Notes under the pieces: generated by a model
Seen by the model: the letters and a program-made list of their open reading frames with translations, nothing else
Database searches by the model: none
Told to the model about the DNA's origin: nothing
Part shown: positions 1-64,000 of the stretch, one piece after another
Numbering within the stretch: position 1 is the stretch's first letter
Layout: every line of letters begins with the position of its first letter
Made by a program: the position numbers and the translations under genes
NCBI RefSeq assembly: GCF_963664915.1
Contig: NZ_OY761810.1
Location: 1,688,661 to 1,752,660 of the forward strand
Reading direction: 5' to 3'
Length of the DNA: 64,000 nt
DNA from: an uncultured Caproiciproducens sp.
Lineage (GTDB): Bacteria > Bacillota > Clostridia > Oscillospirales > Acutalibacteraceae

Positions 1-954
1 TTTGAATATAATCAGCAATATAGCAACACCCGCGACTGCCGACAGAATGTATCCTGCGACTTCAGGAATGCCGCCGACCGAGTAGTCGGGCATAACTGCT
101 TCAAAGCTGATTCCGTTTTTCATTCCCTGCGGTATAAAGCCAAGCGCATTACCGTTGGAAACGACTTCCTTGATTTCATCCGCGCCCCATTCGCCCCATG
201 CGGTTCCGGTGGCAAGCAGGCCGAGCGGTGTCAGGCAGACCAGAGCGGCAATCAAGCCGTAAACGGCTTTGCTCTTTTTCTTTGCGCCTTCATATATTGT
301 GCCCGGAGAAACTTTTTTGATAAATGCAAAAATAGCAACGGTGAATAAAACTTCGACAACACCCGCAACGAGAAGATGTGGAATTGTCATTGCCGGAATG
401 GATACGGACAAAGGATACGGGCTGTAAAGCGGCTGCCCGGCGGCGTTTTTAAACAGGAGCGGCTGAATTCCGAACTCAACGGCGGCGCATAGCGCCGCAA
501 CGTTGATACCTATGTAGGAACCGAGCGCGATTGCCACATACTCGCCTTTTTCGGTGTGCACTCTGTCCTTAATGAATTTATAAGTGTAATATCCGACAAA
601 AGGCAGGACAAACGCCATATTAAAGCAGTTGGCGCCAAACGAAAGCACACCGCCGTCCCCGAAAAACAGCGCCTGAATCAATAGGGCCACCGAAACGGAA
701 ATGCAGGCTGAAAACGGCCCCAGCAGAATTGCCAAAAGGGTTCCTCCAACGGCATGACCGGTTGTGCCGCCCGGAAGAGGCACGTTGAACATCATCATCA
801 GGAAGGAAAAGGAAGCACCGATGCCCAGAAGGGGCATTTTGACCTTTGTAATCTCTTTTTTAATTTTTTTAACAGAAAAAGTCCATACAGGAATCATCGC
901 CGCACCCATAACCGCACAGGTTGACGGGCTTAGGTAATTGTCTGGAATATGCAT
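1..954 (-). CDS. cbiM: Cobalt/nickel ECF importer substrate-capture protein CbiM (cut by left edge)
   Basis: Membrane substrate-binding component of an ECF-type cobalt/nickel importer, CbiM family. The frame is open through the left edge, so only the first 318 codons are visible. It begins MHIPDNYLSPSTCAVMG; the Met-His-Ile-Pro N-terminus is the family's metal-coordinating signature. I start at 954 rather than at the in-frame ATG at 963 because the GAGAGG ribosome site sits 9 bases before 954 but touches 963. Several hydrophobic spans follow. The last visible part (MPDYSVGGIPEV, then a hydrophobic stretch) resembles the CbiN-like C-terminal extension of long CbiM proteins. The energising subunits CbiQ and CbiO, if present, would lie further left. 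Whether the metal is Co or Ni cannot be decided from sequence alone. Confidence 0.88.
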   Translation of the reverse strand, partial: MHIPDNYLSPSTCAVMGAAMIPVWTFSVKKIKKEITKVKMPLLGIGASFSFLMMMFNVPLPGGTTGHAVGGTLLAILLGPFSACISVSVALLIQALFFGDGGVLSFGANCFNMAFVLPFVGYYTYKFIKDRVHTEKGEYVAIALGSYIGINVAALCAAVEFGIQPLLFKNAAGQPLYSPYPLSVSIPAMTIPHLLVAGVVEVLFTVAIFAFIKKVSPGTIYEGAKKKSKAVYGLIAALVCLTPLGLLATGTAWGEWGADEIKEVVSNGNALGFIPQGMKNGISFEAVMPDYSVGGIPEVAGYILSAVAGVAILLIIFK

Positions 955-970
955 TTTGTTCATCCTCTCA

Positions 971-1022
971 ATTACAAAAAAATAACTCAAAAAGGAACTA
1001 CTTCAGTAGCTGCTTTTTGAGT
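971..1022 (-). terminator. Attenuator-like terminator in the cbiM leader
   Basis: Read on the minus strand, ACTCAAAAAG and CTTTTTGAGT pair around an inner AGCTACT/AGTAGTT stem (985-1022), followed by TTATTTTTTT. It lies after the cbiM promoter and just before the ribosome site, so it would stop transcription inside the leader unless prevented. I see no cobalamin-riboswitch core upstream of it. Confidence 0.6.
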
Positions 1023-1081
1023 CTATCAATTTTAAAAATAAAATATCTATTTCAAAGTCTTCATGACTTATATTATTTTTT

Positions 1082-1110
1082 ATGTTAGCACAATCGATCA
1101 TTTTTGTCAA
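1082..1110 (-). promoter_or_regulatory. Promoter of cbiM
   Basis: Minus strand TTGACA (1105-1110), 17-base spacer, TAACAT (1082-1087). The predicted start near 1075 gives a leader of about 120 bases containing the small AAGTC/GACTT hairpin and the terminator-like hairpin. Confidence 0.65.
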
Positions 1111-1122
1111 TCGGTGAGAAGT

Positions 1123-1144
1123 TCATACGCAATAAAAAGTATGG
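1123..1144. promoter_or_regulatory. Inverted repeat between divergent cbiM and flavoprotein promoters
   Basis: TCATAC (1123-1128) and GTATGG (1139-1144) form a near-perfect dyad with a 10-base centre, just upstream of the cbiM -35 box. The half-sites recall the NikR words GTATGA/TCATAC, but order and spacing differ from the E. coli NikR site, so a NikR assignment is only a guess. Confidence 0.3.
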
Positions 1145-1173
1145 AAAAATTCCTCGAATTTTTCATAATATGA

Positions 1174-1202
1174 TTGACAACAGGGCAAACAGGGGACATA
1201 AT
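1174..1202 (+). promoter_or_regulatory. Promoter of the iron-sulfur flavoprotein gene
   Basis: TTGACA (1174-1179), exactly 17 bases, CATAAT (1197-1202). The predicted transcript starts near 1209 and has an unusually long leader of about 140 bases before the GGAGGG ribosome site; I recognise no RNA motif in it. Confidence 0.65.
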
Positions 1203-1352
1203 CATATTAAAATAGATTCGTTGACGTATTGCGTTTTTTTATATCCTGATTGCTTAGGCTGAACATCGGACTGAGCTGTTTTATCAGGGAATCGTCGCTT
1301 TCCGCAGTACACGGAAGGTTTGTAATATTTATGAAGTACGGAGGGTTAAAAA

Positions 1353-1979
1353 ATGAAAGTAATGTTAATCAACGGAAGTCCTCATGAAGAAGGCTGCACG
1401 TATACAGCATTGCGTGAGGTTGCAGGGGAACTTGAAAAAGCCGGCATTGAAACCGAACTGTTCCACGTCGGCAAGCAGCCGATCCGTGGCTGCATCGGCT
1501 GCGGCTACTGCAAAAAGAACAATTCAAATAAATGCGTTTTCGGAAATGATACCGTTAACACTGCGCTTGAAAAAGCAAAGGAAATGGATGGCTTTATTTT
1601 TGGCTCACCCGTCCATTATGCGGCGGCATCCGGAATGCTGACTTCTTTTTTAGACCGGTTTTTCTACGCCGGGACCGTATTGCAATACAAACCGGGAGCG
1701 GTTGTCGTGAGCTGCCGCCGGGGCGGGGCTACGGCTGCGTTTGACCAGCTGAACAAGTATTTTACGATTTCGAGTATGCCGGTTGTGTCTTCCCAATACT
1801 GGAATATGGTACACGGAAATTCCCCGGAAGAAGTGCTTCAGGATTTGGAAGGTATGCAGACAATGAGAACCTTGGGCAAAAATATGGCGTGGCTGCTCAA
1901 ATCCATTGAAGCCGGTAAAAAGGCGGGTATTACAATTCCGGAGGCGGAAGAGCCGCAAAGAACGAACTTCATCCGGTAG
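1353..1979 (+). CDS. Iron-sulfur flavoprotein / NAD(P)H-dependent FMN reductase family
   Basis: Flavodoxin-fold redox protein that probably binds FMN and one compact [4Fe-4S] cluster, as in archaeal and clostridial Isf proteins. The N-terminus MLINGSP-x-GCTY is the phosphate-binding loop of FMN reductases. Cysteines at residues 47, 50, 53 and 61 (CIGCGYC then C) give the clustered Isf-type spacing. GSPVHYAAASGMLTSFLDR is the conserved flavin-contact and dimer segment. At 208 residues it has normal length for the family. It is monocistronic, with a GGAGGG ribosome site and a strong terminator directly after it. Isf proteins usually pass electrons from ferredoxin to other acceptors; the partner here is unknown. 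It is divergent from cbiM and may share a control region with it. Confidence 0.8.
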   Translation: MKVMLINGSPHEEGCTYTALREVAGELEKAGIETELFHVGKQPIRGCIGCGYCKKNNSNKCVFGNDTVNTALEKAKEMDGFIFGSPVHYAAASGMLTSFLDRFFYAGTVLQYKPGAVVVSCRRGGATAAFDQLNKYFTISSMPVVSSQYWNMVHGNSPEEVLQDLEGMQTMRTLGKNMAWLLKSIEAGKKAGITIPEAEEPQRTNFIR

Positions 1980-2009
1980 CGCTTGCTGCTAAAGCAATTC
2001 ATAAAATAA

Positions 2010-2050
2010 AAATTGCCTGTTCCCTTCAGGAGACAGGCAATTTGTTTATT
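2010..2050 (+). terminator. Intrinsic terminator after the flavoprotein gene
   Basis: AAATTGCCTGT (2010-2020) pairs with ACAGGCAATTT (2033-2043) over a 12-base loop and runs into TGTTTATTT. The GNAT gene downstream starts only 15 bases later. Confidence 0.8.
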
Positions 2051-2064
2051 TAGGGAGGTTCAAG

Positions 2065-2631
2065 ATGGAAATCCGTAAGGCAGTACCGGGCGACATGGCC
2101 GGAATCACCATATTATTCAAATCCTGTACGGCGCATATGGTCCAGCATGATCTTCTCCAGTGGGACGAGCTTTACCCCAACACGGAGGTGTTTGCGCAGG
2201 ATATAAAAGACAGAGGCCTCTATGTTTGCGTAACGCCTGAAAACTGCATCATCGGGTGTGTCGTCCTTAACCGTTTTCAGGATAAGGAATATGAAGAAGT
2301 TGACTGGGAATTTACAGGCGGGATCATCGGCGTGATTCATCGGCTGATGGTTTTGCCTGAATATGAAGGAACGGGCATTGCGCACAATCTTTTAGTTTAT
2401 GCTGAAACATGTGCCGGGGCACAGGGGATGGACGCAATCAGACTGGACGCGTTCCCACAAAACCAAAGGGCAATTGCCTTTTATAAAAAACATGGATATC
2501 GTATTCGCGGCAGCGTGAATTTTCGCAAAGGTCTTTTCGTGTGCTGTGAAAAGAGCCTTATTTGCCTGTCAGGAGAAAATAGAGAAGCACTACCAATCCG
2601 AGGACAATCCGGTAATAACCGAATACCTTAA
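2065..2631 (+). CDS. GNAT family N-acetyltransferase
   Basis: Acetyl-CoA-dependent N-acetyltransferase of the GNAT fold; substrate unknown. Motif A is visible as [18 protein letters not shown], with the pyrophosphate-binding YEGTGIA loop, followed by the motif B segment [13 protein letters not shown]. The start is well fixed by AGGGAGG 10 bases upstream. At 188 residues it is longer than the usual 150-170. The last 25 residues or so lack family character and lie opposite the 3' end of uppP, with a 74-base convergent overlap. The true homologous region therefore probably ends near the CCEKSLICL segment, with the rest being a read-through tail. Confidence 0.82.
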
Positions 2632-3394
2632 AGTTGTGTTTCTTAATATATCCCATCAGGAATTTTATTGCAAAGATGGATACGATAAAAGCCGTAATCA
2701 TCCCTGTTATTAAGATGATAGCCTCGACCGGCGTAAAGACCAGACCGAATTTTACGATTTTTAAAAGGCTTGCTCCGAACATTACCGGAATTGCCAGAAA
2801 AAACGTGAATTCCGCGGCTACGCTTCGGGATGTTCCGATCAGCATCGCGCCAATAATGGTGGCCCCTGAACGGGAAGTTCCGGGGATCAGCGCAAGAATC
2901 TGAAAGATTCCGATGAAGAAGGCCGTCTTGTATGTAAGCTGCGAAAAATTCCGTATGGCCGGTTTTGTGTTCCGATTGTGATTTTCAATCAGAATAAACA
3001 GGATGCCATAGAGAATGAGGGTTACCGCTACGGTCTGATAGTTATAAAATAATCTGTCGATCTCATCATTGAACAGAATTCCTATCACAGCGGCCGGAAC
3101 ACAGGCAGCGAGAACCTGCAGCCATAATGTGATGGTTTCTTTCTTTTGGATTGCTGTCTTTTTTGAGGAAAATGGATTCAGCTTTTGAAAATACAGAACC
3201 ACGACAGCCATGATTGCGCCAAGCTGAATCACAACCAGAAACATTTCTTTAAACGCGGGGGACACATTCAGCTTGATGAATTCATCCGCCAGAATCATAT
3301 GCCCCGTGCTGCTGATGGGCAGCCATTCGGTAAGACCCTCAATAATGCCTAAGATAAATGCCTTTAAGATTTCAATCACAGCCATAATCATCAC
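2558..3394 (-). CDS. uppP: Undecaprenyl-diphosphatase UppP
   Basis: Integral-membrane phosphatase that recycles undecaprenyl pyrophosphate to the monophosphate lipid carrier of peptidoglycan synthesis; extra copies confer bacitracin tolerance. Both catalytic signatures are present: [14 protein letters not shown] at residues 19-32 (Glu-rich motif with the Ser and His) and GTSRSGATI at 172-180 carrying the catalytic Arg. About eight hydrophobic spans and 278 residues match the BacA/UppP family. Start choice between the two ATGs (MMIM...) is uncertain because no strong ribosome site is visible. The gene stands alone behind its own promoter and converges on the GNAT gene, overlapping it by 74 bases. 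Confidence 0.93.
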
Positions 3395-3444
3395 TCACAT
3401 ATTCATAATCATTTAATCTGCCGATTACGGCCCGATCGTTTTCT

Positions 3445-3473
3445 ATTATAAAATAGATAACTGTCAAATACAA
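3445..3473 (-). promoter_or_regulatory. Promoter of uppP
   Basis: Minus strand TTGTAT (3468-3473), 17 bases, perfect TATAAT (3445-3450). A TTGACA lies only 11 bases from the -10 and is probably not the -35. Confidence 0.6.
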
Positions 3474-3507
3474 GAAAAATAAGGTTTTTATATAATGACA
3501 AAGTATT

Positions 3508-3540
3508 CGCTGCCTCCTGAACAAATTGCAGGAGGTAGCG
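3508..3540 (-). terminator. Stem-loop after tgl
   Basis: CGCTGCCTCCTG (3508-3519) pairs with CAGGAGGTAGCG (3529-3540), one mismatch, 9-base loop. It lies 20 bases past the tgl stop. The U-tract on the minus strand is poor, so it may act as a 3' end stabiliser as much as a terminator. Confidence 0.55.
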
Positions 3541-3561
3541 ATTCTGTGAGCTTGTAAGGAG

Positions 3562-4323
3562 TCAGGCAGTGGGACGGTGATAGATATCCGCAAGCCGTTT
3601 GAAGTTCGGCCGCCCGGCGGAATCCAGCAGATGGGCGGATTCATCTGCATCTTCGCTTCTGTTTTGGTTCAGTTCGCGGATAATCGTTTCCGCATTATGA
3701 ATACCAAGGCCATGCCCGTAATACTTGTCGCCGCCCAGGTCAATGACATTTTCACCCTGCCATTGAGGGGTCAGCGGGTCAACGTCGGGATTCGCAAAAT
3801 ATCTTCGGTCGCCCGGCAGGTAATCGTCTCTTTTGCTCATATAACCGACTTCCTGAAGCAGCCTGTCAATGTGATGCCAGTTCATCAGCTCAATTTTGGG
3901 GAAGGTTGTGTTAAACAGATGTTCACCATAAATGTTTAAAAGTGCCTTGTAGTACACGATCATCATGGCAGTCGCACATTCCGTGCCGTATTTGGAACCG
4001 TTGGAAAAAATGTCCTGAATTGCCTGAGCTGGTTTGACTCCGTTTTTCAGAAGAAATCCGCCTTCCTGGGTCCTTTTCCAGTAATCCGGATTGCATCTGG
4101 TTTCACGGAAAATCTCAAAATCCATTCCGCTCTTATATAGCTGGCGGGATGCCTCGATAATTTCTTTGCGTAGGGTCAGTTCAAATTTAAGCTGTTCCAT
4201 CGAATCAAAAACGTATTTTGTACCGCTTGAAGCAAGGGTATCAAGAATTGATCTTTCGACGCTTCCCGGTGCGTATTCGCCTACGCTTTGGGGCTGAACC
4301 GTATTTCCCGCTATCACAATCAT
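3562..4323 (-). CDS. tgl: Spore-coat protein-glutamine gamma-glutamyltransferase Tgl
   Basis: Transglutaminase that forms epsilon-(gamma-glutamyl)lysine cross-links between spore-coat proteins. At 253 residues it matches Bacillus Tgl (about 245) along its whole length. The catalytic core is recognisable: Glu115-Cys116 in YGTECATAM, a Glu at 191 in QWQGENVIDLG, and His204 in YYGHGLGI, the same order as the catalytic Cys, Glu and His of the Bacillus enzyme. YWKRTQEGG and the NPD-x-DP segment are also family landmarks. Its start overlaps the stop of the upstream gene by 4 bases (ATGA), so the two are translationally coupled. Its presence is good evidence that the organism makes endospores. In Bacillus the gene is transcribed late in the mother cell; I could not identify a convincing sporulation promoter here. 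Confidence 0.9.
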   Translation of the reverse strand: MIVIAGNTVQPQSVGEYAPGSVERSILDTLASSGTKYVFDSMEQLKFELTLRKEIIEASRQLYKSGMDFEIFRETRCNPDYWKRTQEGGFLLKNGVKPAQAIQDIFSNGSKYGTECATAMMIVYYKALLNIYGEHLFNTTFPKIELMNWHHIDRLLQEVGYMSKRDDYLPGDRRYFANPDVDPLTPQWQGENVIDLGGDKYYGHGLGIHNAETIIRELNQNRSEDADESAHLLDSAGRPNFKRLADIYHRPTA

Positions 4324-5321
4324 GCGAATTCCCTCCGGCCGTATTTGGCGATGTCAATTTGTTTGCTGACCGGATACTGCATCCATTCATCCCAGGAGGG
4401 TGGATTTTTGTCATGAAGGGTCTGGGAATACTTCGCGAGAACGGCTCTTTCATCATCCTTTGCTCCATAAAATTCATTTAAATTGGTACGTTCTGTTTCG
4501 GTTAAGGGGGTCAGCGGCATATTGCTGCGCGGAGAAATGTCTTTGCAGAGGTATTTTGCGTCGATGTTCACTCCGCAGACGGAGGGGGTGTTGGTAAGCT
4601 GAAGGCTTTCTCCGGTGAAATAAACATAGGGGCTGTTTTCCTTCAGCCAGGCCAAAAATGCGTCATACTGTTTTTGTTTGTCGCTGTTAGTCCTCAGCGG
4701 CACATCCTGTGGGACATTTAGAAGCAAACGTACCAGATCGACATCTTTCTGAACGGGGGAGCGCAGCCGCGATGCGATATAGCGCATCGCCTGTGCATCG
4801 TGCGCCTGGAAAAAAGCCCAGATCAAATCATGGTTATATACACCTTTCCGATTTCGTTTAAACATTAAATCCGCCATGACAGGCAGGACTGTTTTTTCAT
4901 GGTGCGTTTTGACTAAAATCGACGCGGTAATATCCAAAGCCTGATCGAATTGACTGCTTAGTCCGTCGTCGGCCGCGCCGGTCATAAACATCCACATTAA
5001 TACGGCATGGACGGGCTCGCTGTTTAAAGAAAAGGAACTGCCGGAGCCTTTCGCTGAATTTTTTGCATCCGCTATTTTTTGGCATATGTTCAGCGCAATG
5101 CGGTTGCGCTCACTGAGTTCCTGATATAAATCCAATTCCCTGATCTCCGGCTGGAGGATAAACAAGGAAGCGAAAAGAAGCCTGTCGTCATCTAAAAGCC
5201 CGACGGCGTTTTGTCTGCGCGAGGCTCCCATTTTTAGAAAGACCTTCCTGCAGGTATTCGCTCCCTGCGTACGTCTGATACGGTCCAAATTGTTTGCCGG
5301 ACCGGCATTACCCGAATTCAT
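4320..5321 (-). CDS. Hypothetical protein translationally coupled to tgl
   Basis: I do not recognise this protein. It has 333 residues, is soluble, without signal peptide or membrane span, and has an alpha-helical look (repeated Leu/Ile spacing in the middle). A conserved-looking C-terminal block runs through YVYFTGESLQL, NTPSVCGVNIDAKYLC and PPSWDEWMQYPVSKQIDIA. The frame extends to a TTG at 5357, but ATG 5321 is preferred because GAAAGAGG lies 10 bases upstream of it and nothing precedes the TTG. The stop overlaps the tgl start by 4 bases. A job in coat maturation, for example presenting or restraining the transglutaminase, is an inference from context only. Confidence 0.7.
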   Translation of the reverse strand: MNSGNAGPANNLDRIRRTQGANTCRKVFLKMGASRRQNAVGLLDDDRLLFASLFILQPEIRELDLYQELSERNRIALNICQKIADAKNSAKGSGSSFSLNSEPVHAVLMWMFMTGAADDGLSSQFDQALDITASILVKTHHEKTVLPVMADLMFKRNRKGVYNHDLIWAFFQAHDAQAMRYIASRLRSPVQKDVDLVRLLLNVPQDVPLRTNSDKQKQYDAFLAWLKENSPYVYFTGESLQLTNTPSVCGVNIDAKYLCKDISPRSNMPLTPLTETERTNLNEFYGAKDDERAVLAKYSQTLHDKNPPSWDEWMQYPVSKQIDIAKYGRREFA

Positions 5322-5529
5322 CCTATTCGCGCCTCTTTCGATTACAGCAAATTCCAAATAAACGGGATATTTCTTCTTGCCAGGTTTGTTGGACTGCTGT
5401 AGTGGATAGTCCCCGAAGGGTCTTCATTCCATAATATTTTGAAAGGGCGTTTTTGTTCTGAATTTATTGAGTAAATGATAAAAACAGAAGAATCCTAAAA
5501 CAGATGCCGAATGGAATAATTCTGGCGGG

Positions 5530-5558
5530 TTGACAAATTCCGCAGAATCGTATAAATT
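5530..5558 (+). promoter_or_regulatory. Promoter of coaB-coaC
   Basis: TTGACA (5530-5535) followed by TATAAATT; the -10 is either TATAAA at a 15-base spacer or TAAATT (5553-5558) at 17. Confidence 0.5.
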
Positions 5559-5601
5559 GAAAGCATAGTGAATTTATATGGATACAAAAGGACGTGAGAG
5601 C

Positions 5602-6387
5602 TTGAATATCATTATTACAGCGGGAGGTACAAGGGAGAGAATCGACGCGGTAAGAACCATTGCAAACGAGGCAACCGGAAAGCTGGGAAGCCTGATTGCA
5701 CAGGAACTGGCCCAAAGGCTTGCGGGAAAAGAATACACAATCTATTATCTTTGCGGTGTCGGCGCTTATCTTCCCGCCGTGAAGAATGCGAATATACGGA
5801 TTGTTCAGATCGAAGGGACGGATCAGCTTCAGAATGCGTTAAGCAGGCTGTTGACAGAGCGGCCTATCAGTGCGGTTATCCATTCCATGGCGGTGAGCGA
5901 CTATAAAATAAGCAGCATTACAACGCCGGAACAGATTGCGAAAGAACTGACTGAAAAATTCCGTGATTCTCAGCCGGTACTTTCCGAAACGCAATGGAAT
6001 CAAGTGATTGCGCAGGCCCTTTCCGCTCGGCCGCTCGGTGCGGATCATAAAATCAGCTCTGAACTGGAGCACCCGGTGCTGGTGCTTGAAAAAACACCGA
6101 AGATCATCAGTATGATTAAGAATTTCAGTCCCGGAACCGTTCTCGTAGGGTTTAAACTGCTCAGCGGAGTAAGCCGGGAAATGCTGATTGAAACGGCGTA
6201 TGGTCTGCTGAAAAAAAACCGGTGTGATTACGTACTCGCGAATGATACGGATTCCTTCAAGGACGGGAATCACGAGGGCTATCTTGTCAATGAAAAAGCG
6301 GACTATGTCAGTTTCTCGGGTAAGGAACAGATTGCGAAAGGCATAGCGGACAGCGTACTGAAAAAGCTTTTGGAGGATAAAAAATGA
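5602..6387 (+). CDS. coaB: Phosphopantothenate-cysteine ligase CoaB (stand-alone)
   Basis: Ligates cysteine to 4'-phosphopantothenate in coenzyme A synthesis. The N-terminus IIITAGGTRERIDAVRTIAN is the nucleotide-binding signature of the CoaB domain; further on are VHSMAVSDYKI and VGFKLLSGV, both typical of the family. In most bacteria CoaB is the C-terminal half of a bifunctional CoaBC; here it is a separate 261-residue protein, as in streptococci and some clostridia. I start at TTG 5602 because AAAGGA precedes it by about 9 bases and homology begins there; the in-frame ATG at 5578 has no ribosome site. The gene overlaps coaC by 4 bases, so the two activities are made together. Confidence 0.87.
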   Translation: MNIIITAGGTRERIDAVRTIANEATGKLGSLIAQELAQRLAGKEYTIYYLCGVGAYLPAVKNANIRIVQIEGTDQLQNALSRLLTERPISAVIHSMAVSDYKISSITTPEQIAKELTEKFRDSQPVLSETQWNQVIAQALSARPLGADHKISSELEHPVLVLEKTPKIISMIKNFSPGTVLVGFKLLSGVSREMLIETAYGLLKKNRCDYVLANDTDSFKDGNHEGYLVNEKADYVSFSGKEQIAKGIADSVLKKLLEDKK

Positions 6388-6923
6388 AAAACATGATTCT
6401 TGGAGTAACCGGAAGCATTGCGGCATATAAAGCCGCCGATTTGGCTCATCGGTTTTTTAAAGACGGTTTTCAGGTTGAGGTGATTCTGACGAACGGCGCG
6501 ACGAAATTCATCACGCCGCTGACCTTCCGAAGCCTGACGCAGAACCGCGTTTACACCGATGTGTTTCAGGACGATTTTCCTCAGGAGATTAAGCATATTT
6601 CACTCGCTCAGAAAGCGGATATTGTGCTGATTGCGCCCGCAACCGCAAACATCATCGGAAAGATTGCCGCGGGAATCGGGGACGACATGCTTTCCACCAC
6701 AATTTTGGCAGTCAAAAATAAGCCGGTGCTGATTGCGCCGGCTATGAACACCAATATGTGGGATAACCCCATTGTTCAGGAAAATATTGCGAAATTGAAA
6801 AAATTTGGTTATCAATTTATAGAACCAAAAGAAAGCCTTCTGGCGTGCGGAACCGTTGGAAAAGGAGCGCTCGCCGAGCTTGAAGATATTTTTGACGCAG
6901 TGGCCGCCGCTTTGAAGCCGTAA
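6384..6923 (+). CDS. coaC: Phosphopantothenoylcysteine decarboxylase CoaC (stand-alone)
   Basis: FMN-dependent decarboxylase giving 4'-phosphopantetheine, the step after CoaB. The 179-residue protein has the flavoprotein start LGVTGSIAAYKAADLAH, the catalytic His region IKHISLAQKADIVLIAPAT, the substrate clamp APAMNTNMWDNP (family PxMNxxMW motif) and the active-site Cys loop LACGTVGKGAL. All residues expected for activity are present. It follows coaB with an ATGA overlap. No clear terminator follows in the next 250 bases. Confidence 0.93.
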   Translation: MKNMILGVTGSIAAYKAADLAHRFFKDGFQVEVILTNGATKFITPLTFRSLTQNRVYTDVFQDDFPQEIKHISLAQKADIVLIAPATANIIGKIAAGIGDDMLSTTILAVKNKPVLIAPAMNTNMWDNPIVQENIAKLKKFGYQFIEPKESLLACGTVGKGALAELEDIFDAVAAALKP

Positions 6924-7172
6924 CAGTTCAAACGGCATTTCCAATCTTCATAATTTCTCCACATTCTGCTGATAGGATAATGTAAAACAGATTAGAAGAG
7001 TGCACGAAATGGAAAATCCGCAAAAATTGAAAGCGTAAGGGTGAAAAATCCGGCGACGCGCAAAATATCCTTCTTCAAAAAGGGTTAAAGAATGTACAAT
7101 CTTTCCGACGGTTATAAACAGTTCAAAAAAAAAGGACTTAGAAAATAAAAAATAAAATTTTATATTATACGC
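6924..7172. other. Gene-free stretch between coaC and the rhodanese terminator
   Basis: About 250 bases, increasingly A-rich toward 7160. I see no convincing coding frame, RNA motif or promoter here. Confidence 0.5.
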
Positions 7173-7209
7173 AAAAGGGACCTGAAGTAAAATGCTTCAA
7201 GTCCCTTTT
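7173..7209 (-). terminator. Intrinsic terminator, probably bidirectional
   Basis: AAAAGGGAC-TGAAG (7173-7187) pairs with CTTCA-GTCCCTTTT (to 7209). It sits just past the rhodanese stop on the minus strand and also closes the coaC side; both flanks are A/T-rich. Confidence 0.75.
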
Positions 7210-7218
7210 GAATGCGTT

Positions 7219-7560
7219 TTACCGGCCGCTTGCGGTTTTATACGGCCAGGAGCGAATTCCGCCCATATTGCTGATGTTGGTATATCCCATAGAAGAAAGC
7301 TGACTGCAGGCGCTTGAGGCCCGTGCGCCGCTCAGACAATAGACAATGATTTCCTGCTCTTTGTCAGGCGCAACTTTTGAAATTTCACGCCCCAACTGAT
7401 TAAGAGGCACAAGTTTGCTTCCCGGAATATGAGTTTCGCTGTATTCCTCCGGTGTTCTGACATCAAGCAAAAGAATATCCGGGCTTTCATCCAGCCTTTT
7501 TTTTGCTTCTTTTGGGGAAATGGTCTGATATGTCTTTGTTCTGAATAATGTTTTGAACAT
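7219..7560 (-). CDS. Single-domain rhodanese-like sulfurtransferase
   Basis: Small cytoplasmic rhodanese, 113 residues, GlpE/PspE-like. The substrate-binding LLDVRTPEEY and HIPGS segments and the active-site loop with Cys75 (VYCLSGARA) are intact, so sulfur transfer from thiosulfate or persulfides is plausible. The ribosome site AAGGTGA lies 8 bases before the ATG. No signal peptide. It is monocistronic and divergent from pta; neighbours do not reveal its sulfur acceptor. Confidence 0.88.
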   Translation of the reverse strand: MFKTLFRTKTYQTISPKEAKKRLDESPDILLLDVRTPEEYSETHIPGSKLVPLNQLGREISKVAPDKEQEIIVYCLSGARASSACSQLSSMGYTNISNMGGIRSWPYKTASGR

Positions 7561-7661
7561 TTTAAATCACCTTTTCTTTTTTCTTTAGTATAGCCGTATT
7601 TTCATATTTCTTCTGTGACTTGGTAACATAATGCTGAATATCTGTGCCTTTTGATTTAGGA

Positions 7662-7690
7662 TTGTAATATAAAGGAAGGAGTGATATAGT
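7662..7690 (+). promoter_or_regulatory. Promoter of pta
   Basis: TTGTAA (7662-7667), 17 bases, TATAGT (7685-7690), giving a leader of about 40 bases. Confidence 0.5.
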
Positions 7691-7734
7691 GAAAATACAG
7701 AAATTTTAATAAAATAAGCAGAAAGGTGATCAGG

Positions 7735-8736
7735 ATGGAATTTATTGAAAGCATTATTGAGAGGGCGAAACAAACGAAAAAAACAATCGTCTTGCCCGAA
7801 AGCGATGACATAAGAACCCTCCAGGCTGCCGGAGAAATTCTCAGCAAGGGGATTGCGGATTTAATCCTTGTGGGGGATAAAGGGGAAATCGAAAAGCAGG
7901 CCGGCGATTTGGATCTTTCCAAAGCGCAGATAGTGAATCCGCTGACTTCTACAAAACGTGAGGACTATATCCATACATTTTATGAATTGAGAAAAGCAAA
8001 GGGAGTTACGCCGGAGCAGGCGGAGAAAATCATGGCGGACAACGTATTTTGGGCTGTCATGATGGTGAAAAAGGGCGATGCGGACGGAATGGTTTCCGGT
8101 GCGGCGCATTCCACGGCGGATACGGTGCGGCCGGCTCTGCAGATTATTAAAACGGCTCCGGGCGTCAAGATCGCATCCAGCTTCTTCGTCATGGCTGTTC
8201 CGGACTGTGACTACGGTAATCAAGGCACCTTTGTTTTTGCGGACTGTGCGCTCAACATCAATCCCACTGCGGATGAACTGTCCGAAATAGCAATCGCGTC
8301 GGCAAAGTCGTTTAAAAACATGGTCGGAGCGGAGCCAAAAGTTGCCATGCTGTCTTTCTCATCCTACGGGAGCGGCAAAGACGAGCTTGTGGATAAAGTA
8401 GTTGAAGCGACAAAACTGGCGAAAGATAAAGCGCCCGGCCTCACGCTTGACGGCGAACTGCAGGCGGACGCGGCACTGGTGCCGAGCATCGGCCTGTCCA
8501 AGGCAAAGGGAAGCAATGTGGCCGGTCAGGCGAATGTCCTGGTTTTTCCGGACTTAAACTGCGGCAATATTGCGTACAAGCTGGTACAAAGGCTGGGCAA
8601 GGCAACGGCGTTCGGTCCGGTGCTGCAGGGGATTGCAAAACCGGTGAACGATCTGTCAAGAGGCTGCTCGGCAAAGGACATTGTGGGTGTTGTCGCAATT
8701 ACCGCAGTACAGGCACAAAGCGAAGAGTCGGATTAA
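7735..8736 (+). CDS. pta: Phosphate acetyltransferase Pta
   Basis: Interconverts acetyl-CoA and acetyl phosphate in the fermentative Pta-Ack route to acetate and ATP. The 333-residue protein is the short clostridial form. It shows KTIVLPESDDIRTLQAA at the start, DGMVSGAAHSTADTVRPAL in the active-site region, FADCALNINPTADELSEIA, and the C-terminal GSNVAGQANVLVFPDLNCGN-IAYK block. I use ATG 7735 (AAAGGTGA 7 bases upstream); an in-frame GTG at 7726 lies inside that ribosome site. No ackA follows; a strong terminator closes the gene, so acetate kinase must be elsewhere. Confidence 0.94.
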   Translation: MEFIESIIERAKQTKKTIVLPESDDIRTLQAAGEILSKGIADLILVGDKGEIEKQAGDLDLSKAQIVNPLTSTKREDYIHTFYELRKAKGVTPEQAEKIMADNVFWAVMMVKKGDADGMVSGAAHSTADTVRPALQIIKTAPGVKIASSFFVMAVPDCDYGNQGTFVFADCALNINPTADELSEIAIASAKSFKNMVGAEPKVAMLSFSSYGSGKDELVDKVVEATKLAKDKAPGLTLDGELQADAALVPSIGLSKAKGSNVAGQANVLVFPDLNCGNIAYKLVQRLGKATAFGPVLQGIAKPVNDLSRGCSAKDIVGVVAITAVQAQSEESD

Positions 8737-8743
8737 TAAAAAG

Positions 8744-8784
8744 AAAACAAGGTCTGCGCTTTTTCAGGGTGCAGACCTTGTTTT
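8744..8784 (+). terminator. Intrinsic terminator of pta
   Basis: AAAACAAGGTCTGC (8744-8757) pairs perfectly with GCAGACCTTGTTTT (8771-8784). Confidence 0.9.
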
Positions 8785-8890
8785 AATCCGTTCTGACATT
8801 GCTAGATATAGAACATGATACGGGTTTTTTTGGGCAACATCATTAATACCAATGCAACAGTGAAAATAAAAATTAAATAAAGTTTCTGCT

Positions 8891-9337
8891 TTATTTTACC
8901 ATTTCAAGAATAAATCTTTTAGCTGCCTCAATATCGGCGGTATCCGGATGGCCTTTTGCTACGCCGCCGATTAATTTGAACGGTCCGAATGTGTCGAAGC
9001 CTTTGCAGGCGAAATTTCCGGCGATGTCGGCACCTGCGGTTTTAAGCTGTTCGATGAGCGCGGCATGGTGGTTTGTGCCGCCGGTGCCGCTTGTTGAGAA
9101 AACAAAAGCGGATTTGCCGTGCAGGTCAAGTGCACTTGTTGCTTTCAGCAGCTTGTCATAATGCTTGCTGAAGGCAATTCCGGCGCCAAATCCGATTATT
9201 TCGTACTCTTGAAGATTTTTGCCGTTGATGCCGTCAATCGTGCAGAGCTCGGCACCGGCAGTTTCTGCCATAGCGGCGGCGATTTTTTCCGTATTGCCGT
9301 GATGGTAAGAATAATAAACGATAAGGCATTTTTTCAA
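8891..9337 (-). CDS. Flavodoxin family protein
   Basis: FMN-binding electron carrier of the flavodoxin fold. The phosphate loop is YYSYHHGNTEKIA near the N-terminus, and the flavin-side loop FSTSGTGGTNHH follows in the middle. At 148 residues it is flavodoxin-sized, but the late HPDTADIEAAKRF segment is closer to the flavodoxin-like proteins often annotated for protoporphyrinogen or quinone reduction than to classical flavodoxin. I start at TTG 9337: GGAGGG lies 7 bases upstream and homology begins right there, although the frame stays open to 9418. Monocistronic, with its own promoter. Confidence 0.8.
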   Translation of the reverse strand: MKKCLIVYYSYHHGNTEKIAAAMAETAGAELCTIDGINGKNLQEYEIIGFGAGIAFSKHYDKLLKATSALDLHGKSAFVFSTSGTGGTNHHAALIEQLKTAGADIAGNFACKGFDTFGPFKLIGGVAKGHPDTADIEAAKRFILEMVK

Positions 9338-9389
9338 AAAATTTCCCTCCAAAAATAAAATAGAACACATCATAATGTAACATGATAGT

Positions 9390-9418
9390 ATTATAAACCT
9401 TAAATTGCAATATACCAA
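9390..9418 (-). promoter_or_regulatory. Promoter of the flavodoxin gene
   Basis: Minus strand TTGGTA (9413-9418), 17 bases, perfect TATAAT (9390-9395). A dyad ATCAT-N8-ATGAT (9369-9386) covers the transcription start and could be an operator. Confidence 0.6.
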
Positions 9419-9556
9419 CTTTTAAACTGTTTGAATTTACTAAATCTGCGGCGGAAGCGCATACAAGAGCTTTAATGTCCTACCCATATTACATACAAAT
9501 TGCAGAAAGCAGCCGAAGTTATAACCATTAATTCCAATGAAATGCAGCTCTATTTA

Positions 9557-9585
9557 TTGAAAATGATAGTACATTAGAATATACT
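9557..9585 (+). promoter_or_regulatory. Promoter of the ROK-SIS-two-component operon
   Basis: TTGAAA (9557-9562), 17 bases, TATACT (9580-9585). The rest of the 9419-9699 gap holds nothing else that I can identify. Confidence 0.65.
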
Positions 9586-9699
9586 AAAAGTTGATTGAAG
9601 AGAACTGGATGTATCACTTTGCGAGTTTGCAGTCGATCAGGTGTGTCCTGCAGAAATGACTGCAAGCAGAAGGAATAGAGCAGGGAGGAAGAAAACAAT

Positions 9700-10680
9700 A
9701 TGTTAGTAGTTGGCGTTGACATTGGCGGGACAAAATGTGCGGTCAATCTAGGTGAAATTTCAGAGGATTATGTTGAAATACTACATAAATGTAAAGTCAG
9801 GGAGACACAGGCGTATGCTCCCTTGGGAATGCTTGATGCTTTAGTGAAAGATATTGTTTCGTGCGTGAACACACTGGATGGTTCCCGGCAGATAAAAGGG
9901 ATTGGAATTAGCTGCGGGGGACCGCTAGACAGCAAAACAGGCACGATTCTTTCTCCGCCGAATCTTCCGGGATGGGATTCTATCCCGATCACCGATTATT
10001 TTCAGGAGAAAACCGGAATCCCGGCTTGGCTCTGCAATGATGCCAATGCCTGCGCTCTTGCGGAATGGAAGCTGGGCGCGGGAAAGGGAAGCTCCAATAT
10101 GGTTTTCATGACCTTTGGCACTGGACTTGGAGCGGGTATTATTTTAGATAACCGGCTGTATCTCGGTGCGTGTGACATGGCGGGGGAAATCGGGCATATG
10201 CGTCTTTCGGATTACGGCCCGGCCGGGTATGGCAAGATGGGTTCTTTTGAAGGGTTTTGCAGCGGCGGAGGTATCGCGCAATTAGCAAAAACCATGATCC
10301 AGGAGGAACTTCAGTCAGGCCATAAAACCGGACTTTGCAGTAATTCCAATGAACTTGAACAGATCACAGCGGCCAAGGTGGGAATTGCCGCGAAAAACGG
10401 AGATCATCTGGCACGGGAAATTTTAAAGCAGGTCGGTTTGCAGCTGGGGAAAGGGTTGTCTGTTATCATGGATTTATTAAATCCGGAGTGTATTGTGATT
10501 GGAAGCATTTTTGTCCGCAGCTATGATGAAATATGGCCTTATGCGGAACAGGTGATCGAAAAAGAGACGCTTCCGATGATTCGAAAAGCTTGCAGAATCG
10601 TGCCAAGCCAGCTGTCGGATTCAGTTGGGGACATCGCCGGCTTAATCATTGCCGGCTATCATTTAGGATTGGAGCAATAA
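9700..10680 (+). CDS. ROK family sugar kinase lacking the zinc motif
   Basis: Actin-fold sugar kinase of the ROK family, 326 residues. The N-terminal phosphate loop GVDIGGTKCAVNLG, the catalytic Asp in NDANACALAEW, the second phosphate loop FGTGLGAGI and the EIGHMRL sugar-contact segment are all present, so phosphorylation of a hexose or amino sugar is likely. The CxCGxxGCxE zinc-binding motif of canonical ROK kinases is replaced by a Cys-poor segment (YGKMGSFEGFCSGGG). First gene of a run with the SIS isomerase (1-base gap) and the two-component genes. Substrate unknown; the importer downstream suggests a free monosaccharide taken up without phosphorylation. Confidence 0.88.
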   Translation: MLVVGVDIGGTKCAVNLGEISEDYVEILHKCKVRETQAYAPLGMLDALVKDIVSCVNTLDGSRQIKGIGISCGGPLDSKTGTILSPPNLPGWDSIPITDYFQEKTGIPAWLCNDANACALAEWKLGAGKGSSNMVFMTFGTGLGAGIILDNRLYLGACDMAGEIGHMRLSDYGPAGYGKMGSFEGFCSGGGIAQLAKTMIQEELQSGHKTGLCSNSNELEQITAAKVGIAAKNGDHLAREILKQVGLQLGKGLSVIMDLLNPECIVIGSIFVRSYDEIWPYAEQVIEKETLPMIRKACRIVPSQLSDSVGDIAGLIIAGYHLGLEQ

Positions 10681-10681
10681 T

Positions 10682-11329
10682 ATGAAAGAACGTACGATGC
10701 AGTTTTGTCTGCATTTTTTTGACATGCATCAGGACTTGCTGCCTTTAAAAACAAACTTATCGAATGTTTGCGAAATTATATTGAAAGTCTATCAAAATGG
10801 CGGCAAAGTCTTAATTTGCGGCAACGGGGGGAGCTGTGCGGACGGCGACCATATTGTGGGCGAGCTGATGAAAGGATTTTTGCTGAAAAGACCGCTGAAT
10901 CAGGAAATACAAAATAGATTCAAACAAAATTATGGTGCAGAGGGAGCCTCAATCGCGGAGAAATTACAGTGCGGACTCCCGGCCATCTCACTCAACGCCC
11001 ACGCCGCGCTGATGTCGGCATTCAGCAACGATGTGGATCCGGAACTGATTTATGCACAGCAGGTAATGGGCTATGCACAGGAGGGAGACGCGGTGATTGG
11101 CATCAGCACTTCCGGAAACGCGGTCAATGTGGCATATGCGCTGATGACTGCGAAAACATTGGGAGCGGTTCCCATTGCGCTGACCGGACGTGACGGCGGG
11201 AAAATAGCGGCAATCGCCGAATACAGTTTAATTGCCCCCGAACACGATACCTATCGTATTCAAGAATATCATTTGGCTATTTATCATTTGATATGCGCTT
11301 ATGTTGAATCTGAAATTTTTTCGTGTTAA
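10682..11329 (+). CDS. SIS-domain sugar-phosphate isomerase, GmhA-like
   Basis: Phosphosugar isomerase of the SIS fold, closest in pattern to sedoheptulose-7-phosphate isomerase (GmhA/LpcA). It has the phosphate-binding ICGNGGSCADGDHIVGEL, the second SIS motif GISTSGNAVNVAYAL, TGRDGGKIA and a C-terminal QEYHLAIYHLIC with the His expected of the family. The 215 residues fit. Typical aldose-ketose isomerases of this kind would act on the product of the adjacent ROK kinase, giving a two-step kinase-isomerase entry route. Starting 2 bases after the kinase stop, it is clearly co-transcribed. A true heptose role is not supported by any neighbouring heptose gene. Confidence 0.82.
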   Translation: MKERTMQFCLHFFDMHQDLLPLKTNLSNVCEIILKVYQNGGKVLICGNGGSCADGDHIVGELMKGFLLKRPLNQEIQNRFKQNYGAEGASIAEKLQCGLPAISLNAHAALMSAFSNDVDPELIYAQQVMGYAQEGDAVIGISTSGNAVNVAYALMTAKTLGAVPIALTGRDGGKIAAIAEYSLIAPEHDTYRIQEYHLAIYHLICAYVESEIFSC

Positions 11330-11362
11330 TGAAAGTCTTTTGTAGCATAAGAGGAGGAAGGT

Positions 11363-12976
11363 ATGATAAAGGTTATTATCGCAGACGACGAAGAAAATGT
11401 ATGCCGTCTGATCCGTGGATTAATCGACTGGGATTCGCTGGGAATGGAAATTGTCGGGGTTGCCCATAACGGCGTTGAAGCACTTGATTTAATAAAAGCC
11501 CTTTTGCCCGATTTAATGATTACGGATATCCGTATGCCGGGCTACGACGGGCTGGAAATGATCCGTCGTGCCACAAATATCAATCAAAATCTCGACTTTA
11601 TTATCATCAGCGGTTACCACCATTTTGAATACGCGCAGAATGCAATCAAATATGGGGTGAGCGATTATCTTTTAAAGCCGATTAAGAAGGATGACTTTCT
11701 GGTTGCGCTCAACAAAATGCGTGAACGGTATTTGAAGCGCACGGAACAGCTGAATAATGAAGAACAGCTGAAAAAACGTCTTAAAAATGATGTGAATAAA
11801 TTACGCTCAAATCTGTTTACAGAACGGCTGCTGAAAAAGGGCATGACCACACAGGATTTAACGGTTGAGATGATCAATGAAAATTATCATTTTTTATTTC
11901 AGCCCGCTCTTTTTCAAGTGTGTGCGGTAAAGATTGACTGCGGTTTTGAAGATGAATATAACAATACCATTAAAATATTGGAAGATAAGGTCATGCGGAT
12001 TTTAAACAGCCTGTTAAAGGAACAGTGCTTTGACATGGAGATCTATTTGGATGACAGCATTACATATTGTATTTTAAATTATGATGCGAATGATAAGAAA
12101 ACCATACGTAAACAAATCAAAGCGGTATTTGACGAATTGATGATCCAAAAGATCTCGTTTGAACAGCATGAATTTACAATTGGCGTGGGTACCGCTGTGG
12201 AAGATATCAGGCAATTAAAAGAGTCCTTCCGGGTTGCCAGGTACGCAATCGGGCAGAGATTTCTTCTGGGGACGGGCAGACTGATTGAAGATGTGACCGT
12301 GCATATGGAACCGCAAAGAGAAAGTGCATTGCTGGCAGAAATGAATAAAACGATGGGTGCTGCTATTGAAGTGCTGAAGAAGGATGCGGTGCTGAACTGC
12401 ATTACCGGATTAAAAAAGCAGATAGAAACGGAGAACCTGAGCGGAATTGAACTTTTTTCTTTAGCAAAACATGTTTGTGAAATGTACTTAACCCATCTTC
12501 GGAACAACCAGATTCAGATACAGTACGGGCAGGAGTTCTATGAAAAATTCTGTATTCATGCCAACCGCTGCAGCTCCATTGACCAGCTGTTTGAATATCT
12601 GTCCGTCATGGTGGGGAAATCCATTGAGGTGATTATAGAAGAAAAAAAGCAGGCGGATACCAAGCCGATCCGCCTTGCGAAAGAATATATTCAGGAAAAT
12701 TACAGGAAACCGATCACCTTGGAAGAAGTCAGCGGTTATGTCGGGTTTAATCCGACTTACTTCAGTACCCTGTTTAAAAAAGAAAACGGGGGCAATTTTG
12801 TGAATTACCTTTCCGAAATCCGCATGAATCGTGCGAAAGAACTTCTAAAGGAAACAAACTTAACCATTGCTGCCATCTGTGAACAGGTGGGGTACAATGA
12901 TCTCAAGAATTTTACAAAAAGCTTTTCAAAGAGTGTCGGGTTAAAGCCAAATGAATACCGAAAATTATACTCTTAA
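11363..12976 (+). CDS. YesN-type response regulator with AraC DNA-binding domain
   Basis: 537-residue response regulator. The receiver domain covers residues 1-120 with acidic pocket Asp8-Asp9 and phosphoacceptor Asp55 (LMITDIRMPGYDG). A long central region (about 130-420), common in YesN-like proteins, carries no enzyme motif. The last 100 residues are an AraC double helix-turn-helix: AKEYIQENYRKPITLEEV, FNPTYFSTLFKKENG and GYNDLKNFTKSFSKSVG. It is encoded 14 bases before its cognate kinase. The likely target is the promoter at 15579-15607, which has a good -10 and a poor -35 as expected of an activated promoter. Confidence 0.92.
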   Translation: MIKVIIADDEENVCRLIRGLIDWDSLGMEIVGVAHNGVEALDLIKALLPDLMITDIRMPGYDGLEMIRRATNINQNLDFIIISGYHHFEYAQNAIKYGVSDYLLKPIKKDDFLVALNKMRERYLKRTEQLNNEEQLKKRLKNDVNKLRSNLFTERLLKKGMTTQDLTVEMINENYHFLFQPALFQVCAVKIDCGFEDEYNNTIKILEDKVMRILNSLLKEQCFDMEIYLDDSITYCILNYDANDKKTIRKQIKAVFDELMIQKISFEQHEFTIGVGTAVEDIRQLKESFRVARYAIGQRFLLGTGRLIEDVTVHMEPQRESALLAEMNKTMGAAIEVLKKDAVLNCITGLKKQIETENLSGIELFSLAKHVCEMYLTHLRNNQIQIQYGQEFYEKFCIHANRCSSIDQLFEYLSVMVGKSIEVIIEEKKQADTKPIRLAKEYIQENYRKPITLEEVSGYVGFNPTYFSTLFKKENGGNFVNYLSEIRMNRAKELLKETNLTIAAICEQVGYNDLKNFTKSFSKSVGLKPNEYRKLYS

Positions 12977-12990
12977 ACCGGGGCGATAAA

Positions 12991-14016
12991 ATGAAAAGTA
13001 AAAAAACACGGTATCTTTCCTATCGCGTTGCCTGGATGTTCGCCATTATTTTTGCTTTCATGCTTGCTTCCTTGATTATTTTTACAGTGATTGCTGTTCG
13101 GGAAGGCAGATATCTGTTTTTTATTTTAGGCGGGTATTTTTCGCTGAGTATCCTTACCTATGTTGTTTACCGTTGGATCTATCAGCCATATCGGGAAAGC
13201 GCAAAGGTTTTGCACCTCTTTTTAACAGGTTATACAATCCATGCGCTTTTTGACCAACATGTACTTTTAAGCCCGGAAATAGAAGAAATAATTAAAAAAG
13301 TTGAAAAGATTATGAACACGGATGAGTTGGTCAATGCAACGAAAAAGCAGGCACAGTACCTTGCTTTGCAAAACCAGATTAATCCGCATTTTCTTTATAA
13401 CACGCTGGAAGGAATCCGCGGGGAAACGTTAAATGCAGGGTTGGAGAATGTATCTAAAATGACGGAGGCGTTGGCTACATTTTTCCGTTATACGATCTCA
13501 AATGTTGAAAATTTGGTAACGCTGGAGGATGAACTCACTAATGTAAACAATTACTACATCATACAGCGCTATCGCTTTGGGGAGAGGCTGAACCTCAGTG
13601 TGGAATATGACACGGAAAATGAAATGGAGATCATGGCCTGCAAACTTCCCAAACTAACCCTGCAGCCAATTGTGGAGAACGCAATTTATCACGGTATTGA
13701 GCGGAAAATTGGGAATGGAAATGTGCGGATTAAGATAGAAACGACTTCATCCCGGTTAATTATTACCATATCCGATAATGGAATCGGAATGACGGAGGAA
13801 CGGCTCAGAGAGATTGACGATAAACTGAGCCGAACGATTCTGGACTATATTAAACCGGACAGCGAGGCCCATGGCGGCATCGCTGTTGTCAATGTCAACA
13901 ACAGAATCAAACTTTTGTTTGGAGAAGAGTACGGGATTTGTATGTACAGCACATTAAATGTAGGTACGGACGTAGAGCTCACTTTGCCATTGGTGAAAAA
14001 GGATATAGGAAAATAA
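12991..14016 (+). CDS. YesM-type sensor histidine kinase without extracellular sensor domain
   Basis: Membrane sensor kinase of the LytS/YesM family, 341 residues. Two hydrophobic spans (about 13-35 and 41-61) are joined by only about five residues (VREGR), so there is essentially no outside domain. The phosphoacceptor His133 is in LQNQINPHFLYNTLEGI; the ATPase domain has VENAIYHGIE (N box), ISDNGIGM (G1) and GGIAVVNVNNRIKLLFG (G2). Typical YesM proteins carry a large extracellular double-Cache region of 200 or more residues, absent here. Sensing is therefore probably delegated, for example to the importer or to the ABC-like protein encoded 1 base downstream. Confidence 0.9.
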   Translation: MKSKKTRYLSYRVAWMFAIIFAFMLASLIIFTVIAVREGRYLFFILGGYFSLSILTYVVYRWIYQPYRESAKVLHLFLTGYTIHALFDQHVLLSPEIEEIIKKVEKIMNTDELVNATKKQAQYLALQNQINPHFLYNTLEGIRGETLNAGLENVSKMTEALATFFRYTISNVENLVTLEDELTNVNNYYIIQRYRFGERLNLSVEYDTENEMEIMACKLPKLTLQPIVENAIYHGIERKIGNGNVRIKIETTSSRLIITISDNGIGMTEERLREIDDKLSRTILDYIKPDSEAHGGIAVVNVNNRIKLLFGEEYGICMYSTLNVGTDVELTLPLVKKDIGK

Positions 14017-14017
14017 A

Positions 14018-15484
14018 ATGAAAAATGAAATTCTGAGGCTGGAAAGAGTCACTACCATTCAGGATGAAGTGACTTTGCTTGATAATTTTAATCTGCATAT
14101 TTTTCAGGGTGAAATTATGGGGCTCGTTTGCATCAATGCAAATGGAAAGGAGTCCCTAATTCAATTAATCAGCCAAAATTTGCCGATTCATTATGGACGA
14201 GTCTATTTTAATGAAGTACTGGTCAATAATTATCAGCACAGCCCCTTAACAATGAATAAGGTGGCCGTGATTGAGCAGAAAAGCAGACTGATTGAAGATC
14301 TGAGCGTAACGGACAATGTATTTGTACTGCGCAGAGGGTTTAAAAAATATCTCATCAATCCCCGAGTGTTAAATGAGCAGCTGAAGCAGTTCGTAAAAGA
14401 AATAGATCCTAATATTGACGGAAATGATTTGGTAGCGAATTTAAGCCCTTATGAAAAATGTGTTGTGGAGCTTTTGCGTGCAGTCATCATGGGCGCAAAA
14501 CTGATTGTGATTATGGATATCAGCAACTGTGTCAGTGCGGCGGATCTCGTAAAATTCCATAATCTTTTAAGGCATTACTGTCAAAAGGGCTTTTCGTTTT
14601 TATATATTTGCAATCATCATGAAGAAGCGTTCAAAATATGCACCAGAATGTCTCTCATGAAAGACGGGAAAATATTAAAGGTGTTTGACCAGCATGAATT
14701 TAAAAATGAAAATTTGGTTCCGTATTACATCGGGGAGTTTGCAGACGTTAAAAAGGTTACCGTGAATCGCCGGAGCGAGAAAGGAATATTGACCTTTCAA
14801 AACGTTTGCACGGAAAATTTAAATCATATGACGTTTTCGGTGTCGAAGGGAGAGTGTACGGTCTTATTTGATATGGATAATATCATATTATCGGATATTA
14901 TGCAGCTGATGAATGGAAAATTGCGGCAGGACAGCGGTAGCATTTTTCTGGAAAATGCTGTTTATTCGCAAAATCAGGCGCGGCATGCGCTGGGGAGCGG
15001 TGTAGCGTTTATCGGGGAAGACCCTATCCGATCAATGCTTTTTAAAGAAATGAGTTACATTGATAATTTGTGTTTTCTCCTTGATAAAAAGGAGAATGGG
15101 GTTCGGTTAAGCAAGAGAATCATAAAAAGCATTATTCGTGAATATGAACCTCTTATCGGTCCGGAAATTTATGAAAGCAATATTATGAATTTAAAAATAC
15201 AGTCGCTTTATGATTTAATATATTACAGAATTCAATTATTTCATCCAAAGATTGTCTTTTGCGTGCAGCCTTTTGCGGGTGCGGATATGTACCTGAGGCG
15301 GCATCTGATTGAACTCATTAATAAATTGAAAAAAAAAGGAATCACGGTTATTTTCCTTGCGGTTAATATTGCGGACTCTCTTGTGGTAGCGGATAAGCTG
15401 ATTCTGTTGGAAAAAGGACGGTTCAGCAGTGAATATTTACGTTCCGAGTTTAACGCGTTCAGTTCTGAAGGAATCATACTTTAA
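14018..15484 (+). CDS. Degenerate RbsA-like tandem ABC protein, probably non-catalytic
   Basis: 488-residue protein with the two-cassette layout of RbsA/MglA sugar-importer ATPases but eroded catalytic motifs. Cassette 1: the P-loop position reads CINANGKES (residues 38-46), keeping the Lys but losing two glycines; the signature LSGGQ is LSPYE; Walker B ends IMDIS with no catalytic Glu. Cassette 2: the P-loop position reads LFDMDNIILSD with no Lys, and Walker B reads FCVQPFAGAD where active relatives have DEPTRGID. Fold-level features remain, such as MSLMKDGKIL and KLILLEKGRF. It starts 1 base after the kinase stop, and an intact RbsA is encoded downstream. I infer a regulatory or adaptor role linking transporter state to the kinase; a decaying duplicate is the alternative, but the frame is intact. 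Confidence 0.72.
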   Translation: MKNEILRLERVTTIQDEVTLLDNFNLHIFQGEIMGLVCINANGKESLIQLISQNLPIHYGRVYFNEVLVNNYQHSPLTMNKVAVIEQKSRLIEDLSVTDNVFVLRRGFKKYLINPRVLNEQLKQFVKEIDPNIDGNDLVANLSPYEKCVVELLRAVIMGAKLIVIMDISNCVSAADLVKFHNLLRHYCQKGFSFLYICNHHEEAFKICTRMSLMKDGKILKVFDQHEFKNENLVPYYIGEFADVKKVTVNRRSEKGILTFQNVCTENLNHMTFSVSKGECTVLFDMDNIILSDIMQLMNGKLRQDSGSIFLENAVYSQNQARHALGSGVAFIGEDPIRSMLFKEMSYIDNLCFLLDKKENGVRLSKRIIKSIIREYEPLIGPEIYESNIMNLKIQSLYDLIYYRIQLFHPKIVFCVQPFAGADMYLRRHLIELINKLKKKGITVIFLAVNIADSLVVADKLILLEKGRFSSEYLRSEFNAFSSEGIIL

Positions 15485-15578
15485 AAAATAGATAAAACAG
15501 ATATGGGATGTTTATACTTTATATACAATAAATATAAAACAACAGAAGATATACCCTATCATTCAAAATCTGTCCCCC

Positions 15579-15607
15579 TTATGGAAAGAAAGAACCCATG
15601 CTATACT
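15579..15607 (+). promoter_or_regulatory. Promoter of the sugar importer operon
   Basis: TTATGG (15579-15584), 17 bases, TATACT (15602-15607). The weak -35 with a good -10 fits a promoter that needs the AraC-type response regulator; the A/T-rich 60 bases upstream may hold its site. Confidence 0.5.
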
Positions 15608-15654
15608 GATAGCGCAGAAACGAGTTCCAGAGAAATAAGGACAGGTGAATTTTT

Positions 15655-17172
15655 ATGGGGGAATACATAGCGGAACTTAATCATATCAATAAAAGTTTCC
15701 CGGGGGTAAAGGCACTGGATGATGTGTCGTTTAACTTAAGGGCCGGCGAAGTTTTAGCCCTTCTGGGAGAAAACGGTGCCGGAAAATCAACTCTTGTGAA
15801 AGTTTTGAGCGGTGTTTATACAAGGGATGACGGTGAAATAAAAATCTTTGATCAGGTCATCGGGGAGTTAACACCAAAAAAGGCACAGGAACTGGGCGTA
15901 GCAATTATCCATCAGGAATTGAATATGTGCGCACATCTTTCAGTGGCGGAAAATATTTTTTTGGCACGTGAAAAAACGCATTCCGGAATTCTTTCAAATA
16001 AGGAAATGAACAAAGAGGCAGAGGCTATTTTGGGCCGCCTGAATATTGATATCGATCCGACGACGATTGTTGGCGATCTGGCTGTCTCCAAGCAGCAGAT
16101 GGTGGAAATTGCAAAAGCACTTTCCACAAATGCGAAAATTCTGATAATGGACGAACCGACCTCCGCACTGACTTCGAACGAAATTGACGATTTATTTGTG
16201 ATAATACGAAAACTAAAAGCAGAGGGCTGCGGAATTGTTTACATATCCCATCGGCTGGAGGAACTTCAGAACATTATTGATCGCGTGATTATCATGCGTG
16301 ACGGAAAATATATTACATCCATGAAATTTGAGGACACGACGATGTCCGAAATCATTTCTTTTATGGTCGGCCGTGAAATAAAAGAAAAATTTCCCCGTGT
16401 CACTTGTGAACGAGGGAAAAAGATATTTGAAGTAAGGAATTTAAATGCAGGTAAAATGGTCCGAAATATTAATTTAGACCTGTATGAGGGAGAAATTGTC
16501 GGCATCGCAGGGCTCATGGGGGCCGGTCGGACAGAGACTACACGGGCGATTTTTGGTGCAGATCCGAAAGAGTCGGGCAAGATTTTTGTGGACGGCAGGG
16601 AAGTTACGATTAATAAGCCGATCGACGCGATTCGCGCAGGGATTGTGCTTGCTCCCGAAGACCGAAAAAAAGACGGATTATGCGTCAAACTCAGCGTGCA
16701 GGATAATATTGCTTTGCCCAATTTGGATTTGCTTTGCAATAAGATTGGCGTTGTAGACAGGAAAAAAGAAAAAACAATGACCGATAAGGCGGTCAAAAGT
16801 TTAAGTATTAAGCTTGTAAACGCGGATATGAATGCGGGCACCCTTTCTGGCGGAAACCAGCAAAAATTGGTTGTTGCCAAATGGCTGGCACGCAATTCGC
16901 GTGTGGTAATGTTCGACGAACCGACAAGGGGAATTGATGTAGCCGCGAAAGTTGAAATTTACAATCTGATGAACGAACTGAAAAAGCAGGGAATTGGGGT
17001 GCTTTTCGTATCCTCCGAAATGCCGGAGGTTATGGGAATCAGCGATAGGGTTCTGGTAATGTGCGATGGAAAAATTACCGGGGAATTGGCAACAGAAGAA
17101 GCTACACAAGATCTTATTTTGCAATACGCCACAAAATTTGATTCTAAATTCGAGCAGCAAAAAGCCATTTAA
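15655..17172 (+). CDS. RbsA-type sugar ABC importer ATPase
   Basis: Tandem-cassette ATPase that powers a CUT2-family monosaccharide importer, 505 residues. Cassette 1 has GENGAGKSTLVKVLSG and LIMDEPTSAL, both intact. Cassette 2 has the usual CUT2 variant P-loop AGLMGAGRTE, with signature LSGGNQQKLVVAKWL and Walker B MFDEPTRGIDV intact. The ribosome site AGGACAGG precedes the ATG by about 8 bases. It is followed by the permease and binding protein, the normal RbsA-C-B order. Family members move ribose, xylose, galactose, allose or inositol; the substrate here is not determined by sequence. Confidence 0.93.
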   Translation: MGEYIAELNHINKSFPGVKALDDVSFNLRAGEVLALLGENGAGKSTLVKVLSGVYTRDDGEIKIFDQVIGELTPKKAQELGVAIIHQELNMCAHLSVAENIFLAREKTHSGILSNKEMNKEAEAILGRLNIDIDPTTIVGDLAVSKQQMVEIAKALSTNAKILIMDEPTSALTSNEIDDLFVIIRKLKAEGCGIVYISHRLEELQNIIDRVIIMRDGKYITSMKFEDTTMSEIISFMVGREIKEKFPRVTCERGKKIFEVRNLNAGKMVRNINLDLYEGEIVGIAGLMGAGRTETTRAIFGADPKESGKIFVDGREVTINKPIDAIRAGIVLAPEDRKKDGLCVKLSVQDNIALPNLDLLCNKIGVVDRKKEKTMTDKAVKSLSIKLVNADMNAGTLSGGNQQKLVVAKWLARNSRVVMFDEPTRGIDVAAKVEIYNLMNELKKQGIGVLFVSSEMPEVMGISDRVLVMCDGKITGELATEEATQDLILQYATKFDSKFEQQKAI

Positions 17173-17198
17173 TAAAATTGAAGTCGGGAGCGTCTGAA

Positions 17199-18233
17199 AT
17201 GGAAACGAGAGAGAAACAAAGCGTATGGAAAAAGTTTACGGCTATTCGGGGCATGGGTCAGGTTGTTACCGTAACAGCAGGTCTTATCGTATTATGTATT
17301 GTATTTGCTGTATTGAACCCCTCCTTTTATTCAGGAAGGAATGTCGGGAATCTGCTGCGCCAGGTTGCGCCGATCTTAATTATCGGAATCGGCCAGTCCT
17401 ATGTGCTTATCACAGGAAATATTGACCTGTCAATCGGCTCTGTTGTGGGTATGAGCTGCATGATCTCTGCGACCTTAATGACAAAAGGGATGAATCCCTG
17501 GGTTGCAATGCTGCTTACCTTGTTAATTTGCGTAGGGGTGGGTATCTTAAATGGCTTGTTGGTAGCGCAGTGCAAGCTGCCGCCCTTTATCGCAACATTG
17601 GGCACCATGACGGTCGCCAGAGGGATCGCCCAGATTGTCAATAACAACTATAACACGGATGCAATCGGCGAGGCGGCGCAGGGCTACCGGAATTTATTCT
17701 ACTACGGCAGTACGTTTGGGCTTTATAACACGATCTGGATTGCTCTTGTGCTGTTCATTGGCTTTAACTTTCTGCTGAGTAAGACACGCACGGGGCGTCA
17801 TATTTATGCGGTGGGCAGCAATATTGAGGCGTCTAAATTGTCGGGCATCAACACAGACAGCACGACCATTAAAGTATATATTGTGAGTGCGTTCTGTGCC
17901 GGTGTGGTTGGTCTCATCACGAGTGCAACTGCCGGAATGGGAACGATGGATGCCGGCAACATGTACGAAATGTATGCGGTTGCGGCTTCTGTTATCGGCG
18001 GTGTTTCCACCCTTGGCGGTCAGGGCCTTCTCGTTGGTACGGTGGTTGGCGCAGCAATTTGGGGAGTGCTTCAGAACGGTCTTCAATTTGCAGGCGCACC
18101 GGTTGCAATGCGTAATATCGTAATCGGGACCATCGTAGTAATTTCCGTTTTGCTTGATGTAGTCATTCGTACAGGAAAACCGAAAAAAGTAAAAAACAGC
18201 AGTAAACTCATTCAAGCACAAAAAGAAAGTTAA
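17199..18233 (+). CDS. RbsC-type sugar ABC importer permease
   Basis: Membrane subunit of the CUT2 importer, 344 residues with about nine to ten hydrophobic spans. Family landmarks: ITGNIDLSIGSVVGMSCM, LPPFIATLGTMTVARGIAQ and SNIEASKLSGIN, then VIGGVSTLGGQG-LLVGTVVGA. I start at ATG 17199, preceded by GGGAG; the frame also offers a TTG at 17178 without a ribosome site. The gap to the ATPase gene is short, so it is in the same operon. Confidence 0.92.
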   Translation: METREKQSVWKKFTAIRGMGQVVTVTAGLIVLCIVFAVLNPSFYSGRNVGNLLRQVAPILIIGIGQSYVLITGNIDLSIGSVVGMSCMISATLMTKGMNPWVAMLLTLLICVGVGILNGLLVAQCKLPPFIATLGTMTVARGIAQIVNNNYNTDAIGEAAQGYRNLFYYGSTFGLYNTIWIALVLFIGFNFLLSKTRTGRHIYAVGSNIEASKLSGINTDSTTIKVYIVSAFCAGVVGLITSATAGMGTMDAGNMYEMYAVAASVIGGVSTLGGQGLLVGTVVGAAIWGVLQNGLQFAGAPVAMRNIVIGTIVVISVLLDVVIRTGKPKKVKNSSKLIQAQKES

Positions 18234-18275
18234 AGCAAACGCTTTAATCTATAAAAATATGGGAGGCTTATTGTA

Positions 18276-19262
18276 ATGAAAAAGAAAATCCTGGCTCTTT
18301 TACTATGCGCGGCTATGGCGGCAACCTCTATGGCTGGCTGTGGTCAGACAACCGGCACGGCATCCACTCCTGCCAACACACCTGCCGCAGGTGCAAGTTC
18401 GGCGGCAGCTCCGGCTTCCGACAAAAAGATCAAAGTCATTTTGATTACGATGGACAGCTTGGATCAGCACTGGGTATCGGTGGATAAAGGCGCCAAAAAA
18501 GCAGCTGACGAAATCGGAAATATTGAATACAAATGGATGGCTCCTGATAAGAAAGATGACGCGCAGCAGATTGAACGTGTAAACAACGCCATTGCTGATG
18601 GAGCAGCTGTAATTATGATCGCAGCTAATGGTCCGGATGCTATTTCAGCATCATTGGAAGATGCAAAAGCGAAGGGAATTAAAATCATTTATGTAGATTC
18701 CCCGGCGAAAACCGAAGGTGTTGCTACATTTGCCACAGATAATGAAGCTGCGGGTAAAACAGCAGGGACTGAAATGCTGAAGGCACTGGAAGCTGCCGGT
18801 AAGAAAGACGGAAAGATCGGAATCGTAAACGTCAACTCCGCCACAGCCTCAACCGTAGCACGTGAAAAAGGATTCCGTTCCGCATTTGAAGGCAAAGCCT
18901 ATACATTGCTTCAAACTCAGTATGGTGAAGGCGATGCCACCAAATCACAGGATATTGCCGACAACTACATAACAGAAGGTGCCGTAGGTATTTTCGGAGC
19001 GAACGAAGGCAGCACCGTTGGTGCCGGCAATGCGATTAAAGGTTCCGGCAAAAAGGATATCGTTGGAGTCGGCTTCGATAAATCCGACTCAATTTTCTCT
19101 TTGATTAAAGATGGATCCCTCCTTTGCGCAATGGCTCAGAACCCGGACGTTATGGGATATGAGGGCATGAAAGCTGCCGTCAAGGCTGTCAAAGGCGAAA
19201 CAATTGATAAAACATCAGTTGATACCGGTGTTTCTGTTCTCACGAAGGATACTATAAAGTAG
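18276..19262 (+). CDS. RbsB-type sugar-binding lipoprotein
   Basis: Extracellular solute-binding lipoprotein of the periplasmic-binding-protein-like I family, 328 residues. A signal peptide ends in the lipobox SMAGC (Cys22), followed by a low-complexity Ala/Ser/Thr/Pro linker. The mature domain shows KVILITMDSLDQHWVSV, KGIKIIYVDSPA (hinge region), NEAAGKTAG and GIFGANEGSTVGAG, the typical two-lobe pattern. It delivers the sugar to the RbsC/RbsA-like transporter encoded just upstream. A terminator closes the operon. The ligand could be a hexose given the kinase and isomerase genes on both sides. Confidence 0.93.
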   Translation: MKKKILALLLCAAMAATSMAGCGQTTGTASTPANTPAAGASSAAAPASDKKIKVILITMDSLDQHWVSVDKGAKKAADEIGNIEYKWMAPDKKDDAQQIERVNNAIADGAAVIMIAANGPDAISASLEDAKAKGIKIIYVDSPAKTEGVATFATDNEAAGKTAGTEMLKALEAAGKKDGKIGIVNVNSATASTVAREKGFRSAFEGKAYTLLQTQYGEGDATKSQDIADNYITEGAVGIFGANEGSTVGAGNAIKGSGKKDIVGVGFDKSDSIFSLIKDGSLLCAMAQNPDVMGYEGMKAAVKAVKGETIDKTSVDTGVSVLTKDTIK

Positions 19263-19285
19263 AGTTTTTGAGAAATACCTTAATG

Positions 19286-19316
19286 GGGGTCACTGTGTAA
19301 ACAGTGGCCCCGTTTG
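19286..19316 (+). terminator. Terminator of the sugar importer operon
   Basis: GGGG-CACTGT pairs with ACAGTG-CCCC over a GTAA loop (19286-19311), followed by GTTTGT. Confidence 0.8.
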
Positions 19317-19497
19317 TATGCCCCCGACAAGTCCGTGCACGGCCATTTTTGCAATACCTGAAGAAGGTGTCACAGCAAGTGAAAATCTATACAGGAGCAG
19401 GTATTAAAACACCTAATAAAATTCATAAAAAGAAATTAAAAAGAGGACTCTTGGTGTAAGCTAAATTTAGATAAACAGCACTTTTTTATAGGATACG

Positions 19498-19562
19498 GCG
19501 TTGGCAGTCTTATCGAAAGCTCAAACAGCTTTTTGTTAATTTCTTTCCAACGCTTATTTTTG
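19498..19562 (+). promoter_or_regulatory. Structured leader before the isomerase-kinase fusion gene
   Basis: GCGTTGG (19498-19504) pairs with CCAACGC (19547-19553), enclosing an inner AAAGCT/AGCTTT hairpin (19516-19532), and is followed by TTATTTTTG. It ends about 30 bases before the TTG start, so it could work as an attenuator. The rest of the 19317-19592 gap holds no gene, and I found no clear promoter in it. Confidence 0.35.
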
Positions 19563-19592
19563 TAAAACAACCAACAGAGGGGGTATTATTCA

Positions 19593-21473
19593 TTGGAAGT
19601 AATAAAATTATTACCAGCCTGCAAGGATTACCTGTGGGGCGGAAGCAGATTGAAAACAGAGTTTGGAAAACATAGCGAGAAAGAGATTATTGCAGAAACA
19701 TGGGAGCTGTCCTGTCACCCGGACGGACCGAGTACTATTGCGGAAGGAACGCATAAGGGGAAAACGTTGGTACAGTACCTAAGTGATCAGGAAAAATCTA
19801 TGCTCGGAACGAACTGCGCGCAGCTTAATGGTTTTCCACTTCTGATTAAGCTGATTGATGCGCAGAAAGATCTTTCGGTGCAGGTACATCCGAACGACAC
19901 CTATGCCCAGCGAGTGGAACACCAGCTGGGAAAGACCGAGATGTGGTATGTGATCGACTGCAAGCCGGGAGCAAGTCTGTACTATGGTCTTTCCTGTGAA
20001 CAGACGAAAGAGGAGTTACATAAACACATAGAGGACGGAACACTTTTGCAGGTGCTCAACCGGAAGGAGGTTCATCCGGGTGATGTCTTTTTCATTGAGG
20101 CAGGGACGATTCACGCGATCGGCGCGGGTATTTTAATTGCTGAAATTCAGGAAAACTCCAATGTGACCTACCGGGTCTACGATTATAACCGCACCGACGC
20201 GCAGGGGAATCAACGGGAACTGCATGTTCAAAAAGCGTTGGATGTTGCAAATTTGCGGCCTGCACCGGTACGGCATTGGAAAAAGCATCTGGCGAGCTGC
20301 CGATATTTTACGGTAGATAAGCTTAAAACAGATTCTGCTGCTTTTATTAATGTGGATCAAAAAAGTTTTCACCATCTGCTTTGTCTGAGTGGAAATGGAA
20401 AAATTGATTGGGATGGCGGCAGAATGATATTTAATAAGGGAGACAGCCTTTTTATTCCCGCCGGATTGGGCGGCTGCACACTGAATGGCTGTTTTGAGGC
20501 GCTGCACACCTGGATTTCGGACCCGCCCGTCTACCGGATTGGAATTGATCTGGGAGGAACGAATATCGCGGTGGGCGTGGTGGACGAGAATTACCGAATC
20601 GTGGCGAAATATTCCGTCCCGACAGCATCGGAGCGTCCTTATCAAGAGATTGTGGAGGATATGGCACAGGCGGTGCATAAAGTTCTGCGGGATGCCGGAA
20701 TTTCAATTGAACAGTGCTGTTCCATCGGAATCGGAAGCCCGGGCATCTGCGATTCCGAAACGGGGACTGTACTCTACACAAACAATTTGAACTGGAAAGA
20801 TGTGCCTTTAGCGGCTACGCTTCAAAAATGGATTGATCTGCCCTGTTACCTCAGCAACGACGCAAACTGCGCGGCGTTGGGGGAGGTGGCGGCAGGCGCG
20901 GCAAAAGGCTGCAAAAATGCCGTGCTGATTACTCTGGGCACCGGCGTCGGCGGAGGCGTGGTACTGGACGGGAAGATTTTTTCCGGCTGTCACTCCGCCG
21001 GAGCGGAATTAGGACATACGGTTCTGGTAAAGGACGGCGAGCTTTGCACCTGTGGAAGGCATGGCTGTCTGGAGGCGTATGCATCGGCAAGCGCACTCAT
21101 CCGGCAGACAAAGCGCGCTGCACAAGAACATCCCGAATCGGCAATCTGGGCGCTCTGCGGCGGAAATCTTGAGCATGTCAGCGGCAGAACTTCCTTTGAG
21201 GCAGAAAGGTTGGGCGATGAAACGGCGCGGCAGGTGGTGAATGCTTACATATCCTATCTCAGCGAAGGGGTTCTGAATTTTGTAAATATTTTTCGGCCGG
21301 AATGCATCATCCTCGGCGGCGGTATCTGCAACGAAGGGGCGCGCCTGCTTGATCCGATCAACACCTATGTCAGGCAGTATTGTTTCGGCGGAGAAATAGT
21401 CACTGCACCAAAGGTAATCAAAGCAGCGCTTGGGAACGATGCTGGGATTATCGGTGCCGCGCTTCTGTGTTAA
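19593..21473 (+). CDS. Phosphomannose isomerase fused to a ROK sugar kinase
   Basis: 626-residue two-domain enzyme. Residues 1 to about 310 are a class I mannose-6-phosphate isomerase of the short Firmicute type: LPACKDYLWGGSRLK, zinc ligands in LSVQVHPND, KTEMWYVI and GTIHAIGAGILIAEIQ. Residues from about 318 to the end are a complete ROK kinase: RIGIDLGGTNIAVGVV, SNDANCAALGE, TLGTGVGGGVV, GAELGHT and the zinc motif CTCGRHGCLEAYAS. Kinase and isomerase in one chain suggest direct conversion of mannose or fructose to the partner hexose 6-phosphate. Translation starts at TTG 19593 with AGAGGGGG upstream. It follows the hexose importer and may handle its cargo. Confidence 0.9.
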   Translation: MEVIKLLPACKDYLWGGSRLKTEFGKHSEKEIIAETWELSCHPDGPSTIAEGTHKGKTLVQYLSDQEKSMLGTNCAQLNGFPLLIKLIDAQKDLSVQVHPNDTYAQRVEHQLGKTEMWYVIDCKPGASLYYGLSCEQTKEELHKHIEDGTLLQVLNRKEVHPGDVFFIEAGTIHAIGAGILIAEIQENSNVTYRVYDYNRTDAQGNQRELHVQKALDVANLRPAPVRHWKKHLASCRYFTVDKLKTDSAAFINVDQKSFHHLLCLSGNGKIDWDGGRMIFNKGDSLFIPAGLGGCTLNGCFEALHTWISDPPVYRIGIDLGGTNIAVGVVDENYRIVAKYSVPTASERPYQEIVEDMAQAVHKVLRDAGISIEQCCSIGIGSPGICDSETGTVLYTNNLNWKDVPLAATLQKWIDLPCYLSNDANCAALGEVAAGAAKGCKNAVLITLGTGVGGGVVLDGKIFSGCHSAGAELGHTVLVKDGELCTCGRHGCLEAYASASALIRQTKRAAQEHPESAIWALCGGNLEHVSGRTSFEAERLGDETARQVVNAYISYLSEGVLNFVNIFRPECIILGGGICNEGARLLDPINTYVRQYCFGGEIVTAPKVIKAALGNDAGIIGAALLC

Positions 21474-21550
21474 TGGGAAGTAAGGCTGATCTAAATCGCT
21501 CTTCCGCTGTTTATGTCGGTTTTACATGAATATGTTAGCAGAAGAAAATT

Positions 21551-21592
21551 AAACAGCCATTGTGAACAAATTGCTCACAATGGCTGTTTTGC
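21551..21592. terminator. Bidirectional terminator between convergent operons
   Basis: AAACAGCCATTGTGA (21551-21565) pairs perfectly with TCACAATGGCTGTTT (21575-21589); both sides are A/T-rich, so it can serve the isomerase-kinase gene and the minus-strand peptidase operon. Confidence 0.88.
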
Positions 21593-21675
21593 AAAGCTCC
21601 GATCTGAAAGACAGATATGATATCCCTAGAACAACAGAAAAGATTTGTGCTTTATGACAATAAATGTTGGACGGA

Positions 21676-22851
21676 TTAAGATTTTACAAAATCACCTATC
21701 CGATGAAAAGCTTCTTTTATATTTTTAAATTGTGTTCCCAAATTGATGCGGATGTATCCTTCGCCGTTGCCGACAAAATGATTGCCGCTTTCCACCAGCA
21801 CACCCGTTTCCTGTGCAAGACGTCGTGTGAATGTATCACTGTCCATTTTGGAATTTTGGATATTCACCCAAAGTAAATAAGAAGATTCCATGTTCATGTA
21901 CGACAGACATGGGATTTCTTCATTGATGGAGTCACATGCATATTTGTAATTTTGAGCCAAATAGTTCACACATTCGCGAGTATACTCTTCTCCATCATTG
22001 TAGCAGGTGATCAGCGCAATAATTCCAAATACGGACGGGGAAGTGATTGAATTTTTAACCAGACGATCCCGGAAGATCATCCGTAATTCTTCATTCCGGA
22101 TGATGGCATATGACGTTTTTAAACCACCCAGATTGTACTGTTTGTTGGGCGAGGAAAGCAGGATTACGTTGTCGAAACCCCTTCCCGTTTCGATTGTGGA
22201 GGTGTACACTCCGTCAAGAATCAGCCCGCTGTGCACCTCGTCTGCGACCACAATTGTGTTGTATTTTGCACACAGCGCGATCAGGGAAACCAGCTCTTCA
22301 CGGCTCCAGATTCTTCCGGATGGGTTATGCGGATTGCATAGCAGATATAATTTTGGGTGATGTTCCCGAAGCTGCCGTTCAAAAGAATCAAAGTCGATTT
22401 GATAACGATTGCTCCGGACAACCAGCTCATTCTCAATGACTTGCGCTCCTGCCGCGGCTGCCGCACGCGCAAAAGGATCATACACCGGCGTACTGATCAT
22501 AACGCTGTCGCCCTGCTTGCAAAAGGCCTGTACCACGTAGTGCAGCGTCGATACCGTACCGTAGCACAGCGTAATCCATTCTTTCATCGGTGAGGTGTGG
22601 TGGTGCCGTTCAAAATAGCGGATGACGGCGTCATAGAATTCATCATAGACGTAAGTATAACCGAATATTCCGATATCAACGGCTTGATGCAGTTTTTTCA
22701 GCAGCTGCTCCGGCGCCTGAAAATCCATATCGGCAATCCACATCGGAATATAATCTTTGCTAACCGGCCCGAAATGCTCTTCGATTTTAGCCCGGTTCCA
22801 TTTGCGGCAGTTCTCCGCAAAGCGATTCGGAAAATAATCAAAGTCTGTCAC
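21676..22851 (-). CDS. MalY/PatB family PLP-dependent C-S lyase or aminotransferase
   Basis: Fold-type I PLP enzyme, 391 residues, MalY/PatB branch. Diagnostic segments: PMWIADMDFQAP near the start, the aromatic Tyr in VYDPF, LCNPHNPSGRIWS (cofactor Asn), VVADEVHSGLIL (cofactor Asp) and the PLP lysine in LSSPNKQYNLGGLKTSYAII. Members cleave cystathionine or cysteine conjugates; some are regulators. It is the last gene of the PTS-peptidase operon and overlaps the M42 peptidase gene by 4 bases, so its substrate may be an amino acid or dipeptide product released by those peptidases, for example a cysteine conjugate. Confidence 0.88.
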   Translation of the reverse strand: MTDFDYFPNRFAENCRKWNRAKIEEHFGPVSKDYIPMWIADMDFQAPEQLLKKLHQAVDIGIFGYTYVYDEFYDAVIRYFERHHHTSPMKEWITLCYGTVSTLHYVVQAFCKQGDSVMISTPVYDPFARAAAAAGAQVIENELVVRSNRYQIDFDSFERQLREHHPKLYLLCNPHNPSGRIWSREELVSLIALCAKYNTIVVADEVHSGLILDGVYTSTIETGRGFDNVILLSSPNKQYNLGGLKTSYAIIRNEELRMIFRDRLVKNSITSPSVFGIIALITCYNDGEEYTRECVNYLAQNYKYACDSINEEIPCLSYMNMESSYLLWVNIQNSKMDSDTFTRRLAQETGVLVESGNHFVGNGEGYIRINLGTQFKNIKEAFHRIGDFVKS

Positions 22852-23906
22852 GATAATCTTCCTCCTGCAAAATTCACCGTCGAAAGATAAGCTGTCTTAT
22901 CAAGGCTTTTTATTACTGCCGTCAGCAGATTGACAGCACCGTCCACATCTTTGCTGCTGGAGATGGAATAAGGACTGTGGCCGTAGCGCAGCGGAATACC
23001 GAGGACGGCGCACACGGCCCCGTCGCGGGTCAGGTGTGCCTGGCCGCCGTCTGTCCCACCGTTGCTGAACATATCCTCCTGCAGGGCAATTCCGCTTTGA
23101 TCGGCAATCGCCTGAATATGAGCCAAAAGCCGGGAGGACGGCACCATCGTTTTGTCATAATGCAGCAGCATGGGACCGTGACCGATCTGCCGGTTGTTGG
23201 TGTGATCTCTGCATAGCTCGGTTCCCCAACAGGCCACATCCAGAACAATTACGATGTCGGGATGAATTTTGTAGGCGGATGTTTTCCCGCCTCTCAGCCC
23301 GACCTCTTCACTTGAAGTTGCCGCCATATAAAGCTGGTTCGGCAACTGTACGTTCGCCAGACGTTTCATCGTTTCCGCAAGCACATAGCAGCCCAGTCTG
23401 TCATCAAAAGCTTTGCCCGCGAAAGTGTCCTGAATTTCGTAATTCTGGCAGCTGCTGCTGAAGGTAACCATATCACCGACCCGGATTCCCAGTGCAGAGA
23501 CTTCTTCTGCGGAAACGGCGCCAATGTCGACCATTAAATCTTTTACATCGCCGTCAAGATAAGTGGAATTCAAAATGCCCGGAATTTTGCGGCCGGATTC
23601 GGTAGTGACTCTGACACCCTGCATGAATTTTGAAAAAGTCCGCACGCTTCCCACCGGAATCACATACAGCATGCCAAGGCCGCTGATACTTCTGACGAGA
23701 AATCCGACTTCATCCATGTGGGCGCAGACCATCACACGCGGGCCTTCGCTGCTGCCTTTTTTGTAGAAAATAGCGGACCCGAGTTTGTCAAAGTCAATTT
23801 CATCCGAGAAGTCTTTCAGTTCTTCCAGCAGAATATTCCTGACCTCGTCCTCATGTGAGGCGACTGCATCCGCGTCGCTGAGCTTTTTTACCAATTCAAT
23901 ATCCAT
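22848..23906 (-). CDS. M42 family metallo-aminopeptidase (YpdE/glutamyl-aminopeptidase-like)
   Basis: Dinuclear-metal aminopeptidase of family M42, 352 residues. Metal ligands can be placed in CAHMDEVGF (His), AFDDRLGC (bridging Asp), SSEEVGLRG (general-base Glu and ligand Glu), VLDVA (Asp) and RYGHSPYS (His), so the enzyme should be active. It lies 3 bases after the M24 peptidase gene and overlaps the MalY gene. E. coli has a comparable set, ypdE (M42) and ypdF (M24) next to fructose-like PTS genes, which supports a shared, still unclear function. Confidence 0.92.
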   Translation of the reverse strand: MDIELVKKLSDADAVASHEDEVRNILLEELKDFSDEIDFDKLGSAIFYKKGSSEGPRVMVCAHMDEVGFLVRSISGLGMLYVIPVGSVRTFSKFMQGVRVTTESGRKIPGILNSTYLDGDVKDLMVDIGAVSAEEVSALGIRVGDMVTFSSSCQNYEIQDTFAGKAFDDRLGCYVLAETMKRLANVQLPNQLYMAATSSEEVGLRGGKTSAYKIHPDIVIVLDVACWGTELCRDHTNNRQIGHGPMLLHYDKTMVPSSRLLAHIQAIADQSGIALQEDMFSNGGTDGGQAHLTRDGAVCAVLGIPLRYGHSPYSISSSKDVDGAVNLLTAVIKSLDKTAYLSTVNFAGGRLS

Positions 23907-23909
23907 TCG

Positions 23910-24983
23910 TTACTCCTTATCTGCAATCATCAGCTGCTTCGGCGCGCGGGTTAAAATCTGAGGGCCGTTTTCCGTGACTAATACATCGTCTTCTATTCGT
24001 ACTCCGCCTAAATTTGGCACATAAATGCCCGGCTCCACGGTCACAACCATACCCGGCTCCATGCGCTTTTGCTCCGTCGGGGAGAGGCGGGGATCCTCGT
24101 GATCGTTAATCCCCAGCGAGTGCCCCAGATTATGGCCAAAATACGCGCCGTATCCCGCGTCATTAATCACAGTTCTCGCCGCGCCGTCCGCATCGCAAAA
24201 CCGCGCGCCTGCACGGACGGCGTCAATTCCTTTTTGCTGTGCTTCCAGAACGGTCTGATAAATTTTCACCAGTTCCTCATTGACTATTTTTCCTACCGCA
24301 AACGTTCTGGTCATGTCGGAACAGTACTGGTCAACTTTCGCACCGAAGTCCAGTGTTACAAAGTCGCCGGATTCAATTTTTTTCGCGCTTGCCTTGGCGT
24401 GCGGCATGGAGCCTCTGACGCCGCTCGCGACAATGGTGTCAAACGACTCCTTCGCAGCGCCGTTTTGCTTCATGAAATAAACCAGTTCGTTGGCAACTTC
24501 ATCTTCACGCATTCCGACTTTTACAAAATCCAAGATAAATGCGTAAGCTTTATCCGCGATAGCGCAGGCTTTTTGTATCGTTTCTATCTCAACCTGATCC
24601 TTTACCGCACGGATTTGATTCATATCGATGGGCTTTAGTGAAACAGGAAGCTTTTCCTGAAGCAATGTGAACCGGTCATAGGATAAATCATCACTTTCAA
24701 AACCGATCGCATCAATTTTTTCCTCTTTTACGATTTGATTGACAATGCGGTCATACGGATTTTCGACGGTCATTAAAAGCACCTGTGCATCCCGGTTATT
24801 TTGCTGTACTTCATTGTAATAGCGTGAATCCACGATCACATACTTGTGATTCAGTGTGATCAGAACATAGCCGGAAGAGCTGTAGAGCCCTGAAAAATAA
24901 TATTTGTTGTGATAAGAGGTACACAGCATTGCCTGTGCGTTGCAAGCGGCTAAAACCGTCCTGCAGTTTTCCAATCTGTTCAT
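23910..24983 (-). CDS. M24 family Xaa-Pro aminopeptidase (YpdF-like)
   Basis: Xaa-Pro or methionine-type aminopeptidase, 357 residues: a creatinase-like N-terminal domain (1-125) followed by a pita-bread catalytic domain. The five metal ligands are visible as TLDFGAKVDQYCSDMTRTF (two Asp), HNLGHSLGIN (His), VTVEPGIYV (Glu) and VRIEDDVLV (Glu). It sits between the PTS EIIC gene and the M42 peptidase gene in one operon. Together the two peptidases could trim N-terminal residues including those before proline. Confidence 0.93.
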   Translation of the reverse strand: MNRLENCRTVLAACNAQAMLCTSYHNKYYFSGLYSSSGYVLITLNHKYVIVDSRYYNEVQQNNRDAQVLLMTVENPYDRIVNQIVKEEKIDAIGFESDDLSYDRFTLLQEKLPVSLKPIDMNQIRAVKDQVEIETIQKACAIADKAYAFILDFVKVGMREDEVANELVYFMKQNGAAKESFDTIVASGVRGSMPHAKASAKKIESGDFVTLDFGAKVDQYCSDMTRTFAVGKIVNEELVKIYQTVLEAQQKGIDAVRAGARFCDADGAARTVINDAGYGAYFGHNLGHSLGINDHEDPRLSPTEQKRMEPGMVVTVEPGIYVPNLGGVRIEDDVLVTENGPQILTRAPKQLMIADKE

Positions 24984-25044
24984 ACGCTGCTCCTATAAAA
25001 GGAAGGAGTACGAAACGCACTCCCTCCTCATCGTTCATATGTAA

Positions 25045-26295
25045 TCAGTCGTTAGAGTCTACTTCCAATTTGCCTTTTTTAATGAGGTTGTTCCGTGCAA
25101 AAATAACAATCAGAGCGGTAATAATCGCGCCGATGGCAATTCCGGCAATATAAGCGCCGATGTTGGAAATCAGAGGCCATGCCCAAATTGCCGATTCGGG
25201 GAACCACTGCACCGCACCCATGGCAACAGCGGAGGTGCCGCCGACAATGGCGCCGACCATATAGGCAGGAATTGTGATGGATGGTTTTTCAAGAGCAAAC
25301 GGGATGGAACCTTCGCTGATACCCATGAAAGCGAGGAACATGGCCGTTTTGCCCTGCGGATAGAACTGTTTGTCAAAGACATGTCTGCCAACTACCCATT
25401 TGTCGATAATGGTAGCAAGGCCAAGGCCGATGGAAGGCACAACAATGGCGATGCAGCGCGCGGTAATCGGGAGCACCTTATCGGTTGTAAAGCTCAGAGC
25501 CACAAAACCCGCGGCTTTATTAACAGGACCGCCAAGGTCAATCGCCGTAGCCGCCGCAAGTGCAATGGAATACCCGTAGCTTCCCGCTGCGCCGGCCGCG
25601 CCCAGAGCCGCTTTAATCCAGCTGTTCACAAGGCCGCCGAACGGTGTCACAATATAATGCATACCGAGCATAACGGCTACCGCCGCGAGAATTGGAATCA
25701 AGAAAGTAGTTTTAAATGCCAGCATATTGTGGCTGACTTTAATGGTCTTATTTAACCATTTTACAAAATAACCTGCTGCAATCGCAATCAAAATTGCGCC
25801 CAGAAAGGTGGATGCGACCGGTGAATTGGTTGCCCATTTACCTTCGACAATGCTTAAAACAGCAGTTGGTTTCGTCGCCATCAGGCCGCCGATAAATCCG
25901 GCCGGGAATGCGAGCTTTCCGCCGATGGAATTCGCCATAAATGCCGCAAACATTGGAATGGCAAAGCCAAACAGAGTTCCGCCGAAATCAGCCGTCAGAT
26001 TGGCGAACTTGAGAAGACTAAGTGAAAATCCGGAATACTTGCCGGTGTTCATTGCATCGACAATTCCCATGGCAGGGTCGACACCGAGGATTACGTAGGG
26101 TATCAGCTGAGACAGCGCCAGAATCAGTCCGCCCATGATCAGGAACGGAATCATGTTGGAAATACCCGTCATAACATGCTTGGAAAGTTCCGACCAAACA
26201 CTTTTCTTTTCAGGTTTTGCCGCTGCCGATGAAGCTGCAGTTACCTTTGGCTTTTCTGCTCCTGCATTTTGCGCACTTTTTTTAGTAATTGCCAT
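25045..26295 (-). CDS. PTS fructose-type EIIC permease
   Basis: Membrane channel component of a fructose/mannitol-family phosphotransferase system, 416 residues. After a polar Ala/Lys-rich leader of about 35 residues, the typical GISNMIPFLIMGG opens a series of about nine hydrophobic spans; GISEGSIPFALE matches the conserved EIIC loop that contacts the sugar. It is a separate protein, not fused to EIIB/EIIA as in FruA, resembling E. coli FrwC/FryC. Sugar specificity is unknown. Confidence 0.9.
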   Translation of the reverse strand: MAITKKSAQNAGAEKPKVTAASSAAAKPEKKSVWSELSKHVMTGISNMIPFLIMGGLILALSQLIPYVILGVDPAMGIVDAMNTGKYSGFSLSLLKFANLTADFGGTLFGFAIPMFAAFMANSIGGKLAFPAGFIGGLMATKPTAVLSIVEGKWATNSPVASTFLGAILIAIAAGYFVKWLNKTIKVSHNMLAFKTTFLIPILAAVAVMLGMHYIVTPFGGLVNSWIKAALGAAGAAGSYGYSIALAAATAIDLGGPVNKAAGFVALSFTTDKVLPITARCIAIVVPSIGLGLATIIDKWVVGRHVFDKQFYPQGKTAMFLAFMGISEGSIPFALEKPSITIPAYMVGAIVGGTSAVAMGAVQWFPESAIWAWPLISNIGAYIAGIAIGAIITALIVIFARNNLIKKGKLEVDSND

Positions 26296-26331
26296 TTTAA
26301 CTCCTCCTCATAATATAATTAGTTTATGTAG

Positions 26332-26652
26332 TTATTCCGCCGAAATCATTTCCTCAATTTCCTTAATAATTCCCTTGGCGTTTTTTATTGCATCCTGCAA
26401 TCCGATCTCGTAAACATCATAGTTGTCGAAACGGTCATTGTTTTCAGGTGTGATCGCCACCGCTTGAATGATGATATCGGCTTCCGCCAAATCCTGCGGG
26501 GTAAGGGCGTTTTGAATTCCATCTGCGCCCTGCGTTTCAATTTTTGCATCGTAACCCAATTCTTTCGCCGCTTCCTCCAATGACTGTGCGGCCATAAAAG
26601 TATGGGCCAGACCCATTGTGCAGGCGCATAACGCAACCAGTTTTTTTGCCAT
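26332..26652 (-). CDS. PTS fructose-type EIIB
   Basis: Cytoplasmic phosphotransfer protein, 106 residues. The phospho-Cys is Cys11 in LCACTMGLAHTFMAAQSL, the fructose-type EIIB signature, although the residue after it is Thr rather than the usual Pro. TQGADG and an alternating hydrophobic beta/alpha pattern follow. It lies 13 bases after the EIIA gene and 36 before EIIC; it hands the phosphate to the incoming sugar. Confidence 0.92.
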   Translation of the reverse strand: MAKKLVALCACTMGLAHTFMAAQSLEEAAKELGYDAKIETQGADGIQNALTPQDLAEADIIIQAVAITPENNDRFDNYDVYEIGLQDAIKNAKGIIKEIEEMISAE

Positions 26653-26665
26653 ACCAAATTCCTCC

Positions 26666-27127
26666 TTAACTTTGAATTGCTTGATTTATAATACCGAATA
26701 TTTCATCGGGATCACACGAACACAAAAGAGACTTCTGAAAATCAGCATTGACCAGTTTCCTCGAAAGGGAAGCAAGCAGCGTTAAATGTGTGGTACTGGC
26801 AACCTGTTTCGGAACGAGCAGCGCCAGGATTACGACAGTTGGCTGGCCGTCCATGGACGGCCAATCGATACCGGATTTTGTTTTTACAACCATTACTGCC
26901 GGTTTTAGGATTGCGTCGCAGCGTGTGTGCGGAATTGCAAATCCATCGCTGAAGCCGGTGCTTTCCACTTCCTCACGCTCTAAAAAACCATCAATGGTTG
27001 CTTGTGCATTATTGCAGATTCCGAATTCCTCTGCTTTTTTTGCAATGAGGGCGAGACATTCGCCCTTTGTGGATACGTTTGCGTTTGTCAAAACATATCT
27101 GGGTTCAAAAACACTATCTTCCTTCAT
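26666..27127 (-). CDS. PTS fructose/mannitol-type EIIA
   Basis: Phosphotransfer protein of the EIIA-2 family, 153 residues, with phospho-His in FAIPHTRCDAI. SGIDWPSMDGQPTVVILALLVP is split across the usual beta strands of the fold. It takes phosphate from HPr and passes it to EIIB. It starts 12 bases after the regulator gene and so is co-transcribed with it. Confidence 0.92.
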   Translation of the reverse strand: MKEDSVFEPRYVLTNANVSTKGECLALIAKKAEEFGICNNAQATIDGFLEREEVESTGFSDGFAIPHTRCDAILKPAVMVVKTKSGIDWPSMDGQPTVVILALLVPKQVASTTHLTLLASLSRKLVNADFQKSLLCSCDPDEIFGIINQAIQS

Positions 27128-27139
27128 TTGTGATCTCCT

Positions 27140-29002
27140 TTAACAAGCCAAAATTTTCATGAACTGAATATATGAGGTTGAAGCAATCAGCTGGTTTACC
27201 AGTTTAATGTCTTTTACACATTGATACAGCTGGCGGAACATGGACGCCTTTGCGCTGTCGACACTGTTAAAGCTGATAAAGAACAGCAGCTGAACATTTT
27301 CTTCTCCCCAATTAATGGGTTGTTCCAAAATGCCGATGCCAACCACGGACGGCAGATTTCCTTGAAAAATGGTGTGGGGAACGGCCACTAAATTGCCTAT
27401 GTCTGTGGAGGATTTCTGTTCCCGATCCTTGACGGAATCGAGCGCATCCTGATGGATTAAGCCCATGGCCAACATCCTTTTACCCATTTCGTCAATTGCC
27501 TGTTCCCTTGACTGCACCCGAAGTTTAAAAAAGGCCTCCGGTCGAAAAAAGTTGAACAGCTGGGGCTTTTTGGAACTGTGATAATAAAGGGATTCTTTAA
27601 TTAAGGCAATACAGTCATCTCCAAGAAAATCGTCGATTACCACAAGAGGGACATTGTAGTGATAAGAATCAATTTCCACTGTGGAAATGATCAGATCGAC
27701 ATCCTGCGCGAGGGCGCTTTCCAGATAATGAATAGGGTAAACGCCGACAATGTCAAGTTCCGGCATCTCACGGCTAATCCGCTCCGCAATCAATTGGCTT
27801 GTTCCTATGCCGTAATTGCAGAGAACGGCAACTCTTTTCCGGAAGTTACCCCTTTCCCGAAAGGCGCCGAAATGCATTGCAAGATATCCCAGTTCGTCTT
27901 CGCCTATTTCAATTCCATATTCTTTTTCAATTTTTTGTGCCAGAAATATTGCATAATTCATCTCAAGGGGATATTTCTTTTTGATCTGGCCGAGCATAGG
28001 GTTTTTACCCGGGATTTGATTATCCATCCGTTCGAGAAGAATTTTAATGTGTACGGATAGTGATTTTATGACTTCCTCATCATCAGAATAATTGGAGCCT
28101 GAAATCAAAGAAATTTCCTTAATGCGTGCCTTTATAAAGGCTTGAATATGATCTTCAACATTTATATTACCTGCGTCAAAACCCTGAATTACGGGTCCTG
28201 ACAGCGCAGCGACATAATTGTATTCTTCCTCACTCAGCGCAATATTGAAAACCTCCGCAAGAGAATCCATGATTTGATGGATGATATGCAGATTATGGCG
28301 CCGTATGCCTTTCGGCAGCGGAATGTCAATCAAATGATATTTCTGTCGGGACCTGGAGAAAGAAACTGCAATCCGCATTGACAAATTTTGAATGTCCCTG
28401 TCCGCAGCCACCACGTGAATCTGCTGCAGGGACTCCAATACGGTCCTGTCTATTTGCGCATATTCCTCTTTGCTCAAATTGGGCAGATTGATCTCAAACC
28501 CGCTTTGCTCATTATTGAATCCGATATCTGTTAATAGCGTGCGGATGTTAAATTCTTCTCCCTCAAGGGATAAACCGTAATACGGTTTTGAAGCAAGTTC
28601 CAGACTGTATTTGTACAAGTACTCTTTAATGGAAGGCATGAGCTTGTTGATCGTGGACGGACTCAGATGCACATAGCCCGAAAGCATTTCAATCGTAATC
28701 GGCTGCGACTGTATAATGGTCAGAAGAATACTTCTGACTCGCTCTGCATTGTCATCGTAAGATTCACCGCCGTTTTTCAGCAGCTTTTTTACGGATTTTG
28801 GGTTGCCTTTCAGCACATATCCCATACCCCGCTTGGAAACAATCTCCAATTCAAAGTTTTTGATCTCGTCGTTAATGATCTCGACGTATCTTTTCACTGT
28901 CCTGGAAGAAATGTCCATCAGTTTGGCGATATCTTCCGCAGTCAGCGAGGTTTGCGTCTCACTGAGATGCTGGACTAATTTAATTTGAATCTTTGTCAGC
29001 AT
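27140..29002 (-). CDS. PRD-containing transcriptional regulator (LicR/MtlR type)
   Basis: PTS-controlled activator, 620 residues. Order: N-terminal helix-turn-helix (LTAEDIAKLMDISSRTVKRY, about 18-40), a second DNA-binding helix region, two PRD domains (about 170-390), an EIIB-like domain with Cys in VLCNYGIGTSQL, and a C-terminal EIIA-2 domain with His in LVAVPHTIFQG. All phosphorylation domains look intact, so activity should depend on phosphate flow from HPr and the adjacent EII proteins. First gene of the minus-strand operon it presumably controls; GAGGTG precedes the ATG. Confidence 0.92.
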   Translation of the reverse strand: MLTKIQIKLVQHLSETQTSLTAEDIAKLMDISSRTVKRYVEIINDEIKNFELEIVSKRGMGYVLKGNPKSVKKLLKNGGESYDDNAERVRSILLTIIQSQPITIEMLSGYVHLSPSTINKLMPSIKEYLYKYSLELASKPYYGLSLEGEEFNIRTLLTDIGFNNEQSGFEINLPNLSKEEYAQIDRTVLESLQQIHVVAADRDIQNLSMRIAVSFSRSRQKYHLIDIPLPKGIRRHNLHIIHQIMDSLAEVFNIALSEEEYNYVAALSGPVIQGFDAGNINVEDHIQAFIKARIKEISLISGSNYSDDEEVIKSLSVHIKILLERMDNQIPGKNPMLGQIKKKYPLEMNYAIFLAQKIEKEYGIEIGEDELGYLAMHFGAFRERGNFRKRVAVLCNYGIGTSQLIAERISREMPELDIVGVYPIHYLESALAQDVDLIISTVEIDSYHYNVPLVVIDDFLGDDCIALIKESLYYHSSKKPQLFNFFRPEAFFKLRVQSREQAIDEMGKRMLAMGLIHQDALDSVKDREQKSSTDIGNLVAVPHTIFQGNLPSVVGIGILEQPINWGEENVQLLFFISFNSVDSAKASMFRQLYQCVKDIKLVNQLIASTSYIQFMKILAC

Positions 29003-29074
29003 TCAAACACCTCACACTCATTCATCCCATTGATCATTATTATAACTTCTTTTTCAACGATTTCCTTATAATGT

Positions 29075-29103
29075 TTGACATGGAATCGTGACAGTCATAA
29101 TAA
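29075..29103 (+). promoter_or_regulatory. Promoter-like site, distal to the HPr-like gene
   Basis: TTGACA (29075-29080), 17 bases, TAATAA (29098-29103). The transcript would run about 280 bases before the HPr-like gene; its leader shows no motif I recognise. Confidence 0.45.
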
Positions 29104-29292
29104 TTAACTATTGAATATGTACATTTCACTTGACTATTGCGCGTTATACAAGCCTTTTTTTGTTATGATAAATATTAAATCAGTCAATACACAGAGTAAA
29201 ATTCCAACATACAAATAACAAATATATTTCCAATCAAAAAAATAAATGCAGAGGATGTGATTCTAAAAGACATCTGATCGAAAAAGCAGCTG

Positions 29293-29320
29293 TTGCATTT
29301 CTGTCGGATTATGCTATCAT
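29293..29320 (+). promoter_or_regulatory. Proximal promoter of the HPr-like gene
   Basis: TTGCAT (29293-29298), 16 bases, TATCAT (29315-29320), about 60 bases before the start codon. Confidence 0.5.
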
Positions 29321-29386
29321 AAATATGGGATCAGAGAGGATATACTCTTATTACTTAAAAAATTACAAAAATTAAGGAGTTTTCTC

Positions 29387-29644
29387 ATGAAACAGTTTAC
29401 GTACACAATTAAGGATCCTGAGGGAATCCACGCACGGCCCGCCGGGTTGTTAGTAAAAATTGCCGCTTCTTATACCTCTGAAATTAAAGTGACAAAAGGC
29501 CAAAATTCGGTTAATGCGAAAAAAATATTTGCCGTTATGGGTCTGTCCGCAAAGCAGGGTGATACAATAACCGTCACTGCAGAGGGCGAAGATGAGGTCA
29601 AAGCGAACGAAGCTTTGTCCGCCTTTTTTAAAACCAACTTATAA
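29387..29644 (+). CDS. HPr-like phosphocarrier lacking the regulatory serine
   Basis: 85-residue phosphocarrier of the PTS. The catalytic His15 is intact in PEGIHARPAGLL, so enzyme I can phosphorylate it. At the site of regulatory Ser46 of Gram-positive HPr the sequence reads NAKKIFAVMGLS, with Lys46 in place of Ser. HPr kinase therefore cannot use it for catabolite repression in the normal way. It is divergent from the PRD-regulator operon, which suggests a dedicated carrier for that fructose-type system. The ribosome site AAGGAG lies 8 bases upstream. A second HPr at 44301 keeps the serine. Confidence 0.9.
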   Translation: MKQFTYTIKDPEGIHARPAGLLVKIAASYTSEIKVTKGQNSVNAKKIFAVMGLSAKQGDTITVTAEGEDEVKANEALSAFFKTNL

Positions 29645-29753
29645 GACTGTAACAAATCCGTTTTCATGAAATTTCCAGGCTGTCTGACATGATCAATAGC
29701 TGCCTTCGGCTGATATACCGCAAGAACATATGAAAGCCGCTGTGAGGAGAAAT

Positions 29754-30512
29754 ATGAAAAACACACAGAATATCTTTGATGACGAGGATTTCTTTGAAGG
29801 CTATCGAAAAATCCGTGACAATCCTGTCAACTACAACAAATTACTGGAACAGCCTGCCCTGATGAGCCTGCTGCCGGATCTTGAGGGAAAGTCGGTATTG
29901 GACATTGGCTGCGGTGCCGGCGGGGCCTGTCTGGAATATGTCCGCAGAGGTGCATCGCAGGTTACCGGCATCGATCTGTCGGAAAAGATGCTCGCCTTGG
30001 CAAAAATACAGGCACTGCATGAAAAAATTCAATATGAACGCATGGATATGTGTGATATCGGAACACTGAACCGGCGCTTCGACATCGTCGTCAGTTCGCT
30101 GGCGGTTCATTATGTCGCAGAATTTCCTACGCTGCTGTCCGCGATATCCGATTGCCTGAATGATGGCGGCTGCTTCCTTTTCTCGCAGGAGCATCCTCTG
30201 ACGACCGCGCCATGCACGGGGCCCAAGTTTACAGTGGCTGAAAACGGCGAGCTGCTGCACTACAATCTTACGGATTACGGACGCGGGGGAATCCGTTCCA
30301 CTAAATGGATGGTGAATGGCGTTATCAACTACCACCGCACTTTTTCTGAGATTATAAATGCGCTGCTTGACGCCGACTTTGCGATTGACCGGATGCTGGA
30401 GCCACTGCCGGATGACCCAACGCTGTGTTTGAACCCAAATATGGAAAAGGAATTCTATAAGCCCAGCTTCCTCGTCATCCGCTGCCGGAAAAGTCAGAAG
30501 CAGCACTGCTGA
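29754..30512 (+). CDS. Class I SAM-dependent methyltransferase
   Basis: Rossmann-fold methyltransferase, 252 residues. SAM-binding motif I is SVLDIGCGAGGACLEY, with the acidic motif II in VTGIDLSEKML and motif III near MDMCDIG; a Methyltransf_11-like fold. The start at 29754 is chosen for GAGGAG just upstream; an in-frame ATG at 29730 has none. The target is unknown: the C-terminal segment with NYHRTFSEI resembles small-molecule or UbiE-like enzymes. Single gene. Confidence 0.88.
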   Translation: MKNTQNIFDDEDFFEGYRKIRDNPVNYNKLLEQPALMSLLPDLEGKSVLDIGCGAGGACLEYVRRGASQVTGIDLSEKMLALAKIQALHEKIQYERMDMCDIGTLNRRFDIVVSSLAVHYVAEFPTLLSAISDCLNDGGCFLFSQEHPLTTAPCTGPKFTVAENGELLHYNLTDYGRGGIRSTKWMVNGVINYHRTFSEIINALLDADFAIDRMLEPLPDDPTLCLNPNMEKEFYKPSFLVIRCRKSQKQHC

Positions 30513-30558
30513 ATTGATTCAAAATACAGGATGACGTTATCTTCGTCTTGGGAAACTA

Positions 30559-30587
30559 TTGACATTCCGGAAATACCGGGTTATACT
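30559..30587 (+). promoter_or_regulatory. Strong promoter of the ABC exporter leader, with palindromic spacer
   Basis: TTGACA (30559-30564), 17 bases, TATACT (30582-30587). The spacer contains CCGG-AAATA-CCGG (30567-30579), a possible repressor site between the two promoter boxes. Confidence 0.75.
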
Positions 30588-30627
30588 AAACGCATTGTGA
30601 TAAAAATAAAAAAGGAGGCGGACAAAG

Positions 30628-30717
30628 ATGGAAAACAATGGCTATTTTGGAGTAAAGGTTGGCTGTTCTGTTAAAAAATTTAAATCAGAAGTATTTTTGC
30701 CCGCATTCTACGGATAG
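30628..30717 (+). CDS. 29-residue leader peptide of the ABC exporter operon
   Basis: Short ORF starting MENNGYFGVKVGC and ending FLPAFYG, too small to be an enzyme. It is preceded by AAAAAAGGAGGCGGACAAAG, one of the strongest ribosome sites in the window, 10 bases from the ATG, and by a near-consensus promoter. It is followed 46 bases later by an intrinsic terminator and then by a heterodimeric ABC exporter. This is the same layout as bmrB-bmrCD of Bacillus subtilis, where stalling on a leader peptide prevents termination. No sequence similarity to BmrB is claimed. A stand-alone small protein is the alternative. Confidence 0.65.
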   Translation: MENNGYFGVKVGCSVKKFKSEVFLPAFYG

Positions 30718-30763
30718 CTTTTTGCGCCCTGCTGTGAAAACAGGCGTAAATACAATGGCAAAG

Positions 30764-30797
30764 GCACCTCTGATGATCAGAGGCGCTTTTTATTTTA
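30764..30797 (+). terminator. Attenuator terminator before the ABC exporter
   Basis: GC-CCTCTGA (30764-30773) pairs with TCAGAGG-GC (30777-30786), then TTTTTATTTT. GCGCC at 30724-30728, just after the leader peptide stop, can pair with GGCGC (30782-30786) of the 3' arm, which would break the terminator. A competing CGCCCTG/CAGGCG hairpin lies at 30725-30746. Confidence 0.75.
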
Positions 30798-30821
30798 TAC
30801 TGTTGAAAAGAGATGAATACA

Positions 30822-32657
30822 ATGGAGGGGCAAAGTACGAAGAAAAAGGGAGCCGGACTGATCTGGCGTTTTTTAAGGGGAAGTGTCGGGCTTTTTATCG
30901 CCGCATTGATTTTTGCCATGCTGAATACGGTTTTCAATGCCGTTACACCGCAGATTATCCGTGTAGCGGTTGATTACGTGATCGGTGAGCAGTCTGTCAG
31001 CCTGCCTGTCTGGCTGGAACGTTTTGTTTCATTACAGAAAGTCCAAAGCGACCCGGCAAACAGCCTGCTGCTATTCGCCGCTGCCATACTGCTGGTTGCC
31101 GTCCTGTCGGGCATCTGCAATTACTTAAGCCGCATGGGCGTGGCAAAAGCGTCGGAGTCCTTTGTGAAATCCCTTCGGGACCAGCTTTTCGGGCACATTC
31201 AGCGGCTTCCGTATTCCTGGCATAACCAACATCAAACAGGGGAGATTATTCAGCGCTGCACTTCCGATGTAGATGTAATCCGCAACTTTATCAGCAATCA
31301 ACTGCTGGAGGTGTTTCGTACCGCATTTTTGGTGATCCTGTCCATTATCATTATGTTTTCAATGAACGTGAAGATATCGCTGGTTGCGCTGACATTCATT
31401 CCGCTGGTGGCGGCATATTCCGGAGTTTTTTATTCGAAAATAGCAAAACGATTCCGTCTGGCAGACGAAGCCGAAGGGGAACTGTCTGCCACGGTGCAGG
31501 AAAACCTGACGGGTGTGCGGGTGGTGCGTGCATTCGGACGCGAACGGTATGAAATTGAACGTTTCGACATACGCAACAACCGCTTTGCCGGCCTGTGGAT
31601 TCGGCTGGGCCGACTGCTAAGCGCCTACTGGGGAATCGGTGATCTGATTACCGGTCTGCAGATTCTTACGGTCATCGTCATGGGCGTTATCGAAGCGGTG
31701 GATGGAAGAATCACGCTCGGCGAATTCCTGGCGTTTGTATCTTATAACTCCACACTCATTTGGCCTGTCCGCGGTCTTGGCCGAATTTTATCTGAAATGA
31801 GCAAGGCCGGCGTTTCCATTGAGCGTGTGGCCTATATTCTGGACGCGGAAGAAGAGCAGGATATCCCGGACGCCGTTAAGCCGCCAATGGATAAAGACAT
31901 CGCGTTTCATCATATCAACTACAGCTACGAAGGTCAGAAACCGGTTCTGAAAGATATTGATTTTACCATTCTCTCCGGCAGCACCTTTGCCATACTGGGC
32001 GGAACGGGCAGCGGAAAATCAACGCTGATGCATCTGTTGGACCGGCTGTACGACCTGCCGCCCGAGTGTGGAACTATCACTGTAGGCGGCGTCAATATAG
32101 CTGAAATCAAACGTTCCTGGCTGCGCGAAAACATTGGGATGGTTCTGCAGGAACCGTTTCTGTTCTCTCGTACTATTGAAGAAAATATCCGTGCCACAAG
32201 ACCCGGCGCTTCACTGGATGAGGTACGGCGCGCCGCCCAAATTGCCTGTGTAGACAATGCGGTGGACGATTTTGCCAACGGCTACGATACGATTGTGGGG
32301 GAACGGGGAGTGACGCTTTCGGGCGGGCAAAAGCAGCGGGTGGCGATTGCCCGCATGCTGATGCAGCTGGCGCCCATCATGGTATTCGACGATTCACTCT
32401 CCGCTGTGGACTCGGAAACAGACGCGCAGATTCGCGCGGCACTGAGAGAGAATCTCGGAAAATCGACCGTTATTCTTATCTCACACAGGATAACCACCCT
32501 GATGCAGGCCGACCGGATTCTGGTGCTGGATGACGGAAAGATTGCGGAATTCGGCACACACGAAGAACTGATTCACCAAGATGGTATCTATAAGAGTATC
32601 TACGATATTCAAATGAACAGCGACGACCGGTCACTGCTGGAAAAGGAGGAAGGTTAA
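30822..32657 (+). CDS. Heterodimeric ABC exporter, subunit with degenerate catalytic site
   Basis: Half-transporter of the type IV exporter fold (multidrug/lipid), 611 residues: about six membrane spans (20-320) and a C-terminal ATPase. Walker A GGTGSGKSTLMHLLD and signature LSGGQKQRVAIARML are canonical, but Walker B ends MVFDDSLS, with Asp where the catalytic Glu belongs. That asymmetry is the hallmark of heterodimeric exporters such as BmrC/BmrD, TM287/288 and LmrCD. I start at ATG 30822 (GAAAAGAG 9 bases upstream); ATG 30813 is possible. The stop overlaps the next start by 1 base. The leader and attenuator suggest induction by translation-inhibiting drugs. Confidence 0.9.
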   Translation: MEGQSTKKKGAGLIWRFLRGSVGLFIAALIFAMLNTVFNAVTPQIIRVAVDYVIGEQSVSLPVWLERFVSLQKVQSDPANSLLLFAAAILLVAVLSGICNYLSRMGVAKASESFVKSLRDQLFGHIQRLPYSWHNQHQTGEIIQRCTSDVDVIRNFISNQLLEVFRTAFLVILSIIIMFSMNVKISLVALTFIPLVAAYSGVFYSKIAKRFRLADEAEGELSATVQENLTGVRVVRAFGRERYEIERFDIRNNRFAGLWIRLGRLLSAYWGIGDLITGLQILTVIVMGVIEAVDGRITLGEFLAFVSYNSTLIWPVRGLGRILSEMSKAGVSIERVAYILDAEEEQDIPDAVKPPMDKDIAFHHINYSYEGQKPVLKDIDFTILSGSTFAILGGTGSGKSTLMHLLDRLYDLPPECGTITVGGVNIAEIKRSWLRENIGMVLQEPFLFSRTIEENIRATRPGASLDEVRRAAQIACVDNAVDDFANGYDTIVGERGVTLSGGQKQRVAIARMLMQLAPIMVFDDSLSAVDSETDAQIRAALRENLGKSTVILISHRITTLMQADRILVLDDGKIAEFGTHEELIHQDGIYKSIYDIQMNSDDRSLLEKEEG

Positions 32658-34480
32658 TGGGTTATGATGAACAGGAATACAGCAAAGCTTTTGATCTGAA
32701 AATTTGGAAGAATATTTTCCCCTTTTTAAAACCTTACCGGCGTACTTTGCTAATGGTTTTTTTATTCAACCTGTTCTGTGCCTTTGTGGATATTCTGCTG
32801 CCGTTGTTCCAGCGGTATGCCATCGACCATTTTATTGAGGCACGAACTACGGAAGGTTTGGTCTATTTCGCGCTGACATACGCGCTCGTCATCTCGTTGC
32901 AAACCATCAGTGTAATATTATTTACCCGGGGTTCCATGCGGATTGAGATGAACCTTGGCCGCGACCTCAAGCGGGCGTGCTTTATTCATCTTCAAACTCT
33001 CTCTTTTTCGTATTATAACATAACCCCGGTCGGATACATCCTAACCCGGGTAATGAGCGATACGGACCGGATTTCCAGCCTTGTGGCATGGAATCTGTTT
33101 GACATCATTTGGTCGTCAGCTTATGTGTTGGGCGTGTTCGCCGCTATGCTGATACTGAATGTGAAACTGGCATTGATCGTAATCCTTGTAGTACCGGCTA
33201 TTGCACTGCTGACCTTTTATTTTCAGAACCGTATTCTGCTCTGGAACCGCAGGGTTCGAAAAACGAACTCTCGGATTACCGGTGCGTACAATGAAGGCAT
33301 AATGGGTGCCAAAACATCAAAAACTTTAGTGATTGAGGAGAAAAATCAACGGGATTTTACGGACATCACACAGGACATGAGGGTATCCTCCATTCGGGCC
33401 GCCCGGCTGAGTGCCGTTTATATTTCACTGGTTCTGCTTATGAGTTCGATTGCAACGGCTTTGGTGCTGGAGCGCGGCGGCAATATGGTTTTGCAGCACA
33501 TTCTGCTGCTTGGCACGCTCTCCGCTTTTACCTCCTATGCCGTCGGAATTTTCGAACCGATTCAGCAGCTTGCGCGCAACTTTTCCGATGTCATTTCTGT
33601 ACAGACGAATATTGAGCGTGTAACCGGCCTGCTGGACAAAAAACCGGATATTGTAGATTCGCCGGAGGTTGTCGAAAAATACGGCGATTCGTTTCACCCG
33701 AAGCTGGAAAACTGGGAGCCTATCAAGGGCGACATCGAGTTCTGCAATGTAAGCTTTCGGTATCCGGACGGAAACGAGGATGTGTTCAGCAATTTCAGCC
33801 TGAAAATTCCCGCGGGTACCACCGTTGCCATCGTGGGTGAAACAGGTGCGGGCAAAAGCACTTTGGTTAACCTTGCCTGCCGCTTCTTTGAGCCTGTTTC
33901 GGGCAGGATTTTGATTGATGGCCGCGACTACCGCGAGCGCAGTCAGCTTTGGCTTCACAGCAACATCGGTTATGTGCTGCAAAATCCGCACCTGTTTTCG
34001 GGGACCGTCATGGAAAACATACGTTACGGTAACCTAACCGCTACCGATGAACAGGTAAAACGCGCCGCGGAAGCTGTGAGTGCCGATACTGTGGTGGAAA
34101 AGCTGGATAACGGTTATGAAAGCAGCGTCGGTGAAGGCGGAGACCGTCTTTCCACCGGTGAAAAGCAGCTGATCTCCTTTGCGCGCGCCGTACTGGCGAA
34201 CCCGCGGATTTTTATTCTGGATGAAGCAACCTCGTCAATTGATACCCAGACCGAGCAGCTTATTCAAACGGCTATTTCCCACCTGCTGAAGGATCGCACC
34301 TCGTTCCTGATCGCTCACCGTCTTTCCACAATCCGTCATGCGGATTTGATTCTGGTGGTAAAGGATGGCAAAATAGTGGAGCAGGGCCGGCACGAAGAAC
34401 TTCTGCTTCATCACAGCTATTACCACACACTGTACAGCCATCAATTTGCGGAGGAATCCGCTATGCGTGTACTTAACTGA
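32657..34480 (+). CDS. Heterodimeric ABC exporter, catalytic subunit
   Basis: Second half-transporter, 607 residues, about six spans then an ATPase with Walker A GETGAGKSTLVNLAC, a degenerate signature LSTGEKQLISFARAV, and an intact Walker B IFILDEATSSID with catalytic Glu. The degenerate LSTGE pairs with the partner's intact Walker A, and its good Glu pairs with the partner's good LSGGQ, giving one active and one inactive ATP site. GGAGGAAGG inside the upstream gene's end serves as ribosome site. Typical cargo: hydrophobic drugs, peptides or lipids. Confidence 0.92.
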   Translation: MGYDEQEYSKAFDLKIWKNIFPFLKPYRRTLLMVFLFNLFCAFVDILLPLFQRYAIDHFIEARTTEGLVYFALTYALVISLQTISVILFTRGSMRIEMNLGRDLKRACFIHLQTLSFSYYNITPVGYILTRVMSDTDRISSLVAWNLFDIIWSSAYVLGVFAAMLILNVKLALIVILVVPAIALLTFYFQNRILLWNRRVRKTNSRITGAYNEGIMGAKTSKTLVIEEKNQRDFTDITQDMRVSSIRAARLSAVYISLVLLMSSIATALVLERGGNMVLQHILLLGTLSAFTSYAVGIFEPIQQLARNFSDVISVQTNIERVTGLLDKKPDIVDSPEVVEKYGDSFHPKLENWEPIKGDIEFCNVSFRYPDGNEDVFSNFSLKIPAGTTVAIVGETGAGKSTLVNLACRFFEPVSGRILIDGRDYRERSQLWLHSNIGYVLQNPHLFSGTVMENIRYGNLTATDEQVKRAAEAVSADTVVEKLDNGYESSVGEGGDRLSTGEKQLISFARAVLANPRIFILDEATSSIDTQTEQLIQTAISHLLKDRTSFLIAHRLSTIRHADLILVVKDGKIVEQGRHEELLLHHSYYHTLYSHQFAEESAMRVLN

Positions 34481-34529
34481 TATTTATGGTGTTTTGTTCA
34501 GCAAAGTACACAGTGTTGCGAATTTTTCA

Positions 34530-34559
34530 TTGATCGGTACTTTACGAACGGGTTATACT
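34530..34559 (+). promoter_or_regulatory. Promoter of the pentapeptide-repeat gene
   Basis: TTGATC (34530-34535), 18 bases, TATACT (34554-34559). Confidence 0.5.
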
Positions 34560-34599
34560 ATTAGCGCGATATTTTTTATTTATATAGGAGCTGCGTGAT

Positions 34600-35442
34600 A
34601 TGGTGCAAGTAAAAGATGAGAGCATAAACCACCTGAAACCTCATTGTGAACAATGCTTTGGGCTTTGTTGTGTTGCCTTGTATTTCTCGACACAGGATGG
34701 GTTCCCGGCTGATAAAAGTGCAGGAACCCCTTGTTCTAATTTGGATACGGATTTTCGTTGTATGGTTCACGGAAAACTTGAGGAGTTAGGTTTAAAAGGC
34801 TGTGCTGCCTATGAATGCTTTGGTGCGGGGCAGCAGGTTTCACAAGTCACTTTTGCGGGAAGAGACTGGCGGATGGAGCCTTCGTCTGCCGACCTCATGT
34901 TTGAAGCATTTCTAATTATGCGGCAGTTACATGAAATGTGTTGGTATCTTAATGAAGCGCTGTCATTCAAACTGGACTTGCCTGTACGTGAAGAAATCAG
35001 GGAAGCGCTTCATGCCACTGAACGCATTGCCCAATACACTCCATATTCCTTAAAGAAATTTGATCTTTCGGCACATCGTACAAAAATTGCAAGCTTGCTC
35101 AAGAATGCAAGTAAGCTGGTGCGCAGTGAGATAAGCCGTGCCAATCGAATACCCTTTCATGCCAATAAGGAGCGTAAATCGATGACGGATTATTTTGGCA
35201 GAGATTTAAGAAAGAAAGATATAAGATGTGAGGATTTACGAGGGGCTTGTCTCATCGCCGCAAATTTAGAAGGCACTGATTTAAGCGGCACTGACTTCAT
35301 GGGCGCTGACTTTCGGGATGCCAATTTAAGGGAAGCAAACCTTTCAAAGAGCATCTTTCTGACCCAATTTCAAATTAATGCTGCCAAGGGTAATTCGAAT
35401 ACGATGCTGCCCCCGTTGATTTCCCGTCCCCAACATTGGTAA
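34600..35442 (+). CDS. Pentapeptide-repeat protein with Cys-rich N-terminus
   Basis: 280 residues. The N-terminus carries a cysteine cluster (HCEQCFGLCCVALYF, with further Cys near 45, 54, 67 and 72) that looks metal- or cluster-binding. A helical middle (100-200) follows. Residues from about 205 form pentapeptide repeats (LRGACLIAANLEGTDLSG and following A(D/N)Lxx units, roughly ten), a short right-handed beta-helix. Long pentapeptide proteins such as Qnr/MfpA protect gyrase, but this one has too few repeats to assume that. Related Bacillus and clostridial proteins are annotated only by the repeat. The ribosome site AGGAG is 9 bases upstream. It is likely co-transcribed with the next gene. 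Confidence 0.8.
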   Translation: MVQVKDESINHLKPHCEQCFGLCCVALYFSTQDGFPADKSAGTPCSNLDTDFRCMVHGKLEELGLKGCAAYECFGAGQQVSQVTFAGRDWRMEPSSADLMFEAFLIMRQLHEMCWYLNEALSFKLDLPVREEIREALHATERIAQYTPYSLKKFDLSAHRTKIASLLKNASKLVRSEISRANRIPFHANKERKSMTDYFGRDLRKKDIRCEDLRGACLIAANLEGTDLSGTDFMGADFRDANLREANLSKSIFLTQFQINAAKGNSNTMLPPLISRPQHW

Positions 35443-35453
35443 GGAGGAAAGAA

Positions 35454-35897
35454 ATGAAAACAGTACGTACTATACTTTGGGTCTTACATGCAATTGTAGG
35501 AATTGGCGCAGTGGCCGGGGGGGTGGCGTGTATCACGAATCCGCAGGCCCCGCTTGGAGCGTCGGTTGAACTTTTAAGGAATTCACCGTTTAGTAATTAC
35601 TTGATTCCTGGGATTATCCTGTTTGCAGTGCTTGGTCTGGGGAATATCTTTAGCGCGATTATGTTCTGTTTTCACCTGAAATATCAAGGGTATATAAGCA
35701 GTGTTTTTAGTTGGGCTTTAGTCATTTGGATTGTGGTCCAATGTATCATGATTAATGCCGTTGCTTTTTTGCATGTTTTGTTTTTTGGCATTGGATTAAT
35801 TGAGGCCGCCTTAGCAATGATGATCTTATTTGAGCAGCGTCTGTTTCCGGCGAATATTGTATTAAAATTCTATGATGAAGTTAGGAAAAAAAAGTAA
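35454..35897 (+). CDS. Small four-span membrane protein, unknown function
   Basis: 147 residues with four hydrophobic spans (about 4-25, 44-66, 75-98 and 101-125) and charged ends. No catalytic motif. ATG 35454 is preferred over an in-frame upstream start because AAGGAGG lies 7 bases before it. It follows the pentapeptide-repeat gene by 11 bases, so the pair is an operon. Function not recognised. Confidence 0.72.
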   Translation: MKTVRTILWVLHAIVGIGAVAGGVACITNPQAPLGASVELLRNSPFSNYLIPGIILFAVLGLGNIFSAIMFCFHLKYQGYISSVFSWALVIWIVVQCIMINAVAFLHVLFFGIGLIEAALAMMILFEQRLFPANIVLKFYDEVRKKK

Positions 35898-36026
35898 CGA
35901 TATTCTCTCCAACTTCCTGATTTTGTCATCCATCAAGACGATATCGGGCTGTACGTCCATATTCTGTAACTAATTCAGTTGCCGTCACAATAAAAATATA
36001 GTAAATGAGATAAATTACGACCAAAC

Positions 36027-36066
36027 AATTCAGGCTGCCCAACACAAAGGAAGGGCAGCCTGAATT
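36027..36066. terminator. Long perfect hairpin after the small membrane protein gene
   Basis: AATTCAGGCTGCCC (36027-36040) pairs with GGGCAGCCTGAATT (36053-36066), 12-base loop. The U-tract is poor on both strands. Confidence 0.6.
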
Positions 36067-36081
36067 GGCATTCTTGTAAAA

Positions 36082-36204
36082 TTATGACTTCATTATGGTA
36101 ATTTCTTTCGAAACTGTGTTTAAGACTTCGCAGCCTGTCTCAGTAACGACTACCAGGTCTTCAATGCGAATTCCGAATTTTCCAGGAAAATACGCACCCG
36201 GTTC
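36082..36204 (-). pseudogene. C-terminal remnant of an M24 Xaa-Pro peptidase
   Basis: Minus-strand frame ending at 36082 reads [19 protein letters not shown] followed by [12 protein letters not shown], matching the last two metal-ligand motifs of M24 peptidases (EPG-Y and GxRIED) and their C-terminal tail. Only about 40 residues survive; upstream the frame loses similarity. The intact M24 gene at 23910 is not its direct parent by sequence. Confidence 0.6.
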
Positions 36205-36239
36205 AAACTTGATCCAGATGCTCTTTCTCCAGATTGTCA

Positions 36240-36362
36240 ATAACGCGTGCCAAATGCTTGCGTAAATGCGAAAATCCCCGCACCGTCCAGCTTCGCGGCC
36301 TCAAAAAGGCTGTCTGGGATATCGTCGCAGATGTTCGTATCAAAAGTCCCAGAAACTAGACT
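36240..36362 (-). pseudogene. Possible remnant of a sugar ABC permease EAA loop
   Basis: A short minus-strand frame contains [18 protein letters not shown], which looks like the EAA loop of MalG-type permeases (IPxxLxEAAxIDGA). No membrane spans remain. It lies directly against the peptidase remnant and the 3' end of the ABC-F gene. Confidence 0.4.
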
Positions 36363-37909
36363 ATTTTTGTTGTCCATTGCTCCAAATTCCAAACATCCGT
36401 AACAACATCATAATAGAAATCCGGCTCATGGCTTACCAACAAAACGGTTCCTTTAAACTCTGCGATTGCTTTTTTCAGTTCAGCCTTAGCATCCACGTCA
36501 AGGTGATTGGTCGGCTCGTCGAGAACCAGTAAATTGACTTCCTTAAGCATAAGCTTACATAGGCGGACTTTTGCGTTTTCCCCGCCGGAAAGCACCTTCA
36601 TTTGTGAAGTAATATGCTCGTTTGTTAATCCGCATCGTGCAAGTGCCGCTCTGACTTCTCCGTTTGTCATTCCGGGAAACTCGTTCCATATTTCCTGTAA
36701 AGCGGTGTCGTCCGTATCGGTTTCTTCCTGCTCAAAATAGCCGATCTCAACAAATGGGTCAAGTTCTGTGGTGCCTAAAATGGAAGGGGTGATCCCAAGC
36801 AGTGTTTTTAAAAGTGTTGATTTCCCTAAGCCGTTTACTCCCTTGATTGCTATTTTTTGATTGCGTTCAAGAGAAAGGTTCATCGGTTTTGTTAAAGGTT
36901 CTGTATAGCCCAAAACCAAATCTGTTGCTACGACAATCTGTTTGCCCGGTGTTCTCGCTGTTTTAAAGCTGAATGACGGTTTTGGCTTTTGGCGTGCCAA
37001 CTCAATAACGTCCATCTTATCCAGTTTTTTCTGCCTTGATTTCGCCATATTGGCCGTCGAAGCTCTTGCCTTATTTTTAGCAATAAAGGTCTCAAGCTGA
37101 AAAATTTCCTTTTGCTGTTTTTCATAGGATTGTTCTACTTGATGTTTCTTGAGTTCATGCATCTCAATAAATTGATGATAATTTCCGGTATAGCGTGTTA
37201 ATACCGCATTTTCAATATGATAAATCACATTGACGACATCATTTAAAAATTCAACATCATGAGAAACTAAGATAAACGCGTTATCGTAGTTCTGCAAAAA
37301 GTTTTTCAGCCATGAAATATGGTCTTCATCTAAAAAATTCGTCGGCTCATCCAAGATTAAAATCATAGGGTTTTCTAATAACAGCTTTGTAAGAAGGACT
37401 TTGGCACGCTGGCCGCCGGACAGTTCATCAACATCACGGTCTAACCCGATTTCACCAAGGCCTAAGCCATTCGCGTATTCTTCTATTTTGCTGTCAATAA
37501 TGTAAAACCCATTGTATTCCAATATCTCCTGAATCTCACCGACATCCTCCATGGAAGAAGATAGTTCTTCTTCCGTGCAACCTGACATTTTTTCATAAAT
37601 GTTTAACATTTCCTGTTCTAATTCATATAAACGCTGAAAAGCATCCCGCAAAACATCACGAATCGTCTTGCCTTTTTTCAAAGTACTGAACTGATCCAAA
37701 TACCCTGTAGTAATATGTTTACACCACGAAATTTCACCCTCGTCCGGCATTAATTTGCCGGTGATAATATTTAAAAAGGTAGTTTTACCTTCCCCATTTG
37801 CACCAACTAATCCAATATGTTCTCCCTTTAGTAACCGAAAGGAAGCATCTTCCAGAATCCTTCTTCCGCCAAACCCGTGCGTGACATTTTCAACATCTAA
37901 TATACTCAT
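36356..37909 (-). CDS. ABC-F family ATPase
   Basis: Soluble tandem-cassette ATPase of the ABC-F family, which acts on ribosomes in translation or antibiotic protection. 517 residues. Cassette 1: GLVGANGEGKTTFLNI, LSGGQRAKVLL, LILDEPTNFLDED. A charged linker with ETFIAKNKARASTANMAKSR follows, the usual P-site tRNA interaction arm. Cassette 2: GVNGLGKSTLLKTLLG, LSGGENAKVRLCKLM, LLVLDEPTNHLDVDAK. No membrane spans. Start at 37909 is fixed by GGAGGATTT directly upstream; the frame stays open to 37939. The adjacent multidrug exporter makes a resistance role attractive, but sequence alone does not separate resistance ABC-F from housekeeping types. Confidence 0.9.
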   Translation of the reverse strand: MSILDVENVTHGFGGRRILEDASFRLLKGEHIGLVGANGEGKTTFLNIITGKLMPDEGEISWCKHITTGYLDQFSTLKKGKTIRDVLRDAFQRLYELEQEMLNIYEKMSGCTEEELSSSMEDVGEIQEILEYNGFYIIDSKIEEYANGLGLGEIGLDRDVDELSGGQRAKVLLTKLLLENPMILILDEPTNFLDEDHISWLKNFLQNYDNAFILVSHDVEFLNDVVNVIYHIENAVLTRYTGNYHQFIEMHELKKHQVEQSYEKQQKEIFQLETFIAKNKARASTANMAKSRQKKLDKMDVIELARQKPKPSFSFKTARTPGKQIVVATDLVLGYTEPLTKPMNLSLERNQKIAIKGVNGLGKSTLLKTLLGITPSILGTTELDPFVEIGYFEQEETDTDDTALQEIWNEFPGMTNGEVRAALARCGLTNEHITSQMKVLSGGENAKVRLCKLMLKEVNLLVLDEPTNHLDVDAKAELKKAIAEFKGTVLLVSHEPDFYYDVVTDVWNLEQWTTKIV

Positions 37910-37988
37910 AAATCCTCCAGTAATATAAGCTGCGTACAAATAATTATATCATGCAATGAAATTGCCTACAACATTTTTATTGAACTTC

Positions 37989-38003
37989 TGCAAATCATTT
38001 GCA
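37989..38003. promoter_or_regulatory. Fur/Zur-type 7-1-7 operator, upstream box
   Basis: TGCAAATCATTTGCA is a perfect 7-1-7 inverted repeat, the geometry of Fur-family sites, located upstream of the znuA promoter -35. It lies between the ABC-F start and the zinc operon. Confidence 0.6.
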
Positions 38004-38010
38004 TTTGGGC

Positions 38011-38037
38011 TTGACAATCCGCAAAATCTGGTATAGT
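38011..38037 (+). promoter_or_regulatory. Promoter of the zinc-uptake operon
   Basis: TTGACA (38011-38016) and TATAGT (38032-38037), a short 15-base spacer. It is flanked on both sides by the 7-1-7 palindromes. Confidence 0.5.
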
Positions 38038-38043
38038 CTTAAA

Positions 38044-38058
38044 TGCAAATGATTCGCA
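38044..38058. promoter_or_regulatory. Fur/Zur-type 7-1-7 operator, downstream box
   Basis: TGCAAATGATTCGCA, the same 7-1-7 palindrome with one mismatch, just after the -10 at the expected transcription start. Two boxes 55 bases apart, covering the promoter, suggest repression by a zinc-sensing Fur-family protein. Confidence 0.6.
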
Positions 38059-38106
38059 TCAAATTGCAATCTGTATTTAATAAGCTTCCTTAGGAGGATT
38101 CAAAAA

Positions 38107-39081
38107 ATGAAAAAGCTAGTATCTGTGATTCTTGTCTGTATAATGGCATTGGGCGTTTTTACTGCCTGCAAATCCGGTTCAGAACAAACACAGGCCAAAA
38201 CGGAGTCATCCGCAAATCAGTCGTCAAGTGAATCTGCCATTCAAACGACAGGAGGAAAAAAACTGAAAGTATACACCAGCTTTTATGCGATGTATGACTT
38301 TACAAAAAAGGTTGGCGGCGACAAAATCGATGTAACGAACCTTGTCCCTGCGGGAACAGAACCGCATGACTGGGAGCCCGCGACAACAGACGTTGTCAAT
38401 TTGGAAAAGGCGGATATCCTTGTTTACAACGGTGCAAGCATGGAAAGCTGGGTAGAAAAGGTTTTGGGCTCGCTTCAAAACAAAAATCTGACCGCGGTAG
38501 AAGCTTCAAAGGGTCTTGACCTAATGGCAGGACACGCGGAAGAGGGCGAAGAAACTACAAAATATGACCCGCATGTTTGGCTCAGCCCCGAGAATGCAAA
38601 AAAAGAAATGGAAAATATCAAAAATGCACTCGTACAGGCTGATGCGGCAAACAAAAACACTTACGAAAGCAATTATGAAAAATATGCCGCACAGTTTGAT
38701 GAACTGGACCAGGAATATAAGACCGCTGCCACATCCTTTACCAGTAAAGACATTATCGTGGCGCACCAGGCGTTTGGTTACCTGTGTAAAGCATATGGCC
38801 TGAATCAGATTGCAATTGAAGGCCTTACCGCGGATTCGGAGCCCGATCCGGCGCGCATGAGCGAGATTATCAAATTCGCCAAGGAGCATAAGGTTAAAAC
38901 TATTTTCTTTGAAGATCTGGTAAGCCCAAAGGTCGCTGAAACCATTGCAAAGGCAGTTGGCGCCAAAACGGCAACCTTCAACCCATTGGAGGGATTGACG
39001 GATGAGGAGCAGTCAAAGGGACTGGAATATGTTTCGGTAATGAAGCAAAATTTACAAACCTTAAAGGATGCACTAAAATAA
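38107..39081 (+). CDS. znuA: Zinc/manganese ABC importer binding lipoprotein ZnuA
   Basis: Cluster A-I metal-binding lipoprotein, 324 residues. Lipobox FTAC (Cys21) then a Ser/Gln-rich linker. Metal-ligand histidines are His87 (GTEPHDWEP), His156 (KYDPHVWLS) and His220 (IVAHQAFGYL). The long His/Asp loop of E. coli ZnuA is reduced to MAGHAEEGEE. The position of the fourth ligand reads FNPLEGLTDEE, as in many Firmicute members. First gene of the operon; zinc is preferred over manganese because CobW and TIGR03943 genes follow and the promoter carries Zur-like boxes. Confidence 0.92.
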   Translation: MKKLVSVILVCIMALGVFTACKSGSEQTQAKTESSANQSSSESAIQTTGGKKLKVYTSFYAMYDFTKKVGGDKIDVTNLVPAGTEPHDWEPATTDVVNLEKADILVYNGASMESWVEKVLGSLQNKNLTAVEASKGLDLMAGHAEEGEETTKYDPHVWLSPENAKKEMENIKNALVQADAANKNTYESNYEKYAAQFDELDQEYKTAATSFTSKDIIVAHQAFGYLCKAYGLNQIAIEGLTADSEPDPARMSEIIKFAKEHKVKTIFFEDLVSPKVAETIAKAVGAKTATFNPLEGLTDEEQSKGLEYVSVMKQNLQTLKDALK

Positions 39082-39082
39082 G

Positions 39083-39760
39083 ATGAATATCATTACAATA
39101 AAAGATCTCTGCTTTCAATACGAGAATATTAGCGTGCTCAGCCATATCAGCCTATCGGTTGAACACGGTGATTTTGTCGGGATTGTCGGCTCTAACGGCG
39201 CGGGAAAGTCCACGCTGTTAAAGCTGATGCTCGGCCTTCTAAAACCAAATTCCGGCAGTATTCGATTGTGCGGTCAAGAGATCACTCAATTTAAAGAATT
39301 TAGCAAAGTCGGTTATGTTCCTCAGAACAGTTCTTCGCTTGCCGCCGGGTTTCCGGCGACGGTTGAAGAAATTGTAAAAGCCAACCTGTTTTCACAGATT
39401 GGCTTTCTGCATTTTCCAACCCCAAAACACACCGCACTGGTACAACTGGCTTTGGAAACAGTCGGGATGCAGGAATATGCGAAACGGATGATCAGCGAGC
39501 TTTCGGGCGGACAGCAGCAGCGCGTAATGCTTGCCCGTGTTTTGGTTAATAGTCCGCAGGTTTTGCTGCTGGACGAACCAACTACGGGAGTTGATTTGAA
39601 CGCTGCCGAAGCGCTATACACCCTGCTGCAACAACTGAACCGTGAAAAAGGGATTACTGTTGTAATGGTCACACACGACATCGAACGGATTTCACGCTTG
39701 GCCAAGCGTGTGCTCCGCATAGATCATAATGGGATATTGGAGGAAAAGCATGATATTTGA
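39083..39760 (+). CDS. znuC: Zinc ABC importer ATPase ZnuC
   Basis: ATPase of the metal importer, 225 residues. Walker A GSNGAGKSTLLKLMLG, Q-loop VPQNSSS, signature LSGGQQQRVMLARVL, Walker B LLLDEPTTGVD and switch His MVTHD are all intact. It begins 1 base after the znuA stop region and its end overlaps znuB by 11 bases. Confidence 0.94.
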   Translation: MNIITIKDLCFQYENISVLSHISLSVEHGDFVGIVGSNGAGKSTLLKLMLGLLKPNSGSIRLCGQEITQFKEFSKVGYVPQNSSSLAAGFPATVEEIVKANLFSQIGFLHFPTPKHTALVQLALETVGMQEYAKRMISELSGGQQQRVMLARVLVNSPQVLLLDEPTTGVDLNAAEALYTLLQQLNREKGITVVMVTHDIERISRLAKRVLRIDHNGILEEKHDI

Positions 39761-40571
39761 ATATGAATTTATGCAGCGTGCGTTTCTTGTCGGAATCTTG
39801 CTTGCCATCATCATTCCCTGTATTGGCGTGGTTGTAGTGCTGAAGCGTCTTTCCATGGTGGGTGACGCGCTTTCCCATACCTCTTTGGCCGGCGTTGCAA
39901 CAGGGCTTATTTTCAATTTCAATCCTATTTTAGGCGCGGTGGCCGCCTGCACTCTGGCCGCGTTCGGCATTGATGTCATCCGAAAAAGAATTCCAAGGTA
40001 TTCCGAAATGTCCATTGCGATTATCATGTCGGCGGGCATCGGGCTGGCGGGCGTACTTTCGGGATTTATACAGAATGCACAAAGCTTTAACAGCTTTTTG
40101 TTTGGCAGCATTGTTGCGATCACCGACTTCGAGCTTCATCTTGTAATAATAATTAGCTTGATTGTACTGGCTGCTTTTATTATTCTTTATAAAGAGCTGT
40201 TTTACATCTCATTCGACGAGCAGTCTGCTAAACTGGCCGGAGTCCCGGTACAGTTCGTTAATTTTGTTTTTACACTGCTGACCGCCATTACCGTATCCAT
40301 TGCAGCGCGTACAGTGGGCGCGCTGATTGTGTCCTCCATGATGGTGGTTCCGGTCGCATGTGCCATGCAGGTAGCGAAAAGTTACCGAAAAACGGTACTT
40401 TGGTCGATTGGGTTTGCGCTTCTGTTTACACTTTCCGGTTTAACAATCTCGTATTATGCGGGGCTGAAGCCGGGCGGAACCATTGTACTCTGCGGAGTTA
40501 TCACCTTGCTGTTCATTTTTATAGTGAAAAAACTGATCTGTGGAAAGGCAAAAATATGCAAACTAAAATAG
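39750..40571 (+). CDS. znuB: Zinc ABC importer permease ZnuB
   Basis: Membrane channel of the cluster 9 metal importer, 273 residues, about eight spans. Typical motifs: LKRLSMVGDALSHTSLAGVA near the N-terminus and the ISFDEQSAKLAGVP cytoplasmic loop. Start at 39750 is set by TTGGAGG upstream; the reading frame extends back to 39729 without a ribosome site. It overlaps znuC by 11 bases and cobW by 16. Confidence 0.93.
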   Translation: MIFEYEFMQRAFLVGILLAIIIPCIGVVVVLKRLSMVGDALSHTSLAGVATGLIFNFNPILGAVAACTLAAFGIDVIRKRIPRYSEMSIAIIMSAGIGLAGVLSGFIQNAQSFNSFLFGSIVAITDFELHLVIIISLIVLAAFIILYKELFYISFDEQSAKLAGVPVQFVNFVFTLLTAITVSIAARTVGALIVSSMMVVPVACAMQVAKSYRKTVLWSIGFALLFTLSGLTISYYAGLKPGGTIVLCGVITLLFIFIVKKLICGKAKICKLK

Positions 40572-41509
40572 ATATTATCTCGGGATTTTTAGGCGCAGGG
40601 AAAACAACATTAATCCAAAAGCTGTTGTCAGAAAGCCTGAAAGGGCAAAAAGTAGTGCTGATAGAAAATGAATTTGGAGAAATAGGAATTGACGGCGGAA
40701 TTTTAAAGCAGACAGGGATTCAAATCCGTGAAATTAACTCAGGCTGCATCTGCTGCACGCTGGTGGGTGATTTTGGCGCAGCGCTGAGCGAGGTGATTGG
40801 TCAGTATCACCCGGAGCGGATTTTGATTGAGCCTTCCGGTGTCGGTAAACTGAGCGATGTGATAAAAGCATGCCAAAAGGTTGGCTTGAAAGAGGATATT
40901 GAAGTCAATTTATGCATCGATGTAGCGGATGCAACAAAATACCATATGTACAGCAAAAACTTCGGAGAATTTTTCAATAATCAGATAGAGCACGCAAAGA
41001 CGGTTGTCTTAAGCCGTACGCAAAAGATGGACGCAGAAAAACTTGCCGCCGTAGTGAAGGAGATTCAGCGTCACAATCCGAACGCGGAGATCATTACTAC
41101 CCCTTGGCAGGAACTCAGCGGAGATAAGATTCTTTCCGTTGCAGAGAACAGCGCGGCGCCCCTGCTGAACCAGGATGAATTGTATGAGCATGAGTATGAG
41201 TATGAGCATGAGCATAAGCACGAACACTGCCATCATAACGCCGACGAAGAATTTGCTGTCTGGAGTGTACAGACACCAAAAGTATTCCGGAAAGATGAAA
41301 TTGAAACTCTGTTGGAGAAACTGCCGGATTACGGCACGGTTTTGCGTGCAAAAGGAATCGTCCCACTTGCGGGCGGCAGTTGGCTGCAATTCGATTTTGT
41401 TCCGGATGAAGTAAGCAGCCGTAACATTGAACCCGATTTTTCCGGTCGCTTATGTGTTATTGGAAAAGATTTGGATAAGGCCGGATTAGCCATATTGTTC
41501 GGAGTGTGA
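40556..41509 (+). CDS. CobW/COG0523 zinc GTPase with His-rich tail insert
   Basis: G3E-family GTPase of the ZNG1/YciC/ZigA type, thought to deliver zinc to client proteins under starvation. 317 residues. Walker A ISGFLGAGKTTL, the metal-binding CxCC as GCICC (Cys64, Cys66, Cys67), IEPSGVG (Walker B/switch) and a His/Glu-rich run at residues 210-227 (HEYEYEHEHKHEHCHH) that probably binds several zinc ions. The guanine-specificity NKxD motif is altered (SRTQKMD). The C-terminal CobW_C domain has the usual hydrophobic pattern. ATG 40556 has AAAGG 8 bases upstream and overlaps znuB. The position behind znuB and Zur-like boxes supports the zinc role. Confidence 0.9.
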   Translation: MQTKIDIISGFLGAGKTTLIQKLLSESLKGQKVVLIENEFGEIGIDGGILKQTGIQIREINSGCICCTLVGDFGAALSEVIGQYHPERILIEPSGVGKLSDVIKACQKVGLKEDIEVNLCIDVADATKYHMYSKNFGEFFNNQIEHAKTVVLSRTQKMDAEKLAAVVKEIQRHNPNAEIITTPWQELSGDKILSVAENSAAPLLNQDELYEHEYEYEHEHKHEHCHHNADEEFAVWSVQTPKVFRKDEIETLLEKLPDYGTVLRAKGIVPLAGGSWLQFDFVPDEVSSRNIEPDFSGRLCVIGKDLDKAGLAILFGV

Positions 41510-41546
41510 ACCGAATTCAAACGAACTGAATATGGGGAGTAGTGAG

Positions 41547-43124
41547 ATGCGTAAGACAAAAATCGAAGTAATCTGCGGCTTTCTGGAGGGCGGCAAAACC
41601 ACACTGATTCAGCATATGCTGGAAAATGACCTGATGGAGCAATATGATAGCATTGTCGTGCTCCAGTGTGAAGAAGGCATGGAAGAACTGCGGGCCGGCA
41701 CCCTCGTCAACAAAAATGTTGTACAGGCGGAAATTACGGAGCTATACAAAATTTCCGGGCGGCTGTTCAGCAAAATCAAGTGGGAACTAAACCCCGACCT
41801 GATCCTGATTGAATATAACGGAACATGGCCGATAGAGAACTTGCTGCGGGCCCGTCTGCCCTCTGATTATTATATTGATCAAATTCTGTTTTGCGCCGAT
41901 GCAACTACTTTTGAACTGTACCGAAACAATACGGGTGAGCTAATGGCAGAACAGCTCAACAATTCGGATGCTGTTCTATTTAACCGCTGTTCGGGTGAAC
42001 ACAGCATCCTAAAACAAAATGTGAAGGGGCTGAACCGGAAGGCAAAGTTATTCTTTGAAGAAGCCGCAGCGGATACTTATCTTTATGATACATTGAAAAG
42101 GGCCGATGTTACGGAACAGCAGGTGCGGCACTGGGAATTGAGCGGAGCGGTGATTTTTGCAATACTCTGTCTTTATTTATTGGCTGTAAAAATACCGGCT
42201 GCCACTACTACATACAGTTTTCTGAAAAGCGTTAACACCGTTTTCATCGGAGTTCTGCTGCAGGCGGTTCCGTTCTTATTACTCGGCGTATTTGTATCGT
42301 CTATCTTGCAGGCTCTAGTTCCGGACGACAGGCTGGCGTCAGTTTTTATAAAGCACCCGGTACTCGGATTTCCCCTCGCGGTTGTGCTGGGAGTTTTATT
42401 CCCTGTCTGTGACTGCGCTATGGTACCAATTACCACGCGGTTAATCCGGAAAGGAGTTCCTCTGCCACAGGCAATTACATTTATGCTGGCTTCACCGGCG
42501 GTAAATCCTGTGACTTTCATCTCAACTCTTTACGCTTTTCCAGGACAAAGGGAATACGCGGTATACCGCCTTCTGCTCGGCGTGATTATTTCTGTCATTG
42601 TAGGATTGATTCTGTCCATACAGAAGGTTAAGGCGGAGGAAGTGCTGACGGACAACACGATTGGCTCAGCCTGTTCGGGGGGCTATATGGGCAGTCTTCA
42701 TTACAAAGGAGCACTTGGAACGGCGGAGGGCATTTTTCGCCACGCGGGTATGGAGCTCTTAAATGTGGGCCGTTTTATCGTGTGCGGCGCGCTCATTTCG
42801 TCTGCTCTGCAAATTGCACTGCCCGCTTCCGCGTTTCAAGGTGCCGGTAAGAATATTGTTTTGCCGCTGCTTATCATGCTATTGGCGTCGTTCGTTATGT
42901 CGGTTTGTTCCACATCCAACGCCTTTATTGCCAGAAGCTTTTTGAACTCTTTCCCGTTGCCAGCCATCATGGGGTTTGTTGTAATGGGGCCAATGCTTGA
43001 TCTGAGCAATTTGTTCATGCTGAGCAGCAGTTTTCACAAAAGGTTCATACTGAAGCTGGTAGGGATTCTGTTCTTGACCGGATTCCTCGTATTGATCGTT
43101 TTTTCATTTTTAGTCCGCACATAA
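41547..43124 (+). CDS. CobW-like GTPase domain fused to YraQ/YcgR-type permease
   Basis: 525-residue fusion. Residues 1-195 are a CobW-like G domain with P-loop VICGFLEGGKTTLIQ and ILIEYNGTW, but without the CxCC motif of metallochaperone GTPases and with a degenerate NKxD (FNRC). From about 200 comes a polytopic permease of the DUF318/YraQ-ArsP-YcgR family: about eight spans, GVLFPVCDCAMVPI with the characteristic Cys pair (288, 290) and FMLASPAVNPVTF. Start 41547 follows GGGGAG; an in-frame ATG at 41532 lies before it. In Bacillus the permease (ycgR) is separate and adjacent to ycgQ; here the partner follows after 21 bases. GTP-gated movement of zinc or a zinc complex is an inference. Confidence 0.82.
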   Translation: MRKTKIEVICGFLEGGKTTLIQHMLENDLMEQYDSIVVLQCEEGMEELRAGTLVNKNVVQAEITELYKISGRLFSKIKWELNPDLILIEYNGTWPIENLLRARLPSDYYIDQILFCADATTFELYRNNTGELMAEQLNNSDAVLFNRCSGEHSILKQNVKGLNRKAKLFFEEAAADTYLYDTLKRADVTEQQVRHWELSGAVIFAILCLYLLAVKIPAATTTYSFLKSVNTVFIGVLLQAVPFLLLGVFVSSILQALVPDDRLASVFIKHPVLGFPLAVVLGVLFPVCDCAMVPITTRLIRKGVPLPQAITFMLASPAVNPVTFISTLYAFPGQREYAVYRLLLGVIISVIVGLILSIQKVKAEEVLTDNTIGSACSGGYMGSLHYKGALGTAEGIFRHAGMELLNVGRFIVCGALISSALQIALPASAFQGAGKNIVLPLLIMLLASFVMSVCSTSNAFIARSFLNSFPLPAIMGFVVMGPMLDLSNLFMLSSSFHKRFILKLVGILFLTGFLVLIVFSFLVRT

Positions 43125-43145
43125 AAACTGCCGCAGGAGGTTGCC

Positions 43146-43940
43146 ATGAAACGAAAACTAAATTTTGAAGTATTGCTCCAACTGATTATTCTGCTGGGGT
43201 TGGCAGTTCTTTTGATTTTCGCCTTAATCAGCGGCAAAGCACAGGATTATGTCCATCCCCGATTAAACGGTTATCTGTGGTTTTCCGTTGCGGCATTGTT
43301 TGGAATTGGATTTTTTATGCTTCCGGGCCTTTCCAGACCAAAGCACAATACAAGCACAGTAAAATATTTAATTATTCTGTTTCCAATGGTAACAGCGGTT
43401 CTTTTGCCCACCGGAATAATACAAAGCAAAGCGATTACGCTTGGCGGCACAACGGCCTCCTCCACAGGGCAGCTGTCACAGTCAAAAGGAACCATTATTC
43501 CGGATACTTTCGTCCCCCAGGATGACATTGGGATTGAAACCAATTCTTCTGCGGCGGAGCCGCAAAAAGATGCAGGCGGAGTAACCAACATCACGGACGA
43601 ACAATTCGCAGATTGGTACGCAAATCTGAACAGAAACATGAAGCAGTACGAAGGCCAGACCTTTCGGTTTAAGGGACAGGTCTTTCGGATGAATACCTTT
43701 GCAAAAAATGAATTTGTCCCGGTTCGGTACGCAATGGTTTGCTGTGCAGCGGACCTTCAGCCCTGCGGAGTTCTATGCCGAAGCGATCATGCGAAATCAC
43801 TCAAAGATGACGATTGGGTTTGGATCACAGGAAAGCTGAAAATTGAAGATTATGACGGTCAGACGATGCCGGTCTGTTATGTAACGGCGATTGAGAAAGC
43901 GGAACCGGCTACACAGAAGTATATTTATTTTACTTACTGA
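43146..43940 (+). CDS. TIGR03943 (YcgQ) family membrane protein
   Basis: 264-residue partner of YcgR-type permeases. The N-terminus has about three hydrophobic spans (10-30, 40-58, 72-92), then a low-complexity outside linker, then a soluble C-terminal domain with DWYANLNRNMKQYEGQTFRF, FKGQVFRM, RYAMVCCAADLQPCGVLC and WITGKL, typical of the family. The Cys-rich segment may bind metal. Bacillus ycgQ is associated with zinc starvation. Last gene of the zinc operon, with AGGAGG 5 bases before the ATG. Confidence 0.85.
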   Translation: MKRKLNFEVLLQLIILLGLAVLLIFALISGKAQDYVHPRLNGYLWFSVAALFGIGFFMLPGLSRPKHNTSTVKYLIILFPMVTAVLLPTGIIQSKAITLGGTTASSTGQLSQSKGTIIPDTFVPQDDIGIETNSSAAEPQKDAGGVTNITDEQFADWYANLNRNMKQYEGQTFRFKGQVFRMNTFAKNEFVPVRYAMVCCAADLQPCGVLCRSDHAKSLKDDDWVWITGKLKIEDYDGQTMPVCYVTAIEKAEPATQKYIYFTY

Positions 43941-44028
43941 AAATTACGGGAACTGCTTGTTACCAATGAACCGTATCTTATCAGTTTCACATAAGAGCAT
44001 AAAAACACAACATCTATTTCAGTTTAAG

Positions 44029-44072
44029 AAACGCATTAGATAACCGACAAACGGTAGTCTGATGCGTTTTTT
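44029..44072 (+). terminator. Terminator of the zinc operon
   Basis: AAACGCATTAGA (44029-44040) pairs with TCTGATGCGTTT (44058 onward) and ends in TTTTTT; one G-T pair, 17-base loop. Confidence 0.8.
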
Positions 44073-44184
44073 GCTGGATATTATAAAAATCAAATTTGTA
44101 TTAGCAAATTTCTCCGCAAGTGTCTTTGTGCAAAAGATTGTGCAAGAAATAGCGAATGGAACAATTGCTTGCATGAAATACCTT

Positions 44185-44209
44185 TGTTACCATGAATGTT
44201 TTTGGTAAT
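44185..44209. promoter_or_regulatory. Inverted repeat upstream of the second HPr promoter
   Basis: GTTACC and GGTAAT flank an A/T-rich centre just before the -35 box. It could be an activator site for the PRD regulator encoded downstream. The rest of the 43941-44300 gap holds only the terminator and the promoter. Confidence 0.35.
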
Positions 44210-44216
44210 AGTCAAT

Positions 44217-44246
44217 TTGAACAATATATGTTAAGCTACATACAAT
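44217..44246 (+). promoter_or_regulatory. Promoter of the HPr-PRD-enzyme I operon
   Basis: TTGAAC (44217-44222), 18 bases, TACAAT (44241-44246), about 48 bases before the first CDS. Confidence 0.6.
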
Positions 44247-44300
44247 AAAATGTTTATTATAATAAATTAACAAAAGTAATGTCTTGAAAGGGGAAACAAA

Positions 44301-44564
44301 ATGTTTCAGAAAGAAGTCGTAATCAACAATAAAACGGGGCTGCATGCACGCCCAGCATCCGAATTGGTGGAATTTTGCAAAAATATCAAGAGTGATATTA
44401 TTCTGAAAACTCCGAAAAACGAAGAAATCAATGCAAAAAGCATTTTAAGCATTTTAAGCGGAGGGGTTTATCGGGGAACAAAACTTCTTGTACAGGTGGA
44501 AGGCTCGGACGAACAGACAGCAGGCCCGAAGGTAGTTGACTTTTTACAGCGTCTTTCGGACTGA
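44301..44564 (+). CDS. HPr-like phosphocarrier protein
   Basis: 87-residue HPr. His15 is intact in NKTGLHARPASEL. The regulatory serine is present as Ser47 in EINAKSILSILSGG, one position later because of a single-residue insertion. This carrier could therefore support both phosphotransfer and HPr-kinase control, unlike the copy at 29387. It heads an operon with a PRD regulator and enzyme I, which suggests it is either the general HPr or the dedicated carrier of the galactitol-type system. The ribosome site AAAGGGG is upstream. Confidence 0.92.
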   Translation: MFQKEVVINNKTGLHARPASELVEFCKNIKSDIILKTPKNEEINAKSILSILSGGVYRGTKLLVQVEGSDEQTAGPKVVDFLQRLSD

Positions 44565-44586
44565 TAATGAAAAACGGGAGGCACAA

Positions 44587-46662
44587 ATGGAACTTAAGAG
44601 CAGGCAGACCTATATTTTGCGCGCCCTGCTGGTGACGGGAAAAGGCGTTGCACCCGAGGAATTTCTTGAAAAAATGGGTGTTGGAAAACGCACCATGTAC
44701 TACGATCTGGAAAAAATCAATGATTGGTTGAAGTACTACAAGTTGGGGAAAGTAGTCATTTCCGGACAAATTATCCGTGCGGAAGTCCCGGACACGCTCG
44801 CGCTAGAACAGCAGCTCCGGGAAGGTACGACCTACTTCTTTTCAGTCGAGGAACGGCGTGCGATGGAGGTTGTGCATATTTCGCTTGCCAGCGAAAATAT
44901 TACGATCAACCGCCTGATGGAGCTGTTTAGTGTGAGCAAAAACACAATTTTGAGCGACATTAAAGAAGTACGCGGTTTGATGGAAGGCTGGGGACTTTCC
45001 CTGAGCAGTACGATTAAAGCCGGTTATATGATTATGGGTGAGGAAATGACCATCCGGAAAATGCTGGGCGGACAATTTCAAATGTTGTCAAGTCCGGGCT
45101 GCCAGATGTGTATACATCATTTTCTGCAAAAGAGTCTTGTCTGCCTTTACCACAATGAAATCGACTTTGGCGAACTCTGCCGCTGCCTTATCAAACAATA
45201 CGAAACAGATATTCATGGAGATTATATTCTTGCAAATATCGAACTCATCAGAATGATGATTCAGGTATCATGGATACGCAGCCGCAAAGGAGATATCATT
45301 CAGTTAAGCAGTGATGAGCAACTTGCTTTAATGAAGAGCCTTTCGTTCCGTTCCGTAGAATTCAGCCTCCAGAAATTGCGTGTTCATGGGGTGGAGGTTG
45401 CCATGCAGGAGACCTATTACATCACCACGCTGTTTCTCGGTATTCAGACGACAGATTTTCTATCGCAAGAGCAGGAGGATACTTTTATTGCAGAATTTGC
45501 GGAGGAACTGGTGCTGAGCTTTGAGCGCATCGCCTGTCTATCCTTTCCAAACCGCGAACGGCTGCAGAAACAGCTCAGTCATCATATCCGTCCGATGTAT
45601 TACCGAATCAAATATGGTATTCCCGATAAAAATCCATTGGTTAAGGATATCAAGGCAATGTATCCTTTTGTGTTCGATTTTACCCAGAAGGCTGTGCAGG
45701 CGGCAAAAATGGATCTTTCCGCCGGGGGAATTTCGGAAGATGAATTGGCGTATCTGTGCGTCTATTTTGTCAGTAATCTTAGTGAAAAATATCTGGTGAA
45801 GGAAAATGCGGACAGCAAGGGGGTATTGATTGTTGGCGCAGAGAACATGGCGGTGGTTGTTTTAATGCGCGAACAGCTGCAGGATCTGTTTGGCCTGTCA
45901 TTGGATTACCGCGTGATCAGTCAGAGCAAGCTTCGCGAATGGATGCTGGGAGATTATGCTCTGGTGGTTTCGTTAGTGCCGCTGAGCAAGGGCTTCACCT
46001 GTAAGAAACTCGTAGAAACCGGTCCCATCATTACAGAGAATACACAGCGCCGTATCATGGAGATCCTGCGTGGAGATCGATCTGTCGCTCGTTATGACGA
46101 AATGATATGTGAAATTATCAAACGCGTAAAAGGCAGTGTCAGCGGAAATGTCCAGGATGATAAACTGTATCTCGATCTTTTTCGGTATTTTGAGGAAAAG
46201 GATCGCGGCAAACGCCCTCGGGCTAAAAGTGACATCTTTTACGAGAAGATTGAACAGAACAAATTTTTGGTGCTGCCCGAAACAGCGAATTTGAAACAGA
46301 CTCTCCTCAGCTGCAGTAAGGTACTGCGTCCGGGGGCGGCCGGGCAGCGTCTTGCACAGAGAATGTTCAATCTGCTGCAAAACAAAAAACTCCAGACCTA
46401 CCGGATTCAGGAGGATGTTGTGCTGGTGCATTTTCCCCTGCAAGGGGACGCGAACCCCCAAATCGATGTCTGTATTGCGCTGGCGCCAAAAGAAATGGTT
46501 TGCCCCGACGGAGAAAACACCAGAATATTGGTTGGACTTGCGACAAAGGACTCGCATTCGCACTGGGCGGTGCTTGAGAGCATTTATCGCTACTTTAATG
46601 ACCGTAATCATGTGAATGGAATTAAACAATTATATCAAAACGACAAGGAGCAATACGAATGA
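44587..46662 (+). CDS. PRD-containing transcriptional regulator, degenerate EIIB domain
   Basis: 691-residue BglG/MtlR-type regulator. N-terminal helix-turn-helix pair (EEFLEKMGVGKRTMYYDLEK and LMELFSVSKNTILSDIKEV), two PRD domains (about 180-400), an EIIB-like domain in which the Cys position reads LIVGAENMAVV with no cysteine, and a C-terminal EIIA-like domain with His in VLVHFPLQGD. Regulation through the EIIB domain must therefore differ from LicR/MtlR. The frame is open back to 44536, but GGGAGG precedes ATG 44587. It overlaps enzyme I by 4 bases and most likely controls the whole HPr-EI-EII operon. Confidence 0.88.
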   Translation: MELKSRQTYILRALLVTGKGVAPEEFLEKMGVGKRTMYYDLEKINDWLKYYKLGKVVISGQIIRAEVPDTLALEQQLREGTTYFFSVEERRAMEVVHISLASENITINRLMELFSVSKNTILSDIKEVRGLMEGWGLSLSSTIKAGYMIMGEEMTIRKMLGGQFQMLSSPGCQMCIHHFLQKSLVCLYHNEIDFGELCRCLIKQYETDIHGDYILANIELIRMMIQVSWIRSRKGDIIQLSSDEQLALMKSLSFRSVEFSLQKLRVHGVEVAMQETYYITTLFLGIQTTDFLSQEQEDTFIAEFAEELVLSFERIACLSFPNRERLQKQLSHHIRPMYYRIKYGIPDKNPLVKDIKAMYPFVFDFTQKAVQAAKMDLSAGGISEDELAYLCVYFVSNLSEKYLVKENADSKGVLIVGAENMAVVVLMREQLQDLFGLSLDYRVISQSKLREWMLGDYALVVSLVPLSKGFTCKKLVETGPIITENTQRRIMEILRGDRSVARYDEMICEIIKRVKGSVSGNVQDDKLYLDLFRYFEEKDRGKRPRAKSDIFYEKIEQNKFLVLPETANLKQTLLSCSKVLRPGAAGQRLAQRMFNLLQNKKLQTYRIQEDVVLVHFPLQGDANPQIDVCIALAPKEMVCPDGENTRILVGLATKDSHSHWAVLESIYRYFNDRNHVNGIKQLYQNDKEQYE

Positions 46663-48380
46663 AAAAATTTACCGGCCTTGCGGGAGCTGGAGGATGCGAT
46701 GTATCTCAGACGGTAGTCCTGCGCAGGAAGAAGCTGATATTGGAGAAAAAAGCTGTGGAGGACTGTGACAAAGAGGTGGAACGCTTCAAAAAGGTACAGC
46801 AAGAGTACGCCAAGGAGTTGGATGAGCTGTACCGTACCGCACTGGCGGATGCCGGAGAGAAAACCGCCGCTATTTTTAAAGCATACCGCACGATTGTCGA
46901 AGACGACTTCTTTTTTAAAAAGTCAATTCAGACGGTACGGGAAGAACGGATTGGCATTGATTACGCCATCGAACAGGAAAAGGAGAAAGTCAGCGCAAAG
47001 TTTGCCTCCATGTCCGACCCTTACATGCAGGAGCGTGCAAACGATATCCGCAATGTGTGCGATGAGATCATCCGACGTCTTAACGGGGAGACCGGTACCG
47101 GCCAGGAGATTCAGAATATGCGTGAATCTTTTGTTCTGGTCGCTGAAGATCTTTCACCGGAGGACACTATCCGCATTGATAAGCGGTTTCTCCGAGGATT
47201 TATAACCGAAAAAGGCGGGATTACTTCTCATGTGGTCATATTGGCGAAAACACTGGGAATCCCGGCGGTTGTGGGTGCGGCTGGAATCATGCAGGAGGTC
47301 TGTTCAGCTCAGACGCTCTTTATTGACGGTGACCGCGGCTATGGGATTTTGGAGCCGGATGATGCATTTATAGGAGCATTTCGCGAAGAAAAGGGAAGGA
47401 TTGAAGAACAGAAAAAGCTTTATGCGGCCATGGCGGAGCAGCCTGCCGTTACGGCGGACGGCCGAAAAGTGGCTGTTTGTATGAATTCCGGCGATGCCGA
47501 AAGCCTTCGGAGCTTCCGTGTGGAGCAATGTGACGGCGTGGGGCTGTTCCGCACCGAATTCCTCTTTATGGATCAGCGTGAATATCCTGATGAAGAGTTA
47601 CAGTTTCAGACGTATAAAAAAATCGCGGAGCGTGCAAAGGGGAAGGAGGTTATTATCCGAACGCTGGATATCGGTGGAGACAAACAGCTTGATTATATGG
47701 ACATTCCAAAAGAGAATAATCCTTTTCTAGGCTACCGGGCAATCCGTATTTGCCTGGACCGTGAGGATGTGTTCCTTACGCAGCTGCGCGCCATTCTTCG
47801 CGCTTCCGCTTTTGGAAGTATAAAGATTATGTTTCCCATGATTGTTGCGCTTGAAGAACTGCGGCAGGCCAAAAAAATGGTTGAGAAAGCCAAAGCGCTG
47901 CTTCGTGCTGAGAAAACCGTTTTTGATGAAAACATCCCCATCGGGATCATGATTGAAACACCTGCCTCGGTATTAATCAGTGACAAGCTGGCCAAGGAAG
48001 CTGCATTCTTCTCCATTGGAACCAACGATCTTATCCAATACACCACAGCGACCGACCGAATGAATGAGAAGGTCCAGTATTTGTATGATCCCTGCAATAT
48101 CTCGGTGCTGCGTTCCATTGATCTGGTAATCCGGAATGCGCACAGGGAAGGGATTCCCGTGGGAATGTGCGGTGAGGTTGCCTCGGATGCAAGGCTGACG
48201 CCGTTGTTACTGGCAATGGGGCTTGACGAATTCAGTGTTGTACCCGCACAGGTGGGCCGAATCAAATATCAGATCCGCCGGTATGATCTCGGTAAGCTTT
48301 CCGGCTTGGTGGAGAAGGTACTTGACAGCGACAGTATCGAAGGAGCGAAAAAGCTGCTTACGGAATATGCCGCAGAATAG
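46659..48380 (+). CDS. ptsI: PTS enzyme I
   Basis: Phosphoenolpyruvate-protein phosphotransferase, 573 residues, starting the PTS phosphate chain. Phospho-His191 lies in EKGGITSHVVILAKTLGIP; the PEP-binding C-terminal barrel has DGVGLFRTEFLFM, IIRTLDIGGDKQL, GYRAIRICL and the catalytic Cys region PVGMCGEVASD. All key residues are present. Unusually, a PRD regulator gene separates it from HPr. Whether this is the cell's general enzyme I or a dedicated one cannot be told without the rest of the genome. Confidence 0.95.
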   Translation: MKKFTGLAGAGGCDVSQTVVLRRKKLILEKKAVEDCDKEVERFKKVQQEYAKELDELYRTALADAGEKTAAIFKAYRTIVEDDFFFKKSIQTVREERIGIDYAIEQEKEKVSAKFASMSDPYMQERANDIRNVCDEIIRRLNGETGTGQEIQNMRESFVLVAEDLSPEDTIRIDKRFLRGFITEKGGITSHVVILAKTLGIPAVVGAAGIMQEVCSAQTLFIDGDRGYGILEPDDAFIGAFREEKGRIEEQKKLYAAMAEQPAVTADGRKVAVCMNSGDAESLRSFRVEQCDGVGLFRTEFLFMDQREYPDEELQFQTYKKIAERAKGKEVIIRTLDIGGDKQLDYMDIPKENNPFLGYRAIRICLDREDVFLTQLRAILRASAFGSIKIMFPMIVALEELRQAKKMVEKAKALLRAEKTVFDENIPIGIMIETPASVLISDKLAKEAAFFSIGTNDLIQYTTATDRMNEKVQYLYDPCNISVLRSIDLVIRNAHREGIPVGMCGEVASDARLTPLLLAMGLDEFSVVPAQVGRIKYQIRRYDLGKLSGLVEKVLDSDSIEGAKKLLTEYAAE

Positions 48381-48392
48381 GAAGGGTGTCAA

Positions 48393-48884
48393 ATGAAATC
48401 AGAAGCCAAAAGGCTCGCGGAACAAAGAGAGGCCGCAAAGGAGCAGGAGGAAAAAAAGAGGGAGGCGAAAAAAAAGGCGGCCAGAACAATTGAGGCGGAG
48501 CCTTGCTTGTACTGCGGTAAGCCTACTCTTTGCAGAGAGTATATCATTAATCAGGGCGCAGAGCATGAACTTCCCTGCTGCAGTGAAGAATGTTTTGACA
48601 GAACCAAAAAATTTGTTGATTATGATACACACGGCCGGTTACCCTTTTATTTGGTGCTGCTTGCTTTAGTGGTGGCAAATCTGGTTCTTATCTCATTCAA
48701 GGCGGCAACACGCTGGGCATACCTCCCCTTGTTTGGAATGGGAATCACCGCCTGCGTGTGTCCGCTGATATTCACCCGCTATGAGCGTTATCAAAAATTT
48801 GGCATCAGTAAAACAAAAACGGTTATCCGTTTCATCGCTGCGGCGATTTCTGTATTTGCACTAATCCTCATCATTTGCCACTGA
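48393..48884 (+). CDS. Unknown zinc-ribbon-like membrane protein in PTS operon
   Basis: 163 residues, family not recognised. Residues 1-33 are a Lys/Glu/Ala-rich coiled coil. A Cys cluster follows: Cys38, Cys41, Cys47, then Cys62, Cys63, Cys67 (CLYCGKPTLC and CCSEEC), probably one zinc site of the treble-clef or MYND-like kind. Residues 84-162 hold about three membrane spans. It sits 12 bases after enzyme I and before the EIIA gene, so it is probably co-transcribed. Enzyme I normally acts on soluble partners; a membrane protein with a zinc knuckle in such an operon is unexpected. Confidence 0.7.
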   Translation: MKSEAKRLAEQREAAKEQEEKKREAKKKAARTIEAEPCLYCGKPTLCREYIINQGAEHELPCCSEECFDRTKKFVDYDTHGRLPFYLVLLALVVANLVLISFKAATRWAYLPLFGMGITACVCPLIFTRYERYQKFGISKTKTVIRFIAAAISVFALILIICH

Positions 48885-48887
48885 TTG

Positions 48888-48930
48888 TGCTAATTTGCAC
48901 AAAATGGTTCAACTAATTGCAAAATGAACT
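48888..48930. promoter_or_regulatory. Two small dyads before the galactitol-type EII genes
   Basis: TGTGC-TAATTT-GCACA is followed by GTTCA-N13-TGAAC and then TATAAT. This could be a second promoter (a weak -35) with regulator sites in front of EIIA, though the 159-base gap may also just be transcribed through. Confidence 0.35.
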
Positions 48931-49043
48931 GTATAATTTGTGAATAAAGTTGGCCTTTTTTGTACGACGGCAATATGGTATGTTTTAGATAGCGACATAT
49001 CAAATCTCAACAAGTTGGGGGAAAAGAAAGGGAGGCGGCTATA

Positions 49044-49505
49044 ATAGGAAAATTACTGGATGAACGGCTCATCATTATGGATGCGGATGTGCACAGTGAC
49101 AAAGATTGCATTCGAATGATGGCTACCCGCTTTGAAGAATGCGGCTATGTCAAGCCGGGATATGGAGAAGCGGTGATTGAACGCGAAACAGATTTGCCCA
49201 CCGGACTTCCGGGGAAGGGAATCAATCTTGCGATTCCGCATACAAACAACAAGCTGGTAATCAAACCGGCAGTAGGGGTTATTATTCCGCGGAAACCGGT
49301 TGAATTTCGAATGATGGGGAATAAAGAGACCGCTCTAAACTGCGAAGTGATCCTTCCGCTGGTCGTTAAGGATTCCAAACAGCAGATCGGAATGCTGAAA
49401 AAAATCATGCGGATCATTCAGGACAGCGAGTTGCTGAAAAGGATGAAGGATTCTGAGAGCAAGGCGGAAATTATGGATTGCCTGAGCTCTTTGGAAGACG
49501 AATAA
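49044..49505 (+). CDS. PTS galactitol-type EIIA with apparent ATA start codon
   Basis: EIIA of the fructose/galactitol superfamily, 153 residues from the proposed start. Phospho-His66 is in GINLAIPHTNNKL; TGLPGKG before it is typical of GatA-like proteins. Homologous N-terminal residues (GKLLDERLIIMDAD) begin upstream of the first ATG (49077), and the ribosome site GGGAGG (49030-49035) is 8 bases before an ATA codon at 49044 but more than 40 before ATG 49077. Initiation at ATA 49044 (or ATA 49041) is therefore proposed; a start at ATG 49077 would lack a ribosome site and 11 conserved residues. Next genes: EIIB (26 bases) and EIIC. Confidence 0.8.
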   Translation: MGKLLDERLIIMDADVHSDKDCIRMMATRFEECGYVKPGYGEAVIERETDLPTGLPGKGINLAIPHTNNKLVIKPAVGVIIPRKPVEFRMMGNKETALNCEVILPLVVKDSKQQIGMLKKIMRIIQDSELLKRMKDSESKAEIMDCLSSLEDE

Positions 49506-49531
49506 AAATAATGAAGGGAAGGAGAATTTAA

Positions 49532-49834
49532 ATGAGAGCGGTGAAAGTTTTATCAGTATGCGGTTCCGGCACGGTCAGTTCAGCAATGCTGTCTTCAAAA
49601 TTAGAAGATGTATTGGCGGAGCATGGCTACCAAATGGAATCTACGGAAGTAGCGCCCGGCGGCGTGGAACTTGCGGTGGCAACCGGCGGCTATGACTTGA
49701 TTGCCTACACAAGCCCGGTAGAGGATATTTATGGAATTCCGGTACTGAATGCGACAGGTTTTCTCGTTGGAATCAACGAGGACGAGTTTGTGGAGGAGCT
49801 CCTTGCGGTATTAAGTAAGCTGGATTTGGGATAA
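49532..49834 (+). CDS. PTS galactitol-type EIIB
   Basis: 100-residue EIIB of the GatB family. Phospho-Cys10 is in VLSVCGSGTVSSAML, which matches the Cys-Gly-(S/T)-G loop of galactitol-type EIIB. The chain has the short alpha/beta fold and no membrane span. It accepts phosphate from the preceding EIIA and gives it to the substrate in EIIC. AAGGGAAGGAG is upstream. Confidence 0.92.
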   Translation: MRAVKVLSVCGSGTVSSAMLSSKLEDVLAEHGYQMESTEVAPGGVELAVATGGYDLIAYTSPVEDIYGIPVLNATGFLVGINEDEFVEELLAVLSKLDLG

Positions 49835-49907
49835 AGGAGAAGATCGGCAATAGCGGAAAATCTCATCTGCCAAGCAAAAACAACCGAAAAGAGGAAGGTT
49901 AGGAATT

Positions 49908-51344
49908 ATGTTTTTTACAGTATTGAAAAGTGTATTTGATACCTTTGGCAACTATATCACAGTACCTCTCATTATTTTTATCATTTGCAAGCTCTTTAAA
50001 GCACCCACTAAAAAAGCGTTCTCGTCTGCTATCCTCATTGGCGTCGGCCTGAAAGGCATGGCGTTCATCACAACCGAATTCGGCGCTGTGCTTTCCCCGC
50101 TGGTGCAGCAGATAGTTAAAACGAGCGGACTGAATCTGCCGGCGTTGGATATTGGCTGGCAGGCCGTTGCCTCCGTTGCTTACTCCACCGATATCGGCAT
50201 GATGTTCATCGGCGTCGGTCTAATTTTTCAGATCGTGCTCTGGCTGGTCAAATGGACCGATATCTTTATGCCGTCCGATCTGTGGAATAACTATTCCATT
50301 ATTGTGTGGGGCTCCATGCTCTATCAGCTGACACATAATTTACCAATGGCGTTTGCCCTGATGCTTTTTGTGAATGTGGTCATCCTGCTTATTGCGGAAG
50401 TCCTGCAGAAAAGATGGTCCACCTATTACCACTATCCATCCTGCGCGATGACTGCGCCGCATCACAATGGTGACGCGCCCATGTACCTTGTATTGAACAT
50501 TTTGTTCAGCAAACTGGGAATGGACAAAATCAAGGCCGACCCCGTTACCATCCGCAAAAAAATCGGATTCATGGGGGAGCCGATGTACATAGGAATTGTC
50601 GTCGGTTTGATTTTGGGTGTGATCGGAAATCTTGCCGCACTGAACACCATGGCGGCCTGGGGCCAGGTTGTTAACGTGGCAGTGACCTGTGCCGCTGTTA
50701 TGGCTATTTTTCCGAAGGTCGCCGGACTATTCGCCTCAGGGTTTACCACTTTGACTGATTATTCCCGGAAAACCCTGAAAAACAGTAAGTATGGCAAAGA
50801 CCGTGAGTTCATTATCGCTGTGAATGACGCGCTGGGCTACGGCGAACCGGCTACTCTGACTACCGGACTGCTGGTAATTCCTTTCGCCGTTTTACTCGCC
50901 TTTGTACTGCCGGGCAACGTTGTCATCCCGGTTATGGTTTTACCTTCGCTGCCTTATATGGTTGAAATTCCAGTATGTCTGAGCAACGGGAATATTGTAA
51001 AATCTTGGTTGATGGCATGCATCGTGTTCAGCGCGAAGATCATGATGGCTTCCTATTGGGCGACTGTCTTTACTCAGGTGGCTGCCGGCGCCGGATTTGA
51101 CGCTGCTACTACCGCTCTGGCGGGAGGTACGCTCATCATTGGTTTCATCATGTCCAACTGCACTGCCGGACTTATTACGATGGCGTTCCTGACAATGAAC
51201 CCAGTTATTATCTTTGCAGTGATTGCCGTATATCTGGTACTGTTCATCCTGTTTAAGAAAAACAAAGGTTCAGTCCAGGAGTACCTTGAAAAGAATGCTC
51301 TGGGTGAGGCTTATACCGCTCCCCAGCCTGCTGTCAATGCATAA
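49908..51344 (+). CDS. PTS galactitol-type EIIC permease
   Basis: GatC-family membrane component, 478 residues, with about eleven hydrophobic spans. Landmarks: VGLKGMAFITTEFGAVLSP near the N-terminus, GWQAVASVAYSTDIGMMFIG and the Tyr/His-rich loop YYHYPSCAMTAPHHNGDAP in the middle. GatC relatives carry galactitol, other hexitols or sugar acids; the enzymes that follow suggest a polyol or sugar-acid substrate rather than galactitol itself, because no tagatose enzymes are present. Confidence 0.92.
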   Translation: MFFTVLKSVFDTFGNYITVPLIIFIICKLFKAPTKKAFSSAILIGVGLKGMAFITTEFGAVLSPLVQQIVKTSGLNLPALDIGWQAVASVAYSTDIGMMFIGVGLIFQIVLWLVKWTDIFMPSDLWNNYSIIVWGSMLYQLTHNLPMAFALMLFVNVVILLIAEVLQKRWSTYYHYPSCAMTAPHHNGDAPMYLVLNILFSKLGMDKIKADPVTIRKKIGFMGEPMYIGIVVGLILGVIGNLAALNTMAAWGQVVNVAVTCAAVMAIFPKVAGLFASGFTTLTDYSRKTLKNSKYGKDREFIIAVNDALGYGEPATLTTGLLVIPFAVLLAFVLPGNVVIPVMVLPSLPYMVEIPVCLSNGNIVKSWLMACIVFSAKIMMASYWATVFTQVAAGAGFDAATTALAGGTLIIGFIMSNCTAGLITMAFLTMNPVIIFAVIAVYLVLFILFKKNKGSVQEYLEKNALGEAYTAPQPAVNA

Positions 51345-51384
51345 ACCTATTTTAGAATATTAGTATGAGAAACTGACGGATGAA

Positions 51385-51430
51385 AAGCATTCATTTTGCC
51401 GCTTTTATGCGGCAGGATGGATGCTTGTTT
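51385..51430 (+). terminator. Intercistronic stem-loop after EIIC
   Basis: An AAGCAT/ATGCTT stem encloses TTGCCGC-TTTTAT-GCGGCA, followed by GTTTAAG. Weak U-tract; probably a partial terminator or 3' end stabiliser separating PTS from enzyme genes. Confidence 0.45.
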
Positions 51431-51468
51431 AAGAGAGAAGAAAACATCGGATACAGAAAGGATACTCT

Positions 51469-52524
51469 ATGAAAATTGTAGTGATCGGCGATATCGTCGT
51501 GCCTTGCAAACTGTTAGCGGAGGCGGCGGAGTCCTTGGGTGATCCCGGACGAAACACAGTCGTGCCTATCGTGTGGCCTGCTGAAACACGGCAGGAATTC
51601 CAGAAAAAAGCACAAAACATTGAAAAAAACGGGCCTATGGCGGAAAAAGTTCCCACGGAGGTTTACCGTGAGATTGTGGACGCGGATATTTTGCTGACAC
51701 ATTTTTGCCCGGTTCCCGAGGACCTCATTGCAGAGGGTAAGCAACTGAAACTCATCGGTACCTGCCGCGGCGGCATGGAGCATGTAGATGTGGCCGCAGC
51801 AACCAAATACAACATTCCGGTTATCCATTGCATCCGCAATGCGGAGGCAACATCGGATTTTGCGATTGGCCTGATGTTTGCCGAAACGCGTAATATTGCC
51901 CGGGCACACGCGGCGCTCAAACAGGGGGACTGGCGCAAGGAGTACGTTAACAGCGGCTACACCACGTCTATGTGCGAGATGACTCTGGGCGTGGTCGGCC
52001 TTGGACATATCGGCAAACTGGTTGCAAAAAAGGCAGCCGGTGTGGGAATGAAAGTCATTGCTTATGATCCATATGTCAAGCAGGAAGTTCTTGATGAGAT
52101 GGGACTGCCGGTTCGGCTGGTTGGTCAGGAGGAGCTTTTCAAAACGGCAGACATCATCACGCTGCATCTGCGCCTGACTCCTGAAACGAAAAACAGTGTC
52201 GGGGAAAAGCTGATCGGCCTGATGAAGCCCACAGCTTACCTCATCAATACTTCACGTGCCGGGGTGCTGGATAAGGACGTACTGGTGAATGCGCTGCAGC
52301 ACAAGGCGATCGGCGGAGCCGCTCTTGATGTGTATTGGGAGGAACCTATTTCCAAGGATGATCCGCTTTTGGCGTTGGACAATCTCACAATGACCCCGCA
52401 CAACGCGGGAAATGTGGTGGATGCGCTTCCTAAATCGCCGCTGCTGCTTGCACGCACGATTCAAGACTTTTGGAAGACGGGCAAGAGCGATATGGTTGTG
52501 AACCTGAAAAATATTAAGCGCTGA
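51469..52524 (+). CDS. D-2-hydroxyacid dehydrogenase (phosphoglycerate-dehydrogenase-like)
   Basis: NAD-dependent D-2-hydroxyacid dehydrogenase, 351 residues. The NAD-binding motif is GVVGLGHIGKLVAKKAAG, and the catalytic set includes Arg in LINTSRAGVLD, Glu near WEEPI and His in MTPHNAG. The N-terminal catalytic subdomain contains LIGTCRGGMEHVD. It lacks the regulatory ACT domain of serine-pathway enzymes, and its place between PTS and aldolase genes points to a catabolic substrate, such as a sugar acid or its phosphate. Confidence 0.88.
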   Translation: MKIVVIGDIVVPCKLLAEAAESLGDPGRNTVVPIVWPAETRQEFQKKAQNIEKNGPMAEKVPTEVYREIVDADILLTHFCPVPEDLIAEGKQLKLIGTCRGGMEHVDVAAATKYNIPVIHCIRNAEATSDFAIGLMFAETRNIARAHAALKQGDWRKEYVNSGYTTSMCEMTLGVVGLGHIGKLVAKKAAGVGMKVIAYDPYVKQEVLDEMGLPVRLVGQEELFKTADIITLHLRLTPETKNSVGEKLIGLMKPTAYLINTSRAGVLDKDVLVNALQHKAIGGAALDVYWEEPISKDDPLLALDNLTMTPHNAGNVVDALPKSPLLLARTIQDFWKTGKSDMVVNLKNIKR

Positions 52525-52556
52525 TAAAATTGTTTGTCAGTATGAAATCAACCAGC

Positions 52557-52571
52557 CGGGGTTATACCCCG
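52557..52571 (+). other. Small GC hairpin before the aldolase gene
   Basis: CGGGG-TTATA-CCCCG. It precedes the AGGAG ribosome site by about 10 bases and might influence translation of the aldolase or processing of the operon mRNA. Confidence 0.35.
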
Positions 52572-52594
52572 CGTAAGAAAAGGAGAAATAATTT

Positions 52595-53275
52595 ATGTTG
52601 ATGGAAAAAGAAAGAAAAGAAATCGCAGATTATGGCCGTAAGATGAGTTCTTCCGGATTGAGCAAAGGTACCAGCGGAAATATCAGTATTTATGATCCCG
52701 CGACGGGCTATATGGCGATCAGCCCTTCCGGCCTTGGCTACTTTGAAACCGAGCCTGAAGATGTGGTCGTTATGGACCTGAATGGTAATATTATCGATGG
52801 GGCACGTAAACCCTCCAGCGAGCATGGCTTACATACCGTGATGTATCTGAACAAGCCGGATGCCCGCGCGGTCGTTCATACCCACTCTACCTTCTGTACC
52901 ACGCTGGCCTGCCTTAACATCCCGCTGAAGGCTGTCCATTATGTGATTGGAGGTGCCGGTGTGCCCGAGATTCCATGCGCGGAATACGCGACTTTCGGAA
53001 CCCAGCAGCTTGCTGAGAATGTCGCAAAGTCAATCGGTAAAAGCAAAGCCGTTTTGCTGGCAAACCACGGGCTTGTGACCAGCGGCCCAAGTCTTGCGAA
53101 AGCCTTCGGACTGGCCGTCAACCTCGAATTTGTGGCTGAAATGCAGTGGAGAGCCTCCTGCATCGGAACACCTGTTGTGCTGAGCGATGAGGAAATGGCC
53201 ACAGTTATGGAAAGCTTCAAAAGTTATGGTCAACCTAAAAAGTCAGACGAGAAAAAGGACGGCATGGGCTACTAA
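52595..53275 (+). CDS. Class II aldolase/epimerase (fuculose-phosphate aldolase-like)
   Basis: Zinc-dependent aldolase of the AraD/FucA family, 226 residues. Zinc ligands: two His in VVHTHSTFCTTLA and one in LANHGLVTSG; the catalytic Glu is in KPSSEHGLH. SKGTSGNISIYD is the phosphate-binding segment. It would cleave a ketose- or sugar-acid phosphate to a C3 fragment and an aldehyde, the aldehyde being handled by the following dehydrogenases. Exact substrate unknown. Confidence 0.9.
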   Translation: MLMEKERKEIADYGRKMSSSGLSKGTSGNISIYDPATGYMAISPSGLGYFETEPEDVVVMDLNGNIIDGARKPSSEHGLHTVMYLNKPDARAVVHTHSTFCTTLACLNIPLKAVHYVIGGAGVPEIPCAEYATFGTQQLAENVAKSIGKSKAVLLANHGLVTSGPSLAKAFGLAVNLEFVAEMQWRASCIGTPVVLSDEEMATVMESFKSYGQPKKSDEKKDGMGY

Positions 53276-53297
53276 ACCGAGGACAGGAGACTAAGAA

Positions 53298-54326
53298 ATG
53301 CTGACAGCTATGCTGTATGGTGTGGAAGACATCCGCATCATGGAAACGCCGGTCCCGGAAATCGGTCCGGCCGAGGTGCTGATCAAGAATAAGATTTCAA
53401 CTACCTGCGGCACCGATGTGAAGAATTTCAAGCGGGGCTATCCGCTGCTGAAGCCGCCGCACCCTTATGGACATGAATTTTCCGGCGTGATTGCCGCTGT
53501 GGGAAAAAATGTCAAAGGGTTTCACGAAGGCGACCGCGTAGCGGTACATAACACCGCCCCCTGCAACGAGTGTTATTATTGCAAAAAGGGATTGTATTCC
53601 ATGTGCTCCAATATGACGTTCAATCGGGGGAGCTATGCCCAATACGTGAAAGTTCCGGAACCCATCGTGCGGCAGAATATGTTTTTGCTGGACGATTCGG
53701 TTTCCCATAAGACAGCCTCTTTAATGGAGCCGTTTTCCTGTGCGGTATACGGCATTGAGAACTGCCCCATCCATTTGGGCGATACCGTCGTCGTGAACGG
53801 CGCCGGTCCCATTGGGCTGATGTTTGCGCGGCTGGCAGTGCTGAAAGGCGCCAAGGTGATTGTGAGCGACATGATCAAGACACGTTTGGAATTGGCCGAA
53901 AAAATGGGCGTGTGGAAAACCTGTAATCTGACCGGCGTTGAAAACACAGCGGAGGCCGTCCGTGATTTGACCGACGAACGGCGTGGAGCAGACATCGTCA
54001 TCGAGGCGACCGGCTTGATAGATGTATGGAAAACCAGCGTTCAGATGGCGCGGAAAGGTGGATTCGTCCTATTGTTTGGCGGCACAAAATCCGGAAGCGA
54101 GCTTTGTGTGGATGCTACCTTGCTGCACTACTCTCAGATTACCATCAAGGGCGTATTCCACACAACACCGCGTCATGTTATGACGGCGTTGGAGCTTTTA
54201 AAAATGGGCGTTATTCTGAGTGATGATTTTATTCAGAATGAATATCGCCTGCCGGACCTTGAAAAAGCGATCCGCGAACATGCTTCCGGTTCGGTAATCA
54301 AAAACTGTATTATATACGACGATTAG
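53298..54326 (+). CDS. Zinc-dependent sugar alcohol dehydrogenase (MDR family)
   Basis: Medium-chain dehydrogenase, 342 residues, of the sorbitol/threonine/galactitol-1-phosphate dehydrogenase branch. Catalytic zinc region CGTDVKNF and HPYGHEFSGVI; structural zinc cysteines in CNECYYCKKGLYSMC; NAD-binding GAGPIGLMFARLAV. The gene starts 22 bases after the aldolase gene. It probably oxidises the PTS product, a polyol phosphate, in the first step of the pathway, though a sugar acid is also possible. Confidence 0.88.
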   Translation: MLTAMLYGVEDIRIMETPVPEIGPAEVLIKNKISTTCGTDVKNFKRGYPLLKPPHPYGHEFSGVIAAVGKNVKGFHEGDRVAVHNTAPCNECYYCKKGLYSMCSNMTFNRGSYAQYVKVPEPIVRQNMFLLDDSVSHKTASLMEPFSCAVYGIENCPIHLGDTVVVNGAGPIGLMFARLAVLKGAKVIVSDMIKTRLELAEKMGVWKTCNLTGVENTAEAVRDLTDERRGADIVIEATGLIDVWKTSVQMARKGGFVLLFGGTKSGSELCVDATLLHYSQITIKGVFHTTPRHVMTALELLKMGVILSDDFIQNEYRLPDLEKAIREHASGSVIKNCIIYDD

Positions 54327-54346
54327 AAGGAGTGGAAAAACGAACA

Positions 54347-55519
54347 ATGTATTCAATCAAGCTTGGATGTGAACATATCTATTGCGGCGAAAATGCGGTG
54401 CAGTACCTGAAAGAGTTACCTTCCACTCGCAAACGAGCCTATATTGTGATGAGCGGCACCATTCAACAGGAATTGGGACAGCTCAAGATTGTTACCGATG
54501 TGCTGGAGGATGCCGGCTTTGTTTGGAAAGCCTATACCGATGTGGAACCGGAGCCCAGCTTTGAAAGTATAAAGCGCGGTACGGCGGACATGATGGCTTT
54601 TGAGCCGGACTGGGTAATCGGGTTTGGCGGCGGTTCGGCCATGGATGCGGCAAAGGCAATGTGGGTCTTTTATGAAAACCCCGAGTATCATGAGTTGGAA
54701 GACGTGATGCCGCCGAATGAAATAAAGAATTTGAAGGTAAAGGCGCGTGTAGCCTGTATTCCGACTTCAGCGGGAACCGGCAGCGAAGCGACCCGTGCCG
54801 CTCTCATCAAGGATACCGTCAAGAAAAAGAAGTATTCCATTCGCTGCCTTAAGGGACGCATGGTACCCGATGTGGCAATTCTGGACCCGGTGTTTTCCGT
54901 GACGATGCCGAAGAGCCTGACAGCTGCTTCGGGAATGGACGCACTGACTCATGCCATCGAATCCTATGTTACACCTTTGGCAAACCCTTACTCGGACGGT
55001 ATGGCGATTGCTGCGTTTATCTACGGTTACAAAAATCTGCCCGTCTGTTACGAGGACGGCAATAATATGGATGCCCGCAGAATGATGTTGGACGCCTCTT
55101 GCATGGCTGGGATTGCGTTTTCAAACTGTGCCTTGGGAATTGTGCACAGCATAGCACATACTTTTGGAGCAGAGTATGGTGTGCCGCATGGTCTGGCTAA
55201 TGCCATTGTGCTTCCATACGGATTACAGTTCAATTCCCGCGACAGCCGCACACAGGCGCGCTATGACGAACTTGCTGCCTTTGTAGGAGAAAAATCTCTG
55301 CTTAACGGGATTCTGACATTGCGCAAGAGAATCAATGTGCCTTCCCGTATGAAGGATGTTGTACCGGATGAACAGGATGTCCTCGGCAAAATCGACGCAC
55401 TTATGGAGAAAGCCATGTCTGATGTCTGCACGCCGTTTACTCCGGTAAAGCCTACAAAAGAAGAATTGAAGGATTTAATTTTGGAAGTCTATTACGGAAA
55501 AAAAGGTCACAAAGGCTGA
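54347..55519 (+). CDS. Iron-containing alcohol dehydrogenase
   Basis: Group III metal-dependent alcohol dehydrogenase, 390 residues. NAD-binding GFGGGSAMDAAKAMW; metal-ligand His residues in DALTHAIESYV and SIAHTFGAEYGVPHGLANAI. It probably reduces or oxidises the short aldehyde from the aldolase step (lactaldehyde- or glycolaldehyde-like). I use ATG 54347; a GTG at 54332 overlaps the AAGGAG ribosome site, which leaves the ATG with a long spacer of about 14 bases, so the start is uncertain. Confidence 0.88.
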   Translation: MYSIKLGCEHIYCGENAVQYLKELPSTRKRAYIVMSGTIQQELGQLKIVTDVLEDAGFVWKAYTDVEPEPSFESIKRGTADMMAFEPDWVIGFGGGSAMDAAKAMWVFYENPEYHELEDVMPPNEIKNLKVKARVACIPTSAGTGSEATRAALIKDTVKKKKYSIRCLKGRMVPDVAILDPVFSVTMPKSLTAASGMDALTHAIESYVTPLANPYSDGMAIAAFIYGYKNLPVCYEDGNNMDARRMMLDASCMAGIAFSNCALGIVHSIAHTFGAEYGVPHGLANAIVLPYGLQFNSRDSRTQARYDELAAFVGEKSLLNGILTLRKRINVPSRMKDVVPDEQDVLGKIDALMEKAMSDVCTPFTPVKPTKEELKDLILEVYYGKKGHKG

Positions 55520-55645
55520 ATGGCTCGTTGAAGTTCTTAATGGCGAACGCATATCAGAACAAAATGTTGTTGTAAAAAGATCAGGCAATAGCTGCTGATA
55601 TATTTCTAAGATTTAACTTAATTGCAAAAGGTCGCCGGGAATAAT

Positions 55646-55665
55646 TGACCCCAAAAAGTTAGACA
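55646..55665. mobile_element. Solo IS3-family-type terminal repeat
   Basis: TGACCCCAAAAAGTTAGACA closely resembles the ends of IS150/IS3-group elements. No transposase frame is nearby, so this is a remnant. The flanking 55520-55832 region holds no gene that I can support. Confidence 0.45.
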
Positions 55666-55690
55666 AATATTTTAAATTAAGCAGTCCTGA

Positions 55691-55725
55691 GGGCTTGTTG
55701 TCTGTGTAAAGCAGGTGGCAAGCCC
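55691..55725 (+). terminator. Hairpin after the iron alcohol dehydrogenase region
   Basis: GGGCTTG (55691-55697) pairs with CAAGCCC (55719-55725), then TTTAATTAAAA. It may belong to the IS remnant. Confidence 0.4.
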
Positions 55726-55832
55726 TTTAATTAAAACGGTCTGTTTGTATCTCCTGAACAATCAAACACCCGACTGCTGATTCCTTCAGTGCCTACGGTT
55801 AAATCGGTGCAGAAAAAACCGAATATCTATTG

Positions 55833-55861
55833 TTGACAAAAAAGTGCTAAGATGCTAATCT
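55833..55861 (+). promoter_or_regulatory. Promoter of the permease-dehydratase operon
   Basis: TTGACA (55833-55838), 17 bases, TAATCT (55856-55861), about 72 bases before the permease gene. Confidence 0.6.
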
Positions 55862-55933
55862 ATACATAGCGAACAGCTGAACAATACGATAGTTGAATAA
55901 TAAGCTGTTTGGAAAAGGGGAGGATGTGTCACT

Positions 55934-57280
55934 ATGTCAGGAGAAAAAAAGGTTCATAGCGAGGGATTGGGGTTCGGAGAACTCTGGGCATTGGGTCTAG
56001 GACAAGTTATTGGAGCAGGTATTATTACAACAGTTGGTCCGGCTATCGGATTGACAGGATACTCAGTATGGCTCGCGTATTTTGCCGCAATTATTTTGGG
56101 CTTGATTATCAATCTTCCGGATATCATCTTTTCTTCCGTTACAAAATTTTCAGGTGGTGATTATTCCATCATTACCAGTTTGGGCGGTGAAAAAAGCGGC
56201 GGGATGTTTATCATCAGCTTTTTCTTGCAGATGCTGACAATGTCCCTGTACGGAACCGCACTGGGGATTTATATCCATTCCATGTTCCCCGGTGCGAACA
56301 ACATTGTCACGGCGATTCTTGGTATTACTGTGTTTTATGTCATTAATCTTATGGGAACCAAAAATATGGCGACCCTGCAGAAGGTAATGTCGGCATTCCT
56401 GGTAATCGCGTTGCTTGCATTTGCTGTTGTAGGCTGCGTAAAGGGCAATATCGTTCCTCCTTTGCAGTTCAGCGGCGAAAAGTTCTTTTCCGGAAAAGGC
56501 ACAGGCTTTATCGGGGCAGTCATGATTCTCGTTTATTCCTGTCAGGGCTATAAGTTGACCGTTAACTACGGAGGAATGGCGAAAAATCCAACCCGTGATC
56601 TTCCCCGCGCAATGCTGGCGGTTGTTCCGGCTCTGATTATCTTGTACTGCGGAGCGGCGTTGTCGGATGTCTCTATCCTTCCCTTGAGCAAGGTTGCCGG
56701 TCAGCCTTTGACGGTTGCCGCAAGAGCCATGTTTTCCACGCCTGTCTTTTACGCGTTTATGATTGGCGCTCCAATTATGGCTTTGGCAACCTCCATGAAC
56801 TCGACCTACGGCATGGCTGTCGGCCCTTATATGCAAGCTACCAAAGACGGCTGGCTGCCGGAAATATTTGGCAAGACCAACCGTCATGGCGCACCTGTCT
56901 TGATTCTGACCATTCAGTTGGTGGTCGGCGTTATTCCGGTTTTAATGGGACTCTCCGTCGGTACCATTGTAAGCAATATCATGGTCATCACCTCGGTTTT
57001 TCAGTTTCTCTTATTTTACGCAATTTTCAAACTGCCTTCGAAGATGCCCAAAAAGTGGGCGAAGTCTTCCATGCATATGAGCAATGGCATGCTTTATCTG
57101 GTTCTCATTATTGCCTGCATTGCCCAAGCGGTCATTCTGTTTTATTCGCTTAAAAATCTGACCCTGCCGCTTGCAATTTTCAACATTGCTGCGGTTGTCG
57201 TCTGCTTTGTGTACGCAATTTTACGCCACCGTTCCGGCAAGACGCATATTGAAACAGAGAGTATTCTAGATCAGGCATAA
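55934..57280 (+). CDS. APC-superfamily permease
   Basis: 448 residues with about twelve hydrophobic spans, an amino acid-polyamine-organocation permease. The first span carries GLGQVIGAGIITTVGPAIG, the substrate-binding unwound-helix signature of APC carriers; GGDYSIITSLGG is the next conserved loop. The substrate is unknown; the following dehydratase suggests an organic or sugar acid, which is unusual for APC carriers but not excluded. It has its own promoter and precedes the dehydratase gene by 32 bases. Confidence 0.85.
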   Translation: MSGEKKVHSEGLGFGELWALGLGQVIGAGIITTVGPAIGLTGYSVWLAYFAAIILGLIINLPDIIFSSVTKFSGGDYSIITSLGGEKSGGMFIISFFLQMLTMSLYGTALGIYIHSMFPGANNIVTAILGITVFYVINLMGTKNMATLQKVMSAFLVIALLAFAVVGCVKGNIVPPLQFSGEKFFSGKGTGFIGAVMILVYSCQGYKLTVNYGGMAKNPTRDLPRAMLAVVPALIILYCGAALSDVSILPLSKVAGQPLTVAARAMFSTPVFYAFMIGAPIMALATSMNSTYGMAVGPYMQATKDGWLPEIFGKTNRHGAPVLILTIQLVVGVIPVLMGLSVGTIVSNIMVITSVFQFLLFYAIFKLPSKMPKKWAKSSMHMSNGMLYLVLIIACIAQAVILFYSLKNLTLPLAIFNIAAVVVCFVYAILRHRSGKTHIETESILDQA

Positions 57281-57312
57281 AAATGAATTATTAGAAAAGG
57301 AAAATATTTGTT

Positions 57313-58530
57313 ATGAAGATTACAAAAATTGATGTTTTTCATGTGAAAGATAAGGAAAATCCGTCCGTCCGTCCCATTCTTTGCCGGGTTTACACCGATC
57401 AGGGGATTTACGGTGACGGTGAGGCCGCCATGGCTTACGGAGTAGGCTCCACTGCCGCGTTCGGCATGGTTCAGGATCTTGCAAACATCATCATCGGAAT
57501 GGACCCGCTGGAAAACGAAAAAGTATGGGACAAGATGTACCGTACCACCTTCTGGGGGCAAAACGGCGGTGGCGTTTTTACCGCGGGTATGAGCGCCCTT
57601 GATATTGCCTTGTGGGATATTAAAGGTAAATATTTCAATGTGCCTATCCACACCTTGCTGGGCGGTAAACTAAACGATAATCTGCGCACCTATGCTTCTC
57701 AGCTGCAGTTTGGCTGGAAAGACACCATGGCAGGCATGTTTACCATTGAGGACTATGTAGGCGCGGCGAAGCGTGCGCTTGACCAAGGCTATGACGCAAT
57801 CAAAGTCGATTTCTTTACCTTTAAAGAAACTCCCGCTGAGGGCGCCTTCACGGATAAAGACCGGACAACCCTGCTTACGCACAAAAACCTGAAAACAGTC
57901 GTTGACCGTGTTGCGGCTGTGCGTGAGGCTGTCGGTCCGGATGTGGATATCATTATGGAAAACCACAGCTTTCTGGACGTAAACACCGCAATTCAGCTTG
58001 CGGAGGCAGTCAAGCCGTATAACATCTTCTATTTCGAAGAGCCGAATACGCCGGACCCCCACACCGCAGAGCGGCTGGCCCAGCGGATTCAAATGCCCAT
58101 TGCAAGCGGCGAGCGGATTTATACCCGCTGGCAGTACGAAAAGTATTTCGCAACAAACAGCCTTCAGATTGCACAGCCCGACATGGGAACCTGCGGTGGT
58201 TTTACGGAGGTTAAGAAGATTTGCGATATGGCATATATTTACGATGTCTCCATTCAGATTCATGCCTGCGGTTCTCCTATCAGCACTGCGGCAAGTCTGC
58301 AGATGGAAGCGGCAATCCCGAATTTTGTGATTCATGAGCATCACCAGTGCAACATGGTGCACAGCCACATTAAACTGTGCAAATATGATTACCAGCCGGT
58401 GAACGGGCGTTTTAAGGTTCCGGATCTGCCCGGTCTGGGTCAGGAGCTCTCCGACTTTGTTCTGAACGACAGAGAATCCGTTGAATTGGTGACGATTGAC
58501 GGCAAAGTACAGTCCTGGAAAATGGCCTGA
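57313..58530 (+). CDS. Enolase-superfamily acid sugar dehydratase (mandelate racemase type)
   Basis: 405 residues: N-terminal capping domain, then the MLE/MR barrel. Metal ligands are probably Glu in IIMENHSFLD, Glu in FYFEEPNTPD and Glu in IASGERIYTR; the base pair may be the Lys in AIKVDFF and the His in IQIHACGSPIS. The residue pattern follows the acid-sugar dehydratases (galactonate, gluconate, mannonate types) more than muconate cycloisomerase, but I cannot name the sugar. It shares an operon with the APC permease and is followed by a terminator and a GntR regulator. Confidence 0.85.
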   Translation: MKITKIDVFHVKDKENPSVRPILCRVYTDQGIYGDGEAAMAYGVGSTAAFGMVQDLANIIIGMDPLENEKVWDKMYRTTFWGQNGGGVFTAGMSALDIALWDIKGKYFNVPIHTLLGGKLNDNLRTYASQLQFGWKDTMAGMFTIEDYVGAAKRALDQGYDAIKVDFFTFKETPAEGAFTDKDRTTLLTHKNLKTVVDRVAAVREAVGPDVDIIMENHSFLDVNTAIQLAEAVKPYNIFYFEEPNTPDPHTAERLAQRIQMPIASGERIYTRWQYEKYFATNSLQIAQPDMGTCGGFTEVKKICDMAYIYDVSIQIHACGSPISTAASLQMEAAIPNFVIHEHHQCNMVHSHIKLCKYDYQPVNGRFKVPDLPGLGQELSDFVLNDRESVELVTIDGKVQSWKMA

Positions 58531-58560
58531 TTCGAAATCCCTGGATAAAACCAAAAACGC

Positions 58561-58597
58561 GGTCTCAGCCTTTTTATTGGTTGGGACCGGTTTTTAT
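58561..58597 (+). terminator. Terminator of the permease-dehydratase operon
   Basis: GGTCTCAGCC (58561-58570) pairs with GGTTGGGACC (58579-58588) allowing G-T pairs, then GGTTTTTATTTT. Confidence 0.8.
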
Positions 58598-58612
58598 TTT
58601 GGAATATACGAA

Positions 58613-58641
58613 TTGAATTCATGACTGTGTTAAGGTATAAT
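58613..58641 (+). promoter_or_regulatory. Promoter of the GntR regulator gene
   Basis: TTGAAT (58613-58618), 17 bases, perfect TATAAT (58636-58641). Confidence 0.7.
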
Positions 58642-58678
58642 AATAGAAATAATAAGAAAATGAAGCAGAGGAATCGAT

Positions 58679-59395
58679 ATGCAGGAAAATCAAAGTCCTA
58701 AGAAAATTGAACGCGTTTCCATTGTTGATCAGGTTGGGGAAGCAATTAAGCAGAAAATTTTAAGCGGAAGCTGGCAAGTGGGCGACAAGCTGCCCCCCGA
58801 GGCGGAAATTGCTCAGATATATGGGGTGAACCGCCTGAGTGTCCGCATGGCGCTGCAAAAGCTCATTACGCTGGGGGTGATTGAGACCCGTGTAGGAGAA
58901 GGCTCTTTTGTCCGCGATTTTTCCATCTATTCCGTGCTCAACGAAATCGTCGATTTCTACGCCAGTGAGGAACGGTTGGAAGACATTAATCAAATGCGCC
59001 GCATCATCGAAAACGAAAGTGCTATAAGTGCCTCAAGACTGGCAGCGGACGAAGAACTGGTCATACTGAAACAATACCTTGATAACTACAGCCGGATGTT
59101 TGGTCAGTCAATGTGCGAGGATACTGATGAAAATTTTTGTCTTCTGGTCGATGCGGACTTTGATTTTCACTCGCAAATTGTTCATATGTCGCACAACCGT
59201 CTCTTTGAAGAAATCTATTTTATGGTTCAAAAACTGGTTACAAAACACATTCGGTCACTTATCAATCGGAGAAGGTACTTTGAAATGAGCGCCGGCGTTG
59301 ATTATTTAAAAATGCACGAAGATCTTTACACCGGGATTTGTACGCATGATGAAGAAGCGGTCCGGCGTACAATCGATGTGATTCTCGATGTGTAA
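58679..59395 (+). CDS. GntR/FadR-type transcriptional regulator
   Basis: 238 residues. N-terminal winged helix (VGDKLPPEAEIAQIYGVNRL, SVRMALQKLITLGVIETRVG) and C-terminal all-helical FCD domain, in which DADFDFHSQIVHMSHN carries the usual metal-binding Asp and His residues. FadR-type members with an FCD domain often bind sugar acids such as gluconate or galactonate, which fits the dehydratase gene ending just upstream. It probably represses that operon. Own promoter. Confidence 0.9.
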   Translation: MQENQSPKKIERVSIVDQVGEAIKQKILSGSWQVGDKLPPEAEIAQIYGVNRLSVRMALQKLITLGVIETRVGEGSFVRDFSIYSVLNEIVDFYASEERLEDINQMRRIIENESAISASRLAADEELVILKQYLDNYSRMFGQSMCEDTDENFCLLVDADFDFHSQIVHMSHNRLFEEIYFMVQKLVTKHIRSLINRRRYFEMSAGVDYLKMHEDLYTGICTHDEEAVRRTIDVILDV

Positions 59396-59451
59396 GTTTT
59401 GCCAACGGAAAAGCATGTGCGATCATCCGCTGCGTCTCAGGTATACAATTA

Positions 59452-59697
59452 TTGGGAAAATGCGTGACGAGGCTACCATTCTGTTCCACACAAAATCTCT
59501 CGGATGGTTATTCGATTATGCTGCAAACATTTGTTTGTCATGCAGAAGGAACTTTACTTGCAAGGTCAAATGAAACCACTAATATAAGATGGGTAACACA
59601 GACGGAATGTCTTCAAATGCTAACAAATAAAATTGATGGATTTTATCCAATGCACGTAAACGTACTGAAAAAATATCTCGCGTTGAGTTCCTTATAA
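59452..59697 (+). pseudogene. C-terminal fragment of a Nudix hydrolase
   Basis: The frame contains DGYSIMLQTFVCHAEG and ETTNIRWVTQTECLQ followed by KIDGFYPMHVNVLKKYL, which looks like the last half of a Nudix hydrolase. The Nudix box itself (GX5EX7REUXEEXGU) is missing, so the enzyme is broken. It follows the GntR gene directly and no promoter is evident. Confidence 0.5.
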
Positions 59698-59721
59698 TGA
59701 GCAAATCGAAAAGATGCAAGG

Positions 59722-59746
59722 GCTAAAGGAACTTCCCAGTTTGTTT
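59722..59746 (+). repeat. Shared short sequence, copy 1
   Basis: GCTAAAGGAACTTCC then CAGTTTGTTT; the weakest of three similar segments in this region (others at 61558 and 63537). Confidence 0.35.
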
Positions 59747-59819
59747 AAAACAGTCAGGCAAACAAAAATTTGAGTCAGAAGACAGTAGCCGAAATTTCAG
59801 AATCCGGAGGTCAAGTGTT

Positions 59820-60614
59820 GTGGATCAAAAACGTATAGTACAATGCATTAATACACTCGGCGCATTTTGCGGTCGCCGGGATATTCCATTACTGACATCT
59901 CAAGAGTTGAAGAAGAAGTACGGCTTTGAGCAAGCAGACATTTTAGTGCTATTTGGAGGGAGCATTCTGTGCGGTGGCGACGTTTTGGCAAACGCCATGC
60001 AGAACAGGATTGCCAAGAAATATATCATCGTCGGTGGAGCCGGTCATACCACAGAAACATTGCGCATCAAAATGCACCAGCAGTTTCCAGCGATCGCCAC
60101 TGCTGGTTTGCCTGAAGCCAAGGTGTTTGCTAGTTATTTAAAATTTAATTATGACCTTGAGCCAGATTATTTGGAGTGCAACTCTACAAACTGCGGGAAT
60201 AACATTACTTTCCTGCTTGATTTGCTCAAAGAACACCATATGGCTTTTCATTCAATTATTCTTAGCCAAGACGCTACCATGCAACTTCGCATGGCCGCAG
60301 GGCTGAGAAAATATGAACCTGATGTTACGATTATCAATTATGCAACATACTGCGTTGATGTCGTAATAAAGGATGAAAGGCTGACGTATACTGAAATTCC
60401 TTCGGGAATGTGGGATATGGAACACTATATAACTCTCTTGATGGGCGAAATTCCCAGATTATCCGACGATATCGAGGGCTATGGGCCAAAGGGGAAGAAC
60501 TATATTGCCCATGTGGATATTCCGCATGATGTTCGCAGTGCGTTCGGTTTGCTGAAAGGAAACTATAGGAACATGGTGCGTGAAGCGAATCCGCTGTATA
60601 CTTCAAAGGATTGA
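59820..60614 (+). CDS. YdcF/DUF218-like protein
   Basis: 264 residues, resembling E. coli YdcF in length and in the Rossmann-like core: QADILVLFGGSILCGGDVLANA, IVGGAGHTTETL, ECNSTNCGNNITFLLDLL and SIILSQDATMQLRMAAGL. YdcF binds SAM in vitro but its cellular role is unknown. Cytoplasmic, no membrane spans, unlike the membrane-anchored SanA/ElyC members. Translation starts at GTG 59820 with GGAGG 9 bases upstream. Confidence 0.8.
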   Translation: MDQKRIVQCINTLGAFCGRRDIPLLTSQELKKKYGFEQADILVLFGGSILCGGDVLANAMQNRIAKKYIIVGGAGHTTETLRIKMHQQFPAIATAGLPEAKVFASYLKFNYDLEPDYLECNSTNCGNNITFLLDLLKEHHMAFHSIILSQDATMQLRMAAGLRKYEPDVTIINYATYCVDVVIKDERLTYTEIPSGMWDMEHYITLLMGEIPRLSDDIEGYGPKGKNYIAHVDIPHDVRSAFGLLKGNYRNMVREANPLYTSKD

Positions 60615-60788
60615 TTTTGCCTGGATTTGCAATCAGAATTCCCCTTTGTATTTCAATTTATCACATAGCTTAGATTATAGATTATGAGCAAACTTGGAAG
60701 TTCGGAAGTCAATGTGAGTTTCCTATTGGTGCTACAAGTTCAGAGTATTCTCAGAACTTAATAGGTCATTTAGAAAGGAACTAATAAA

Positions 60789-61325
60789 TTGAATGAAATA
60801 ATAAATCGAAGAAGCGTTAGAACATATAACAATAAAAATGTTGGCGATGATACGATAATGCATTTATTAGAAGCTGCTAGGTTAGCACCTTCTGGAAGCA
60901 ATACACAGCCTTGGAATTTTATTATCGTTAGATCTACTGAAGCAAAAGTAAAAATTGCTTCAGTAGATCATAATCAAACATGGATGACCCAAGCACCAGT
61001 ACATATTGTTTGTGTTGCAGATATTGGAGTTCGTATTCAGAATAGCGCCGAAATCTCATTGCAAGAAGAAAGCCCAATGGAAGAGCTCAAACAAATTATC
61101 CGAGACACAGCAATTGCAGCTGAACATATTGTTTTGTCTGCAGAAAGTATGGGCTTATCTACATGTTGGACTGCATGGTTTAAACAAAACGACATAAGAC
61201 CTATTTTAAGTATCCCATCGGATAAGTATGTTGTTTGCGTTATTACAGTAGGTTATTCTGATGAAGCACCGAATCCTAGGCCAAGAAAAGATCTTCGTTC
61301 TATTTTGCATTTTGAAAAGTGGTAA
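60789..61325 (+). CDS. Nitroreductase family protein
   Basis: FMN-dependent oxidoreductase, 178 residues. N-terminal flavin motif NRRSVRTYNNKNV, APSGSNTQPWNFIIV in the active site and the C-terminal VITVGYSDEAPNPRPRKDL are family features. It starts at TTG 60789 with AAAGGAA 9 bases upstream. Substrate unknown. Codon use is more A/T-rich than in the first 58 kb, in keeping with acquired DNA. Confidence 0.9.
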   Translation: MNEIINRRSVRTYNNKNVGDDTIMHLLEAARLAPSGSNTQPWNFIIVRSTEAKVKIASVDHNQTWMTQAPVHIVCVADIGVRIQNSAEISLQEESPMEELKQIIRDTAIAAEHIVLSAESMGLSTCWTAWFKQNDIRPILSIPSDKYVVCVITVGYSDEAPNPRPRKDLRSILHFEKW

Positions 61326-61326
61326 C

Positions 61327-61464
61327 ATGATTTCATCTGGTATTGAGTTCGTTAGGAATCCTAAAAATCAAGAATACGGCGCGGTTGCTGTAATTAAAGA
61401 TTTATATGGAAACTTATGCGATTTGGAGATTTGGATTTTTGCTGGATTCCGCTTTCGCATTTAA
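61327..61464 (+). pseudogene. C-terminal fragment of a VOC/glyoxalase-family protein
   Basis: A 45-codon frame with ISSGIEFVRNPKNQEYGAVA and VIKDLYGNLCDLE, matching the last strand pair of glyoxalase/bleomycin-resistance (VOC) proteins, where xxDPxGN and a metal-ligand Glu occur. The N-terminal two thirds are missing. Confidence 0.5.
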
Positions 61465-61557
61465 AAGATATTAAACTTTATCCGCTGAATATTAGATCTG
61501 CTGACACTGCCAAAAAATATAAAACATTTTATTTACAGACAGTGAAGATTAAGAGCA

Positions 61558-61591
61558 GCCTAAAGGCAAATGAGAGCTTCGCAGTTTGTTT
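61558..61591 (+). repeat. Shared short sequence, copy 2
   Basis: Contains CTAAAGGCAAA, GAGCTT and CAGTTTGTTT, the same words in the same order as the copy at 63537. Confidence 0.45.
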
Positions 61592-61648
61592 GTAATATTT
61601 TTTGAGAGCACTATCTAATTGCTCATATTTGACGAAGGAGTGTAAAAA

Positions 61649-61801
61649 ATGAAAGTTAAAATTTTGCAAGCCATGAATGAAAAAAGATTGGAAAAAGACG
61701 TAAATGAATTTATTGAAAACTCGCAAATTAAAGTTATAGAACTTCAATTTGCTGCCACTGTTTTCTACTTTTCTGTTATGATTTTATATGAGGATACATA
61801 A
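61649..61801 (+). CDS. Cse60/DUF2758-like small sporulation protein
   Basis: 50-residue ORF with GAAGGAG 8 bases before the ATG. The pattern MKVKILQAMNEKRLEKDVNE then IKVIELQFAA and FYFSVMILYED follows the beta-alpha-beta-beta outline of Cse60-like proteins, which are made during sporulation in Bacillus. The match is from general pattern, not a search. Function unknown. Confidence 0.5.
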   Translation: MKVKILQAMNEKRLEKDVNEFIENSQIKVIELQFAATVFYFSVMILYEDT

Positions 61802-61950
61802 CCTACGCATACCAATTATGAGTATAATGTGTCTGTATCCCTTTCGTTTGAGCTGCACATTATGTTTACTTAATTCTTACATGCAGGTAAGCGGAATAAT
61901 GAGAAATAGGGACAAATTCAGCTTGTTTATAGAATGTGAGGTTTGTATAT

Positions 61951-62424
61951 ATGAATATAGAGCCGATTGATGCCCAATATCGTAATTCTGTAGATACAAT
62001 GCTAGAAACCGAATGGAATTGTCCTCCTTCGGTTTCACGAGGTAACGCAATTGATACGACAGTGTTGCCAGGATTTGTATCACTATCAGGTAATAGTATT
62101 AACGGGGTAATTACATACAACATTGAAAATTCAGAATGTGAAATCGTAACCCTTAATAGTTTTGAAGAGAATAAGGGTGTGGGAACCGCTTTGATAAACG
62201 CAGTCTACTCTGTTGCAAAAACCAATAAGTGCAATAGGCTCTGGCTTATTACCACAAACGATGACATTAACGCAATCAGATTCTATCAAATAAAAAGATT
62301 TGAATGGGTTGCAACACATAGTAACGCTATGGATATTTCAAGGAAAATAAAGCCTTCAATACCCTTAACTGGCATGTATAATATACCTATCAAGCATGAG
62401 TTGGAATTTGAAATAAAGTTATAG
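61951..62424 (+). CDS. GNAT family N-acetyltransferase
   Basis: 157 residues. The acetyl-CoA loop is NSFEENKGVGTALINAVYS, followed by RLWLITTNDDINAIRFYQIK, the standard motif A and B pair. Start ATG 61951 has GAGGT 8 bases upstream; an in-frame GTG at 61936 does not. Substrate unknown. The gene ends before a clear terminator. Confidence 0.87.
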   Translation: MNIEPIDAQYRNSVDTMLETEWNCPPSVSRGNAIDTTVLPGFVSLSGNSINGVITYNIENSECEIVTLNSFEENKGVGTALINAVYSVAKTNKCNRLWLITTNDDINAIRFYQIKRFEWVATHSNAMDISRKIKPSIPLTGMYNIPIKHELEFEIKL

Positions 62425-62454
62425 CGTTATATGCTAATTATGATAAAATCGAGA

Positions 62455-62483
62455 ACTTCAGCCATTATGGCTGAACTTCGTTT
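62455..62483 (+). terminator. Terminator after the GNAT gene
   Basis: TTCAGCC-ATTAT-GGCTGAA (62457-62475) followed by CTTCGTTT. Confidence 0.65.
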
Positions 62484-62560
62484 AATGTTTATCATATTCC
62501 TTTATGGCACAATGCAATTATTTATATTTTAAGCAGTTAACAACAACTTTGGAGTTTCAA

Positions 62561-63523
62561 ATGAGAAAGATAAAGAAAATTATAACTAAGACACTTGTGT
62601 GTGCTATAGGTTTGGTCGCCTTGTTTTTGCTTAGTATGACAATTTACAATCATATCATGTTGACACAAGAAGCCAAGTTGATAAAGCCTAATGGAACATT
62701 CGTTACGGTTGATGGCTATAAAATGCACGTTTATTGTGACGGATTAAAGGAAAATAGATCAACTCTACTAATTATGTCGGCCTATGGCACTGCCGCACCC
62801 GTATACGACTATAAGGTACTATATTCAAAACTGGCGAATGAATATCATATCGTTGTTATCGAAAAGTTCGGTTATGGCTATTCGGATATAAGCGGTCTAC
62901 CACGAGATGTCGGTACTATTGTAAAAGAATACCGCGAAGCACTAAAGCTCTCTGATGAAAATGGCCCGTTCGTACTAATGCCCCACTCAATGTCCGGTCT
63001 GGAAGCGTTATATTGGGCTCAGCATGATCCAAATGAAGTTTCGGCGATTGTGGGGCTCGATATGTCTGTACCGGAGTATTATCGGTATAAGAGTAATAGC
63101 CCTTTTGCTAACTTTTTCGGTTCACCCAAATTTCTTAGATCATTGGTTTGCATGGGCTTGGACAGAATCCCGGGTACCGGCTTGGTAAGCGATAGAGGAT
63201 TGACAAAAGCGGAATTTGCCCAAAACCAATACTTAACATATAAAATGTTGTTGAACAAGGATGTATCAGCGGAATCGAACACTGTGGAAAGCAACGCTCA
63301 GACAGTTCAGAAGGGCGGCATACCCAATATTCCGATGCTTATGTTTTCATCAAATGGTACGGGACTTGGAGACAAATGGGTGCAATGTGAACGAAACTTT
63401 GCCAACCAATCGGATAAAATCAAACTGATCCAGCTGGATTGCAGTCACATGATACAGTATTTTAAAGCCGACTATGTTGCTAAAGAAACAAGAGATTATT
63501 TACATGGCCTCTTCGCTAAATGA
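62561..63523 (+). CDS. Membrane-anchored alpha/beta hydrolase
   Basis: 320 residues. An N-terminal hydrophobic span (about 11-30) anchors it or acts as an uncleaved signal. The hydrolase fold shows the oxyanion region IMSAYGTAAPVYDY, the nucleophile elbow LMPHSMSGLEA, with Pro replacing the usual first Gly of GxSxG, and a late catalytic His in LDCSHMIQYF. GGAG lies about 7 bases before ATG 62561. Substrate unknown. Confidence 0.85.
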   Translation: MRKIKKIITKTLVCAIGLVALFLLSMTIYNHIMLTQEAKLIKPNGTFVTVDGYKMHVYCDGLKENRSTLLIMSAYGTAAPVYDYKVLYSKLANEYHIVVIEKFGYGYSDISGLPRDVGTIVKEYREALKLSDENGPFVLMPHSMSGLEALYWAQHDPNEVSAIVGLDMSVPEYYRYKSNSPFANFFGSPKFLRSLVCMGLDRIPGTGLVSDRGLTKAEFAQNQYLTYKMLLNKDVSAESNTVESNAQTVQKGGIPNIPMLMFSSNGTGLGDKWVQCERNFANQSDKIKLIQLDCSHMIQYFKADYVAKETRDYLHGLFAK

Positions 63524-63536
63524 GCACACTGGGCAA

Positions 63537-63570
63537 CTTAAAGGCAAAAAACGAGCTTTCCAGTTTGTTT
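63537..63570 (+). repeat. Shared short sequence, copy 3
   Basis: Contains CTTAAAGGCAAA, GAGCTT and CAGTTTGTTT. A reading frame through it (63520 onward) encodes LKAKNELSSLFTPYEEERI before joining the DUF3795 frame, so it may be the remnant of a coding sequence. Confidence 0.45.
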
Positions 63571-63612
63571 ACACCCTACGAAGAAGAACGGATTGAAAGG
63601 GGAATAGAAATT

Positions 63613-63900
63613 ATGGAAATTTCCTGTTGTGGAACTTTTTGCGAGAAATGTCCACAGTATCAGCAACCCTGTCCGGGATGCATAAAGCTACAGGGAAAGC
63701 CATCATGGATAACTGAGGTCGGATTGAATTGTTGCCCATTTTATGCATGTTGCGTTGTGGACAAAAAACTCTTGAATTGTGGACAGTGCTCCTCAGCGCC
63801 CTGTCAATTGTTCTACGATACGAAAGACCCGTCATTAAGCAATGAAGAATTTCAGAACGACCTAGCGGACAGAATTGCAAAATTGAGAGTAAGCCATTAA
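63613..63900 (+). CDS. DUF3795 Cys-rich protein
   Basis: 95 residues with 16 cysteines: MEISCCGTFCEKCPQYQQPC, PGCIKLQG and LNCGQCSSAPCQLFYDTKDP fit DUF3795, a small metal- or cluster-binding family of unknown function. The start at 63613 is preferred because AAAGGGG precedes it by about 10 bases; the frame is open to 63520, probably from older sequence. It is followed 10 bases later by a Cdd1-like gene, a frequent pairing. Confidence 0.82.
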   Translation: MEISCCGTFCEKCPQYQQPCPGCIKLQGKPSWITEVGLNCCPFYACCVVDKKLLNCGQCSSAPCQLFYDTKDPSLSNEEFQNDLADRIAKLRVSH

Positions 63901-63910
63901 GGTAACAGCT

Positions 63911-64000
63911 ATGAGTGATTTAAGGCAGATTCCAGGAGTCGGTAAAAACATAGAACAAGATTTAATAAACATTGGGTATGGTAACATTGCTTCGTTGATT
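63911..64000 (+). CDS. Cdd1-like helix-hairpin-helix protein (cut by right edge)
   Basis: The first 30 codons are visible: MSDLRQIPGVGKNIEQDLIN then IGYGNIASLI. The IPGVGKNIEQDL helix-hairpin-helix is typical of the Cdd1/pathogenicity-locus family, small DNA-binding-like proteins of unknown role. It continues beyond the window. Confidence 0.7.
   Translation, partial: MSDLRQIPGVGKNIEQDLINIGYGNIASLI

Follow-up and report, generated by a model that had tools for sequence, protein, structure and literature searches.

Why does an operon that encodes a two-component system and a sugar importer contain, between the kinase gene and an intact rbsA, a second RbsA-like ATPase gene whose catalytic motifs are lost? 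The question arises from a stretch of 64,000 nucleotides of an uncultured Caproiciproducens sp. (contig NZ_OY761810.1), referred to as the window in the following. The product of this gene is called pseudo-RbsA here.

Gene content and layout of the operon

The genes in question form a run on the + strand, encoding a ROK kinase, a SIS protein, YesN, YesM, pseudo-RbsA, RbsA, RbsC and an RbsB-type binding protein. The following features were annotated:

9700..10680, + strand: ROK-family sugar kinase, the first of the upstream gene run
10682..11329, + strand: SIS-domain isomerase-like protein
11363..12976, + strand: YesN response regulator with a receiver and an AraC-type HTH
12991..14016, + strand: YesM-type histidine kinase, 341 aa, a TM hairpin without ectodomain, His and N-box kept
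13042..13167, + strand: hydrophobic hairpin of the kinase, residues ~18-36 and ~41-59 by hydropathy (helices 9-37 and 42-79 in the predicted model)
14018..15484, + strand: pseudo-RbsA, catalytically dead tandem-NBD protein, 488 aa, ATG start (uninterrupted frame, motif comparison, profile match, AlphaFold2)
14300..14344, + strand: pseudo-RbsA residues 95-109 behind Q-loop 1, where the coupling-helix groove of cassette 1 is expected (conservation; homology to MalK)
15035..15079, + strand: pseudo-RbsA residues 340-354, the cassette 2 counterpart behind Q-loop 2 (conservation)
15554..15607, + strand: conserved direct C-rich repeat and TGCTATACT -10-like element, putative YesN-dependent rbsABC promoter
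15655..17172, + strand: active RbsA, tandem NBD, motifs intact
17178..18233, + strand: RbsC-type permease (BPD_transp_2), whose orthologs co-occur with pseudo-RbsA
18276..19262, + strand: RbsB-type sugar-binding protein

A preliminary description of this DNA had reported an intact frame of 488 codons that begins one base after the kinase gene, with an active RbsA encoded 170 bases further on. All three points hold: the ORF is present without interruption, YesM ends one base ahead of it, and the downstream rbsA starts at 15655 with its motifs intact. The kinase (PF06580 and HATPase) and the regulator (receiver and AraC-type HTH) have the domains of a YesM/YesN system. Beyond the run, a 626-aa ORF (19593-21473) fuses a mannose-6-phosphate-isomerase-like part to a ROK sugar kinase; in four congener loci it is matched in its kinase half only.

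In the congeners, the stretch between the dead ATPase gene and rbsA contains a conserved direct C-rich repeat with the -10-like TGCTATACT behind it. In the window, the regular expression for the repeat matches once, at 15554, as does the pattern of repeat plus promoter; a second, weak match with three mismatches is located at 49293. Across the loci compared, the pattern was detected upstream of rbsA in 21 of 41 regions, including one (L213) from which the pseudo gene has moved while YesN-YesM remain, and it was not found in the other 20, of which 18 are loci of the dead-ATPase family. Most of the regions without the repeat come from more distant family loci. Over the whole loci (691,565 bases, both strands), 56 raw matches were obtained, with overlapping starts counted. 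The repeat and the -10-like element may together form a promoter activated by YesN. Since the conserved repeat lies before rbsA, the dead ATPase gene falls into the regulator block. A search of the window against Rfam gave no match.

Ancestry, motif loss and conservation of pseudo-RbsA

The best NCBIfam model for pseudo-RbsA is RbsA (E 6.4e-45), which covers residues 4-477 and agrees with the RbsA-like tandem-cassette layout described before. The score of 153.8 bits misses the curated cutoff of 745, as does that of the active neighbour (578.8 bits), and pseudo-RbsA lies below the cutoffs of all NCBIfam models listed. With 46 aligned family members, AlphaFold2 predicted a tandem-NBD fold with confidence (mean pLDDT 87.4). 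The best Foldseek matches in the PDB are two-NBD and ABC proteins (DppD, OppD, ABCF and others), with no RbsA among the 50 matches listed, and a profile search of PDB sequences likewise yielded generic NBDs in the best 60 of 421 matches.

The alignment to the active neighbour reveals replacements in both cassettes. P-loop 1 has changed from GENGAGKST to CINANGKES with its Lys retained, and Walker B1 from LIMDEPTSA to IVIMDISNC, where the Asp is gone and the Glu is replaced by Asp; the loss of the P-loop 1 glycines and of the Walker B1 Glu noted in the preliminary description is thus borne out. In cassette 2, P-loop 2 reads DMDNIILSD instead of GLMGAGRTE, signature 2 LKIQSLYD instead of LSGGNQQK, and Walker B2 VFCVQPFAG instead of VMFDEPTRG. 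Two further losses listed at that time, the P-loop Lys of cassette 2 and LSGGQ of cassette 1, were dropped as evidence of death, because active proteins lack them too: 24 of 25 carry Arg at the former position, and the active neighbour has LAVSKQQM at the latter. With these corrections, the alignments confirm the motif loss as real, affecting both cassettes and being wider than stated before.

A scan of bacterial genome contigs resulted in 58 loci, in 48 of which (L098-L144, L149) a degenerate member was matched. In two further loci (L146, L150), a degenerate member is present at another position, and the other eight contain ordinary or other ABC proteins. Some genomes are common to this locus survey and to the genome samples described below. 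The degenerate relatives span several Clostridial families and one Paenibacillus; among the carriers are Caproicibacter, Anaerotruncus, Diplocloster, Tepidanaerobacter, Caloramator, Ruminiclostridium and Robinsoniella.

In the main clade (43 rows), the first Gly of P-loop 1 is kept in 4 rows and the Lys in 22, the Walker B1 Asp in 1 and the Glu in 6, whereas the first Gly of P-loop 2, the Walker B2 Asp and the Walker B2 Glu are kept in none. The active rows keep the same residues in 25/25, with the exception of the Walker B2 Glu (24/25). A P-loop 1 of the GLSGAGK or GLSGSGK type is retained in four distant members (L140, L142, L143, L144), and L146 has a complete one (GKNHAGKST), for which reason the motif loss looks stepwise. 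Restored motifs in most homologues, which the preliminary description would have taken as the mark of an ordinary ATPase, were mostly not seen, these five proteins being the part that does not conform. In two other loci, RbsA-like genes with P-loops partly kept lie directly before YesN (L216, 3300-6555; L217, 3950-7061); they are possible intermediates toward the dead form.

In a quick tree search with 75 proteins, in which no root was inferred, the 50 degenerate rows are split from the 25 active ones by one branch (SH-aLRT 99). The split was recovered with a support of 92 in another tree, which comprised 56 rows and included two additional distant members as well as the two possible intermediates. 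The long-branched rows (L138, L141, L146, L149, L150, L207, L208 and others) are placed without certainty within these trees. The identity of pseudo-RbsA to the neighbouring RbsA is ~20%, whereas syntenic orthologs with 61-86% identity were found in 6 of 10 congeners. Another congener (G004) has a relative of 27% identity, and three have none.

The frame is open in 47 of the 48 degenerate copies, the exception being L127 (10001-11513), where the frameshift stems from a draft genome in which a sequencing error and a real loss look alike. Among six Caproiciproducens-type genomes, the pairwise dN/dS of pseudo-RbsA, measured as the preliminary description had proposed, is 0.056-0.098 (7 of 15 pairs with unsaturated dS), next to 0.029-0.099 for RbsA and 0.016-0.133 for YesM in the same genomes. 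These values and the open frames bear out the earlier view that the frame is under selection. Missing or frameshifted copies in close relatives had been named as signs of decay; 7 of 10 congeners carry a copy, while 3 lack both the gene and the permease ortholog, and L127 is frameshifted. Judged from the sequences, the gene belongs to an ancient conserved family of RbsA ancestry and is not a product of decay.

The conservation within the family has shifted away from the nucleotide-binding motifs. In the active set (25), the top measured segments are P-loop 1 (1.00), signature 2 (0.86), Walker B2 (0.84) and P-loop 2 (0.81). In the 43 rows of the main clade, from which 7 distant rows were left out, the P-loops (0.48, 0.44) lie below the clade mean of 0.51. 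For the segments directly behind the Q-loops, the main clade reaches 0.73 and 0.67, where the active set has 0.66 and 0.45. This rise is only suggestive, because several transporter subfamilies are combined in the active set and its values at permease contacts are lower for that reason. The best stretch of 15 residues in the main clade is 95-109 (0.75); residues 340-354 score 0.69, equal to 21-35 and 142-156. According to the passages on MalK in PMC3150292, the helical subdomain of this ATPase holds the cleft where the coupling helix of the permease docks. By homology, residues 95-109 and 340-354 would be expected to form the coupling-helix grooves.

The partner kinase and the co-occurrence with the transporter

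Typical YesM kinases possess a large extracellular sensor domain between TM1 and TM2. This domain is absent from the kinase of the window, and it is this missing sensor domain, overlooked in the preliminary description, that is the strongest clue to the function of pseudo-RbsA. In the predicted model of the window kinase (moderate pLDDT of 74), two long helices make up the N-terminal part, and no additional sensor domain is seen.

The gene order noted in the window recurs, as the degenerate gene is the next gene 3' of YesM in 44 of 48 loci, with a largest gap of ~330 bases (L135). The four exceptions are L112, where it has moved away, and L121-L123, where it is located before YesN. In L121 (11853-13889), a gene for a methyl-accepting chemotaxis protein lies between the dead ATPase and YesN, and L122 is similar; in L150 (10423-12895), the degenerate gene runs in the opposite direction to the kinase gene, and the two overlap at the 3' end of the latter.

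In total, 48 partner kinases were examined, including those of the window, L146 and L150 and excluding those of L104, L112 and L120, the last of which is broken into frames. Their lengths are 334-361 aa in 45 cases, 394 aa in L133 and L134 (long start extensions) and 268 aa in L149. By hydropathy, at least two hydrophobic peaks are present in 46 of the 48 and a single one in L127 and L149, and in none of the 48 is there room for an ectodomain between the peaks. In the alignment of 41 kinases, no row departs from His133 or Asn230.

A census of the YesM-type kinases (same Pfam family) in 11 congeners comprised 79 proteins. All eight pseudo-linked kinases, one of which is cut by a contig end, have frames below 400 aa, versus 2 of the 71 others, and these two are apparent pieces of frameshifted long kinases. 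Most frames of this type in the genus have ~490-660 aa; the pseudo-linked ones have 346-369 aa, one of them being cut at the contig end. Among the lower-scoring kinases fetched from the class genomes, three short ones (in G130, G343 and G204) adjoin a degenerate RbsA-like gene. Two more of these kinases, one in G215 and one of 444 aa in G204, are accompanied by an RbsA-like gene with partly preserved P-loops ahead of YesN; the two long kinases of G235 and G270 are without an RbsA-like neighbour.

The second partner is the permease. In a sample of 391 genomes of the class, dead ATPases were identified with the A3 profile (at least 447 bits, the next match having 300), short kinases with the A4 profile (at least 415 bits) and permease orthologs with an E-value of 1e-100 or better. 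The dead ATPase was found in 13 genomes, the short YesM in 14 and the permease ortholog in 14; misses are possible in these scans because 4-5 candidates were scored per genome and the profiles derive partly from sampled genomes. All 13 dead-ATPase genomes contain both the short kinase and the permease ortholog. Behind the 14th short kinase (G082), the start of a dead-ATPase gene follows at the contig end.

In the genome with the 14th permease (G333), 54 candidates were scored and none of them is a dead ATPase. Here, a gene for a ROK-family protein precedes rbsABC; its N-terminal match to a MarR-type HTH is below the Pfam cutoff, and we read it as a putative repressor. The absence of the C-rich repeat from this locus (L218) is not diagnostic, as 20 of 41 regions are without it. 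The same transporter subfamily occurs without a dead ATPase in one more case, a second transporter copy in G008 that adjoins a LacI-family regulator. This copy (L238, 2679-8767) is further accompanied by a gene of the N-acylglucosamine-epimerase family, which hints at a hexose such as mannose as the possible sugar.

In a sample of 398 genomes of the phylum, the dead ATPase was present in 5 of 5 further permease genomes, and in the genus the 7 of 11 genomes with a permease ortholog are the seven with a close pseudo-RbsA ortholog. In G396, the dead-ATPase gene lies on another contig, between genes for a class I tRNA synthetase and an M42 peptidase, and YesN-YesM-RbsABC are located away from it. 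This is the only truly unlinked case, since contig ends explain the separation of pseudo gene and permease in G150, G155 and G307.

Across 26 of 27 loci (L124 was left out because its transporter belongs to another subfamily), the distances of pseudo-RbsA covary with those of YesN (0.94), YesM (0.91), permease (0.87), RbsA (0.85) and binding protein (0.76). The partial correlations are 0.57 for YesN, 0.43 for the permease, 0.28 for YesM, -0.04 for RbsA and -0.27 for the binding protein. Both this correlation and the co-occurrence partly reflect joint inheritance, because clustered genes share their history.

Pseudo-RbsA as a candidate link between permease and kinase

A conserved pseudo-ATPase tied to a two-component system is well supported by its retention, the purifying selection, the ectodomain-less YesM, the co-occurrence with the permease and the promoter-like element. 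Pseudo-RbsA is probably a dedicated adaptor or signalling subunit that lets the sensorless YesM read the RbsC permease. An RbsA-type transporter ATPase would have been duplicated long ago, would then have lost ATP hydrolysis, and would now stand in for the missing sensor of the adjacent YesM/YesN system. As the tandem-NBD shape and the expected groove segments are kept, pseudo-RbsA should bind the RbsC dimer, either by exchanging with RbsA or by occupying a permease population of its own, and it would also touch YesM. Docking of the sugar-loaded binding protein on RbsC would move the permease, this motion would reach YesM via the dead ATPase, and rbsABC would then be activated by YesN from the conserved promoter-like element directly downstream of the dead-ATPase gene. 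We infer the physical contacts, the direction of the signal, the exchange with RbsA and the binding of YesN to the repeat, just as the docking on permease or kinase and the reporting of transport had been inferred in the preliminary description. Against this reading stand G004 and several Lachnospiraceae loci, in which the module accompanies another RbsABC subfamily, as well as the four loci without adjacency, the frameshifted L127 and the broken kinase of L120. A more specific version is put forward tentatively, with the odds slightly against it: pseudo-RbsA might cap a sub-population of RbsC, on which docking of loaded RbsB would signal to the sensorless YesM instead of leading to transport.

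The alternative that survives best is a cytosolic sensor on the kinase only, in which pseudo-RbsA binds YesM, a remodelled NBD pocket senses a sugar phosphate or nucleotide, and the permease stays outside the complex. An ectodomain-less kinase needs input from somewhere, the distant clade retains P-loop 1, and the pairing with YesM persists where the transporter nearby belongs to another subfamily (L124, L138, L140, L141, L143, L144). A nucleotide pocket under selection, however, fits poorly with main-clade P-loops conserved below the mean and post-Q-loop segments conserved above it (0.73, 0.67), and a permease outside the complex fits poorly with its ortholog in all 13 pseudo genomes of the class sample; this reading is considered unlikely.

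Still less likely is a modulator of transport without a direct signalling role, which would compete with RbsA on RbsC and thereby throttle import. The retained groove segments and the co-occurrence with the permease would be expected of it, but the gene is located on the regulator side, upstream of the promoter-like repeat, and its pairing with an ectodomain-less YesM would be left unexplained. In G333 and at the second transporter copy of G008, moreover, the same subfamily does without pseudo-RbsA and other regulators adjoin, which weakens this reading further.

That the protein is divergent yet an active ATPase is very improbable: the P-loop 1 Lys in the window protein and about half of the main clade (22/43), the Walker B1 Glu in six rows and the P-loops of the YesN-linked L216 and L217 would suit it, whereas three catalytic residues of cassette 2 are missing from the entire clade and the Walker B1 Asp and the first P-loop 1 Gly from nearly all of it (1/43 and 4/43 kept). 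A decaying or recent duplicate of the neighbouring RbsA, to which only the frameshifted L127 and the copy off the operon in L112 might point, was rejected as next to impossible on account of the identity pattern, the tree split, the dN/dS of 0.06-0.10 and the open frames.

For the adaptor between permease and YesM, the nearest precedent is the Bce module of Firmicutes (BceAB-BceS). As outlined in PMC10314905, with PMC7828314 as a review cited alongside, a kinase without dedicated sensing domain is driven there by an ABC transporter, and a proposed sensing of flux raises transporter expression. In Bce modules, BceA is a working ATPase and the contact with the kinase is made by the BceB permease, whereas here a separate dead ATPase is added. 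The sensor-less kinase is common to both, and the coupling to the ABC transporter would be as well. The kinase here is, by difference, YesM-type (PF06580), and the transporter is a sugar importer. BceB-type permeases carry a large external domain; in place of such a permease with an active BceA, the operon encodes an RbsC-type permease (BPD_transp_2).

In XylFII-LytS of Clostridium beijerinckii, a transporter-type binding protein acts as sugar sensor of a LytS-type kinase, according to the sections of PMC9769921 that deal with it. That sensory subunit is extracellular and acts on the kinase ectodomain, whereas here it would be a cytoplasmic ATPase on a kinase without ectodomain. With RbsA/MglA-type importer ATPases, pseudo-RbsA shares the tandem NBD layout and the ancestry over residues 4-477, and it differs in the missing catalytic motifs, the scores below the model cutoffs and the separate branch. 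From other YesM/YesN systems, with which the domains of kinase and regulator are shared, the module is set apart by its short kinases. Among the best matches in the openly licensed PubMed Central literature, no report of a degenerate RbsA as signalling partner was found.

In annotations, pseudo-RbsA proteins can easily pass for sugar ABC ATPases, since their best matches are RbsA-type models. Transporter-driven two-component sensing is best described for the peptide-antibiotic Bce modules with their working ATPases. Dead tandem ATPases beside ectodomain-less kinases, with more than one type of sugar transporter, would show transporter parts rebuilt into a sensor. The model is testable, as pseudo-ATPase, kinase and permease are few genes and the promoter-like element can serve as readout. 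If the capped permease proves true, it would represent a widespread Clostridial sensor module made from transporter parts, in which a pseudo-ATPase replaces the ectodomain of the kinase.
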